Assembly (NCBI RefSeq): GCF_000003815.2 | Contig: NC_049995.1 | Span: 14,489,378 to 14,553,377, forward strand | Reading direction: 5' to 3' | Source of the DNA: Branchiostoma floridae | Taxonomy: Eukaryota; Chordata; Leptocardii; Amphioxiformes; Branchiostomatidae | Length of the DNA: 64,000 nucleotides | Shown: positions 1 through 64,000 of the stretch, piece after piece | How the letters are laid out: every line of letters begins with the position of its first letter | Position numbering within the stretch: the first letter of the stretch is position 1 | Translations under genes and position numbers: made by a program | The notes under the pieces: model-generated | The model's input: only the letters and a program-made list of their open reading frames with translations | Told to the model about the DNA's origin: nothing | The model's database searches: none

Positions 1-290
1 TACTCATTTGTTATGGGCAACAGTAAACGATTTCATGAGCAGGTATACGTTGGAGTAGCGTAAGGCACGCTGTAAGAGGAATGTTAAGGTGAGGCTTGTA
101 TATTTGTATGGGGCTACAGTGGATACAGGAATGTTCACTAGTTATCGAAAACGGATTCATGAGCAGGTATACGTTGGGGTAGCGTAAGGCACACTGTAAA
201 AGCAATGTTCATTTGTTATGGGCTATTGTAGATACAGGAATGTTCACTAGTTATCGAAAACGGATTCATGAGCATGTGGGATCTGCGTGA
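1..290. repeat. Imperfect tandem repeat, unit about 105-125 bp
   Basis: Three partial units share the blocks 'gattcatgagcaggtata' and 'gtagcgtaaggcac', with 'gttcactagttatcgaaaac' present in the second and third. The last unit breaks off at about 276 before the neighbouring MITE. No coding potential is seen. Confidence 0.75.
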
Positions 291-301
291 GCCACGTTGT
301 C

Positions 302-458
302 TTAGCCTCTACCTGGCTTCGTGGATCGGTGGTCTAAGTGTAGAAATTGGACAAATAGAATCTATAGTACGGCCAGAAGAGTACGTTTCCTTACCACATG
401 CTCACCATTCGTGGTGAGGATAATGATTCTACCGATCCACGGAGCCTGGTAGAGGCTA
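302..458. mobile_element. hAT-like MITE with 8-bp target site duplication
   Basis: Terminal inverted repeats read TTAGCCTCTACC at the left and, in reverse complement, TAGCCTCTACCAGGCTCC at the right. ACGTTGTC is duplicated exactly on both sides (294-301 and 459-466). An 8-bp duplication is typical of hAT elements. There is no transposase. Related copies lie at 28877-29042 and, degraded, at about 56605-56809. Confidence 0.8.
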
Positions 459-466
459 ACGTTGTC

Positions 467-2150
467 TGTCTGATGACCAGGTAAGGCATAGAGAAAAATA
501 GGTTTTGTTTCGTTTCGTTTATTTCTTAACACTACAGTAGATACGCCGACAATATTATGCGTTTCAACTAGAGTCCATTCCAAGACACCATGCGGATGTT
601 TGTTGCCATTGTTTAGAATTGATTTTAAAGTTTTGTAATTATATGTCTAGGACATTTGATACTTCAGAAATATTTTTAACACTGTTTCAACTTTATAAAT
701 ATTTCCCTGGTCCTGTAAAACTTTGGAAATATTCATGGTGTGGAATTGGATACTTCTAATGGTTTCTAAATAATGATAACAGCATTCTACCATTATTTAC
801 CATTTTCTACCATTTTCTACCATTTTCTACCATTTTCTACCATTTTTTGTAAATGGTTCAGTGGGCTGGGAAGATAGCAATTCACACATCCTTGCAAAGT
901 ATGGTTGGGTGCCATGCAACAATGGCCCACCACAAAGGATCCACCAGTGCCCAGCAGTGAAATCTAAAAATATACAGATGCAACAATAGGGCTTACTTTT
1001 ATGGGGGCAATAAACTAATTTTACCATTTGGCCAGGTTTACCATTTTTTGTAAATATTTGTAAATGTGAAATAATCACAGAGAGGTTTCACAATTATTCT
1101 AAATAAAGATAGTTTTGTACAGTTACTTTCAAAATGTTTCTAAAATATTCAAAGAAATTCAAATAAATGAGTATTTTCTTAGTCAATTTTTTGAAAATAA
1201 TTTAATTATTGTGGCTCAGATATTCTTTTATTCAAAATAATTCAGACTAATTATAAATATCGCCTAAAAACCCTCATGGTGTCTTGGAATGGACTCTAGT
1301 ACATTTGGTGCATCGTGTTCTTACTTGAATTTTTTTTCAGTGTTTTCCCTAGGCATTTTTGTTTACTTTTTGCTTCATCATAGATAGATTAATCTGAATG
1401 ATTAAGTGAAATGCATTTAGACAATGATTGATATGCCGTTAGTACTAAACACATTGATATCATTCCCTATTCACGTTCCAGACATTAAAACGAACTGTAT
1501 ATGCATTGTTTTTATTCAACTCTTTTGATTTCAAAGCTTGTACCACATTGTTTGACAAATTATATGTTTTTACCAGTATACTTCAACCATTGTTAATTGA
1601 GTGTAATTTAGTGCCAATAGCACCAACACAGCCAAACGTCCACAAATCAATTTTATATTCAGGTTAGGTCCGTCTAATAGCCGTTACTCAAATGGGATTT
1701 CTTATCTATTTCGTACTGCCTTGATGTGTATTTTCATGTGTTCTTGCATACACCTTAGCCCCTACTTTAGTATCAGACTGAGTGAAACCAAAGAACGTCA
1801 GCGTCAGTTATATGCTTTTATAAGATCCAGGTTTAGGCCACAAAGGTTTCCTTTTAGCGATAACACGCTGAAAGGGCAGGAGGCACACTACGTGCACGCG
1901 TTACTGATGGAAACCATTATACTACACCGGAGCGTCGACTCACATTCCAACGCACATGTCACGGCGTGTGTTGTAAGATGATTTGAGAAATAGTGTTCCT
2001 CAAATATAATCTTGAAAACCATCTATGCACAAAATGACACTAATACATTTGTATGCCAATAGGGACAGGTAAAACAGATATATGTGTGGTTTTAAGATCA
2101 TCTTTGGGTTTGTGTACATCTTGGCAAACTGTGATGATTGTCGCTTGGGG
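467..2150. other. AT-rich intergenic DNA, no gene recognised
   Basis: No reading frame with protein-like composition or splice context is seen. A short array of the 10-mer CATTTTCTAC occurs at about 793-850. Confidence 0.5.
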
Positions 2151-2159
2151 TAAAAATTA

Positions 2160-3020
2160 ATACATTAACGTCAGTTGATGCACAGATCCCGTTTCAAACC
2201 AGAAAGTTGTGAAGCCAGTGCAATATCTGATGTTATATCATACCTGAGGTCATCTCAGGCCTTGTATTTAAACTGCTTGGATTGCTGCTTCAGGCGTAAA
2301 GAATAAATTAAAGTTGGTTTAAGTAAAGATGAGCCATATAATACTTCAGGTTTCATATTATATCGAGGGTCATCTGAGGTCTTGTAAATGTCTGTTTTCA
2401 AACTGCTTCACGTGTAAGTAATATATCAGCGTCGCTTTATGCACAGATCACGTCTAAAACCAGGGTTTTTAGAAAGCCAGATACATATGTGTCATATGTG
2501 TCAGGAATATGTCAATGTCACGTTATGTCCAGATCATGTTTGAAACCAGAACATTTTAGAAGCCCAATAAACAAGGCTTCAGCTGTCATATTCTATCTAA
2601 GGCCATCTAAGGCCTTCACATATGTGTGTTTTCAAACTTGTTTTTATTACTGCTTCCCGTGTCAGGAATATATCAAAGTCACGTTATGTCCAGATCATGT
2701 TTGAAACCAAAACATTTTAGAAGCCCAATAAACAAGGCTTCAGTTGCCATATTCTATCTAATATAAGGTCATCTAAGGTCGTGTATATATGTCTGTTTTC
2801 AAACTGTTTTCATTGCTGCTTCATGTGTAAGGAATATATCAACGTCACGTTATGCACATGTCTCGTTTTAAACCGGGGTATTTCTGGGCCAGATATATAC
2901 ATGGCTTCAACTGTCATATTCTATCTAAGGTCATCTCAGGTCTTGTGTATTATTCCTGTTTTCAAACTGTTCTGCTTGTTGCTTCGGGTATGAAAAATAC
3001 ATCAGTGTCAATTTCTTGAC
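2160..3020. repeat. Tandem repeat of about 175-180 bp, roughly five copies
   Basis: Recurring blocks are 'ttcaaactg', 'atatatcaa..gtcacgttatg', 'cagatca.gttt.aaacca', 'aggcttcagctgtcatattc' and 'atctaaggtc'. Copies begin near 2160, 2330, 2490, 2670 and 2840. The third and fourth are the most alike. Short frames inside are by-products of the repeat. Confidence 0.8.
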
Positions 3021-3039
3021 AGATTATATTTAGAAGGCG

Positions 3040-4056
3040 CAGCCGTCATAAAATGGAGGGACGTTAAGCCTGCGGTCTTGCGAACGGGGAAACTTAAGGC
3101 CCTATCAAAGTCCGCACTTAAGAATCCAAGCACACTTGTAGTGACATAGTGGGCTTGCGAAATTTTCGGGGACTTAGCGGCTCATACCGTCTCTAATTTC
3201 ACCCCATTATCACAACCAATGGATTCAAGATTATGATCTAGCGTTAGTATCTACCTGACAAATGTTCATTTTCGACCAAATTTTATTGGTCTCAGCAGGA
3301 ATCCAAAACATCGTGTGTCGCCCCGTAATGTATACGCAATGTCTTAAATCGGTGCATATTTAAGGCACAGTACATACCTCCTTAGAGGGTATGCTACTGA
3401 TGTGATCTGATTTCAAGGAATAAGGGTATCTTTATGTGCATATAGAGACCAATGTGCTTAGTACGGGTCACAGCTATGGAATGTTGAAAATTACATAACA
3501 CGAGATTGTGTGATATACAATAATCTACTGCATGTACATGGATTTAGCTTCTTGGTATTTGATTAAAACATTTAGGAGCGTACAGAATAAGCCGTTGAAC
3601 AACACATGCAAACATGTCAATAATGTAAAGTCATTCTCGTTATAGTGGTCGAAACATTTTTGTTACTCATACTAAATATATATGATATAGCATCGGCATC
3701 AGTATCATATTAACTATGTGCAATTCATGATGAAATGCAATTTATTGTACCCGCCGCAGGTGATCCCGAATCGACCCTAAAACGTCACACGATGGTTTCA
3801 TTTTGACAGGTCACGTCCAACAAATATGTCAACCATGTAAATTTTTAATCGTTGTTAGAAACATTCTTACGACTCTTGTGTGAATTCTAATTGTAGATAT
3901 GATAACATTTGTATCAATACCACATTAGGTATGCATAATTTATGGTGAAATATACTTTGTGTATCGTCCCACGCAGGTGATCCTGGATCGACTCCAAAAC
4001 GTCACACGGTGTTTCATTCTGACATCTCACGTTCAGCATGGCTTCGAAGCCGCCTN
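3040..4056. repeat. Dispersed repeat segments flanking an assembly gap
   Basis: A segment at 3050-3180 ('gggacgttaagcctg', 'ccaagcacact', 'gtgggcttgcgaaatt') recurs diverged at 4530-4660 beyond the gap. Another at 3750-3830 ('caggtgatcc', 'aaaacgtcacac') recurs at 3968-4045. The gap therefore sits in a locally duplicated region. Confidence 0.6.
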
Positions 4057-4495
4057 NNNNNNNNNNNNNNNNNNNNNNNNNNNNNNNNNNNNNNNNNNNN
4101 NNNNNNNNNNNNNNNNNNNNNNNNNNNNNNNNNNNNNNNNNNNNNNNNNNNNNNNNNNNNNNNNNNNNNNNNNNNNNNNNNNNNNNNNNNNNNNNNNNNN
4201 NNNNNNNNNNNNNNNNNNNNNNNNNNNNNNNNNNNNNNNNNNNNNNNNNNNNNNNNNNNNNNNNNNNNNNNNNNNNNNNNNNNNNNNNNNNNNNNNNNNN
4301 NNNNNNNNNNNNNNNNNNNNNNNNNNNNNNNNNNNNNNNNNNNNNNNNNNNNNNNNNNNNNNNNNNNNNNNNNNNNNNNNNNNNNNNNNNNNNNNNNNNN
4401 NNNNNNNNNNNNNNNNNNNNNNNNNNNNNNNNNNNNNNNNNNNNNNNNNNNNNNNNNNNNNNNNNNNNNNNNNNNNNNNNNNNNNNNNNNNNNNN
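4056..4495. other. Assembly gap (N run)
   Basis: About 440 unknown bases. Any reading frame crossing it is an artefact. Confidence 0.99.
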
Positions 4496-4859
4496 ACACA
4501 TTCATATGCGTAGCCTTGTCTTATATCGTTCTAAATGGTGGGACGTTAAGCCTGTGGTCAAGATATTTAGGCGCTATCAAACCCCTTCATGATACCAAGC
4601 ACACTTATAAGACAAGGGCCAATCCATTGTGCTTGCGAAATTCTCGGGGACTTGTAAAACAGAGTGGCTTTACGCGAGAGCTGTAGACATTCACTGTGCG
4701 ATGATGAAGCATCAAGAGGTAACTCCAGGGCAAACATGAAGCATTTACGGTCCTCTGATAAGGATAAATACTGCAGACATGGCGCCGTGTGATGGAACGA
4801 GCTATAGATCATTTTATCAATTGGTAAAAGTGAACGTTGAATATACATCAAACGGAATT

Positions 4860-5600
4860 TTGGACATGGGCCTTCCGTGAGACATTACAGGCAAATGTCG
4901 AAGCCATTGTGTGACTCTACTGTCAGTAAGTCAGTGTCGCAAACCGAGCGTGATACTGTGTGATACCTTCAGAAACAATTCGTTTTACCCACGTTAGCAG
5001 CTTGAAGGTCTTTTGGAGCTATAAGTTGGATGAAAATCTTCATTATAAGAAACAATTTAGACATCATTATTCGTCACGTTATTTGAGACTCTGAAGCCGT
5101 ACATAGACTTCGGTGTATGATGGAAAAGAGTAGCCATTAATTTTCTATATAATGTATTAGATCTGCAGAGCTTTTTGGAAAATTATGCTCCGAACTTTTA
5201 ACAAATTTCTTGGACGGGAGGAAACATCGCAAACAAACGTGTGTGCCAGCGTGCGATACAATGATCTGCAAGTCAGCAATTTGAGTACTTTCCACGCCAA
5301 ACGTTTGATGGATATCTTCAATGACCAGAAACATTTTAGACATTAGTGTTTGTCACTGTGTGATACCATAAGCAGCAATTCATTTTTCACCAGAGATTTG
5401 AAGGATTTTCGTCAGATAGATATCACTGACAGAAGTAAACATTAAAGACATCCGTAGATTCCATCGTGTACAGCCAACGGCGACAATTCATTCTCAATAC
5501 CGGCAATGCGAGAAACTGTCCGAGCCGACCGAACTTTGAGTAGATATCTTTAACGGCAAAAGATATATCAGACATCCTTTGATGAGGCTAAGTGAGGCAT
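4860..5600. repeat. Weak degenerate repeat, unit about 110-130 bp
   Basis: Variants of 'cagaaacaattcgtttt', 'tttgaaggat', 'agacatcatta' and 'gtgtgataccat' recur several times upstream of the KCNE-like gene. The copies are strongly diverged and no gene is recognised. Confidence 0.4.
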
Positions 5601-5812
5601 TCTGCCAACAGCTATTCATTTTGTCTATCAGCAGTGTAAAGTACTTCCAACGGCAAGCATTTGCGGACTTTGGATCGCTGCCCTGGACATCATAGACAAA
5701 TGTAGATGGCAACGGTTGATGGTTTGAACCGCAGGCCATTATCTATATAGGAAAGGCGAGGGATTTTCCTGGATAAAATTCAAACGACTGTCGACAAGAT
5801 AAAGGATAAAAC

Positions 5813-6193
5813 ATGCTGATTGAAGGTTTCCAAGGCCGTACCGAGCTGCTCAACGACAGTCTTCGGGAGGAAGTGGACTCGTTCATGAGGGAAAACGTGA
5901 CAAATAACGGTACCTTGCACGTCGAACCGTACGACGGGGTTTCAGTGGACCCGAACGCGTTCATATACATCATAGTCGTTCTCCTATTCTATGTGGTGAG
6001 CCTATCCATACTAATGGTACAATACGTCAGGGGAGAGAAGGAGGATATTGATCTCATCCAGTACTACGAGAACTTCGTGAAGAGGGAGTCATTTCAGGAC
6101 AGGTTCAGGGTCAGGGACTTCACCAGGGATAGAAAAGGGAACCGAATCATTGCCAGAGACTGGGAGAAGTATGGGCCGTGTTCTCTCGTCTGA
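5813..6193 (+). CDS. KCNE-like single-pass membrane protein
   Basis: This intact 126-codon frame lies in one exon, as is usual for KCNE genes, and ends in TGA. KCNE proteins are small type I beta subunits that bind voltage-gated potassium channel alpha subunits and change their gating. The sequence shows an extracellular N-terminus with three N-glycosylation sequons (N14-D-S, N28-V-T, N32-G-T). One hydrophobic helix follows at about residues 49-71, opening with NAFIYI, then a charged juxtamembrane stretch (QYVRGEKEDIDL) and a Tyr-containing segment (QYYENFV). The order N-A-aromatic-x-Y-I, helix, Y-x-R-x-x-K, acidic, Y resembles KCNE3 most. The cytoplasmic tail of about 55 residues is basic and ends PCSLV. 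The classic S-N-D-P-F motif is not preserved, so membership is an inference, and another family of small single-pass proteins is possible. The first ATG of the frame is used; a 5' untranslated exon was not found. Confidence 0.6.
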   Translation: MLIEGFQGRTELLNDSLREEVDSFMRENVTNNGTLHVEPYDGVSVDPNAFIYIIVVLLFYVVSLSILMVQYVRGEKEDIDLIQYYENFVKRESFQDRFRVRDFTRDRKGNRIIARDWEKYGPCSLV

Positions 6194-7530
6194 TAGTCAG
6201 TATACATGTATGGTATTTTAGGAGTTGTTTTTGCAAGAAAGAAAGAAATAAGTCAGATCTTGGTTGCGTTTGCAAAAGCTCCTATGTCTGTGGTTAAAAT
6301 TTGTACGATTCCGAAAATAATGAATGTTATGTGCTTGATCTTTTTGCTTTCAAATAACTTAATAGAAGAACAAATGAGTTGTTCATTATACATGTACATA
6401 AACTCAACATTGTTCAGCTGTGTATATAGTACTTATATTGACTTGAAGATTTCCTGAAAGTGTGCGTATGTCATACATTCTAAACACATGCACGTGTATA
6501 TTGACTGACTGCTTTGTTAGTAAATCATATTCAATTCTTAGAAATGCCAAGGTGTATATTGATATTATCAATCTTTTAAATTTTACACCTCATGATGATA
6601 ATGATGATGAATGTAATCATTATTTGTACACGAATGGTATAGCTATTAATCATTCTTTTTTGTTAAATGTTTGTTGATGGAAATTTACCAATAATGAGCT
6701 CATTTTAAGCTATTTACAAATACAAAAAACAGCATCTGCATGTTGAAACAGTACTCTTTATTTCGTAGTTCAACGTCACTACCAATGTTTTTGTTTTTGT
6801 TTTGCCTTTTTTGTATATTAAATAAGTTTCAACACGTGCAATGCACTCTATTTCATCAGCGGAACAAATTTAAAGCCTTTATTTTAGAAATGCAAAATGC
6901 ATTCGTAATTATGTACAAGTTAATCATTTCAAAGACTGTCCCTTATATTTCTTTAGTATGATATGACTTCCTATATCACAAAAAAGCTTGAATGCACTTT
7001 GCCTTAGTTACGCATGAAACACCCTCATTTATTCTAAGCGAGACAAATTATACCATGGCAAATATCCTCAGATTAAGTAATCAACTTCAAACTGCTCGCT
7101 ATATTTCTTCATTATAAAATAAGCTCCCAGATCCTATAGCAGCATGAATACATTCCATCATATTTACGAAACAAATCCCTTGTTTTCCCAGTGTGAAGGC
7201 GTTTTATTGCAAAAAACATAGGCGGTCAAATCCCCAAATACCAGCAATACATCTTACTTGAGTTGATCCCAATATGCAATAGCATCATGAATACGCTGAC
7301 GGACTCACAATATACGTCAGAAAACAAAGTCATACTTTCTAATAGCATCTAAGCAGATTCAGTGCAAAAAGAATCTGTGTGCCATGATTCTACATATAGT
7401 TACTTTACCTGGTCTCCCATACACATCATTAACTAGGCTGAGTGGAATTCTAATCAGTTTACTAGGTAACGCTAGTTCACCTTTATCCGTGGGTGACCTT
7501 TATCCGCTGTCTTTAAAACAGCACATTTAG
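6194..7530. other. AT-rich 3' flank and intergenic DNA
   Basis: This presumably begins with the KCNE-like 3' untranslated region. No further coding sequence is recognised. Short frames here are AT-rich and have no protein-like features. Confidence 0.5.
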
Positions 7531-7715
7531 CGCCATTGGGTTATGTAAATGAGTTAGTGACGTCACTGCCTTGACTGTCAGGGATCCCATGATCCTCTTC
7601 GCTCTCTTCTATCATGGCTGCGATTGAGTGAACATCATTGGAATAAACGCCTCTTCCAATCAAGTTGCATCGGCTCCTATGATTCACTATCGCGTCCCCT
7701 TGTCAATGTTGGCGT
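7531..7715. repeat. Left 185-bp terminal direct repeat
   Basis: Begins CGCCATTGGG and ends GTTGGCGT. It contains 'gagttagtgacgtcactgcc' and is nearly identical to 8830-9014. Confidence 0.9.
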
Positions 7716-8829
7716 GGTGTGCAGCGGCTGGGAAACGATACCCAGGCCCAAACCCGAACTTTTCGCAGGGGAGATCGCACTCTGAGTGGACGGGAAGCCA
7801 CTAGCAAATGAGGATGTAGGTCAACAATGGCGCCATCAGATGTGCAGGAGGGGATCTGGTCTTTAGCTCCTCGGCGGAGCCCTTGGTCGGAAGTTATGCT
7901 TGTCTACATCCTTGCGCCAGCTTCGCTGAAGCCCCCAGAGGTCTCATAGAAGACGCAGGGAGTAGTACTCGGCTTACCTATCCGGCAAACCCCCGAATCT
8001 TCCCAGTGTCCCCCGGCCGTGTGAGTACAACGTCAAAATTCACCAACCGCCATGTTTCTTTCGTTCAACCTTCAACATAACGTTCTACCCGATTTGACGC
8101 GGACCGCCCACGGACTTTCCCACCTACGGACTTCGCTCGACAAACTTCGTCTGATCACCGCTGAACTGTACCAGCTCAGAAGAATATCATCTTATTCTAC
8201 ACTGAACTGTGTACCAGCCAAGAGGCACATAATTTTACGCTCCAGCCTAGAAGAACATCGCTCACGCTGAACTGTATCTGTTAACACCACCGGCCAAGAG
8301 AAGCATCGCATGTCACAGACCTGTGACAGTCACGAACTTTGCCCAAACAGAACTCTGCTTCTTCCAGTATTTTTCTTTCTCCTGCAGATAATCGATATTG
8401 TACTCGTCCCCATTTTATGTTAGCTACGACACTGGTATCTCACAGATAAACATTGACAATTTATTTCAGTCCAACTGTTGCCTTCATTCGTACGTAATGT
8501 GAATGTTACATAATTGTTATCTTTCATATTATGTTTAACAAACTTTACCTCAGTAGTCAACAATTTTCTTAACGCATTTAATAATGTTATATATTTCTTT
8601 TCATTAGATCTAGATTTCTTAAGTATTGTTAAAAGGATTATTTCATGGACTTCACCATTGTTAATGCACACCTTGCAGATTTATAGCATTTATACCATTT
8701 TATTACGAAAAGTAGACAACAAGCTCTGTTTTTTTTTAGATATTGTATTCCATTGTTCTCCACAGTTGTTAGTATATGATAACTTGGTAAAAAGGAGAAA
8801 GAGAGAAATAAGAAGATAAAGAGAAATCA

Positions 8830-9014
8830 CGCCATTGGGTTATGTAAATGAGTTAGTGACGTCACTGCCTTGAATGTCAGGGATCCCATGATCCTCTTCG
8901 CTCTCTTCTATCATGGCTGCGATTGAGTGAACATCATTGGAATAAACGCCTCTTCCAATCAAGTTGCATCGGCTCCTATGATTCACTATCGCGTCCCCTT
9001 GTCAATGTTGGCGT
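8830..9014. repeat. Right 185-bp terminal direct repeat
   Basis: Second copy of 7531-7715. The only clear difference seen is 'ttgactgtca' versus 'ttgaatgtca'. The near identity implies recent insertion or gene conversion. Confidence 0.9.
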
Positions 9015-9304
9015 AGGAGTATTAAGTCTGCTGACAGTGGTTTTAAATTTTCAATATTTTCAAATGTTCCAATTTGAAACAAAGTCCGTCGACTTCATAT
9101 CCCTAAATATGTTTTTTTCTTACAGACAACGAATGTAGGTTACCCTTGGATTAAGGTGAACCAGTGTACCCCCCTCCCCCTTCCATCAGCGACCAGCCTG
9201 GGTGCCAATTTACCTTATATTATTCCATATTTCAACAAGTGAAAGGAAAAGGGCGACGCGTTAAAATCACAAATCACTGGAAAGACAAACACATGTACAG
9301 ACAA

Positions 9305-10215
9305 AAACGAGGCGTAAAACGCTGAGCCAAGCCCTTAGCGTCTGCTCGGAGATGAATGGCTTGCTCTGAGCCCAAGAAGCGTGAAACTATGTCGCATTAC
9401 TCAGTACTAGATGAGGCCCAGATAACGGCACATGAGGACTAGCTTTAGTAAGAAGATACGCTTAGAAAACTCCACAAACACAGTCACGTGTTGGGCGTAG
9501 GTCCCATTTCCAAACATGGGCCCGGCCGGGCAGCTTTCGGGATCGAAAAGTATTATATTCCTTATTTTACATGTTGTTTGTACCTGCAATTAGCCCTCGG
9601 GCAAGAACTTGCAATAAACACATTATTATATAAAAGACGTGAAAATTCACAAAATGCCAAAATGAGATTCATGACCATGATTTGTGTAGATTTCTTGGTA
9701 TTCTAATTTTTCGTTTCTTAAAACATACCGGCTGGGTCCCGGTTTGGAAAATATGTGACCTAAGCCTAAAACGCTGAGCCAAGCCCTTTACATCTGCTCG
9801 GAGATTAATAGCTTGCTCTGAGCGCAAGAAGCGTGAAACTAGGCATTACTCGGGGCTAGATGAGGCCCAGATTACGGTGTACGAGGACTAGCTATAGTAA
9901 ACGCTTAGAAAACTTCGCAAACTCACGTGTAAAACGCTGAGTCAAACCATTACATCTGCTTGGAGATTAATAGCTTGCTCTGTGCGCAAAAAGCGTAAAA
10001 CTAGGTCGCATTACTCAGGGCAAGATGAGGCCCAGATTTCGGTGTACGAGGACTATAGCTATAGTAAACGCTTAGAAAACTTCGCAAACTCACGTGTAAA
10101 ACGCTGAGTCAAACCATTACGTCTGCTTGGAGATTAATAGCTTGCTCTGTGCGCAAAAAGCGTGGAACTAGGTCGCATTACTCAGGGCTAGATGAGGCCC
10201 AGATTACGGTGTAAG
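9305..10215. repeat. Satellite-like tandem repeat, unit about 166 bp, four copies
   Basis: Each copy starts near 'taaaacgctgag', passes through 'agcttgctctg', 'aagcgt.aaacta', 'gatgaggcccaga' and 'acgcttagaaaac', and ends 'aactcacgtg'. Copies begin at about 9316, 9764, 9930 and 10097. The first is separated from the rest by about 280 bp of other sequence. The last three are close to one another. Confidence 0.9.
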
Positions 10216-10279
10216 GGGATCGAATTGTGCGACTAATGGGAACAATCAATGCGGCTGGTGTGCCTCGATTGATGTTGAT

Positions 10280-10473
10280 TGGGTCTGATCAGGCAGGACC
10301 GATTTCTCTGTCATCAGATCACGGGTTTAACGGGGAGACGTGAACTGCACGAGGAATCGTGTAGGGACCATCATTACCTTCGCCGGATGGTTATGTTTTG
10401 AGCGTGTTTTTTTCTCGCTTTGTGTACGTGTGTGTTTGTGTGTGTCTGTGTGTGCGTGTGCGTGCGTGCGTGC

Positions 10474-10552
<79 letters not shown>

Positions 10553-10830
10553 TGTCTGCCTGTCTGTCAACGGCATAAGTCGAGAACCCTTGGATGGATC
10601 CTGATGATATTTGGTAGGTGGGTAGGAGTCACGAAAACGAAGGTCGATAATGGGCTTCCTAGCGGTTTCCAAAGGTACTGCAGCAAAACTTCAATTTGTA
10701 TAACTCTTGTTCTGGTTCTTTTCAATAAGATTTTGCAATGATCAGGCAGGACCGATTTCTCTGTCATCAAATCATAGGTTTGACGGGAGGATAGGAGGTC
10801 TACGTGACCTGCACACGTTATCGTGTCGAC
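10280..10830. repeat. Direct repeats flanking a GT microsatellite
   Basis: 'gatcaggcaggaccgatttc' and the following 40 or so bases occur at 10287 and again at 10740. Between them lie a (GT)n tract (10425-10555) and sequence containing 'cttggatggatcctgatgat', which looks like part of an interspersed repeat. Frames across the GT tract are not genes. Confidence 0.75.
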
Positions 10831-11052
10831 ATACTATTGCTCGATTTATTTTCTTCTTTCCTTTAAGTTTTTAATAAGGTTGGAATTGCGACCAAAACTC
10901 TCTTTAGAAGTTATAAAATAAACTTAATCAATGTTATCAATATAGAAGTCAATTTGGGAAATTTGAGGGGTTTTCTGGTCTTCCAATACACTCTTTTCAG
11001 GAATGAGTAGTATTCAGTTTATGAAGTCGTACGTCATAGAACAGGTTTGGAC

Positions 11053-11485
11053 TAGGGGTGGGTACCGGTACAGAAAATTCAGGTCCAGGTCCGGTTCAGG
11101 TCCAGATGATCAGGTCCAGGTCCGGACCTGAACCTGGACTTGATGCAGTATGACTCATACCAATGGTTTATTTCACTGCAAAGAAATCTGTTTGGTGGAG
11201 TATTAGACTCCCACTGGCGTTTTTAAATCCTACAACGCTAACTGCACCTGTACGATTGGCTGTATAACTTGATAGAAATTACGATTAACTCTACTCTACT
11301 TCACTCTTGTTATTTTCTTCCACCTGCAAGCGCCAAAACGTGTGAATGCCTGATAAAATAATATGTTAATTTTCTAATCGGTCCAACATCCGGTCCACCT
11401 AATTTTTTCAGGTCCGGTTTTTCTGGACCGGTCCAATAAGAAAAACCGGTTTTGTACCGGTACGTTGTACCGATACCCAGCCCTA
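11053..11485. mobile_element. hAT-type MITE, 433 bp, exact 8-bp TSD
   Basis: GTTTGGAC is duplicated at 11045-11052 and 11486-11493. The termini are inverted: TAGGGGTGGGTACCGGTAC on the left and TAGGGCTGGGTATCGGTAC (reverse complement) on the right. The interior is made of 'aggtccaggtccgg' type subrepeats in both directions. No transposase is encoded. The TSD length points to hAT. Confidence 0.9.
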
Positions 11486-11639
11486 GTTTGGACGTTTTAC
11501 GGTATCCATGCAACACGGTCTACATATAAAAAATGCTATAGACATAAGTGTTATGTCAAGGCTGTAATTAGAATGCAAAACGTTTTATCACAAGATCAAC
11601 ATGTGACTCAAAACGTGAACAGCATGCAGAATTGCGGAC

Positions 11640-12580
11640 TATTCTTTAAATAGACTATTTTCTTTTTAGATGTCGCCCTTTGAGAGGAAATGCTGTAGAC
11701 ATGCGTGTTATTACCAAAGCTATAATAACGATGTAAAGCGTTTTTCACATCACAGGATCAGGCAAAACGTGAACACCAAGTGGAATTGTGGAGGGTCTAT
11801 ATTTGGGCTGTTTTCTTCTGAATGATGCCCTACAACAGGAAATGCTATCGACATTTGGGCCTTACTGATAAAGCTTTAATAACGATGTAAACGATTTTCA
11901 CATCACAGGATAAAAACGTGAGCAACATGTGAACCCCAAACGAAATTACGGAGGGTCTATTCTTTTTCTGTTTTCTTTCAAGTGTAGCCCTGTAACAGGA
12001 AATGGTATAGACGTTTGGTCTATAATAACGATGTAAAACGTTTTTCACATCACAGGATCTCAAAGTGAAGTAACAAGCGGAAATGTAAATGGTCCACCAA
12101 TGAACTGTTTTCCTTTAAATGCTGCCCAACAACAGGAAATGCTATAAACATTTTGGAGAAATAAGAAGAAAACAATCTTGAAACAAAATAAATTTCTTCG
12201 CCAAGTTTGAAAGGAAATACTTATCTGTCGGATTTATGCAGGTTTGGCGCCTGATGGTGAGGAAATGAGGAGATTTTCAGTCGATGGAGGAACAAAAATA
12301 CCTGGGCAATTCAAACAGCATCCATCTTGGTTTACATTGATATGCAAATTCCATTTGATCGCACTTTTCATTTCGAACAGGAAATGCTCTGGACATGAAG
12401 ACCTAATTACCAAAGCTATAATCACGTTTCATTGTCGAGACGTTTTCTAGAAGCATGAGATCAACATGTGTAAAAACATGCGTGTCATTACCAAAGTTAT
12501 AATAACAATGTTAGTACCAAAGTTATAATTATCAAAGCTATGATAACGATGCAAAGCTTTTCCGTATCACAAATTAACTC
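11640..12580. repeat. Degenerate tandem repeat, unit about 150-180 bp
   Basis: The recurring blocks are 'aggaaatgct.tagacat', 'accaaagctataataacgat', 'cgtttttcacatcacaggat' and 'ggtctat..tt..ctgttttct'. Copies begin near 11640, 11810, 11950, 12060 and 12370, with fragments to 12560. No gene is seen. Confidence 0.8.
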
Positions 12581-12939
12581 GTAAGCAAAACTTGATCCGA
12601 ACACGGAATCAAACTATTTTGGACTATCCCCTCTATGTGTCCGATTTCTTCTATTTGACCAGGGATCGGCGGAGCCTAGTAGTCGCTGTAGGGTGGAAAT
12701 TGAAATGGTATCTAACTTAAACATTGATATGACAGTGAGGAATCGGCACAAGTACCGTACCGTACCATGCCGTCTGAATCCAGCGGTTACACACGACCTG
12801 TGATGCACGTATCATCTGTGAAATATTCATTCATACGACCGCAAATATTGGATTTACCGCTCAAGGGAGCGAAGGTGCATTGATGTGCTGAAGTCATGTG
12901 TAGCCATGCAATGTAGCGTCTTCTTGATTTTGGAAATGT

Positions 12940-13720
12940 AATTTGACTCGTGTGTTTCATTCCTGTAACTCCAAAGAGTTCATTGACTCGTGTGCTTTAT
13001 TCCTGTAACTCCACAGGTTCCTTGACTCTTGTGTTTTATTCCCGTAACTTTGAAACCTTTGAAAATCTAAAAGAGCTACACATACACACTAATACACACA
13101 CACAAACAAGCGCACACACATACAAAGTCGCCTGCATTTGTGTGTGTGAGAGAGAGAAAGCGAGAGTAAGAGAGAGGGGAGAGAAAGAAAAGAGCTATCA
13201 GCAATATAACATAGGAATAATTATCTAAATACCGTCTGCTTTCTCAGTTTTGTTGACTCAAATGCACCGCTGAGTCGAAGATATTTTACAGAGTTTTTCC
13301 TGACTTATAATTTTGATAACAAAAAGTTCCCTTGATGTGTATGCACCACAGAGTTCCTTGACTTCTGTGTTATATTCCTGTAAGGTCCACAGAGTTCCTT
13401 GACCCGTGTGTCTTATTCCTGTAAGGTCCCCAGAGTTCCTAGATTCGTGTGTTTTTTTCCTGACGGAGAGAGAGAGAGAGACGAACCAACAACCGTTATA
13501 AAATAGGGGTATCTGAGTGCCGTCTGCTTTTTCAATTTGCTAGACACAAATGCTCCGCAGCGTTCTTTGAGCTACATGTTTTACAGAGTTTTTTCTGACT
13601 TATAATTTTGACATCAAAAGACTTCCTTGAGGTGTATGCACCACAGAGTTACTTGACTTCCGTGTTATATTCCTGTAACAGAGTTTCTTGACTTCTGTGT
13701 TATATTCCTGTAACGTTAAT
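12940..13720. repeat. Short diverged repeats plus CA/GA microsatellites
   Basis: 'ttgact.gtgt.ttattcctgtaa' recurs about eight times. Larger duplicated blocks ('gttttttctgacttataatt', 'gatgtatgcaccacagagtt') lie near 13285 and 13590. CA-rich (13080-13130) and GA-rich (13145-13190, 13465-13485) tracts are interspersed. Confidence 0.7.
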
Positions 13721-14094
13721 CCTTCTCTGACAGTGACGCACTATCGGGGTCTCCTGACGTGACCCCAATAGTGGCGAGATCAGCAGGAAGAGATGGAGTT
13801 ATTCTTCTACATCTCGGGGGAACGGAAAACCAATGTTCGGTACTCCGGGTTTAATGGGGCGTCGGAGGGAACTCAGCACTGTGTGGAATGACGAACCTAT
13901 CATACTAGTTTACAATGAGACAGTTCAGACAAGGAATAAAACTCACAGGTGATTATGCTATTACTAATATATAAATTATGCTACTAGTACGTTGTTACAT
14001 GGCTGATACAGATAGTAATACTAGTACACAGTACACAGGGGATGATACCAGTGCACATTGGTTAAACATCATTTCACCACGTGCACAAGAAATT

Positions 14095-14114
14095 AAAGTA
14101 TGTGTGTGTGTGTC

Positions 14115-14146
<32 letters not shown>

Positions 14147-14162
14147 TCTGTGTGTGTATGTA
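14095..14162. repeat. GT microsatellite
   Basis: An interrupted (GT)n tract. The translated Val-Cys run has no meaning. Confidence 0.9.
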
Positions 14163-14399
14163 TAGTTTGACTGTGCTGACTGCAAAGAGTGAAGTAGTAA
14201 ATTAAAAGCCCCACTCGTCATTATTTGTAAGTGTCAGATCATGTCATTATATTCTATGTTGTTTGCACGTCTTGTTTAAACAGTCCAGAAATATTAGCTG
14301 CCCACATTTTGATGTAGGTGGCTAATGGGCTGAATAACGTTTTCAAGTTTCCATGTCACGTAGGTTCGTGCCCCAGCTATTTCTGTAACCCATGATGAA

Positions 14400-17220
14400 T
14401 GAGTTTCTCTGCTACACTTGAACGTGGAAAAACTGAGACGTTCTCGCGGGTTTAATACACTGATGGAGAACATTTCCTCATCCTACTGTGATCCGTTTTA
14501 CTGAGTAAACAAGTGCTTTAAAAAAGCTGGCATTTTGCCAAGGTTTGCGTGTGTAAACGCTTTTTTCTAGTTATTGGAATGTGCTGAAACTATTGTTTAT
14601 ATTAAATAGATGTCAAAAAGGAAACAAGAACAATTGAAAATCACCCTTCCCCTGGACTCGAACAAGGGTCGCACAAGTCGCACGGACCGTAGCTCTGCAA
14701 ATCAGGCTGACGTCAAAGGTATTTGTGTAGTGACCCCTGAACCCGGAAGTCACTTCCCTGCATCTTGGCGCACTTTTCCGAAAACGATATCTCAGCGATC
14801 GTTTACCCCCTGCTTTAAAACTTTTACATTGTCACGGTCTCCATAGTACGTACTACAAATCTGGTTAGTTTGAAGGTCCAGTTCTTTTTCGATATTACAG
14901 GGCGATCAATGAAAAATCGTGGCGTGTTCGGAAAAAATTTTTGCACTGGAAATCCTACTAATAGTGAATATTCCAACCAAAATTTTAAAAACACAATACA
15001 ATGCCTGTTTTTTACTGTTTCTGAAAGAGCTAATCAAGAGGAGTAAAATGCTTTTTAAATGGTGAAAGGTAAGTGTGTGAATATGTCGCATTATTTTCAT
15101 GTTGAGTCATGATGTTACACTGCATCAACAGTACAACTTTACACTTGTATAATAAAATATACATGACAAATGTTTGTACTAATAAGAGATAAAATATCAA
15201 TAGGTAGACATTGTTTAAACACTAAATTTATTAGGATAAGTTCAACATTTTCCAAGGTCAAAGGCTATCTTCAGGATACATACAATCGACATAGATTTCT
15301 TTGATGTACCGTAGTGCAGGTACACACTGTACATGTACTTCTCCTTATTTAATCAATACTAATAATGCATTTGTAAACAACTTTTTACAAAAACAACAGT
15401 CGTACTTATTACTTTCTGTGGTAGCAACAGTATTCTGTAACAAACTTAATGCTAATGGAACTGGCTGCACCACTACCATTCAATATCTCTGCTCCGCTCT
15501 CCGGTCTAATATCAGCTACATCTGGGAGTTTGTACAATCTACATTCCACCTGGAAAACAAAATTATTTGAGTTTTATGATTAACATATGTCTACCATGGT
15601 GATAATGTTCTTCCATCTGAGGGGATGACGACCTACTCCAGTACCATGTCTGATGTTCATCTACATTTCTTTCTTATGACTTCTTTCTTTCTTGTGACGA
15701 AAGAATCAGAATGATCCAATAATGAAATAAAAAATTCAATTAAGAAAGAAAGGCAAGTTGGGGTACCGTAAGTAGATAAATACCTGCAACAAGATGGAAG
15801 GAGGTAAGTGTCACTGTTTCTGCGACTGAACCTCAGTACCAACTGCGACAACCTCGCCCAGTCGTTAGGAACCTGGCTGATAGTAGAGACAAGAGTATAA
15901 TATTGCAGGTAAGTACAGATTTATGATTTTTGCTACACCAGAAAAGTCAAGCAAAAAATCCTTTGGCACAATCTGACAGAGAATACACAATCTGTTTGCA
16001 CAAATTTTTCACGTTGACACTGAAAATTTCATTAGTGGTTTGAAAAATTCGGGCATAGGTTCCCCGGCTGACCCCTAACCGGGGGCCACGGTGCTTCAAA
16101 TTCAACAAGTGAAAAAAATACACAATGGTATTTTAGACTTGGAATGAGGCAAGAAATGATTCACACGAACAGTAACAATGACATTGAAAATACAATTAGA
16201 TATTTTCTAAAAATTGGGCATAGGTTACCCGGCTGACCCCTAAGCGGGCCATGGTGCCTCAAGTTCAACAAGTGAAAAAAAATACTAGTACACAACAGGC
16301 CAAGCAATGATCCATATGTACAATGTACTAAAGAAAGCAATAAACTAAGAATAATTAATAAGAAATAATTACTAAGAAACATTTTACATACATGTAAGTT
16401 TCATGATTAAAACATGGATAAAGAAACACTGCATAGAAATTTGCTGGGATATTGACTTGAGAAAAAAAAATTTGTTCAAAAGCACATTTTCTTCAACACG
16501 CCCCCCTCCCCCAAACACTACAAGTTGTATCAAGTATTTTACCTTGAAATTCTTCATCCATAGCGTCGAAACAGGTTTTCTTGTGCCGCTTCAGTCACAT
16601 ATCCTCCGTTTCTGAGGGGCGCCAGCCCAAAATTTGGCGCGTCAGGATCACGCGGCGCCGCCGGCCGGCCAAATCGGGGCGATCGTCAGGGAAAACAGCC
16701 CAGCGCTTCGCCGGTGTGCATCAAAACGTAGCCCTGTTTTTTGTCGTCATTTTGGCACCCGGAACAAGAAAAAATAAAATTCTTTCGGTGATTTTTATCA
16801 TTAAAGATCGACAAATACTTTCAAGTTGACTTTTATCCCCCGAAAAATTAATTTTTCCTCATGTTCCAGGCATCATTTTTAAGCTTGAAATGTGCTCTTT
16901 CAACATTCATTCTGCTGCGGTCTAAGATGGCGAAGCGCAAGCGCAGTATTGAACAGGTCCGTTCATCACTCCATCACAACGGCGACTATTCTGGCCTCAG
17001 AGCATTTTGCCGCTAAGGCGGCAAAATGCAAAAATTCAATGGGCAACAAAGAATAACACGCTTCAAATTGTTTCAGTTAATCATCTTTGAAGTTGTACTC
17101 TGTTCCTACGTATTACTGCACGTAAACGTGGAAAACTGAGGCGTTCTCGTGGGTTCCATCCATGGATGGAGAACGTTCCCTCATTCTATTGTGATCCGTT
17201 TTACTGAGTAAAAAATGCAA
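14400..17220. other. Intergenic DNA with dispersed duplicated segments
   Basis: A segment at 14425-14510 ('actgagacgttctcg', 'gtgatccgttttactgagta') recurs at 17125-17213. A second pair, 16050-16130 and 16205-16290, shares 'ggcataggtt.cccggctgac' and 'caacaagtgaaaaaaa'. A frame starting MSKRKQEQ (14610) is basic and ends at a possible donor (AAAG/GTATTT). Another starts MAKRKRS (16927). Neither connects to a recognisable gene. Confidence 0.45.
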
Positions 17221-17814
17221 CGGACAATCAAGAATAATCCGCTTCAGATTAGTTCAGTTTGTCATCTTTGAGGTTGCACTAGTACTCTGTTACTACTTGC
17301 AATATGTAAAACCCACGTCTGATGTATTAATATTGGGTTGTACTCAATTGTTTTTGTTTGTTTTATTTTAAAATGTATTACTTTAAGTAGCCTTTACGAC
17401 GTCGACAGTCATTGTACTTTTCTGTGTCAATGAAGATCGTTCTTTAAATATCTTATCAATTAAAACGTTTTATAAAGATTTTCCTATTTCCTTCAAGATT
17501 CTGTCGTTAAGAAAGAAAATGACGTTACTTCGCTAAACAAACAAACAAAGCTGGAGAATCTAATATAACTTTAATCAAAGTATTTATGGTTTGTCTATTC
17601 CATCTATTTGCTGGGCCTTTGCCCCTTGTCATTCCCAACATAGACAACGTAGCATTGCCTTACATATTTCTCTGCTGCATTCATCACAACATAGACCAAG
17701 GAACATCCACAAATTTGATTAAAGAGATATATGTGTTGGTAACAAAATGCATTTATCTGTTATAGACTGGTCAGTCGCAAAGTACCCTGTCCTTCACATA
17801 CTAGTATATCGATC

Positions 17815-18335
17815 TTTGACTACAAATGAGGACCCAAAGCTGGCCCTGCTAGTTTCCAACGGTCACAGTCTGCCTGTCTGTGTCAATAAATGGAACTTAA
17901 TTGGTCCATTACCCGGAGTTACTAACCCGGAGCGGGCTTCATTGCACCACGAGGATTGTTACTCGAAGGCATGACTATTCCATGTTCTTTTTTGAGCTGG
18001 CATTAGATACTTATCTGTCGGTACGTCCACCAGTGAATTTGTTATGTTTCACATCATGCAAAGTCTGGACATTTTCCTTATGTCTTCAAATGTCATCCAC
18101 TGCATACAAGTCTTTTTTTCTCATCTTGGTAACATTTGATAATAGCATCCCTGTCGTAGTTGATTCTGAACCCTTCTCAGTTTATATCTTTGTCAAGAAC
18201 AAGAACCTTAAACCGGCACTGCTAGTTTCTAACGGTCACAGTCTGCCTGTCTGTGTCAATAAATGGGACTAAATTGGTCCATTACCCGGAGTTACTAACC
18301 CGGAGCGGGCTTGATTGCACCTCGAGTATTGACTG
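17815..18335. repeat. Direct duplication of about 120 bp
   Basis: 'ctgctagttt', 'aacggtcacagtctgcctgt' and 'attacccggagttactaacc' occur at 17848-17960 and again at 18219-18330, nearly identical. This is a local duplication or two copies of one repeat family. Confidence 0.85.
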
Positions 18336-19104
18336 TGAACCGCAATCAAAACCCTAATGGAGAATCGATTGAGTACGGTGAGTTAATGATTTTCTTGGAC
18401 AATCGCCATCATATCCATTATGTCCATCGCTTTTCGTTGTTTTTCAGACCACCTTGTAGCGCCTAGTGTTTGCAGAGTGCAACAAGTTTTATCGCTGTAT
18501 CTGTAGCATTTTTACATCGAACGGGAAAATACGCTAAGCAAACAGAGATTTAGTTGACCAGAATAACTCCAGAATTAAATTCCTTTCAAGTTGGTGGGTT
18601 GTATTGATATTTGGTACTTTGATACTTCTTGATAAGACGACTAGATTTCCGGTTCCTAGCGGCTTGCTATTGTACTACAGCGGAACGTCCGGGTGGATAT
18701 CTCGTTTTAGTTGCTAAGATACTTATTATTGAGTCAGAAATAGATTAAACCAATAGAAATGTTTAGAGGAGTACTGCTCTGATGATACAACACTCCTAAA
18801 CTTTGACCCTTCCTGACCCTCAGACAAAATTAACTGTAACGGGGATGTGAGGATGAATAGACAGATTGCAAATCACGTACAGACAGATAGACGGAAAGAC
18901 GGACAAGTCGGAAGCAACCCTATACTCCGGCGCGCCGTCACGATGATAAATACGCAAGATATTACGTTTTTCAACATATTTCATGCTCAGACAAAGTCAG
19001 TTTGTTTCTTTTCTCTCTCCAAAGTTTTCTCCCAACAGACACATCAACCTCACGTATCACACCCTGACCTTATCAAACCGTACTTGTGTGTAGGTGGAGA
19101 ATCA

Positions 19105-19610
19105 CGGATGGGGCTTTTAAATGTTAAACAAGCTTACATTTAAGCAGCGACTCATCACCTGACGTCTGGTATAATTGAAAAGCATTCGGTTGAAAAGGTT
19201 ACAGGAAATGGGTTACGTCTCGCCTGGGTAAATTAACTTAGGCCACTTTGATTTGATTATATTGGATGGCATCCGAGCGCGCATCAATTTTCGGTCATTT
19301 CCAAAAATAAAACAAAAAAGTTTATGGGGCTTTCAAATGTAAAACAAGTTTAATCTCCAAGCAGATCCACAGTGGCGTAATCTAGTATCAAACCCAAAGT
19401 AGCCCGTTTGACTCCATTTGGCCGGCTATACTCCTTTGTCAACTTTGATACTATCTTATGGTATCGTAGGATCTGCTTGGAGAATAAAACAAGCTTACAT
19501 TTAAAGCGGCGACTCATCACCCGTCGTCTGGTATAATTGAAAAGTATTCGGTTGAAAAGGTTACAGGAAATGGGTTACGCCACGCCTGGGTAATGCACTT
19601 ACAGAGTAGT
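19105..19610. repeat. Duplicated segment of about 120 bp
   Basis: 'acaagcttacatttaa', 'gtctggtataattgaaaag', 'ttcggttgaaaaggttacag' and 'gaaatgggttacg' occur at 19126-19230 and 19489-19590. The second copy, with its left part at 19325-19350, is interrupted by the MITE at 19351-19486. Confidence 0.85.
19351..19486. mobile_element. MULE-like MITE, 136 bp, 9-bp TSD
   Basis: Termini TAATCTCCAAGCAGATCC and, from the right, TATTCTCCAAGCAGATCC are inverted. The element is flanked by AAACAAGTT and AAACAAGCT, a 9-bp duplication with one change. The undisturbed paralogous site at about 19118-19140 shows the pre-insertion state. A 9-bp TSD is usual for Mutator-like elements. A sibling lies at 63454-63667. 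Confidence 0.8.
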
Positions 19611-19619
19611 GAACCTGCC

Positions 19620-21270
19620 AACTCTCGAAGTGTGCAATGCAGTTTTTACAGAAGCAAGAAGGATGCATTGGCCCACTTCTATGCAATGTCGTGGTTTATG
19701 GATTATCCTCTAAATTTTTCTTAATGAAATAATCATGCAATATTCAGGATATGAATCGACCACAAATTGTCTCAATTTTGGTATCAACAGTAGAAAAAGT
19801 CATTGTATGTATTTCTACGTCAATAAAGATAGTACGCCCTGGTAAAATACGGATGGTTAACAGTTACTCATTGCAAGTAATATATATAGAAATTCATACT
19901 TTTTGTTTACTACCATTGGGCTGAAGATTTTGACCATTGTCACTGCAAAAAAGGTAGTGTATTCTACCTTACCAAATTCTATTCAGTTACGTATCACGTG
20001 TTTCTAGTTTCCTCATTTTCCTTATTTTGCCAGTTCTCATATTAAATGTTCAAATAACCCAGTTACGAAGATAAGCCAGTCTTAACTCTGTGGCTTCATT
20101 TTCTTTTCAATTCTTATTTCACTTCATCAAATTTCCACTAATCTTATGTTAAATCCAAGGGCCAATGAATTCAACTGCCGTTGCCTCCAACGCGCATAAC
20201 CTTCCATTACACAACGTTTTGCCATGTCCATATAAGGGCATTTTAAACACACATGAAGAAGCATCCGGGACCTTCAAGGTACACTGCTTTGAGAAAAGAG
20301 TTACGAACTTCAAGGTCACGGCATCTAAAAGCGGACGGGGTGACTTAAATACTTTATTCAGATTAGTATCCACTAAGCTGTACATTACTTGTTACTACCA
20401 TATGTGGCAACTTTAATGACGTAAAAGTTCCTGGAAATTCACAACATTGGCATCAATTAACACGACACCACGTACGTATAATCAAATAATCCCTAATAAA
20501 ACCAAGATCTTTATCATCTCTCATTACCATATATGGTAACTTCAACTTGACTGATTTCCTTGAATTGATATTAGATTTCCTGGAATTCACATCCAATGTG
20601 TACAAAATCACTTTAATGCAACAGAAAACTCGACTGTAATTACTTCACTTCAAGAGATTAATTGCTGTGTTCGACTTGTTACCTGTGCGTGTATTTGTGT
20701 ACATAACAACTTGAAGGGAAATATTGTAAGTGTAATAAATATAGTATTATTTACAAGTGATATATACCATGTTACCACATAATGATAGATATTATCACAG
20801 GACACGCCATAAACTGAAACAAAATCCTTCACCACTATAAAAACCTTAACACATCATTTCCACTTGATAGTCCCGCCATTGCACAAACCCTATCAGGCAT
20901 GTCCAGTACGTATACGCAATTGGTCAGGATCTTTGACCTACAAACTACATAGCCTTTGACCAACCATTCGGCTTTTGTCACCATCCAGTCAAAGTAAAAG
21001 TTGCCATCCGACTCATTTAGCAGTCATCGTCATCGTGTTTACAACAATTACAACACAATCACATTTAATTCAATTCATTTCTTTATAGTAATGATAATAA
21101 CAATATAATTTTGTCTCTAGCCTTAGCAGGTTGTGGTATGAGAATATATTTCCACAGAAATTTGAAGATCTTGGTTGAAGATCTCTTTGGTCCCAAAATA
21201 TAATTTCAATGATCTAGAGGTACATGAATTTAGCCATTAGACCATTTAGGTTACATGTTGGCTTTCCCAA
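19620..21270. other. AT-rich intergenic DNA, no gene recognised
   Basis: No exon-like frame, RNA gene or clear repeat is seen. Confidence 0.5.
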
Positions 21271-21279
21271 ATGATACTC

Positions 21280-23060
21280 ATTGATCGTTTGAGAGTGATG
21301 CAGCATTGGAACTAACAGTCGACAATCCAAAATTCTGCCGGGGGTTCAATTAGGATTGTGTGGCTCGTTTTGGATGTAGCAGTGTCTCAACAGTTTGCTT
21401 TGATCTAGAGGCACGAGAATTTAACCATAGGATACATTTAAGATTGTGACTCGAATGGAAGGGAGTAGTGAACCTAACAAGTCACTATTCCATGGCCAAA
21501 TTCTACTGGGACCATTTAGGATTGTGGCTCGCTTGGGATGCATCAGTGGGCCTAACATTTGACAATCCCAATGCAGCGGTGGATCTAACAGTTGTCTATC
21601 CTAAATTATGATGGGAATCATTTATCGTGTGACCCGTTTGGATGCAGAAGTGTACTTAACATCTGACTATCCCAAATTCTGCCGGGGACCATTTAGGACT
21701 TGGGCTCGTTTGGAATGCAACAGAGGCCCTTAAAGTTGACTATCCCAAATTCTGCCGGGGAATCACTTAGTATCGTAGCTCATTTGGAATGCAGCCGTAG
21801 AGCTAACAGTTGCCTATCCCAAATTCAACCAGGGGTCATTTAGGATTGTGGCCCGTTTAGGATGCAGCAGTGACCTAACATTTGACAATCCCAGATTCTA
21901 CTAGGATCATTTACGCTCGTGGCTGGTTTGGGATGCAGTAATGAGTTGCTGACGAGAGGCGGCTATCCCAAATTCTGTTGGGGAAACATTTAGGATCGTG
22001 GCTGGTTTGGGATGCAGCAGTATTCAGTAACCTAACAGTTTACTATCCCCAATTCTACGGAGGTCATTTAGGATAGTGGCTCGTTTGGGATGTAGCAGTG
22101 GACCTAACATTTCACAATCCCAAATTCTACGTTTGACACTCCCACATTCTGATGGGGGTCATTTAGCGTGTGGCCCGTTTGGGATGCAGCAGTAAACCTA
22201 ACAATGGACAATCCAAAATTCTGTTGGGGGATCGTTTAGGATCGTGGCTCGTTTGGGATGCAACAGTACAACTGATAGTCGACAATCCCAAATTCTACTG
22301 GGGGAACATTCAGTACTGTGACTTATTTGGGATTCAGCAGTGGATATAACAGTTGACTATCCCAAATTCTACTTGGGGTTCTTAAGGATTGTGATTCGTT
22401 TGGGATACAGCAGTGACCTAACAGTCGACAATGAAAATTCCACTTGGGGATCATTTTGGATTGTGGCTCGTTTGGGATGCAGCACTGACCTAACAGTTGA
22501 CTATCCCATTGCCAAATTCTACTAAGAGGGTCAGTTAAGATTATGCGATGCAGCAGTAAACCCAACAGTAGACAATCCTAAATTCCGCTGGGCGACCATC
22601 TTGGATTGTAGTTGGTTTAGGATGTAGCAGTGAACCTAAGTTTACTATCCCAAATTCTACTAGGATCATTTACGCTCGTGGCTGGTTTGGGATGCAGCAG
22701 TGTACCTAACAGTTTGTTATCGCAAATTCTATCCCAACTCGACGTCTACTTCGTAACAGTGACCTCAAATTCTGTCGGGGATCATTTGGGATCGTTTTGG
22801 ATGCTACAGTGGACCTAACAGTTGACTATCCAATATTCTGCCGGTAGATTGTGGGATTATGACCGGTTTGGGATGCAACAGTGAACCTAATCGTTGCTAA
22901 CGACGGCGGTACCCCCGTGGAGACAGGCAGGCCGGTACTGACGGTTGCTGATGTCATGACAGACGAAAGGCGGCTATCCCAAATTCTGTTGGGGGATCAT
23001 TTGGGATTACGTCCGGTTTGGGATGCAGCAGGAACCTAAGCGTTGCTGACGACAGGCGGC
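21280..23060. repeat. Minisatellite array, unit about 75-80 bp, roughly 22 copies
   Basis: The consensus blocks run 'ctatcccaaattctgctggg', 'ggatcatttaggattgtggc', 'tcgtttgggatgcagcagtg' and 'acctaacagttga'. Copies vary by indels and substitutions. Two late units carry an extra GC-rich block containing 'gtggag.caggcaggccggta' (about 22915-22950 and 23070-23095). Short frames in both directions are by-products. Confidence 0.9.
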
Positions 23061-23514
23061 GGTGCTCCCGTGGAGGCAGGCAGGCCGGTACTGACGGTAC
23101 CCTGGATGGTAGACACTTGTGTCACCTCCTGCTGGCCGGGCAGTATCCTGAAAAGAGAAAAACGTTTGAAATAGTCCAAAGGTCATTACATCTCATGGAG
23201 AACAATGTGTGCCTTTGATGCTAGACACCTGGTATCCACTAGTTTTCACAGAAGTCATGGTTTCAATCCAAGCTGTACATCACTGATTATACTATAAATA
23301 TAGCAACCTCGGTGACCTCAAACGTCCCATTACTGAACACTGCACATATCAGCTATAATTACTTAAAAATCATTGTAGGAATTGCATAAGCACCTATGTA
23401 GTTAAAAAAGGAACAAACTGTTTCTATCGACTCCAATCGAGTCCACAAGCCATTTAGAATCACGCACAGACGCAGACACAGACACAGACAGACGAATGTA
23501 ACATAACGAAAATT

Positions 23515-23640
23515 GTCTACTGACTTTCCGAGGATGTGCTTCTTGAGGAACCGCCAGAGCCTAGCTCGTGAGCTGGCCCGGAAAGCCCAGTACAGGTGCG
23601 GGTTGATCATGCTGTTAGCGATGTACAACCGCCTCTTTCT
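23515..23640 (-). pseudogene. Second extra copy of GPCR TM7/helix-8 exon segment
   Basis: Encodes the same segment as the functional exon (YIANSMINPHLY through FLKKHILGKSVDN) with two replacements near its end. It lacks the upstream splice acceptor and ECL3 codons found at 24083 and is joined to CA-rich sequence. In frame it is continuous with the copy at 23688-23800. It could only be translated by read-through. Confidence 0.7.
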
Positions 23641-23687
23641 CACACAAACACACAAATAGACGAAGGCAAGAAAGATAACATTGTGTA

Positions 23688-23800
23688 CTGACTTCCCGAA
23701 GATGTGTTTCTTGAGGAATCGCCAGAGCCTAGCCCGTGAGCTGGCCCGGAAAGCCCAGTACAGGTGCGGGTTGATCATGCTGTTAGCGATGTACGGCCCC
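23688..23800 (-). pseudogene. First extra copy of GPCR TM7/helix-8 exon segment
   Basis: Near-identical to the functional copy at about 23907-24020 (YIANSMINPHLY to GKSVHN), but it begins abruptly in CA-repeat sequence without an acceptor. A (CA)n tract of about 65 bp separates it from the functional copy and puts it in a different frame. Confidence 0.7.
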
Positions 23801-23801
23801 C

Positions 23802-23810
23802 TCACACACA

Positions 23811-23875
<65 letters not shown>

Positions 23876-25746
23876 GCAAATAAATACACACATTAGAAAC
23901 GTTGTGTACTGACTTCCCGAAGATGTGTTTCTTGAGGAATCGCCAGAGCCGTGCCCGGGAGCTGGCCCGGAAAGCCCAGTACAGGTGCGGGTTGATCATA
24001 CTGTTAGCGATGTACAGCCGCTTCGCCACGAAGTCCTTATCCTTGTCCATGTCCATGCCCTGCTGGTTCATCACTGTGCGAACCTGAGGTGTGGACGGGA
24101 ACGACAAAAATAAACTCTCACTATTATAATAAAGAAGAACTTTATTGCACGACAATTGTACATGGTACAAAGTATGGCAACAACTCTTGCATAAAGTACA
24201 AAACAGAGGTATAGGATAAAGCTTAACATCATAGTTAACATAACAATAAGGGCTAATATGCATAATTCATTCATATAGTATCATAATGAAGTAGGCTAAT
24301 CATTAGCTTCAGTATTCTTTCTAATAGCGAAGCAGTCCTTGATATATTTGCTTTTTTTTGCATTATGGGAGTACTTTGTACCAGGTATGAACACATTTGT
24401 GTGTATAGACATATAGGACTCATCATGTCTTTAAATGATGTAAAGTTGTAAACCGTATCTCTGTTATATATCTTGTTTGACCCTTGCAGCAGGCCGATTT
24501 TATTTTCATGATTGAGTTATAATTGACAAAGATCAAACAAAAAGACACAAACAGAGCAAAATAGCTTCGTGCATTGAAACATGTCCAGGTTCGGTTACCT
24601 TTTTAGAAATTTCGTTTTTTCATTAGTATGTTTACGTAATCAGTCACATGGTGATTGTTTATCAGTATTGATCCTGAAGCCAAGAAGGCGACAGTGGTCA
24701 TTAACTTGAAAATTTGAAGTTCTGAAGATTTGAAGATTATAAGTTTTTCAATTATACATATTCCCCTGCCTTAGCATCTGAAAAAATGCCTAGTAGTAGT
24801 GGGTAACTAAACACTCAAAAGAATAAGTATTGCTAAAGGGGGTTCTTACCAAATATGGTGTGAGGCAGATGAGAAAGAACATTGACGTCACGATCATCAA
24901 GATGGCGAACTCGCGCTCCTTCTTCAGTTCTTCTGTCTTGCCTGAAGGCTGAGAGGAGGTAAGAAAGATATGAGAACAATCGGTACTTTCCAAGTGATGC
25001 CATTATAGGGGTAATAAAGGTATGAAAAAAGTTATACTTTGAGAGTGATAATCCATATTTTGTCAAATTCATTGAGTTTTAAATCTTACTTTAGAGAAAT
25101 ACAATCTAAAAAAAGAGGAGGGCATACTGTTTAAGTAGGGACAAAATTGATTCTATAGGACCCAATTTACACAGGATAGAGTGTAACATCGAATGTTTAT
25201 TGAAAGATCATTGAAAGGTAATTGAAAGAACATAGAATGATCTTCGAAGCCCTCTTATATACTGTAAATGCATTTAAGTTCGCGGGGATTTAATTTCGCG
25301 GTAGCGGGAAAATGGACTTTTCGCGGCGGTTTTAATTTCGCGGTAGCACCATGCACTGTAACCTCTTACTGTTATGAAAAAATATTCGCGGTGGTCTTAA
25401 ATTCTCGGTGAAGCGGCCACCGCGAAAACCGCGAACATTAATCCACCGCGAACATTTCTGCATTTACAGTATTATACGTGCTTGCAATACCATGAGATCC
25501 GCAGTGCGGCGCCGCATCCTGTAGAGCTCCTGTACCACAGCCAGGTTGCTGAACACCAGAACCACGATCAGGACAAATCCTGCAACGGCAGAGACGGAAT
25601 GGACATTTCAGACACTACGTCACATTGAGAAAGAGAGAACAATGCACTGTCAGAGTTCTCATCTGATACGGCCTAGGAAAATGTTTTGTTTCCTTTTCAG
25701 TCCTAAGAAAAATCAGGGTCCGTTGGTCCGTAGAGATTATCAATCT

Positions 25747-25799
<53 letters not shown>

Positions 25800-28700
25800 C
25801 CAATCAATCAGCCAATCAATCAACCAATCAATCAACCAATCAATCAATCACTAACTGACCTTGTATGACAGTGAAGTAGGCGTATCCCTGCGCCAGCGGC
25901 CTCTGGTCGTGCCAATCGTACTGACAGGAGATGCCGAACTTCTGTTTGATCTCAACAACTCCCATAAAGGGGATTGTCGTGAATAGGAGCTGGAAAGCAA
26001 AGGGAAAAAAACAACAACAACAACATCAGTGGTATAAACATACTCATAAATCATTTGAGAAAAGAAGCTGGAAGACATAATGGAAATGTTACAGTTATTT
26101 TACTCCTTAACCCGGTTAGACTAGTGAACTGGTATGTTTTTTACCGAAATGAATCATACTTCTTATGACCCTTTAATACATTTAATCGTTTTAAGAGATC
26201 CTATTCTAATGTCTAAGGCCCAAAAGTCTTTTATATCACTGTGTTTTCAAGCCTTTTTGGATAGATTCCAAACTCTTTAATAACGATTAAATCATCAACA
26301 TCAATCTATCAATCATAAGGAAATTGAAATCTTCTTTTATATCTGATATTTATTCGTAAATTTGCGTTGCTTGTTTTTGTATTCATGTATTTTATTGTTC
26401 TTGGCTGCACATTAGATAATAGTTTTCTTTTCAAACTTTCCATTTAAAGATTTCCCTCAATCTTGCATCGGCACAATGATACATTGACTCAACTTTTTAA
26501 TAAGTTACTTAATGATATCTTTAAAAAAATGTTATACCTTGTCGGTAATAGAGACACATGTAAAGAGTCAAATTTATACTTATTAATATCATTATTATTA
26601 TTATTATTTACCATTATATAATAGTGTTAGATTAGAAGATGTAATATCATAACAAGAGTATGTTTGGGGAAAATATTTGTCTTGATAGCGTCAACTCGAC
26701 TTGGGTTGCCTAAAAGTGCGATGATTAAATACCCTCATATATACATGCATGTCATATCGTTTGTTTTCACACACATGTGTTTGGGGTGAAATATCATCAT
26801 GATAATAGTTTTGGCTCGGGTTGCAAGGGTTTTGTTTGTTGACATGAAAAATAGGGCTTATACATATATCATCCGAGTCTATATCTGTATCGCATAGCCG
26901 ATAGAATAGCCTTTCGATACCACATTAAACGACCTGCTAGTGTTACACTACTTACCTTCTTTGCATATCCAATGACGTTATATAACGTTCTTGACATATC
27001 TAAGTCCGGACGTCGTTTTAAGCTAATCTTTTATCTCCTTCAAATCAAATTGACATTGCAAAGTTACCCCAGAGCAGTACTACCTCTGAATACTTTTAAT
27101 TTTACAGAATGGAGTAAAATCACATTAGATAATAAACACAGTAGACAAGACATGAACAGTCCTTAAACTAAAAATACACACATCACATCCATACAAAGAG
27201 AGAGGTCATCGAGAGATTGAGAGAGAGAGAGAGAGAGAGAGAAAGAGACAGAGAGAGACAGAGAGACAGAGAGAGAGAGAGGCATAAGAAGAGACAGAGA
27301 GAGAGACAGAGAGAGAGACACAGAGAGAGACAGGCAGAGAGAGAGAGACAGAGAGAGAGAGAGACAGAGAGAGAGAGGCAGAGAGAGAGACACAGAGACA
27401 GAGAGAGAGAGATCGTGTACTTTTTTTATTACATGTATCGTGTCCTCTCTGTATTGTACATACCGAATACGCCACCACGCCAGCCAGCACACAGAAGGCA
27501 GACTTGTAGCTGACCAACAGCTGGTATTTGAAAGGCAGCTTCAGCGCTAGCATTCTCTCCAGCGCGGAGGACACCACGCAGAGCTGAGACGCAATGTAGA
27601 ACAGGTAGGTCACGAAGGCGCGGTACTTACACCCCGTTAACTCACCTGCTGCACAGGTGCCAAACAGGTGCTCAAAGGTGGCGTGGCCGGTGGCAAAACC
27701 TGGAGAAAGGAGGGGAAGGTGAAGAAACAAGAAATCTTTTTAAAAAGCTGTGCCTTGCCGCGTATTTTATGTTATTTTGGTAAGTTAGACTAGATTCTAC
27801 CCTTAAAAATCCAGAGTTCCACATGTCGCCCCCTCCCTCCTCATTATCATAATTTATGTCAGATGAATTATTGGCACATTAAACAGGTTTTGTAAAACTT
27901 TTTGACCCACAATGAATATGCATTATTTTTTATTACAAACTAAGTTCCTTCTGATGCAATTTGTGATATATCTTTATATAAACATGGTGAGTTAAAGCGT
28001 AGATTTATTACGCTGGACCACATACAGTAACATGCGTCTAGAAGAGCGTTTTAATACTCGCCTGGAATGTACCATTGTTTAACTAAGCCATGAAACTCGG
28101 CCGCGAGTAGCCGCGAGTGAGCGAGCGAGCGATTAGCCGCGAGCGAGCGTTGGCTTGCGTCCCTAATGTCTGTGTACCCTTAGGGGTCAACTACATATGA
28201 GTATGGTCATTGTATCGAATGGTCATTACTAATTTTGAACTGTCACCTTCCAGCAAAAAGAAGGGCCTTTGGAAGGGGCTTTGGAAGGGCTGGGTTAACA
28301 GGTCCGTCCATCCATGGAACCATGGAAGAAAGCTGGCGTAAAGCCTTGCCGGCGGCAAGGCAAAAATGTGAATAAATAGTAGAACAGAAGACATGACGTC
28401 ACGCTTAAGGACTTCGACTAAACTGGTGCTCAAATGTGGCAAGAGCTGCATAAAATAACAAAACAAGGAAATTAGATATGATATACGCAAACACACACAC
28501 ACAAACGCACACACACACACACACACACAAATACAGACAAACACACATACATATGGAAACACACACAAATACAAACACACAGAGAAGCAAACAAAAAAAC
28601 TCACTTCACTTCCTTGTAGTAAAGTCAAAATAAAACGATATAGACAAATGACATACTAGTATTTTGAGCTTTAAACGTTTAAATGTGATATGATTTGAAT

Positions 28701-31700
28701 ACAACATATGATAGGAGATGAATTGTATCTTATTTCCGCCATATGTTTTCATAGCAGAGAAAATTGATGGAGGAACAACATATGAATTGTTTACATCGAT
28801 TATACATATCCCAAATAAAAATCCGGGTTCACACGTGCGTATATATTCAAGTCCATGTGAGGTCCCTGTGGAATTTTTAGCCTCTACCAGGCTCCATAGG
28901 TCGCTGGGAAATTGGTAAAAATTGGAGAAATATATAACATGCCAGAGGAGCTAGCTACCAGCTAACGCCTCTGGCATGTTATGTGTCTGTCTTTGTCTAC
29001 TTTATATTTTTTCCAGCAACCTGTGGAGCCTGGTAGAGGCTAAGACTCCCATACCAAACTCACACGTACTTGAATATATACGCACGTATGAAACCACTTA
29101 AGCTAGGGGCACAACCCGCCGTACTTGCAAGTGCGTGCTGTCTACGTGCCAAAACGTGGGCAATCTTTTGGTATCCGTAAGTGGTAAGTACCGTCTCCGT
29201 ACGAACACGTGGCGATTCCCACGGATTTGGGAGCACGCAGACACGCCGTAGAAATTTAAGTGCATGCAGAACTTTCTCTGCGTTCGGGCTGCGGATTCGC
29301 CCTCCGTATGTGCCAGTACGGGCGACGCACCTGCCATGTACAGACTGAACGTTTTCAGGAATACGTGGCGGACGTGGCCTCCACAAAAAACGTACGGACA
29401 AATTGCACGTACGGCGGGTTGTGACCCAGGCTTTAATAAGCATTTATTTACCGTTTGGATAAGAGCAGTAGTAGACTTCGGGGTGCGGTGACCAAAGTAA
29501 TTTCATTGTCAACCTACTAGCCTTTGGTAATAGCTCTACATTCTAGCTATGTGGTAGGCAGTCCATCCTCCTAACGCCCGGTCCCCAACGGCATTACCTT
29601 ATGGGGCCCTGCTATCCCATGCCCTATCCGTGGTTATTATGATTGTCGCCACAAACAAGCTGTCAACCAATCAGAGAATAGGCCTTTCTTGGGCTTGTTG
29701 TTGTCGCAAGCTGTCTCGCAAAGGCCGCTGGGAAGCTACCAGCCAATCATGCTACGTCTTACATGGCTCCATCCTCCTACGCCCGATCCCCAACGGCTGA
29801 CTGCCCATATAAGGGTAAGCTCATTAATATTTATAAGTAGGGCGGTCCCTAACTGGTCTGAGTACACAAGGTAGCAGAGGTAACACAGGAAGTTTTGACA
29901 CGACTGTGCTTCCTCTGCGTAGGAGAATGTAGGTAGTCAAATTAACAAAAAGATCAATAAAATCACTCAAAAGCTAAAAAAGAGTCCTGAAGAAAGGCCG
30001 CTGTTGGGAAGGCTTTTAAAAGCGCATAAACGAATCTACCAGAGTAATGCTGTCGTTATAATTAGAATTAAAGGCTTTTTGGCACTATCGAGCTTGGCCC
30101 TTACCGTGTCTCCGTGATAGCCTGGTATCCAGCCGTAATATAGCTCCCGAGTCTCTTCTCTCCTCTCTGCAATTAAAGAGAGGAGAGAAGAGACTCGGGA
30201 GCTATATTACGGCTGGATACCAGCCTAACCGTAAGTACCACTCTCTTTAAAACTAATGCGGTTCCGAAAGACAGAAACAAGCAAACAAAACTTATCAAAC
30301 AGCATCCCTGCTGCTGTGTTCTCACATGCAATAATTATAACCTATACAAAAAGGTGGATAACCCTTTACGATCATTGAAAAACTAGCACTAACAGCCGAC
30401 CGCTAGATCCGTGCACGCAATGGTTGAGTACGTACAGNNNNNNNNNNNNNNNNNNNNNNNNNNNNNNNNNNNNNNNNNNNNNNNNNNNNNNNNNNNNNNN
30501 NNNNNNNNNNNNNNNNNNNNNNNNNNNNNNNNNNNNNNNNNNNNNNNNNNNNNNNNNNNNNNNNNNNNNNNNNNNNNNNNNNNNNNNNNNNNNNNNNNNN
30601 NNNNNNNNNNNNNNNNNNNNNNNNNNNNNNNNNNNNNNNNNNNNNNNNNNNNNNNNNNNNNNNNNNNNNNNNNNNNNNNNNNNNNNNNNNNNNNNNNNNN
30701 NNNNNNNNNNNNNNNNNNNNNNNNNNNNNNNNNNNNNNNNNNNNNNNNNNNNNNNNNNNNNNNNNNNNNNNNNNNNNNNNNNNNNNNNNNNNNNNNNNNN
30801 NNNNNNNNNNNNNNNNNNNNNNNNNNNNNNNNNNNNNNNNNNNNNNNNNNNNNNNNNNNNNNNNNNNNNNNNNNNNNNNNNNNNNNNNNNGTGCGGTTCG
30901 CAGAACACTACCAAAAACATACACTTAGGCATACCAAGTTTGACCGCCTAGAATACACTCTTAGCAATGTTGCCTCTAAGCACTAGCCTAACCCTAACCC
31001 TAACCCTAGCGGTTAGTGCTTAAGTCATATCTCGGCAAGTAAGCACCCGATTCCAAAACGGTTTGCAGATTACAAATCGGTACCAACATAAAGTTTGTAA
31101 TGATACCAAGTTTGACCGCCTAGAATACACTCTTAGCAATGTTGCATCTAAGCACTAGCCTAACACCCTAGCGGTTAGTGCTTAAGTCATATCTCGGCAA
31201 GTAAGCACCCAACTTCAAAACGGTTTCCAGATTACAAATCTGTACCAACATACCTTTGTAATGATACCAAGTTTGACCGCCTAGAATACACTCTTAGCAA
31301 TGTTGCCTCTAAGCACTAGCCTAACCCTAACCCTAACCCTAGCGGTTAGTGCTTAAGTCATATCTCGGCAAGTAAGCACCCAATTTCAAAACGGTTTGCA
31401 GATTACAAATATGTACCAACATACCTTTGTAATGATACCAAGTTTGACCGCCTAGAATACACTCTTAGCAGAATGGAACACCCCGTGCACGTGTAGTTAT
31501 TCCCAAAGGCACAGGCGTAGTTCGAATCACTTCCATTTTAACACTTTCTCGTCACCATCAACAAAGAAAACAAACAAACAAACAAACAGAAAGCATAAAC
31601 AAACTAGAAAGGCCGACATTTGCTTAAGAGCAAATACAGCATATTTCAGCCATACCCCTTCCCACGCAACATTGGACTGTTCCAAATCACCCCTGCGCAA

Positions 31701-34700
31701 AAATGGAACATCCTCTTAACAGTACATTATCCCCCAAAGTGGACTGGTATTGTGAATTGATTCCAGGTAAAAACAGAGCTTGCTTCTATTTTTCAGAAAA
31801 TGACAATAATCACACCTTCCATTCAGAAAATTTTCATCATGACTGAAAATTGTTGAATGACTTCATGTAATGTCATTAACAATTTTCAGTACGATAACTA
31901 GGTGTAAGTTTAAAAAAGTATAAGCTCCTTGTGATGTGGGTACATTTATTATTGCAGTGAAATTTTTCTATTCAAGTAGGGCATACGATTTAATAATTAT
32001 CAAGCAGGTGCAGGTACTGTAGGAGCGTTTGTTTTCTTCAAGCTGTAAAACTGTTAAACTGTTTTACTTTGTATGCAATCAGCCATCGAGCCTATTCTTA
32101 TTTTAGTTTAACAACTTCCTGCCAGACCCGGAAGATACGATTGAACCTTGTTCGAGGATTTATTTTCGTCTGTCTGGTCAGTCTGTTCACCCTGGCGCTG
32201 AGAGTGTTTTATTGGGCTGAAACTCTGGCAGTTTAAAGTTACTTACAATTTAAATGTTCAAAGTTTATGTCAAACAACAACAGCACTAGGAAATGTGGCC
32301 ACTATAGACAAGTGGTCACTATAGAGAAAATGCTGATCTATTGACTAGGAGCCATATGTACACATGATTTCAGTACACTGATCATTAATCATATAAACAT
32401 TGCACAGGTAAGCCAATTGTTTAGATGTACAATTAAGTTCAAATAATTCTGAAGAGAAATATTGATGAGAAAATAATCATTCTCGCCACTGTCTAACTTA
32501 TAATTACGTATCAAAACTAAACGCAGATTTTCTAACTAACGCACCTTTCGCCGACTTCATCAAGGGACCGCCGGCTAGCAAACACGGCTGTTGATTAGAC
32601 TTAGAGTTTCAAACAGTCATGTGCTGTGTGCCAGTTGACAGCGAACTTCGTGCTACGTGATGTTTTACATTGCTTGGACCTTCTTTCCTACAGCGGTGCT
32701 TCTACAAAATATTTAGACTGTAACACTGAGTCCCACATGTTTTATAGAATAGAATTTGACGCAGTACAGCGTTTTTTGCTGGGTATTTTTCTTCAAACAT
32801 GTCCGTGGGAATATCAGCGAGGCGGCGACGTAGGGATATCAGACCGTCAACAAAAGTCGCACGGCGGCTAACGGCGCAGCGAAGATACTAGCGCTATAAA
32901 TAAGCGCTTCAACTAAGGATGGCAACCCGTACAATATTTTTGTATACTGTTGAGCTAAGTAAAGTTTGTTGTTTTTGAGGTTTTAGTTGTCTTTGAAGCT
33001 TTGACCCGAAATATTTTAAAGTCAAACTGCTGAAGAGAAGTAAGTGACTGCTACGATTATCGTAGATATGGCCCTAAAAATGCTGATAAAAGAAGCCTTC
33101 TCAATAGTCTAAAATGCAAGAGCTTCCGGGGGGGGGGGGCTTCGCCCACCTGGGTCCCCCCCACAGTGGCCCTGCCCCTGGACCCTGCCAGGGACATTCG
33201 GCGGCCCCCGGACCCCTGTCCGACGCTTTGAAAAAATCCTGGCGAGAAGTCTGTACGGCCTGAGTCTTCAAGTTAACGTATTGTGTGGTCCCGCTTATGA
33301 ATATTAATTAGCATTCGCTTTCCTCTTCGCTGATTGGCTGAATCATTAATGGAATTAACTCTTCCTGCCGGCTAGACGCAGGTGCAGATGTCGGCTCTGT
33401 GGGATGAACGTCCGAAAGGTCATGGCATGGAGAACGAAAGAAAACCAATTTCCCCTAAAAAAAGTGCTGTAATTAAGCCTTTTACAGTACTTTATGCCAA
33501 AAATTTTACTTGGATCATTTTACCAACTATCTTATGCCTATCTATACCAAATGTTACTCATACCAGGGTACAGGGGTGCAAAATATACCGTTATAAGACC
33601 GTCAACAACAGTCGCACGTGCACGGAGCTAACAGCGCAGCGAAAATACCATCGCTAGCGTTTCAACTTCGGATAACAAGTTATAAGTACTGTTGAACTCA
33701 GTAACGTTAAAGTTTGTTTTTAGTTGCCTTTGACGGTTTGACCTGAAATAGTGTTACGCTAAACTCCTGAAGAGAAGTTAAGTGACTGCTGCGATTATCA
33801 TAGATATGCCCCTAAGAACTGATACAATATAAAGCCTTCTGAATAGTGTAAAATGCGAGAGCCTTAGGCGGGCTTCGCTCCCCCTGGCGGGAACACTGCT
33901 ATATACGGGATCATGAGGCCCCGCTTATGAATATTAATTAGCCTTTGGCCTCCTCTTCGCTGATTGGCTATGTCTTTGATCCAATTAACTCTCCGGCTGA
34001 CGCGCACAGGTGTGGCTCTGTGCGGGGTCACGGAAGGTCACGTCAGGAGGCCAAAAGAAAACAAATTTCCCCTCAGAAAAGTGCCAAAATTAATCATTTT
34101 AAAGTTGTTTATGTCAAAAATTTTACTTGAATCTTGTTACCAAGTATCTAATGCCTATCTATACCAAATTTCAGGTCATTTAATTGTAATACCAGGGTAC
34201 AGGAGCCAAAAGTGTCCTTTTTTGGTCAAAAATTGGCCAAAAATCGCAAAAATAAGCATTTTGTTGCACTGTACACCAAAAGTGTTATTGAATTTATATG
34301 AAGGGATTATCAAGGCACATCTGTGTCAAATTTCAGCTCATTCGGTTGCAATACCAAGGTACAGGAGCCAAAAGTGTCCTTTTTTGGTCAAAAATTGGTA
34401 AAAAAATCGCAAAAATAAGCATTTTGTTGTACTGTACACCAAAAGTGTTATTGAATTTATATGGGGGCGTTATCAAGGCACATCTCTGTCAAATTTCAGC
34501 TCATTTGGTTGTAATACCAGGGTACAGGGGCCAAAAGTGTCCTTTTTTGGTCAAAAATTGGTCAAAAAATCGCAAAAATAAGCATTTTGTTGTACTGTAC
34601 ACCAAAAGTGTTATCTAATTTATATGGGGGCATTATCAAGGCACATCTCTGTCAAATTTCAGCTCATTTGGTTGTAATACCAGGGTACAGGGGCCAAAAT

Positions 34701-35184
34701 ATACAGTTTTGGTCTAAAATTGACCAAAAAATCTCAATAAAATCATTTTAGAGGCAGATATGAAAAAACTGAGAAAAAGCATCAAGGTATTGGCCCATTC
34801 TACCCCTGTGCCAAATTTCAGGTCATTCGGTCCAGGAACGGCGGAGATGAATCACTTTGAAGATTTGACAGGAGAAAGAAGAAAGAAAGAAAGAAAGAAA
34901 GAAGAAACATTACGAATACAATATATTTCACCATACTATGTATGGCTGAAATATAAAAAAAAGTACTTACACCCAGCCGCTAGATCTGTGCAGGCGATGG
35001 CGAGTACGAGCAGCCGGGGAATGCTCTTGCCTCCCTTCAGCAATCCCCTCACCAGCACCGTGATCAGTACAGAGTTTGGGATGACTATGCCAAAGAAAAA
35101 CATCAGGGCCGTACCCGCCTTGGCCCAGTTGATGACGTGGTTGTTGGTGGCCCATGTCCAGTTGTCACACTTAAACTTGTCCAT
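23802..35184 (-). CDS. Prostanoid-receptor-like class A GPCR, six exons
   Basis: Exons (minus strand): 35184-34971, 27699-27464, 25989-25860, 25579-25491, 24948-24850 and 24083-23802. All junctions are GT-AG with compatible phases (1, 0, 1, 0, 0), giving 349 codons. TM1 is about residues 23-46, TM2 57-80, TM3 about 95-120 with E119-R120-M in place of DRY, TM4 about 136-150 and TM5 about 190-215. TM6 is about 234-258 and TM7 274-295 with N287-P-H-L-Y. C95 and C172 can form the usual TM3-ECL2 disulphide. Arg278 lies nine residues before the N of NPxxY, the position of the Arg that binds the ligand carboxylate in prostanoid receptors. E-R-x and the P-F-x-Y after TM3 also fit that family. The prostanoid ECL2 signature G-T-W-C is missing, so the ligand is uncertain. 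After helix 8 the frame runs into a CA microsatellite and ends in a Val-Cys run at TGA. An alternative first exon may exist near 30.4 kb. Confidence 0.8.
23808..23880. repeat. CA microsatellite inside the last GPCR exon
   Basis: About 65 bp of (CA)n on the plus strand, read as alternating Val-Cys codons at the receptor C-terminus. Its length decides which frame follows. Confidence 0.95.
25262..25469. mobile_element. TA-flanked MITE in intron 4 of the GPCR gene
   Basis: Inverted termini CTGTAAATGCATTTAAGTTC and CTGTAAATGCAGAAATGTTC are flanked by TA on both sides. The interior is rich in 'cgcggt' and 'aatttcgcggtagc'. The TA duplication suggests a Tc1/mariner-type source. Another nearly full copy is at 40331-40498, and left-end fragments are at about 46054-46107 and 46574-46620. 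Confidence 0.85.
25741..25855. repeat. (ATCA)n microsatellite
   Basis: About 28 tetranucleotide units, starting 5 bp beyond the donor of GPCR exon 3. Confidence 0.95.
26080..27160. other. GPCR intron 2, AT-rich
   Basis: No exon, RNA gene or recognisable repeat beyond a short ATT run near 26585. Confidence 0.5.
27205..27415. repeat. (GA)n polypurine tract
   Basis: About 210 bp of GAGAGACAGA-type sequence starts about 50 bp into the intron after GPCR exon 2. Frames through it (Ser-Leu or Arg-Glu runs) are not coding. Confidence 0.95.
28490..28590. repeat. CA microsatellite in GPCR intron 1
   Basis: An interrupted (CA)n tract; no coding meaning. Confidence 0.9.
28877..29042. mobile_element. 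MITE of the TTAGCCTCTACCAGGCTCC family
   Basis: Inverted ends TTAGCCTCTACCAGGCTCC and GGAGCCTGGTAGAGGCTA, with an internal palindrome around 'aacatgccagagg' and 'cctctggcatgtt'. It sits between the arms of another inverted repeat, 'acgtgcgtatatattcaagt' (28833-28852 and 29068-29087), which suggests nesting. No 8-bp duplication is visible here. Confidence 0.8.
29102..29432. mobile_element. TTAA-flanked inverted-repeat element, 331 bp
   Basis: TTAA lies on both sides (29098-29101 and 29433-29436). The ends GCTAGGGGCACAACCCGCC and, from the right, AGCCTGGGTCACAACCCGCC are inverted over about 24 bp. A TTAA target suggests a piggyBac- or Kolobok-type source. No transposase is present. Confidence 0.8.
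30118..30225. repeat. Near-perfect palindrome with 46-bp arms
   Basis: The left arm from about 30122 (CTGGTATCCAGCCGTAATAT ...) to 30168 is the reverse complement of about 30176-30222. Only about 8 bases (GCAATTAA) lie between the arms. A transcript would form a long hairpin. It lies in intron 1 of the GPCR gene and is probably a short inverted-repeat transposon. Confidence 0.9.
30398..30437 (-). pseudogene. Partial second copy of GPCR first exon, cut by gap
   Basis: On the minus strand this reads T-I-A-C-T-D-L-A-V-G and then T/GTTAGT, matching the end of exon 1 (A-I-A-C-T-D-L-A-A-G, T/GTAAGT) in sequence, phase and splice position. The rest is hidden in the N run. It may be an alternative first exon, a second receptor gene or a broken copy. 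Confidence 0.55.
30438..30890. other. Assembly gap (N run)
   Basis: About 450 unknown bases between the duplicated exon end and the satellite array. Confidence 0.99.
30930..31470. repeat. Satellite of about 170 bp containing telomere-type CCCTAA
   Basis: 'accaagtttgaccgcctaga' starts at about 30937, 31108, 31268 and 31439, giving units of about 160-171 bp. Two units hold CCTAACCCTAACCCTAACCC, a short vertebrate-type telomere repeat; a third has it shortened. A stem 'taagcacta ... tagtgctta' encloses the CCCTAA block. Confidence 0.9.
32840..34030. repeat. Two diverged copies of a segment of about 650 bp
   Basis: The blocks 'gaccgtcaacaa', 'agcgcagcgaa', 'aagtgactgct.cgattatc', 'ccgcttatgaatattaatta' and 'cctcttcgctgattggct' occur in the same order at about 32840-33430 and 33597-34040. 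The segment ends before the 163-bp array. Confidence 0.75.
34140..34800. repeat. Tandem repeat of about 163 bp, four copies
   Basis: 'tatcaaggcacatct', 'gtcaaatttcagctcat', 'aataccagggtacagg', 'aaagtgtccttttttggtca' and 'aagcattttgttg' recur with starts near 34308, 34471 and 34634, plus an earlier partial copy. Because 163 is not a multiple of 3, the long frames through it are not a repeat protein. The array lies just beyond GPCR exon 1, in intron 1. Confidence 0.9.
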
Positions 35185-35586
35185 GTTTACCAGTCTTACC
35201 TATAAACGATGAGGCGATATTTAGCCGTGCGATTCGTTTGTGGTAAGATTGCAAGCTAGACTTTACGTAGGTCGTGCGATCGCCTCACCTAAAGTTGCGG
35301 CGAAATTTAGTCGTACGATTCGTTTGATGTAACGTCCTTGGTTTGTGGTAAAATTGCAAGCTAGACGTCACATTGGTCATAGGTGGTGCGATCGTCTCAC
35401 CTATTTAACGTTTCTGAGCAATTTAGTCGTACGATTGGTTTGTCGTTAGCCTGAGTACCATCATCCGCCGATCCTATACTTTGGGTACCTTCGGGTACCT
35501 TCGGCATCTGTCGGAACTCGCCATCGGAACGTTCGACACTCACTCGGGTGATCCCGAGTACAATGTACTACAATTTCGGGTTACAC

Positions 35587-36235
35587 TATACCCCCCTCAC
35601 ATTAGGCGAAAATCGATCGGACGACCAGTGTGAGAACTCTACTTGCTTAGGAGGGATGATCATGATGGTAAAAGAGGTTGGATCGAATTTCTAAACAGGT
35701 AATATATTATCCTTTGTCAGTAGATATAATTTTGTACCCACGCTACAAAGTAAGAAGCAGTTTAACTTGAATGTACAATGTAGCGTGCATAGACCAATGG
35801 CTAATGGCCCTGCCAAGAGGTTCTAATGTCCGCGCTACAGGAAAGGGCCGCAGTCCTTACTTAATAGGATGCATGCCATGTTAAGCTGTTGTCCACCGTT
35901 CATTGTGCAAAGAATGAACGGAATCTTGTCATACCCTGTAAATACTTTACATAGCATAAAATTATGTCTTCTCTGTGATGCCTCATGTAAGAATAGCTCT
36001 TTGCTGAGCTAACATCANNNNNNNNNNNNNNNNNNNNNNNNNNNNNNNNNNNNNNNNNNNNNNNNNNNNNNNNNNNNNNNNNNNNNNNNNNNNNNNNNNN
36101 NNNNNNNNNNNNNNNNNNNNNNNNNNNNNNNNNNNNNNNNNNNNNNNNNNNNNNNNNNNNNNNNNNNNNNNNNNNNNNNNNNNNNNNNNNNNNCTCGTCG
36201 TCCGATCGACTTTCGCCTAATGTGAGGGGGGTATA
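35587..36235. mobile_element. Inverted-repeat element with internal assembly gap
   Basis: TATACCCCCCTCACATTAGG at 35587 is the reverse complement of the sequence ending at 36235, with arms of about 40 bp and few mismatches. A TA step lies at both outer edges. The gap at 36018-36193 hides part of the interior. Confidence 0.8.
36018..36193. other. Assembly gap (N run)
   Basis: About 176 unknown bases inside the inverted-repeat element. Confidence 0.99.
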
Positions 36236-36779
36236 AGGAATACCAACCCCGGGCAGTTCAGGACGGGCGATCCAACAATAATTCCTTGGCCTACTGCCTA
36301 TGGTGAGACTGCAACCTGGACTGTAAACCGGAGCCCCCGACAAGACTTACGATTTTTTCGTCGAAAAATTGCTAGCTAGACTTTAAAACAAAGCCTCATA
36401 GAACACGTAGGATTCGTTCGTCGCAAGATTGCAAGATAGACTGTAAAGGAGAGGTCACTATCGTCGTACGATTTTGATGCCATAGAATTTTCAAGGAGGC
36501 CGTGACAGAACCGCCCACCGACATGGATCCAAAACAGCATTTTGTATACCAAGACAGTCGAACTTTGTAGAAAACGTACATTTTTTTCCTACAAAATGAC
36601 CAAAGTTGGCGATCGTACGACGATCGCACGACCTGTATGACCACGCCCAAAATAAAGGCCCCTAGAACACGTATGATTTGTAGTCTTTGTCCAAATCTTA
36701 AAACCAACAAAACATGCCCCGACAAGCTTACGATTCGTTCGTCGTTACATTTCGAGCGAGACTAATAAGACCATATAAC

Positions 36780-39000
36780 AGCCAACAATGATTTGTTCAT
36801 TTGCCACGGGAAAAATGCACGGTTTTTAGCGAAACTATGATATAACTAGCCACCTACAAGGATCCACGACTACCACAAAACAGAATATATTGTGTCATAC
36901 CTTCACGGCTGTCTCAAAGAATGGTCTCAGTGTCTGCCGTCGTTACCCTATCGATACGAAGCAAATGTGGCAGGGCATTTTAGAGCAGGCGACTAAAAAA
37001 ACACATCTGTACGATGCAGGTCAGAAAAATGTTACTTATACCCAGAACGTAGACAATTACGTCTCCCTTTGCCACACGCACGTAGGTTAACGCATGTATT
37101 ACCTTAGAAGTTGCCGCATCGCGCAAACAATAAAATGTCAGACCGTGACACCTTTTATATGCCTCCAGGGTTCCCAATCCTACACCAAACAGATGAGACG
37201 ACAGGGATTGTATAAAACACTAGCCGGAATATCAGCTTTCGCTTACGTTAGCGGAAATTGCGAAGCCTCTTACCTGTGGTATTTTATCTGGTTATCCGGT
37301 AGGTTTATAAGATTATGGTTCTTCCAAAAATCGCATTTTGGGAGTTAATCCGCGGCGCGTGGCTAAACATTTAAATCCACGTTAAGCCGATTTAAAGCGA
37401 AAAGATAAATGTGACTTTTAGTTTTACATTGGAGCAAACAATGTAAAAGTGCTCCAAACTTTTGAAGCTGTCTTTATGTTTGAAGAATTAAAGTATTCTT
37501 TTGTCAAAACAAGCTGTTACTGTCTGGTAACTAGGCGACAGAAACATTCATTGTACTATTTTTGTCGGACGAGTTTTAGCGAGGCCTCTTCAGAAGGTGA
37601 AGGCTCTAGTGCAACCACGTCCGCCATAACAGCTAAAGGAATCATTATACACACAACCACGATCGTCACAAAATGCCTCCAATTAACGTGAGGCCAATGT
37701 GGATCGTCCTCAGTAATTTGTGTTGGTGACCAAAATGATAACAAGGCTAGCTAACAATTTAACAGTACATGTATCTGTTGAATGAGAGAATGGATGAATG
37801 AATGAATGAATAAAAAAAAAAGGAAGCAAGGAAACAAGAAAAGAAGAAGGATGGAAAAAGGGGGCTAAGGAAGGAAATAAGGAAGGAATAAAGGAAGGAA
37901 GGGCGGAAAGAAAAAGGAAAAGAAGGAAAAAAGGAAGGATGGAAGGAAGGAAGGAAAAAAAGGAGGAAGAGAGGGGGAAAGGAAGGAAAATCTGTAACCT
38001 GAATCTTCCCAGATGTGAAGTGAAATGGCTAGTAAGGTTGTTGTTAAAATATGCATCACTCCCTTTATATCATACTATTCCGTATAACGCGCGCACACTC
38101 CATGTCACTAGTGTATAATAAATCTCGTGTGTCTATAAAACATAATAACATAAATAATGCATCGGAACAAAAACAATCTAGTCCGCATACAATATATTTC
38201 ATTTCATAAGGGTCTAATCTTTGATCCCCTGAACTTTCAACCAGAGGAATATACCGAATACATACTGATCGAAAAATCTACATGAGATAATGTAACAAAG
38301 AGGTCGACTAAGGATGCGAAGGCTCCTAGAGAACATAAGAGGACAACTTTGACATCGACACTGCTGCTATTCCTGAACGTTATGAGTAATGAATTGTAAC
38401 ACAAAATAAATGACCCTGCCTAGCTTACATAACAAAAGTCTTCCCTTCCAAACTTCGTATAGAGTTACAAAAGAAAGGATCAAAACTAGCCAAGCTGCTT
38501 ACGCCAATTAATTCACCCGATTCGCCCTTTTTAATTTCAAGGTAGCCATGGTGAGATAGAACCATTTTATCTTACTGGAAGGACTTACCAGATTCGCAAT
38601 TAGATCTACATCTCATGAAAGAAGGAATTTTCACAAGGTAATAAGATTAATCCCTGAAACATAAATTGTTCCGTTATCATGATGAGGTTTTGAAAGCTTT
38701 GCAAAGATCATCGGATATGTGCAACACAGATCCTAATTGTACGGACCTCATAAATTGTGTTAGCGCTACTCGTCTGTCCAAATTTAGACATTCTATAAGC
38801 TTACAGCAGGAAGAAGGGAGACTCAAATGGTTCAGGAAATTGTGAGGCTTTGGCACATGCAAAGTAGTACTTTACTAGTCTCTAAGCAGATGAAAGGATC
38901 TGACTGTCTCGGTGATTGGCGTCTGTTTTTGAAACTTTTATATTAGTTAAACGTTCTAGCAGAAGGCAAGTCGTTGAATAGTGTAAAGCACTAAACATAT
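36780..39000. other. Intergenic DNA, no supported gene
   Basis: A 62-codon minus-strand frame at 37744-37556 contains a hydrophobic stretch (TIVVVCIMIPLAVMADVV), but no splice partner or family was recognised. A polypurine block (GGAA/AAGG type) covers 37797-37985. Confidence 0.4.
37797..37985. repeat. Polypurine tract (AAGG-type)
   Basis: About 190 bp of almost pure A/G on the plus strand, able in principle to form triplex DNA. Confidence 0.9.
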
Positions 39001-39017
39001 ATGTTTCGTATCAGCCT

Positions 39018-39205
39018 CATGGTGATCTACATCTTTCACCCGGACCGGTGTGTCACCCCGTAAGGGGCGGTATAACCCGTCGTGTGCGAACATGTGCGAA
39101 CATGTACAGGGTTAGCCCTTGATAATAGCCTACGGCTAGTTGGACAGCCCTGGCTCTTTGTAAACAGCTGGAGAAATAAATAAATAAATAAATAAATAAA
39201 TGTTC
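39018..39205. repeat. Interspersed repeat ending in (AAAT)n
   Basis: 'gtgatctacat', 'cgtcgtgtgcgaacatg' and 'gctagttggacagcc' are followed by (AAAT)n, a typical retroposon tail. The part around 39030-39110 recurs inverted at about 43625-43715. Confidence 0.7.
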
Positions 39206-40100
39206 TTAATGTTGCTAACAGGACGGAAACACTGACCTGGCTACTTGCATCTATTTGTGCATTACCAGCATGTTGGGGGCTGTAAGCTTTTTCGTTTACA
39301 CTAAAGTATAGACTGAAAGTATTATTAACATTTAAGAAACAAACACGCAAACCAGAGTTCTCCACAGAGGATGGAATAATAGTCGTTTTGCCACTTCACA
39401 ACAAAGGAATCACTATAATATATCATACTTGTACAAGTTGTAGTATTTAACACCCTCTGTCATGCAAACTGAACTGTCATGCAAACTGAACCATTTTCAT
39501 GAAAGCGCAGCGCATCAGCGGTTCAGGTTATTTTTGACAGCCTCTTCACTATACTAAAAAATTCTGGGGAGAACCCTGCAAACTTATATAATTACTGCAT
39601 ATCTTCCGAATAAGATTAACAATCAGTAAACACATGCGTGCCTTGCATGTACATTTCTCTCATTTTTCCATTAACTACCCTAAACTAAACTAGAGAAAGC
39701 AGTCATCCTCAACTGATAGCTGACACAAATTGCCAATATTAATTACAATGCTAGAAAAATAACGTAAATTCGAGAAAAAAGAGAAAGGTGTTGTAGCTCA
39801 CCTTGAGTCCGTGTTGACTATATTCAGCGATGTTTTTCTCGGAAGGCTAAAATCAGGTAACAGCTGTTCACGTCGGCACAAATCAATAGGTGAAGGTCGA
39901 GTTCACGTGTAGTGTGATGGTTTCAGAGTACTAAAACGACAAGCCCTTTCGCTTTTCTTGTATCATGATATTGTGTGTGGTATCATTACTAACAAAGAAC
40001 ACATGTTACAATGTGCCCTGCCTTTCAACTTTCTTTCTTTTCTTTTCTTTTCTCTTTAAGTCCAACCATGGACGTTACTATAGTATATAATGTCCTTGTT

Positions 40101-40320
40101 AGCTACGGCCGCGTGGCGCGTTGGTACACCCGATCCCTCGATCTCGGAAGTTAAGCAACGCGCGGTCCGGACAGTACCAAGGACGTCCGGTTGCTGTAGC
40201 CTCACGAAGCTTTCCACGAAATCGTCTTCCGGGAGGGACGTAAAACGGGGGTCCCGTGCTCGAGGAGGTGCCTCAACCACGTTAAACAGCCTCATTACCC
40301 ACACTTTGGGTACCTACTGG
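40101..40320 (+). mobile_element. 5S-rRNA-derived SINE
   Basis: 40101-40203 follows the 5S rRNA plan: AGCTACGGCC, CCCGATC, GATCTCGGAAGTTAAGC (internal promoter A box) and a GGTTGCTGTAGCCT 3' end. It is too diverged in between to be a working 5S gene. The downstream tail contains 'gacgtaaaacgggggtcccg' and 'cgttaaacagcctcattacc', and recurs at 49020-49085 behind a tRNA-like head. This is the structure of SINE3/DeuSINE-type elements. A TA-flanked MITE adjoins it at 40331. Confidence 0.75.
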
Positions 40321-40330
40321 CTGCAAAATA

Positions 40331-40498
40331 CTGTAAATGCATTTAAGTTCGCAGGGATTTCATTTCACGGTAGCACCATGCACTGTAGTCTCTTACTGTT
40401 ATGGAAAAATTTTCGCGCTGTGGTTTTAAATTCGCGGTGAAGCGGCCGCCGCGAAAACCGCGAACATTAATCCACCGCGGACATTTCTGCATTTACAG
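40331..40498. mobile_element. Copy of the CTGTAAATGCA MITE
   Basis: It shares both inverted ends and the 'ccgcgaaaaccgcgaacatt' interior with 25262-25469. TA precedes the left end; the right flank reads AA. Confidence 0.85.
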
Positions 40499-40509
40499 AA
40501 CACCCGACA

Positions 40510-43270
40510 TTATTATTATAGCAAAGAGACAGAGAAGACCATTCGCGTGAAGGCCGACGGGAGTTTTACTTCCGGTCTGTGGAATGCGGAAGTAAGATAG
40601 CAAGTTGGTGAGAACGCGAAAAGAGAACGCGCTTGGATTCTATCGCAGTTTCCTATGCATGTTTCCCTCTCACAGCAGCGTGTCTTTTACTCATATGTGG
40701 TAAACAATGGTAAACAATATACAAGTGGCACAAGGTACATTAATCCTTGATTAATCATTATCTTAACGGAAGTGTCAGACCATGTTGGGGTGAATGTAAA
40801 CCTAGCGGTTTAGACCAAAGCTGCATGATAGCTTCATTAACATAATTTATGTTACAATCTAAACATATGTCTATTTTTCACAGTCTTTCATAATCTACCG
40901 TTTTTAGCCTCATAAAAGCATTTCAATTTATTTTGCAAAGACGACTTTTCATTCAAATGATCATTTTTGATTTTGCTGTATGTCTTTAAACAGTATTTAT
41001 TTTCTCGACCACAAATAGATAATAACGCAAAAAATACGAGCTCAAGGGATATTCTCTTCTAACTACACGCAAACCTGTCTTATATTGGCGAATATACAGC
41101 TAATAGTTAAACTCTAGTAAAGACACAATTTTTGTAGGCCCAACTCGATCGCCACACCCTTTCGATTGGGCAATCCCTAAACAAAGGAGAACATTCATTT
41201 GCAAATCAACATACACAAAGACAGATGCAATACGTTTTAACTTCTGAGGGTCTGTGTTCTCTTCTGAAAGCTGTAGGCAGTCTATTTTGATTTCCCCTAT
41301 TTCGTAGGTTATTGCAGACTATCTCAAGGACGTTATTTAACTATTCTCCAAGCAAAGGTTGAGGCGTGGAGATTAAATGGCCTCCTTGGTTCTTCGAAAT
41401 TCAGCGTAAGTTAAGTGTTGTGGGAAAATCCCATGAAAAACATTGATTTGTAGTAAGTACAAGCGTCTTTATATGTCTTTTAAGTACATGTATATGAAGA
41501 TTTCTATTTCGGTAAACTCTCCTTGTTCTTAGGTCAGTCACTTTACATGCATCATTTATTGCATATCTGTCAAAGGTCTCTATATAACGTCCTTGTTGTA
41601 ACAGTCTATGGCTAGTTGGTAGCGTAATTCTGGCTGTATGTCGCTATTCAGCCAAAAAAAAAAAAAAAACGTAAAAGGAAAGGAGCTTTTTCAAGATGAA
41701 ATTTCCTTGAGTACGCAGAGGGCATGTTTTGAATGGATGGTCTAGGCAAGGACGTTATATCACGTCCTTGGTCTAGGTGTATTGGGTTTCAAGCGACCAC
41801 ACGGCGACAATGACAATGATCCTGGCGGCTCGTATCATTACTACAGGGGAGGTTATTAACATAATTTATGCCGACGAGGAATTCTTTTTGTTAAATGCAC
41901 GTACATTTTCACCTCGAACAATTTTCGCTCTTTGTAAAACAAAAAAGCTATTTTTTTCAATAACTGTATATCCAAAAAGTCACAAAATACCCAGATTTTA
42001 ATCCGGAACATGCAATATAATGATTTAACACCCACAGTTAAATTCTAAACAATTTCATAACATGACTGCCAGGTCGCCGAAGAAAAGGCTGAGTTCCTCG
42101 ACCTCATACTATAGTTATTGAATCCAACGATTCTTGAGTTATCATATTTTTGGCAGCCTGCTTTAGTATAGCGGGCCATAAATAAATAAAAGAAGTTTCA
42201 CCTTTACAGCATTTGACATTAATCTGTGAAACACAAACTCTGCTGCCCGGGGCTTTAACTGGCCCCCACCCCAGGATGTTGGACGGGCTGCTATAAGCGA
42301 GATTTAATCAGGCTAATTTGACACTTACTCGTCATAAACTGAGTCCTCCGCCACACATTTGATTGAACTAGCACTCTATATATACATCTGAGAGTACATG
42401 GCGACAATGACCCTAGCGGTTCGTATCATTACTGCAGGTAAAGCTTCTTAACATAATTTATACACACAAGGAATTTATTTCACAAGTGCAAGTTAATTCT
42501 TATTTTGTAGAACGTTATTTTTGTAAAATTGCACAACATTGTCTATTGCATATAACTGTTGAGAAAAAAGCTATAAATTAGATAGATATTTACTTGTAAA
42601 TGACAAAACTCCGTTTTACAACCCACAGTCAAAGTCTTCCTATGTCTGAAACTGGCTTCATTGGTATACCATGTTTAGTAGAGTTCGTAGACCTCATACT
42701 TGTTATATCGCATCCATCCGTTCTTGAGATATATCTAAATTTTTGGGATGCCTGCTTAGTAGCGGGCGACAAATAAACAAAAGAATTTCAACCCCAAGAC
42801 AGTTGATCATCTATAGTATACGAGAGTAAGAAGCTATTTAGGAGCGCTAGTGCACAGTGACTTGATACTATTTTGGTGTTTTACAGTTATTTTATACCTA
42901 TGGACTATCAAATAAAAAGAAAAATAACAACACATATTGACATGAATGTCTATATATTATACTCATACATATTTCACTATAGTACGAATTACTTTTGCAA
43001 ACTATTGCACATAGGCATTGTACATTTTGCATGTAACATATGCTTAATGTTTACATCTACTGTAAATTGAAATTTTCCAGTCATGTCATGTTTGTAGTTT
43101 TCTTGTTTACTATTTATTTGTTTATTTGTTTACCTCTCAAAGTCACCAACCTGTGAACATTCATTTGGCCTTCTGCGCTTTCTTCCCATTATGACGTTTA
43201 ATAGATATATTTGCGAGAGCAAACACACGAGGTACTGCACATGAAAGTGCATCTGTATTGGCAAATGACA
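40510..43270. other. AT-rich intergenic DNA with decayed repeats
   Basis: A pair of related segments at about 41770-42190 and 42390-42790 shares 'gcgacaatga', 'cgtatcattactgcagg', 'aacataattta' and 'gcgggc..aaataaa'. A lone MULE-type end (attctccaagca) is at 41343. No gene is recognised. Confidence 0.45.
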
Positions 43271-43274
43271 TGAA

Positions 43275-43930
43275 GAAACTAACCATTAGGTACCGAGTTC
43301 GAGTCTTGCCATCTCACCAATCTTGTGCACTTTATTAGGAAAGGCATTTTACACGACTTTCCTCACTTCACTGAAAATGAGTACCTAGCTTCAGCTAGGA
43401 TTGTCCCTCAGATAGGACGTTAAATGGAGGTCCCGTGTTTGGGGAGAGCAATAACTCAAGCACGTTAAAACCCACCACACATAAAAGAGTGGGGGCATAC
43501 CCCGGTGTGTGATGGTGCAAATCCCTCAAGCTGCAGTATTTATTTATTTTTATTTATTGATCTTTAGGGTAGTCCCTTCAGTTAACGTACTACCGGTAAC
43601 TGATTTCCAAGGGAGCCCTATATACATGTTCGCACATGTTCGCACAACGACGGGTTATACCACCCCTGTGACACACCCGTCCGAGTGAATGATGTAGATC
43701 ACCATGTGGCTGATACGAGACAGAGGTCGCCAGGCCTCCATCCGGGTGATTTGAAGTGAATCATCAACTTCCGACAGAAGAATTTGCACCAACGCACACC
43801 GCACCATCGCACGTGTGGGGGTTCTTTAACGTGCATAGGGTATGGCTCTCCCCATACACGGGACCTCCATTTAACGTCCTATCCGAGGGACGACTCATTT
43901 TTCACTTGAGTAAGTAGATGGGTACATTCC
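43275..43930. mobile_element. tRNA-like SINE and inverted second copy of its tail
   Basis: 'ccgagttcgagtcttgcc' at about 43293 resembles a pol III B box. The segment 43405-43485 ('ataggacgttaaatggaggt' ...) reappears in reverse complement at about 43828-43903. Sequence at 43625-43715 matches the repeat at 39018 in the opposite direction. These are nested or head-to-head SINE-type insertions. Confidence 0.6.
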
Positions 43931-44039
43931 CCGAACAAGGTTGACAGAGTCAGCCGAAAGGTCCCAAATATCTTCCCAATGCTGGTTAGATAAAGTTTAG
44001 TTTCTTCATAATACATGAGGTATTAATAATACATGTGTA

Positions 44040-47000
44040 TCAAAACTTAAAGTGTGAAACAAATGTGATATTTCTACTAAGACATATTGCAGCCAGCAGT
44101 TTGGCACCTTCTTCCATTAGTAAACCGTTCTCTGAGACGTCCAAGTGTAAAAGTTCACATGACTTTTCCACAAAGTCTACCAGACTTTCCTGAGTCAGTG
44201 GTATCATACCAAGGTTCAGGTGCTGAATGAGGGGTATGTATTTGTTGATGACCTGAAGTGACCTCTGTGTGACCTGTTTACAGCCGCTCAGGTTCAGACT
44301 GATCAGGTTTGGCAGGTTCTGAAACAAACAACAACAAATGCAGGGTGTGAAACTCATCGTTTTCTTACCCTGCAGGTGATAGTTTGTGATATATATTGGA
44401 TAGTACAAAGAACTCAAGCTCATCTATGTTGGCACATTGTAGAACACATGTCTAAAACTGTGTATACTGCGCATGCAATTCTTAAAAACTTTCCTTTACC
44501 AGTTGGTCTGAAGATTTCCCTATTCTCTATATTGTTTGTTTGTTTGTTTGATTGATTGATTGCATCTTGCTGCACATACTTTTTTCATCTATTGCTTGTA
44601 TTGTATACCCCAAAAGCTTCAGTGGAAAACAGCTTTCAAAGTCACAGTGTAAACAAAACCAGTTCAAGCAAACAGGCAAGAACAAATAAATGAAAACATA
44701 AATGGACGCACAAATAAATGAATGAAATATTGAATTAATATATGAATAAGAGAATGAAGGAACAAATGAACAAAAGATTGGATAGTAGAGTTTTCTTTCT
44801 CACAATCAGTGAATCTTACCTGCTAACATGTTGATGCAATGTTTTTATTTTCGAACAAATGAATGAAGAATGAATGGATGAACAATAAATGAATAATATA
44901 TATATGAATAAACAAATGAACGAACGAAAGAATGAATCAGGGTTGTAGCCAGCACCTGTCCTTCAGTCCTTTGAAGGAATTTTGCAGCTGGGGACTGAAA
45001 AAAGTTTTCCCCATTCCGTCCCCTGGGACAGACAAAAATTGATATGTAAAGATATAAAAAAACTGAAACCCATGTGTTCTTCTTCACCAAAACAGATGCC
45101 ATTGAACAGCTTAGTCTACAAGCAAAATTTGCACCTCAAAATGCAGGAAATGGTGTTTAAGAGGGTCTTGATTTAAAAATTATCAGGGACCCAGACCCTC
45201 TAGAAATGACGCGCAACGTCACGCCATGCCTTCGGTGCTCGATAGGATTCCCATTCAAAATCAAGGGGACTGAAAATGATTTCAGGCTGGCTACAACCCT
45301 GGAATGAATGAATGAAAAAAAACTCCACATCTCCTCACCTTGACCAGCATGGTGACCACCTGATCGTTCACCGCGTACCCAGCATCCCTCAGGCTAAGCT
45401 TGCGAAGCTCGGGACATTTCTGTACGAGGATTCTGGCGGTGCCGTTAGTGAAGTACATGTCATGGAGGTCCAGACTGTCCAGGGAACGGCTGAGCAGGCT
45501 ACGGAGAACGGCGTTGGTCAGTTGACGTCTTCTCCGCAACTTGTGCAGCATGCAGCTGGGGACAGGGAATGACACTAGTTTATCCATTATTAGTGTATAG
45601 TGGAGATCACAGAAACACACTCATACAAACAGACACACACAGGTCAGTTCAAACAGACTCAGCAGGCTGCGGAGGACGGCGTTGGTCAGCTGACGTCTTC
45701 TCCGCAACTTGTGCAGCATATGCAGCTGGGGAAGAGATTAACACTGGTTTGTCTATTATTTGTGTATATTGGAGATCACAGAAACACACTCATACAAACA
45801 CACACACACACACACAGGTCAGTTCAAACAGACTCAGCAGGCTGTGCAGGACGGGGTTGGTCAGCTGGCGTCTTCTCCGCAACTTGTGCAACATACAGCT
45901 GGGGAAGGGGTCAACACTAGTTTATGAATTGTTTGAAAAAAAAGACTATTCAGAGATATCAAGTCAATGGACACAGGATTCAAACTGCAATATCTCAGAA
46001 ATACAGTCAGTATTGCCCTGTAAAACCACGATCCTCGGCTTGATATTTCTGAATACTGTAAATGCATTTAAGTCCACAAGGCTTTAAATTCGCGGTAGCG
46101 GGACATTTCTGTGTGAGGATTCTGGCAGTGCTATTCAGGTGAAGTACATGTCATGGAGGTCCAGACTGTCCAGGGACCGGCTGAGCAGGCTATGCAGGAC
46201 GGCGTTGGTCAGCTGGCGTCTTCTCCGCAACTTGTGCAGCATGCAGCTGGGGAGGGATTAACACTGGTTTGTCCATTATTTGTGTATATTGGAGATCACA
46301 GAAACACACGCATACAATCAGACACACACAGGTCAGTTGAAACAGACTCAGCAGGCTACGCAGGATGGCATTGGTCAGCTGGCGTCTTCTCCGCAACTTG
46401 TGCAACATGCAGCTGGAGAAGGGATCAACACTAGTTTATGAATTGTTTGAAAAAAGAAGACTATTCAGAGATGTCAAGTCAATGGACACAAGATTCAAAC
46501 TGCAATTTCTCAAAAATGCATGCAGTTAGTATTGCCCTGTAAAACCACAATCCTCGACTTGAAATTTCTGAATACCACAAATGCATTTAAGTCTGTGGGG
46601 ATCTAAATTTGCGGTAGCGGGACATTTCTGTACGAGGATCCTGGCGGTGGCGTTAGTAAAGTACATGTCATGGAGGTCCAGACTGTCCAGGGAGCGGCTC
46701 AGCAAGCTACGCAGGACGGCATTGGTCAGCTGACGTCTTCTCCGCAACTTGTGCAACATGCAGCTGGGGAAGGGATTAACATTTTCAATACGGCATACAG
46801 CATGTATAACTGTAATAACATTTGCCAAAACTCACAACTTGTGCTGCATACAGCTGGGGATGGGATTTTTTGCTGCAGTGTTGTGTAATGTAGATCACAG
46901 AAACACACACAGGCTTAGAAGGCTGCCCAGAACAAAGATGTGTATAAGTTGTGTGACACACAGTTGGGAAAGGGATTAATCAACAGAACGCTTTTCTTAT

Positions 47001-48798
47001 ATAATTACATCACTTGCGAGCAATGTTGGAATCAGTAGCAGGTATGACGGCAGACTTCATCCATTCACTTTTAGTTATACTGATTTTAGATCCTCCTATT
47101 TCTACATAAAAGCAGCAACAAAACACACACATACATATATTCGCCCAAGGCAAATAATACCGGATAAAAACTGGTATAAAGACCTACTTGACAATGAAGT
47201 CATCCTGGAAGCACTCCAAGTCGAACTGTTTGATGTTGTTACACACAAACTCCATACACACTTCCAACAGCCGCGGGACCTTGGTGCCATCATGGTAAGG
47301 ATTCTGTAGGAAAATAAGGTACATTTGAAAAATGGGTAAGAATACTCACAACAATTAAATTTGCATTGTTGAATACTTGTGTATCCTGCATTTACAAGGA
47401 CACTAGATATTTTGAAATGGAATGCAGACATATAAAGCATATACAGTGCACAGTTTATTTAGGATCTGTAGTACCAAATCCTTAAATTATTCTGACTTAA
47501 CTTTGTGCTCCTCTGGTCTCTTCAAACCTTTTGTATCTGCTTGACTTTTTATTTTCCCTTAGAAACTCTAGCATTATCCTTACAGTCAGACTTCTAGAAC
47601 AGCGTTCTGTAATATTGTAACAGTGGTGTTCAAATACCGCCTACCGTCCTTGCCCAAGGGCTCTAGATCTTTTGTGGCGACAGCGATAGCGGTCACGATT
47701 TGTAATCCGCCGCCCCGGGTTCGATCCCCCATGTCGGCATGTTTGTTTCTTTCTGTTCTTACTCGCCCCTCTGAATTTCTACAATATTTATGTATTCATG
47801 TGTGGGTAACAACATACCGCTACCTGCGACCCACTTGTATTGTGCCATCTTGCAATCTTAATATTTCAAATCAAATCAACTCCTTACCCTCTCAAACCTC
47901 CTCCTATACAGCGCCCTGACAAGTGTTCTGTCCTTTTCTGGTCTTTCCTCAAACCGTTTGTGTCCCCTGTAGCTGGTCGACTCTCTCACCTCCCTCAGTA
48001 CCTCCTGTTTCTGGTGATGTCTCAGGAGAGGGACTGTCATCAACTCATCTATGTCTACAAAACCTAACGGAGTAAAAAAAAAAAAAAAAAATTATGTTAA
48101 GGTTGAATTGACACTTTATATAGCCCACCACCTATAGTTACTCCAAGGTATTATTACCCTGTTACACACCACTTTGGTAAGAGTGAGACTAAGACTATCT
48201 ACTCTGTTTTCATAGTAGACTAGTACATCATAGTTGCACTTGAATACACTAATTTAGCTCTCTGTTTGACTTTCACACTAGGATTACTTTGCCTGTTTAT
48301 CTATTTCTCTCAATGAATCTCATTCTTTGCTATAAAACTGTGGCTAATTTTTGTATAATAGAGTTTCAAACGTTTTAAAAGACTTTGCGACCACTTAATT
48401 CAAATGATTCAAAATGTCCATTTTGTGTACAATAAAATAATACACTCTAATATGCAGAATACATTTGTTCTTGGTCATTAGATAAATTCATTCAAAACGT
48501 TTTGGAATGTTGTTTGGAGCGATGTCGATGCATCAATCGCAAAACAGAATGAAAACATTCAAGAAAGTGCTGATAATGTGTATTTGCTTTAGAACATAAT
48601 AAACAACTGTACAGAAGAGAAACAATTTTAAACCTCACCTCCTTCCCTCACCTGTAGCCCCTCCTTTTCAGCTCCATACCTTAACAGGTACGCCAGTCTC
48701 TTTCCCAGACGGAGGTCTTTGATTGGTGGGATTGTCTGAGTGCTAACTTCTGATTGGTCGTCTGAATTCACCTGTTCCTCCATAGAGCTTTCGGTCAT
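44040..48798 (-). CDS. Small leucine-rich-repeat protein (AMN1/ZYG11-like), four coding exons
   Basis: Exons: 48833-48652 (ATG at 48798), 47303-47188, 45555-45339 and 44318-44040. The junctions are GT-AG with phases 0, 2, 0, and the frame is 252 codons. The N-terminus (about 50 residues) is acidic then basic. Residues 58-75 contain VPRLLEVCMEFVCNNI, like the N-terminal helix of AMN1 and ZYG11-type LRR proteins. Next comes a basic CMLHKLRRRRQLT segment, then four or five RNI/F-box-type leucine-rich repeats (SLDLHDMYFT, LRKLSLRDA, LISLNLSGCKQVT, IQHLNLGM, LLHLDVSENGL). Such repeats bind proteins, often ubiquitin-ligase substrates. No F-box or armadillo part is visible. The family name is an inference; the LRR fold is clear. 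The third exon has several partial copies just upstream (45655-46975). Confidence 0.7.
44938..45301. mobile_element. hAT-like MITE in LRR intron 3
   Basis: Ends CAGGGTTGTAGCCAGC and GCTGGCTACAACCCTG are inverted. GAATGAAT flanks both sides (44930-44937 and 45302-45309). CAGGG ends and an 8-bp duplication fit hAT, but the surrounding DNA is itself GAAT-rich, so the TSD is less secure than elsewhere. Confidence 0.75.
45655..45735 (-). pseudogene. Truncated copy of LRR exon 3
   Basis: Reads CMLHKLRRRRQLTNAVLRSL after a possible acceptor (CCCCAG/C), then diverges into 'gagtctgtttgaactgacc' sequence. Confidence 0.7.
45834..45905 (-). pseudogene. Truncated copy of LRR exon 3
   Basis: Same first 20 or so codons as exon 3 with the acceptor retained, joined to the same non-exon tail and a CA tract as the neighbouring copy. 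Confidence 0.7.
46108..46255 (-). pseudogene. Long partial copy of LRR exon 3
   Basis: Runs from the acceptor through LRRRRQLTNAVLHSLLSRSL to DMYFT, then hits a stop (TGA) and continues to QKC before meeting a MITE fragment. Confidence 0.75.
46347..46420 (-). pseudogene. Truncated copy of LRR exon 3
   Basis: It has the acceptor and first codons of exon 3, then the 'gagtctgtttcaactgacc' tail shared with the 45.65 and 45.83 kb copies. Confidence 0.7.
46620..46770 (-). pseudogene. Longest extra copy of LRR exon 3
   Basis: Open from the acceptor (46766) through RTARILVQKCP-type sequence, with about 95% identity to exon 3 by eye. It is then joined to the same MITE fragment as the 46.1 kb copy. 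It has no donor at the exon-3 position. Confidence 0.75.
46837..46975 (-). pseudogene. Very short, decayed copies of LRR exon 3 start
   Basis: 'acttgtgctgcatacagctg' at about 46840 and 'gttgtgtgacacacagttgg' at about 46950 match only the acceptor and first codons of exon 3. Confidence 0.45.
47615..47860 (+). mobile_element. tRNA-derived SINE in LRR intron 1
   Basis: 'gtggcgacagcgatagcgg' (A-box-like) and, 35 bp on, CGGGTTCGATCCCC (perfect B box) give the spacing of a tRNA promoter. The clover-leaf cannot be closed, so this is not a tRNA gene. Confidence 0.65.
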
Positions 48799-48879
48799 GA
48801 TGTAGTTTTTTTTTTTTTTTTCAATAAGAATATCTGAAAAAAATAATAAAACAGTGAGTGAGTGATAATTTCGGTTTTT

Positions 48880-49095
48880 GTAGCTTATTGATATCTGATG
48901 GGCATCAGCCTCATAGTTAAGCTTTTGGTTCCAATTAGTAGTAGTTGGTAACTGGGAGAACCATGTTTGAATCCAGGAAAGAGCATTCTGGTTGGAGCTG
49001 CATTTGTCTTTCAGCAGGAATGTAAAATGGGGGTCCCATGTTCGAGGAGGTGGCTTGAGCACATTACAACAGCCTCATTACCCCTCATTTAGAAT
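48880..49095 (+). mobile_element. SINE with tRNA-like head and the 40.1-kb tail
   Basis: A decayed B box ('gtttgaatcc') is followed by 'tgtaaaatgggggtcccatg' and 'acaacagcctcattacccct', the same tail as in the 5S-headed SINE at 40101. It lies in the intron between the LRR 5' exon and exon 1 and ends in A-rich sequence. Confidence 0.65.
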
Positions 49096-49300
49096 TTTGA
49101 AATAAAGAAAAATGCATATATACACTATATATGTACAGCATTTCAATTATACAATACTTTAAGTCATGGTAGTAAAAAAAATGTAAACAGACTCTCATTC
49201 ACTTTCTCAGCAATAACATTTGAAACATCAAATTAAAAAAAAAAAGGTATAAAACGTTATTTTCTGGGCTTTATTTATACAATTTGTATGTCCATCTTAC

Positions 49301-49447
49301 CTAGTATGTTGTCCTGAACAATTTGGCAGTATAGAATTCCAGAACCACCTTGTGTCTGATGTATTCCTGAAGAGTGTTCTCTTCCAACCCTATCCGTTTC
49401 ATTATTTTGCGTTGGCTACGTGTGATGCAATGTTGTGAAACTGCCAT
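49301..49447 (-). CDS. 48-codon ORF in the LRR gene's 5' exon
   Basis: ATG at 49447 opens a 48-codon frame (MAVSQHCITRSQRKI ... TAKLFRTTY). Its TAG is immediately followed by a strong donor (TAG/GTAAGA) facing the acceptor at 48833. It is therefore probably the 5' exon of the LRR transcript, with a complete upstream ORF ending exactly at the splice site. The peptide is basic and helix-prone with no known domain. A CRE (TGACGTCA) covers its start. It may be a translated micropeptide, a translation-limiting uORF or chance. Confidence 0.4.
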   Translation of the reverse strand: MAVSQHCITRSQRKIMKRIGLEENTLQEYIRHKVVLEFYTAKLFRTTY

Positions 49448-49454
49448 GACGTCA
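49447..49454. promoter_or_regulatory. CRE palindrome TGACGTCA
   Basis: A perfect CREB/ATF site lies between the divergent LRR gene and TEX264, just upstream of or inside the LRR 5' exon. Its function is inferred. Confidence 0.45.
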
Positions 49455-50397
49455 CACAATCACTTTGCTGATATCGTCAGAGCTCAGAATTCTAAAAATT
49501 GACGGACATGTGTTCATAGGTTACTCCAGAATATTCCGATGTCTCTGGTAGCAACAAAAAAGTAGCTTTAAACTCAGAAAATGAGTTCGAAAAGTTTAAT
49601 TCCTTACTGCCCCCCTCCCCATCAGATTAACCAAGCTCGAAGAATGAAATAAAAAGTCGTTTAAAATGTGAGTAACTTACCTCTTTCATGACCGGAGACC
49701 CATGTAGAATAACTGCTATCTATCTTACTGACAAAAGACAGCTAAGAGAAGCAAAATGGAAGCTAACTTTCTCGATTGGTACAAGTATCATATTCGCGGG
49801 TTTTCTTGCAATGAAAGTGCTGCACTTTTGTAAACATTCGATAGAAGGCGCTTTAGAAATTCAATGGGCACTTACATTTGCAACTAAAACATCCTAGCTC
49901 ATGTTGTTTGTGATTTTTCTACAATTTGGCGATCTGAGTATTTCAATGTTATATTTTACAAAACAAAAATATGAAATTCATGATGTCGACTTAGAGATTA
50001 ACTGCTAACGTTGCATACTTGTAGATCGCTTGCGTAGAATTTCGCGGAAACCCATAAACAAGTGGTATAGTCCAGGTGTGCCATGTCGGGGTCATCAACT
50101 TTTAACAGCGAAATAAATGACATTACGATTATTTTGTTATCATAGGCGCTTCAATATACATGTGTATACCGTAGTTCAGATAATCAATGAATCATTTCCT
50201 TTATTCTACAAAACAAAGTTTGGACATAATCTTCCACACACTTTTACAAATGGAATGATCTAACATTAATTATACATTCAAGGACAGGTGTGTACCAAAC
50301 AAAGGCTAAGTAGGTTTCGACCTACCCGGGCGGGGTGTAGCTAGGTAAACGTCAGGTCATTGCTCTTTATTATTCACGGAGCTGAGACAAAAACAAC

Positions 50398-51647
50398 ATG
50401 GTGGTCGCGCTAGTCGTGGGGATTGTTGTGGCGGTGGTCGCCGTGGTTCTGGTTTACGCTATCCACTCAGGACTCTTCCATAAAGTAAGGATTAAGTCTT
50501 AATGAATTCTTATTGGTCAATGTATATTATGTAGTCTCCATGAGGTCGTCTTAGAGGGTTATAGAGGGTTAAGATTCGGCGGGAATATGGGAATTCTTGG
50601 TCTGGGATATACTAGTAGTATGGGTAACTCCCCTGGCAAATTATTCCCCCTTTAGCCAGCGTACTTAATTGGTAACGTTATTGAGACAGTGGCTAAATAA
50701 GAAAGTTGCAAGACACAAGGATTCGATTTTAAAGCCAGCTAACGTTATTTTAAGTGATTGCAATAAATTCTATAAAACGTATAACTTACTTAGTTGCTAC
50801 CCGAATAACTCTCTTGGAAATGTATTTGTCGTATTGGGCCTACTCTTAATTTTTTCTTCAGCCAACACTAAGAAATCTAAGAATAAATCAGCGTAGGCAC
50901 CTCAACGTGTGTCCTTTTACTGTAAACAATGTCACGTTTGTTTATGGTACATTCTTAAGTATATAGGGCGTGCCGGTGATTAGTAATTGTGATGGGGGCT
51001 GAAAGGGTTTTCGGGGTTACCTGTTCATCTAGTTTATCTTACTCCTGCCGTAACGACATAAACATAAAACGTCATGAATGTGACTTTAAAATTAACTTTG
51101 CCACCGTACGAAAAAAAAAAGTTACTTTTAAGTTTGTTATTCCTTGTATGATAAGACTTCTCGTATCTGCTTGTTTTCTTTTAGCTATGATTCAAACATG
51201 TATGTTTGTCTAAAATGCGCATTTCATCATCTTCTTCTGTGCAAAAGAGCTTCAATGTATTTTAGTGTTCACTGACTGAATCAAATAGACCAATCTATGA
51301 TGTTTTTCGATGCGTTTGCAGGTGACCGTAACCACAGGTGCGCCCCCTATCGGTAAGTTCACGGGTGCGTACAAGCACTATCGGGGTCCGTACCGGAACG
51401 CCGGCCCGACTTTCCGGGAGCTGGGTGACATCTGCCCCGACAGGAAATGTTTCGGCGTCTGGTATGACGACCCGGAATCGGTGAGACCACAGATATTTCT
51501 GTTTCAGTACTATCTTCAACAAAACGCACATACATGTTGTATTCTGTTTTCGCTTTTCGAAGTGACATCCTTACCTAACTGTTCAGCTTATCCAAGCCGG
51601 ACTATATATAGACGTAACGGACTTTGCTTGAGAAAAAAATAAACATG

Positions 51648-51691
<44 letters not shown>

Positions 51692-53116
51692 CATTTTGTT
51701 CACAGTATTGTATATTTTGTTATTGTTTAGAGTTTTAGAGGCCATGTTTCCTTGGGGCTACCTGCTTTACTGGACTGGTTTATACTAGTATATTTCTTTC
51801 ACAAATACAGAGATGACACGAAAGAAAAGCAGTCTCAGTAACAAGTACGCGAGTTACTACTAGATACATGTACACATGCATCATATACAAACTATGTCAC
51901 ACCTAAAAATAATAATTCAAACTCAGGTCGCCCCGGAGAATCTCCGGTGGATCACAGGAGCTATCCTGGCGGAGAGTGACGAGAAAACGGACCCAGAAAC
52001 GGTCAAGGCTCTGCAGGAGAAGGGATACAAGCTGCAGGAGTAAGTATTGTGGAACTTATGCCGTTGGTGTTAACAGGCTAGGGGATGAAAAGGGCAAGTC
52101 TACAAAGGGTGTCAATTAATGGTCCTCGTAGGTTCATTGTGGCGTTGTTATAACTGTATAAACTTGTGTCCGTAACTTTTTTGCTACGAGTCATTGGCCA
52201 CCACGTAACACGACCCACCTGTAAAGCGAAGGCCGCTTCGAGGCTACAGTTATGTTATATGACGATATAACGTTAACATGTAGCAGCATATCTTCTCCCT
52301 AATTTAGAAATATCATGATTGAGACCAGGTCGCTATTTCGTCGTTTATTTCAAGCACTTGTATTGCCAATGTTGCTAACCTCAGAAATAAACAGATAGAA
52401 ATGTAAATAAAAAAATCTCCTCAGCTTCCCCGAAGTTGCCCGTGCTGTCAAGACATCCTTCCCATTTGTGAACACCCTCTCAATTATCCTGGCCGTGCGG
52501 AAGGTCTACACTGCACTGTCAGACTATATTAAGGTAACACATGTAAAAACAGTCTTTTTGGTGTACTAATCAACAATGAAATTTTTGATTGTTTTATTTG
52601 GAGTATTACAGATGTAAAACTAAAAGTCAGGATAAGTTTATCAAGAAATATTTATTTATTAAGAAATAAGCCACGATATATATACACCCGAGGATTGAAG
52701 TGATAATGTCAGTGTGCTTTAATTTTGCTACCGAAATGATCAGATTGCAGAATATAATGGTCGTGCACGTGATGTCTGCCCATTTTCAATGTAGACTCAT
52801 TTCACTATGCAAGTACCTGCATATCTATTATATTAGATCCTCTGCCAAGTTTAGAATAGTTTAGCATAACTTGCACTGCAAAATTGTTGTAAATAAGTGT
52901 TTGATTATCTTATTGTATGGTTCATTGGATGATTGGGGATTGGCACATCAGTTAATTGATCGATTAAACGATTGATTGATTGATTTACAGGCCCGTGGGC
53001 TGGAGGCCGGCCCGTTTATAGACGTGTATGACCCTGCTCACACCGTGAGTCACTTCATGGCGCCGCTGGAGCTTCACCAGCTCTTCTACGTGCCTGAGGT
53101 CAAGCCGTCATCTTAA
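50398..53116 (+). CDS. TEX264 orthologue (ER membrane, GyrI-like domain)
   Basis: Exons: 50398-50484, 51322-51480, 51927-52039, 52425-52533 and 52991-53116. The junctions are GT-AG with phases 0, 0, 2, 0, giving 196-197 codons. The N-terminal hydrophobic helix (residues 2-22, VVALVVGIVVAVVAVVLVYA) is the ER anchor. The rest is the GyrI-like cytosolic domain: GAPPIGKFTGAYKHYRGPYR, then CFGVWYDDPE, RWITGAILAE, a central KTSFPFVNTLSIILAVRKVY and a final FYVPEVK. These match the order in vertebrate TEX264, an ER-phagy receptor that also works with p97 in DNA-protein crosslink repair. The vertebrate protein is about 310 residues; this one stops right after the folded domain and lacks the long disordered tail with the LC3-binding motif. 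AATAAA occurs near 53504. Confidence 0.92.
51655..51690. repeat. CA microsatellite in TEX264 intron 2
   Basis: A short (CA)n tract with no coding role. Confidence 0.9.
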
Positions 53117-53119
53117 ACG

Positions 53120-54520
53120 TCACAGGCGGTTATATACTACATGCTCAATAGTTTGGATATTCGATTTTCTTTCTTATATATGCCTTTCTGTACTTGCGAT
53201 GGCAGTTTGCATAGGGCATCTTTAAGAGGGAAAGTCGAACAGAAAATAATCTAAAACTATAAGTAAATGGGTCCCAACAAGCGGTGATATTCTGATTTTC
53301 TCCGGAGTTTAGACATTCAGTTTTCTTTCTTACGAACGCCTTTCTATATATACGTGCAATGACACTTTGTTTTGGGCATCACTTAAGTGAGTTTTGATCT
53401 ACAAAACTATTTCTAATCCATTCAGTTTCTTGAATCATTCTAATGCCTCTTTCACTTTTCTTCATGACAACATCTCTGTGGAGAGTTATGGCACTTTTAT
53501 TTCAATAAAAACATTTTTGAATAATTTTATGTTTGACACAGTAATCTTCCAACTAAGATATTACACGACTAACTGTTACTTATAATCACTAATACAGATA
53601 TCAAACCAATATATATCGTATACTTTCATCTGAAGAATGAATTGCATGCAACCTCTTGACACATACCGTATGGTAACTTGTGTTTTCCATTATATGATTA
53701 TATTGATATACAAAAATACACACAGCAGATGTGATACGAGTTCTGCTGAAGATAGTAACTTTACGTTAACCAAAATAACAGGTTATACAAGGCGTTTATC
53801 AGATATCTCTGATATTTCTTTCTTTACGTATAGTACAGTTCTGCACCCTGTTAAAGGTGACACCAAAATTGTCCTCTTTTTTGTCATATTGCAGACATAA
53901 GTATAAATCCACTAGTTCACATGGATAAAACAGTCATATATTTGTACACAAGACTGACTTTCTAACAGTCGTTTTTCTATATGACAATTGATATTAGCAA
54001 TACATGTATCTTAACATGTACGTACAAATGTCATACATTGTACCTGTTACAACTGTCACTCAATGAAGTTCTAATTCTTCTAGTTATAGGTTCAAGGTTA
54101 GAAGCATAATACATTTACATACACGTTTAGTAAATATCAGTGTCTTCCATATTTCTTGCGTATAACTTACACATTCCTTATAGTAGAGGTGTGACATATT
54201 CAAATGAATATAAGTATGTACAGAAATATACACATTTTACGTATTGTTAGTCTGACTACCTTTTTAATCCATCTCTGGGGATACATGTAACATCCTAACT
54301 GTTATATGTAACAAACATGAATACATTGTGTATAGGGGAACAACTTATGGTTTGTACATTTAAATCGTCGTCATGAGCCCTTCCAATTTGTAGTCAACTG
54401 TCCAGTTGTCCAGGTGACAACGTTTTTACATGACGGCATACGGAATTTCTTATTGTTTATTTTCATCCAACTGAAACGCACAGATTGCACACCAGGAAGG
54501 GCCGACAGGGGGCGTTGTTG
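53120..54520. other. TEX264 3' region and convergent spacer
   Basis: AT-rich; candidate poly(A) signal AATAAA near 53504. It lies between the 3' ends of TEX264 (+) and the receptor gene (-). No other gene is seen. Confidence 0.5.
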
Positions 54521-54522
54521 CA

Positions 54523-57500
54523 CTAATTGTCGTAACCATAGACTTCGCTTTGGTCGTTTTCGTAACCGTAGATTTCCGCGGCCGGTTCTTGTTGTCTTCT
54601 GTTTCTCACCTGGACGCCTGTAAAAAAAGAGAGTATTATGACATTAGCTTCATGATTCTATCATCAGTTCCAGAATGTACACAGGGAAACAGAACTTAAT
54701 AGTAAAGAGTTTTGAGGTCCCTTCGTACAGCAGTGACTGGAAAGAGGGGGAAATGTGAAAGAGGCAGAGAAAGAGACACGAAGAGAGTGAGAAGGCGAGA
54801 GAAAAGAAGCAGAGAGAGAGGGAAAGATAAAGACAAAGAAAAGAGATAAAGGAGAGAAAGAGGGTGACAGATGGCGAGAGAAATCTAGAGAGAAGAAAGG
54901 TGCGGAAGGGACACAGAGAGGGAGGTAGAGACGACCGGAAGCCTAGGTATTCATACTTACGTATACTGTACTAAGTTCATAGGAGCTAGAGGTTTAATGA
55001 TAGCAAGGTCAAAGATATTTTGCTTTCCGTAATACTCGTACGAATTCCGTTAAAGTTGAATGGATACTTAGGCACACCTGGAGACGGGCAAAAAATCATT
55101 CCAGATAGGTAAAAAGTGCATGCTCAGTACTCGAGACATCAAACTAGGAATTCTAAGTTCCGCTGCAGTACCATAGCGCGCAGCTAGGGAGCCCAATGTC
55201 TAATAGTGTCAAGGTCTTATAAAAACCTACCCACGTATCAAATCAATACAATCCATCCAAGCTAGCGTTCTCGAGTTATGCTGGTATTCTACAAACATAC
55301 AAATAAACGCTACCCAAAGTCTAGCCATCTCGGCTTGAAGGTATGTACAGTAGAAGCCGCTTAATGCACGGCCTGTTTGCCAGTGAATTTCGTGCAAATA
55401 TCCGGCCGGTGCAATTAGGCGAAGTTATCTAGCTGGACCGCACCGGTTTGGGATTTTGGGATTCCGTGCAGTAAACAGAAGTTTGTGTTAATCTATTGTG
55501 CAATTAATTGGCTTTTACTGTAATGATAACTTACGTGGCGGTCTTTGTGCTCTCCTGGCGGACTCCGGTCGGGGCCCGGCCGGCGGTGGGGGCGGCACTT
55601 TTCTCGTCTTCTTCCTCCCTCCTGCAGTACCGTGTGGAGACGCTGTGTGGTGCGGGGACTGAGTTAGAGGCGTTTGTGTGGGTGGTGGGGGTGGGGGAAG
55701 ACTGGGGAGATCTGCAGGGGGTAGGGAAGGGGGAAGTTGGGAAGTTTGGAAGTGACTAGGGGTATCTTCTGGGGCTGGGGGAGGGTCGAGCGAGGGCATA
55801 CTGTCCATGGAGGCTATGGAAGGAAACTGTTCATCATCGCAGTCCGGAGGGGGAGGGAAGTCGTGTACTGGGTCATGTTGTGCTGTGTAGTCGTAGTACA
55901 GGTGTGGGTCCTCGTGTGACAAGGGTTGCGGGTTAGATTCTTCAAAGTTCTGATACATCGATGGGTCTTCTTGTGTTACATTTGACTGCGCCGCGAAACC
56001 GGTATTTTGGTAGACCGGTTCGGCTGTCTCGAATCCGGATTGTCCGGCGTCTCCTGAAGCCGGATACTGGTCACCTGAAACCGGATACTGGTCACCTGAT
56101 ACCGGATACTGGTCATCTGAAACCGGATACTGGTCACCTGAAACCGGATACTGGTCACCTGAAACCGGATACTGGTCACCTGAAACCGGATACTGGTCAC
56201 CTGAAACCGGATACTGGTCACCTGAAAACTGATTCGGGTCGTTCCCATACACGGCGTCCTGCTGCGCAAGCGCGTCGTCATGGTAACCGTAGTTGGCCGC
56301 GCCCTGGTGATGGTTCAGTTCTTCCAGAGGCGGCTGATCGTAGATGTCGTCATCAGTAGATCCCGGATTGAACTGGTCCGGCTGTGGTTCGACGTACACG
56401 TCAGCATTCACATTGACGTCATCGTAGGCGTCATCTTGTTGGTGGGCTGGATTGGCCAATCCGGCGTGGTCGACGTACTCCTCATTTGCATACGGGCCGT
56501 CCTGGTTCATCTATGATGAAGATTGGGATAAAGTATTGTAATTTTCATGTTTCTATTATTTCGACGTTGCCAAGGATGATAACTTAATGGCTGTTGTTTA
56601 TCTTTAGCCTCTACCAGGCTCCACAGGTCGCCGGAAAAATAGTAGAAACTGGCCAAATAAAACAAAAACCACGTCAGAGGAGTTAGATGGCCCAGGGGTA
56701 CAGTTTGCGACCTAAAGCCGGCCAACACTCCTATGCCTATTTCCAAGTAGGCTTTTATTCCTAACTTGGTCAAAGTTCATTCGGCCAGGTGGGAGACTGG
56801 TAGAGACTAGTTTATCTTACGCAGTGCCACATTGTCCTTGTCTGTCTTCAAATTGCAAAGCAAAAGTTAACTTACAATGTTATTCTACCTCAACTCTTTA
56901 AAATATATATACTAAAATCATGCAAATTACAAGAACAAAATTGAGTTCTAAACCTTGATTAACAATACTATTCCACCTCAACTCTTAAAGATATCTAATA
57001 AAACCATGCTCTAAACCTTGACAAAACACCATAATTAAGTACCTCCGGATTTCTCACACTATTCGGGCCAGGAACGTAGCTGTTTCTCTTCTGCAAATCA
57101 GACGAGAAGGAAATTATTGAGTGTTCAATCAATCTGATACATTTCCCTAAAACAATCGCAAAATTTACAATTTGAAATTCTAAAAGTGTATACCAATTGC
57201 AAGTTCCACCAAATGGCAATTAGGGCGGCGCCCATCTCGGTTTATGTAGCCCTGCTCGGCCGCATAGCTTAAATGTGCAATCACTACAGCAGGGGGCTAC
57301 TTCAACACAGACCACCGCTGCTGTAGTGATTGCACATTTAAGCTTAGTGGCCACATGTACGGTAAGATTTATTATAAAGGCTACTTACCCTTTTCTTGGA
57401 CTTTCTCTTCTTCATCTGTCGTCATAGAAACAAAAGAAAAATATATTGCATCATTACAATCATGGTTTTATTTATTTTTGTCACCTTACAACCCGGCCAC

Positions 57501-58684
57501 TGATGGTCCGGGTCAACGGAAAAAAAATTAAAGGGAGCACCATGAAGTAACAGTCACTGCATTTGTGCAGTGTAGGTCACTTGGTCACTAGAACAAATTT
57601 TATTGTGCAAAAAAATGATGAATTTATGAAAATATCAAGGCGATGGTCTCACCCCAATGTTTTCTTCCCCTTCGTCGGTCTCCTCCCGCGGTTCCCTTCG
57701 CCTCCGTCTGATACAACAGCAGATGATGCCTATAATGCCACCCGTCACGACAATGCCACCACCTGTACCTATCAGTGCCCAATGCCATGGGAGTAACACT
57801 ATCCCTTTTGTTGATGTAATAACGCGACATTGACCATTGTGATCGCATCCATAGTCCGGGTTGCAATTCTCATGGCAGCATCTCTCACTCCCGTCGCCAT
57901 AGCAACCGGTTGTACACTTGTCATGGCAACAGCTGCTACCAGAGCTACCGTAGCATCCTTTATCTTTACATTGGACGTGGCAGCATAGCTTAGAGTTACT
58001 CCAAGGTGGTTCCAAGTCGCTTGGGCATTCGTCGACGCATTCGAGTTTTATCGAGTAGCCCGCCGGTTCGGTTATTGGCTTTTCTGTTGAACTTGTGGCG
58101 GTCGCCGATGTAGCGTTTGGATGCGTTGACGATGACGTAGCATTATCAGTGACGTCAGGTGATTGTGACGTAGTTGTAAGTCCAAACGTCAGAGTCCGAG
58201 AAAGGGTAGCTATTACCGTGGTCGGTCCAACGGTCGCTGCTGTTTCAGCGGTTGTCTGTTCCGTCGTATTTGTTCCAATAGGGGTCGTTGCTTCACTGTC
58301 GTAAACAACGTCTTGCACGATAAAGCTAGATATATTACAACTTGTACAATCTTTATTCTCTGGGCCAGAACAACGTCCACAACTGTCATGACATGACTCA
58401 CAACTTCCGGAAACGTTTGGACTTCTCAACTCACAGTACTCTGTTTGTGAACAGTTCCAATTGCTGTCGCAAACAGAATCTGGCGGTGGTTTGACCGTTA
58501 TTGGCATTGTGGTAATTTTGTCCGTAATGCTCGTTGTTTGCATCGCAGTCTGTGTCTGGGTAGTTATTCGTTCTGTTGTGGTATAACTATGCACACACTG
58601 GACCTGTAAAGGATAGGAAAGAAAAGTCACATGTAAGAAAGTTCTACTTTAACAACGTCATTATACTCCTTTTATTTTCTTGCA

Positions 58685-58725
<41 letters not shown>

Positions 58726-61700
58726 CTCTCTTTCCCTTTCTCTTCCTCTCCCCCTTTCCCTATCGTTCTCTACTCGTTTCTTTCCCTCTATCCCATTCCC
58801 TCTCCCCTTCCCCCTCCCTTTCTCTATCTCTCTCATTTTTCTCTCTGTCCTCTCATTACATTTTTTTAAACATGAGATTTAATGTCGCACACGATTTCTT
58901 TCTTCTTTCGCCGTTATGAAGCCCTGCCTTTCCCAAATCTGCTACGAGAATACCTGATAGAATGTGGGAAAAAGAAACTGAAGCTAATGTTACTCCCTAC
59001 AAATAGAATGGATTATTCCGACAGCCTGTTTACCCGAAATATACCAACATACCAGCAATATTCAAGTCCTATGAACTTGTCTTTGAAGGTCACCGACCGA
59101 GACATGACTCAGCGAATAGAGAGAAACAGGTGAACGTGCAAGGATGCATGCACAGTTCATATTACATTTATCAAGTAAGTTCCCTCTACCCTCTCGGACC
59201 AACGTTATTTATCTGTTTCATACGTATGTAAATTCATCGCCTTAAATAATACACACTGTTCTTGGTAAGGAGATTCCTCTTTTTAGTCTAGATCTGTTAT
59301 GAAATTGGAGCCTTTTCCACATTCTAATTGCCAAAGAAAAATACTCCTTGTGCTTAATTAAAAAAGAAAGAAGGAAAAAGAGAGTGCAACAAATTCCATC
59401 CCCTACAAGCAGATAATTATTCTGATCTTTTGTTTACTCAAAATAAGACTAACATACCAAGAACGTTTAAGCCCTTCTGGTGATCTCGTCTCTGAACGCC
59501 TCCAACCAGAAGGAATCAACAAATAGTCAGAAACAAACGAACCTTGATAAACAAACGCACAGGTGCAAGGTACAGTAAATATTACAATAGTCTAGGTTTC
59601 CTATATTTCCTGAACACCTGTTTCTTGCGCAAGTATTAGTATTGATACTAGGCTTCTCTTTATACGAAGCGCGTATTCGACGCCTCTTCTTTATCATAGT
59701 CCATAGTCAGTAAAACCTATAGCTATATTATGCAACCTCAATCGCAGACTTCGTAGCTACACTTTTTGTTGGCTTATCATGTGCTGTTTGGTCTATCGTT
59801 TGTCAGTTTCCTTAAGCCCCCTTTACAAATCAAGAATTTAGCTCGGCCGAGTTGTCAGCGAGCTCTAAATTACGAGGAGGTNNNNNNNNNNNNNNNNNNN
59901 NNNNNNNNNNNNNNNNNNNNNNNNNNNNNNNNNNNNNNNNNNNNNNNNNNNNNNNNNNNNNNNNNNNNNNNNNNNNNNNNNAGTTTCTTCGTCAGCATCA
60001 GGGTCACACCTCAACGTAAGTTAGAGTTTGCTGGCACTTCGGCCGAGCTAAATTCTTGATTTGTAAAGGGGGCTTTATGAAAATATGTTTCCTACAATCA
60101 TCCAGCATAATTAATCTAAGGATAGAACTGTTGCATCATGAGAAAACAGGGGAATGATTTGCGGCTATCACATGATCCTTCACTGAGCGATGTAACATAT
60201 GTACACACTCATGCATCGGTTGGATGAGTGACAATTTTCTCCAGGGTCATTTCCTCCTTGGCTCACGAAGGAGTCTTAAAAGATAAGCAGGCGTTACTAA
60301 GTCGTCTACAAGGAAGTAAATAAATACGGATGATTCAGATTCTCCCGATGACTCAAACATTTCCCTGTCACGACAAAGTCTTACCCTAAGGACTATATTT
60401 CTGCCTTGTCATATAAAGGATCCCTCTATTTTTATCAACGTAATTAAAATATAAAGCTTATAAACTCTACATGGAGAATTATTCTAATCAGCTTAAGCTG
60501 TCATTTAGCGAAGAGGAGAAGAAATGTGCTTTTTTATGTGCAGCTATCTTTTGTGTTTACATGTATTGTAACATTAATATTACAATAAATTCAATTTAAC
60601 TGACAAAACGTCAAACGCGGACAGTAGTGAAGAACTATCGTAAATGTTGTGTTCGTAATTCAGCAGTACAAAAGGAAAAATAACCAAAATCAATCCAAAC
60701 CTCAAGTTTATTTCATTATAAATTCTACCGAAAACATGTTTACTTTCTTTATATCCTAAGTAATACTTACCATTGTCCTGAGAATCCCACACCAGACACA
60801 GTGTGTTTGTTTCCGTCTATAGCAACGGTTACTGATACGTGAAGAAATGTCTGTGAGAAACGGTTGGTCTGATCATTTCACCTGTCCGTCCCTCTAAATT
60901 ACTTACTTCCCCTTTTTGTCCCTTTCAAATCGCCCCCCTTTCTATTTTCTCAAGTAACAGAATGCCGTGAAAAACACAGTTAACAAACCGCTGCTCATAA
61001 ACAAGTCGGTTTCGTAGAGGAGGTTCTTTTGAAAGACTTCCCCAAACTGTAACTCGAGATGGTGTAGAAACAATTTCTTCACATGTGCCAGCCACAACAC
61101 TTGTCTGTTTCTGCGTGAATTCTTTTTAACCTTTTAAGAGTATTTCACAAGAAGTCATTCGAGGGAGTTTCCCCTTGAAATATTAACAGAATATGCCCTG
61201 CAGAAAGGTCTCTTATACACTGACGATTAAACACTCTAAGCGGTACCTGTAATATTTTTAAAGAGTTTAAGGCAATAACTCAGTGACCCCCTCCAAAGTT
61301 TTACATTGTAATATGACAAGTATTATTCACTACACACTAACACAGTACATACTATTTAGTAAACAGTATATATTCGTGAATAAACCACAATCGCCTACCA
61401 CAAAATTCCGCCTATCTTTTTGAAAGTAAACTGCGGTGATAATGTTAATCGTAAGAACCCCTAACCCCATTAGTTTTACATCAAAATGTGCCACGAAAAT
61501 TAAACGTTATACATTCGCGACTAAAAATCTACATAAAAACGTGCCTATAGCCAAAACAGCTACAAAGATCAAAGTACAACCGTACTCAGGAGATCAACAA
61601 CAGTTAAGCGCGCCCCTACGTGATAACCCCTTCCCCAATAAGATTCCTTTGATTTATGCAAACTGTTCCAGTAAAAACTAACTTTTTATAAATTACTAGT

Positions 61701-62553
61701 TATCAACACATATCATTGCAGGTTGAAAATTGGTAACAAATCAAAAGCGAGAAAGCAGAAACTAAGCTTGTATCTATATGTCTAGTTACCACTGCGCACT
61801 TAATGTATTTACAGTCGGTCACACTGTGAAAAATGTTTCAATATTTGCACATTCCAGAACGCAAAGGTCAAAAACCAAACATACATATTTTTCTACATAC
61901 GTTAAATCACAAATTTGAACTTTGAAGCACTTGACTCTTATACATAGCCCAATCACGTATTAACTATATCTGACACGTTGTCATCATGTTTAGACGAAAT
62001 TGAAGTAAAAATGACAATTAAGTTCTTTCCATTCACGTCCGTCACCTTGGCAATATGTATACATACCCTTAGAGAGGAACTTAGGATTCAAATCGCAACA
62101 ATAAATTAAGCCATACTCATAAAAGAGATTGGATGTTCACAACAAAATTGTTAAGTACACAAAACAGTTATATTGCAGTTGAAGTGTATAGTATACCAAG
62201 CTGTGTAAATGTATTCTCAAACAACACTCAACGACACGGAAACCCCCATGCATTCACAAGACTTAAAAGCGGAACATATCATTAACTCTAATCTTTACCT
62301 AAACCGTTGTTTTTGCATTTGACAACAGGCGAGCTAAAACCACTGTTATGTTTATTATGTTTACTGGTAGACACGCTAGACTACAAGTACTTATCCAAAG
62401 GTCTAAAACCTTTCAGTAAGGTAAGAATACTAGCGAACAACGTACGGTAACAAACACGGAAGTAAAAACCTTCGAAAATTCCCTTACCGTCAAAACAGCA
62501 AGAAAGGCGACGAAAACCGCTCGCAATCCGTTCCTCTTGTCACCGACCACCAT
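54523..62553 (-). CDS. Kinase-less cysteine-rich receptor with Tyr/Pro-rich tail
   Basis: Exons: 62553-62488, 58603-57653, 57415-57389 (27 bp), 57090-57043, 56510-55535 and 54617-54523. All junctions are GT-AG with phases 0,0,0,0,1, giving 720 residues. Signal peptide about 1-26. A cysteine-rich module lies at about 67-111 (CESCHDSCGRCSGP). A Thr/Ser-rich mucin-like linker at about 115-200 has N-glycosylation sites. A second module at about 211-281 (LCCHVQC, GCYG, SCCHDKC, GCYG, RCCHENC) resembles furin-like repeats of ErbB receptors. The transmembrane helix is about 297-319, followed by RRRRR. Exon 3 encodes only MKKRKSKKR. The tail has many tyrosines, eight SGDQYPV repeats (about 460-515), Y-x-N sites at 531 and 550 and two more at the C-terminus (YEN, YDN). 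It also has DFPPPPDCDDE (582-586 for FPPPP) and polyproline runs. No kinase domain is present. Signalling-scaffold function is inferred; no named orthologue is recognised. Confidence 0.8.
54730..54925. repeat. Purine-rich (GA) tract
   Basis: GAGAGA-rich sequence in the last intron of the receptor gene. Confidence 0.8.
56054..56228 (-). repeat. 21-bp coding tandem repeat, eight copies
   Basis: Each unit encodes S-G-D-Q-Y-P-V. One unit has S-D-D and the last ends in Ala. The DNA copies are almost identical (ggatactggtcacctgaaac), so expansion is recent. Confidence 0.95.
56605..56809. mobile_element. Degraded MITE in receptor intron
   Basis: The left end TTAGCCTCTACCAGGCTCC is intact; the right end is diverged (GGAGACTGGTAGAGACTA). 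It belongs to the family of 302-458 and 28877-29042. Confidence 0.6.
57266..57344. repeat. Intronic 27-bp perfect inverted repeat
   Basis: AGCTTAAATGTGCAATCACT... at 57266-57292 and its exact reverse complement at 57318-57344, with a 25-base loop. It lies 45 bp beyond the donor of the 27-bp microexon, in the downstream intron. Confidence 0.9.
58685..58850. repeat. (CT)n pyrimidine-rich tract
   Basis: Lies in receptor intron 1, about 80 bp before the exon 2 acceptor (minus strand). The Ser-Leu frames are artefacts. Confidence 0.9.
58870..59800. other. Receptor intron 1 (first exon 62553 to second 58603)
   Basis: AT-rich, with two diverged related segments at about 58935-59100 and 59350-59530 ('atg..actccctacaa', 'ataccaacataccag'). 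No exon with fitting phase is seen. Confidence 0.45.
59816..60073. mobile_element. TTAA-type inverted-repeat element with gap
   Basis: GCCCCCTTTACAAATCAAGA at the left and its inverse at the right form arms of about 35 bp, flanked by TTAA and TTTA. The N run 59882-59981 hides the interior. Confidence 0.8.
59882..59981. other. Assembly gap (exactly 100 N)
   Basis: Likely a placeholder of unknown size inside the inverted-repeat element. Confidence 0.99.
60080..62480. other. Rest of receptor intron 1, no further gene
   Basis: AT-rich. A 46-bp exon-like stretch (60816-60771) has an acceptor and donor but would break the frame. Nothing else is recognised. Confidence 0.5.
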
Positions 62554-63453
62554 TTTGAAGACTTGAGTTGTATGAATTCCTCGGTTTATGTCGCTAGTTT
62601 AGCGGTAAGTTCACAAGTTGCTCGTTAAAAGCTAACACGCCTACCACTACCGGACCATGCAAATATGTTTTCGCTGCCAAGTTGCCGTGACCTAACGTCT
62701 CAAAACGAGGCGGCTTCGGACGATTCCAAAACCAACCAAAAAGGGGGTTACATTAATTTAAGTCAATTCAAAAGTATAATGAAAGATAAATGTTCTTTCT
62801 ATTACTGCATATCTAAACTTGAATGTTAATTCAGATGTAAAATTAGTATATTTCAATGTATATAAGGAATTGAGTATAATGTACAACTTCTATGCCCCCC
62901 ACTGTACGCATAGTTGGTATCGCCGTTAGTGATTGCAACATAGGATTGGGGCGATCTATCAAAGGTCGTCTTACACGTAACGTCTTATAATTAGGGACTT
63001 TCCAATGCCCAAGGCGCTAGACACTTCCTGAAGTTCCTTTTCTTACACTCTAGTGACCTCAATTTTCCTAGTCATGTGTGAGGAAGAATGACCAGACAAA
63101 GCCAAAGCGCCAATAATTTTTTAGAGTTTTGTCAAATTTTGTCAGAGTTGAGTCGAGTACTGAGGTTTCTTGGAAATTTTTTTATTTTTTTCTCGGAGAA
63201 ATCTATGCAAGAAATGATATATCTTAATCTGTATCTATATAGCCGGTATAACCACCCTTTGGCTTATCACACCAGCTTCGCAGGCACGCGGCGCGGCAGC
63301 AGCTGGTTTATATATACTAACGTTAGTAGTTAAACCTACAAATGTATACCTGGTAGTAGTGGCCCCTTTTTGCTGACCCCTAGGCCTTTGTTTTTATTTC
63401 CCAAGCATTAAGAAACCGTGTATGGTGCATGATCCATTTTTGTTAACGTTGGG

Positions 63454-63667
63454 TACTCTCCAAGCAGAGGTTAGGCTCCGGCTGGGTTTTTTAGTCGTTT
63501 TTATCGGGCTTTCTATTTTGTAATTTTTCTTGAAGTACGCCAGCTAGGTTTTGATACGTATACAGCAAGATAAAATACAAAACAGAAAGCCGCGATAAAA
63601 AACGACTAAAAAGTTAAAAAAAACAAACAAAAAAAACAGCCGGAGCCTAACCTCTGCTTGGAGAGTA
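63454..63667. mobile_element. MULE-like MITE, 214 bp, exact 9-bp TSD
   Basis: AACGTTGGG is duplicated at 63445-63453 and 63668-63676. The ends TACTCTCCAAGCAGAGGTTA are inverted, and the arms extend through 'ggctccggctgg' and 'gtcgtttttatcg', making the element almost wholly palindromic. It shares its end motif with 19351-19486. Confidence 0.9.
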
Positions 63668-64000
63668 AACGTTGGGTACTATTGACAGGTCTCACTGTAC
63701 CTATCTTTGCAAAGTTCAAACCCATATAAGTACACAGCACATGTTTTCCACTTGTTAAACAGCATACTATACTGTCGCCCGCCAGACTTGTTTATCAAGA
63801 TTTTATTTTTTATGTTGACCTTTGGCGCCACGGGTCAGTCACTAGGTGATTGTTCTGTGTAAGTTCTCACGGGCTGAATGTTTTTGTGAATATTCATTCA
63901 CACGAAAAGGTATTCCGGTTTGTTGTGTGATGTTCAACACTCACAGAACACCGATTCGCAACCCTCGTATTGTGCCAGAATTTATAGCTGTATACATTGC

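Follow-up and report, generated by a model that had tools for sequence, protein, structure and literature searches.

The minus strand of Branchiostoma floridae NC_049995.1 raises the question of whether six exons, spread over positions 54,523-62,553 of the 64,000-nt window (the whole stretch of DNA analysed), encode a single receptor without a kinase, and to which known proteins such a receptor would be related. As the earlier note had proposed, the six exons join in phase into a CDS of 2163 nt, that is, 720 amino acids and a stop. All five introns are GT-AG and the junction phases are 0, 0, 0, 0 and 1.

62488..62553, minus strand: exon 1, carrying the start codon and encoding the greater part of the signal peptide (MVVGDKRNGLRAVFVAFLAVLT); donor GTAAGG, phase 0.
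57653..58603, minus strand: exon 2, with the ectodomain, the transmembrane segment (about residues 298-320), CCC and RRRRR, from the spliced frame and hydrophobicity.
57389..57415, minus strand: exon 3, 9 codons, polybasic MKKRKSKKR, frame-neutral, from the spliced frame.
57043..57090, minus strand: exon 4, 16 codons (KRNSYVPGPNSVRNPE), frame-neutral, from the spliced frame.
55535..56510, minus strand: exon 5, the bulk of the cytoplasmic tail, from the spliced frame and the motif count.
54523..54617, minus strand: exon 6, encoding the C terminus with YEN and YDN, the final two YxN, and the stop, from the spliced frame.
54456..54461, minus strand: AATAAA, beginning 62 nt past the stop.

Among the frames listed for the window, all with fewer than five N, the only stop-free ones longer than 200 aa are those holding the two long exons, while at most 192 codons stay open in 40 Markov-1 sequences of 64 kb. 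The long frames thus exceed chance and support the in-phase GT-AG gene model, which is sound on sequence grounds. By eye, exon 4 has a weak donor (GTACTT). Skipping of exon 3 (27 nt) or exon 4 (48 nt), both in phase 0, would leave the frame intact, and a 100-N assembly gap at 59882-59981 in intron 1 could conceal a phase-0 exon.

The same exons could instead yield two products, a short membrane protein that terminates within intron 2 and a cytosolic tail protein starting at the exon 5 ATG, or a set of isoforms, which we consider unlikely. Exon 2 does read five codons beyond its donor to a stop (...EENIG-VRPSP-stop), AATAAA starts at 57604, 57476 and 57472 within intron 2, and ATG opens exon 5, as it also opens exon 3. 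However, every acceptor and donor matches in phase, and AATAAA or ATTAAA is frequent locally, occurring 14 times on the minus strand within 53001-62600, with some AATAAA inside introns. Moreover, a partial copy of exon 5, described below, lacks the ATG yet keeps the donor, which fits an internal exon. We proceed with a single gene, whose exons would share one transcript. Neither of the outcomes that the earlier note named as refuting it, two genes or a kinase exon, emerged from the analysis.

The predicted product is a type I membrane protein, a claim of the earlier note that hydrophobicity supports: a hydrophobic stretch at residues 8-31 would be the signal peptide, and a single transmembrane segment lies at about residues 298-320. 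CCC and then RRRRR follow, and the tail after RRRRR has 395 residues and six YxN, correcting the 370 residues and four YxN first reported. The tail contains 26 tyrosines, in line with the figure of over 20 given before, though that figure must be discounted because 8 of them sit in one tandem repeat.

56049..56227, minus strand: 21-bp tandem repeat of 8.5 copies, translated as eight SGDQYPV-type units.

With this repeat collapsed, 20,000 shuffles give 1.1 YxN on average, against the six observed (P 0.0002). Four of the six lie in exon 5, together with YDDV, YVEP, YDQP, DFPPPPD and the polyproline runs. FPPPP, correctly picked out earlier along with those runs, is present once, as DFPPPPD, a good Ena/VASP-type motif; in the same kind of shuffles P is 0.003 for plain FPPPP and 0.0002 for the acidic-flanked form, a pattern chosen after seeing it. 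Neither YxxP (2 against 2.9 expected, P 0.82) nor acidic residues preceding Tyr (P 0.18) exceed chance in shuffles. YxN sites would suit Grb2-type SH2 domains, and YDQP and YVEP those of the Nck/Crk type; the SGDQYPV repeat is not known as an SH2 ligand. The tail thus has multiple YxN behind a membrane anchor recognised by hydrophobicity, as expected of a LAT-like Grb2 platform. It also carries an EVH1 ligand of the form [FWYL]PxPhiP with acidic flanks, DFPPPPD in the gene and DLPPPPPLDSDD in the copy; such flanks aid binding according to PMC8789275. The same source puts the number of core EVH1 motifs in human proteins at 4,994; short motifs of this kind are common, which counts against the docking reading. 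The pYDDV of ADAP binds SLP-76 and Nck (PMC2908683). The genome has nine matches to WH1 exons (EVH1/WASP/Homer-type), with Ena/VASP and the other types unsorted.

The kinase is absent, as had been claimed, as far as Pfam can detect: no kinase or pseudokinase domain was found in the 720-aa protein, nor any kinase family in three-frame scans of the minus strand over 48.0-64.0 kb at E up to 1, from which a kinase encoded piecewise by several small exons, or one located beyond 48.0 kb, could escape. Recep_L_domain was also missing from the protein and from the same frames, where the intron 1 gap could hide an exon. As a positive control, the same scan found L domains in a C18 gene, which carries L domains and GF_recep_IV. 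The next gene downstream seems Tpt1/KptA-like (E 0.00065, 20.2 bits, below the family cut-off of 26). The remaining database matches were set aside. LbR_Ice_bind at residues 448-517 (3.1e-7, 30.8 bits, just above the cut-off of 30) was judged an artefact of the SGDQYPV repeat; Orthoreo_P10, Phage_1_1, TMIE, DUF6479 and DUF4514 fell below cut-off on transmembrane or basic sequence, as did CDC45 and DUF3915 in the minus-strand frame scan. Against the PDB, the tail matched only Spc34 (E 0.67).

The partial copy of exon 5 lies 7.7 Mb away on the same contig (C17 ~6800350-6801346). Its frame is open, YDDV and all three shared YxN are kept, and FPPPP is replaced by LPPPPP, still within the EVH1 consensus. 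The copy lacks the 19 codons with which exon 5 starts, including the ATG, and retains the donor. Outside the repeat, dN/dS is 0.28 over 238 codons (Fisher 1.6e-5), and it falls to 0.08 over 72 codons of the pre-repeat stretch, or 0.12 over 70 codons with another alignment. Divergence between gene and copy amounts to 3.5% in the adjoining intron, 3.7% in the pre-repeat exon and 8.0% in the post-repeat exon; the intron has diverged no further than the exon, so the argument for purifying selection comes from dS only.

55063..55298, strand not assigned: intron 5 segment common to the gene and the tail copy, 92% to the copy.

Most of this segment, its positions 56-236, belongs to a dispersed repeat; of 1051 candidate places, the 38 others that were scored match at 76-80%. 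An uncollapsed haplotype was rejected as the source of the copy, since this is a partial duplication elsewhere on the same contig and exons 1-4 and 6 have no convincing match in the 30 kb read around it. A Death-domain exon lies about 3.6 kb downstream of the copy on the same strand, and the phase-1 donor of the copy fits an acceptor there, a weak agreement given that 5 of 15 listed AG sites share this phase. The copy may serve a second gene near this Death-domain exon.

Another improbable explanation is a mucin-like adhesion or structural membrane protein. Its Ser/Thr-rich stretches and cysteine modules would serve adhesion, and its Tyr-, Pro- and Asp-rich tail would be a constitutive tether to the cytoskeleton that takes little part in phosphotyrosine signalling. 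Two stretches of 33 and 87 residues are 41-42% Ser+Thr, the protein has six N-glycosylation sequons, and the SGDQYPV repeat is of low complexity. In contrast, YxN is enriched beyond composition, and the YxN and YDDV sites are retained in the copy. We return to the receptor or adaptor reading, and to what its ectodomain resembles.

In exon 2, a Ser/Thr-rich stretch is followed by cysteine module 1 (C67-C111), a Ser/Thr-rich linker and cysteine module 2 (C211-C281), which were used as the following queries.

58289..58489, minus strand: cysteine module 1, 67 aa, PPPDSVC...YDSEA; coordinates checked.
57803..58066, minus strand: cysteine module 2, 88 aa, tandem CCHxxC units; coordinates checked.

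Module 1 carries a CxxCHxxCxxCxGPxxxxCxxC unit, and the FU pattern CxxCHxxCxxxCxGxxxxxCxxC was read directly in it. Across 11 hand-picked FU units, of which this protein supplies three, four Cys columns are invariant; the fourth CCHxxC unit of the protein fits poorly and was excluded. Pfam has no family for either module, and the Furin-like, Furin-like_2 and GF_recep_IV profiles are all unmatched. Of the furin-like modules proposed earlier, the broad furin/FU pattern survives: the modules are FU-type by pattern, short of proven membership in the FU superfamily. NCBIfam returned a DnaJ match for module 1 (E 0.37). The exon 2 protein finds only itself in its own genome (E up to 0.1, 12 candidates scored), as does module 2 (E up to 10, one candidate scored). 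Module 1 has eight weak matches besides itself among the best candidates scored (best E 0.013); the first are FU/cysteine-repeat arrays on C2 and C3, and one C2 stretch matches Furin-like_2 at E 1.8e-8. The ectodomain appears to be without a close relative elsewhere in the genome.

We compared both modules with reference pieces by Cys-fixed shuffling. The pieces, cut out of open frames by hand, may extend into intron-coded sequence at their ends; the C2 and C3 furin repeats are a biased choice, having been found by module 1 itself, and the insulin-receptor-like, ErbB and ZU5-gene pieces come from a Pfam search in which the query played no part. Beyond the Pfam matches, the locus names ErbB, insulin-receptor-like, PCSK5-like and FRAS1-like are presumptive, given by eye. 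For module 1, none of 2000 shuffles reaches the real score against the insulin-receptor-like furin unit, and furin-repeat and insulin-receptor-like units score better than ErbB domain II. Against three of five ErbB pieces, 443, 128 and 285 of 500 shuffles do as well, that is, module 1 is not above shuffles. For module 2, 7/2000 shuffles reach the score against the insulin-receptor-like unit and 20/2000 that against ErbB domain II, and 7-13 of 500 are as good against the five ErbB pieces. By these controls, the likeness to the ErbB cysteine domain (Furin-like/GF_recep_IV) is mixed and of weak to moderate strength. In the PDB, all 7 sequences listed are ErbB3, weakly (E 0.23-0.55). The label "ErbB-like" is thus too narrow, since FU units match at least as well and no L domain was found. 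Descent from the ErbB/insulin-receptor lineage, with divergence and loss of the L domains and the kinase, has in its favour the resemblance of the CCHxxC units and the ErbB3 matches; it is the most doubtful of the alternatives, given the behaviour of module 1, the unmatched Furin-like and GF_recep_IV profiles, and the separate C18 gene with L domains.

Known systems offer partial likenesses. ErbB receptors have a Tyr-rich tail, like this protein, and share the type I topology and units resembling domain II; here, however, no L domain, kinase or Pfam-detectable Furin-like/GF_recep_IV was found, and a Ser/Thr-rich linker separates the modules. FU-repeat proteins, presumably of the furin/PC5 and FRAS1 types, share the FU unit of module 1, whose best genome matches after itself are the C2/C3 arrays, but here one FU unit is joined to an unusual tandem CCHxxC block, a transmembrane segment and a scaffold tail. 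Exons at C1:17.307 Mb, a candidate for one kinase-less gene, have GF_recep_IV/Furin-like modules, a Thr-rich insert and a transmembrane-like stretch by eye; they differ in their strong Pfam matches (2.1e-22) and in having ZU5 and Death exons instead of phosphotyrosine and proline motifs. LAT/PAG/NTAL and nephrin combine juxtamembrane cysteines with a kinase-less tail bearing YxN or YDxV, LAT-type ectodomains being tiny and nephrin having Ig domains; the likeness is an analogy in the way of working. ADAP/FYB1 and LPP/zyxin are cytosolic proteins with folded domains, and resemble our protein in motifs only. The motifs are YDDV for ADAP/FYB1 (ADAP; PMC2908683) and, for LPP/zyxin-type EVH1 ligands, an FPPPP or LPPPPP with acidic residues nearby (LPP; PMC8789275). 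In a search of the literature, largely open-access and exclusive of lancelet annotation databases, no paper among those listed was recognised as describing this protein. It is quite improbable, although slightly less so than descent from the ErbB/insulin-receptor lineage, that the gene represents a family of receptor scaffolds of the lancelet lineage that resembles no named family, built by exon shuffling of an FU/CCH ectodomain onto a phosphotyrosine/EVH1 tail exon, with the tail duplicated.

We favour, with a little less than even confidence, a single gene for a kinase-less receptor or adaptor of type I membrane topology, with a tail that would undergo phosphorylation in trans and attract SH2, SH3 and EVH1 proteins. 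Outside, the FU-type modules and Ser/Thr-rich, probably glycosylated stretches would bind a ligand or partner; the juxtamembrane cysteines, possibly palmitoylated, and the polybasic stretch would hold the low-complexity tail at the membrane. Clustering would let another kinase phosphorylate the tail in trans, upon which YxN could recruit Grb2-type, and YDDV with YDQP/YVEP Nck/Crk-type, SH2 proteins. DFPPPPD could bind Ena/VASP EVH1 domains, and the polyproline runs SH3 proteins or profilin, so that ligand binding would be linked to Ras-type signalling and, presumably, local actin growth.

If expressed as modelled, this natural receptor would keep recognition by extracellular cysteine modules apart from catalysis and would bear a docking array of its own for SH2, EVH1 and SH3 domains, which would make it a counterpart of LAT or nephrin outside vertebrates. 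Together with the ZU5-Death candidate, it would illustrate how ectodomains of the growth-factor-receptor type can be shuffled onto non-kinase tails.

The six exons that the earlier note had joined in phase (window 54523..62553) do join into one predicted coding sequence on the minus strand, with GT-AG introns in phases 0, 0, 0, 0 and 1 and 720 codons. The 951-nt and 976-nt exons occupy the only stop-free frames of more than 200 aa among those listed for the window, and a first-order Markov model, used to generate 40 random sequences, produced no chance frame longer than 192 codons. An AATAAA starts 62 nt 3' of the stop, with 14 AATAAA/ATTAAA in all on the same strand between 53001 and 62600. 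The model is weak at several points: the exon 4 donor is GTACTT, two small frame-neutral exons may be optional, intron 1 contains a 100-N gap, and ATG opens both exon 3 and exon 5. On sequence grounds, the gene model is sound and well supported. Intron 3 holds an imperfect inverted repeat, recognized by eye (window 57266-57345), whose arms of ~26 bp flank GCTTAAATGTGCAATCACTACAGCAG, perhaps a small transposable element.

Hydrophobicity predicts a signal peptide at residues 8-31 and a single transmembrane segment at about 298-320, after which come CCC and RRRRR. The ectodomain has six sequons, two stretches of 41-42% Ser+Thr and two cysteine modules:

Module 1, C67-C111, holding CxxCHxxCxxCxGPxxxxCxxC
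Module 2, C211-C281, CCHxxC units in tandem

Pfam searches (E up to 10) returned no family for either module, and the whole protein did not match Furin-like; the PDB matches at E up to 1 listed seven sequences, all ErbB3 (best E 0.23). In the genome (513,431,437 bases, 431 contigs), among the candidates scored, exon 2 and module 2 found only themselves; besides its own locus, module 1 matched eight places weakly (best E 0.013), mostly within cysteine-repeat arrays of contigs C2 and C3. Both modules were compared with reference loci named by eye, as follows.

Shuffles, of 2000 with cysteines fixed and remaining residues shuffled, that equalled or exceeded the module's score
Reference: module 1; module 2
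Insulin-receptor-like furin unit: 0; 7
Second insulin-receptor-like piece: 1612; 14
ErbB domain II: 18; 20
Two C2 arrays: 2 and 0; 181 and 0
C3 array: 11; 101
ZU5 gene: 13; 11

An earlier run against five ErbB pieces gave 3, 443, 128, 6 and 285 of 500 shuffles for module 1, and 8, 9, 13, 9 and 7 for module 2. The genome matches and cysteine-fixed counts lead us to regard both modules as furin-like-repeat (FU) type by pattern rather than as established members of a Pfam family; the label "ErbB-like" is too narrow, since the controls show no preference for ErbB over other cysteine-repeat references.

The tail beyond RRRRR comprises 395 residues and 26 tyrosines, eight of them inside a 21-bp repeat. 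With the repeat collapsed and the tail shuffled 20,000 times, enrichment was found for YxN (6 vs 1.1 expected, P 0.0002), PPPPP (3 vs 0.02, P 0.0004), EVH1-type [FLWY]PxPhiP (3 vs 0.34, P 0.0044), Y[DE][DE][VI] (1 vs 0.03, P 0.027), FPPPP (1, P 0.003) and, as a post hoc pattern, FPPPP with acidic flanks (1, P 0.0002); YxxP (2 vs 2.9, P 0.82) and acidic-Tyr (9 vs 6.1, P 0.18) were not enriched. Grb2 prefers pYxN. The EVH1 motif definition and the influence of acidic flanks are described in PMC8789275, which counts 4,994 core EVH1 motifs in the human proteome, and pYDDV binds SLP-76 and Nck (PMC2908683).

The earlier note had seen no kinase, and scanning all three minus-strand frames of 48.0-57.65 kb and 57.6-64.0 kb (E up to 1) brought up no kinase family either, a search that a kinase divided among small exons could escape. 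The adjacent downstream gene looks Tpt1/KptA-like, with a match below cut-off.

A second place matched by the tail query, at about 6800350-6801346 of C17, the contig on which the window occupies 14489378-14553377, is a partial duplication running from ~codon 20 of exon 5, past the donor, into intron 5; in the 30 kb examined there, exons 1-4 and 6 had no convincing match. It keeps an open frame of 360 codons; alignment gaps outside the repeat occupy 24 and 21 columns, each a multiple of three. The 238 codons compared outside the repeat give dS 0.168 and dN 0.047 (ratio 0.28, Fisher 1.6e-5); dN/dS is 0.08 in the 72 codons before the repeat (6 synonymous, 2 replacement changes), where YDDV, YVEP and YDQP are located, and 0.37 after it. 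The copy retains all three shared YxN and YDDV, and FPPPP has become LPPPPP. Purifying selection on the tail exon is likely but not secure, because the shared intron piece, which includes an old dispersed repeat, diverges by 3.5% (8/226), compared with 3.7% (8/216) for the exon before the 21-bp repeat and 8.0% (40/498) after it. About 3.6 kb downstream of the copy lies a Death-domain exon (5.8e-14; L029, G000:C17:about 6796500-6801350, minus strand). Between them is a 459-codon frame, ZU5/UPA-like by eye with no Pfam match, into which the copy's donor could splice in phase at 5 of 15 listed AG sites.

Elsewhere in the window, the minus strand carries at 23362-24266 three near-identical copies of a YIANSMINPHLYWAFRASSRARLWRFLKKHI stretch that looks like a GPCR TM7 end (no Pfam match for this piece), near a 7TM-like frame at 27209-27739. 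Two near-identical LRR-like frames (45294-45620 and 46529-46831, minus strand) adjoin a 175-bp tandem repeat (45493-45925); LRR matches in a neighbouring frame (44043-44423) are weak and below cut-off.

A C18 gene with receptor L domains (1.6e-37), GF_recep_IV (5.1e-10) and a Furin-like match below cut-off appears ErbB-like by eye. Within it (C18:10185000-10197000, L009), a near-identical L-domain-like frame occurs at L009 6544 and 8481 and a near-identical cysteine-rich frame at 7524 and 9675, which suggests internal exon duplication or assembly duplication. At C1:17.307 Mb, cysteine modules (GF_recep_IV 2.1e-22, Furin-like 1.2e-18) precede exons for ZU5 (6.5e-16) and Death (1.9e-7). This receptor candidate (L004, L005, L008; G000:C1:17306873 to about 17311600) shows ErbB-domain-IV-like modules, a TM-like stretch, ZU5 and Death on one strand. 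The C1 exons, a candidate gene, hint that ectodomains of this kind occur on other tails in the genome. Many novel domain combinations are described for lancelet innate immune genes (PMC2575513, whose main text does not use the word furin).

We favour a kinase-less receptor or adaptor, in which FU-type modules would sense or bind outside the cell, clustering would lead to tail phosphorylation by a separate kinase, and SH2, EVH1 and SH3 proteins would then assemble on the tail. WH1 exons are present in the genome (9 matches, counted without subfamily sorting). By motif analogy, the working mode may resemble that of LAT, nephrin or ADAP, a likeness short of membership in any of these groups. The protein is an interesting combination whose parts are themselves familiar.
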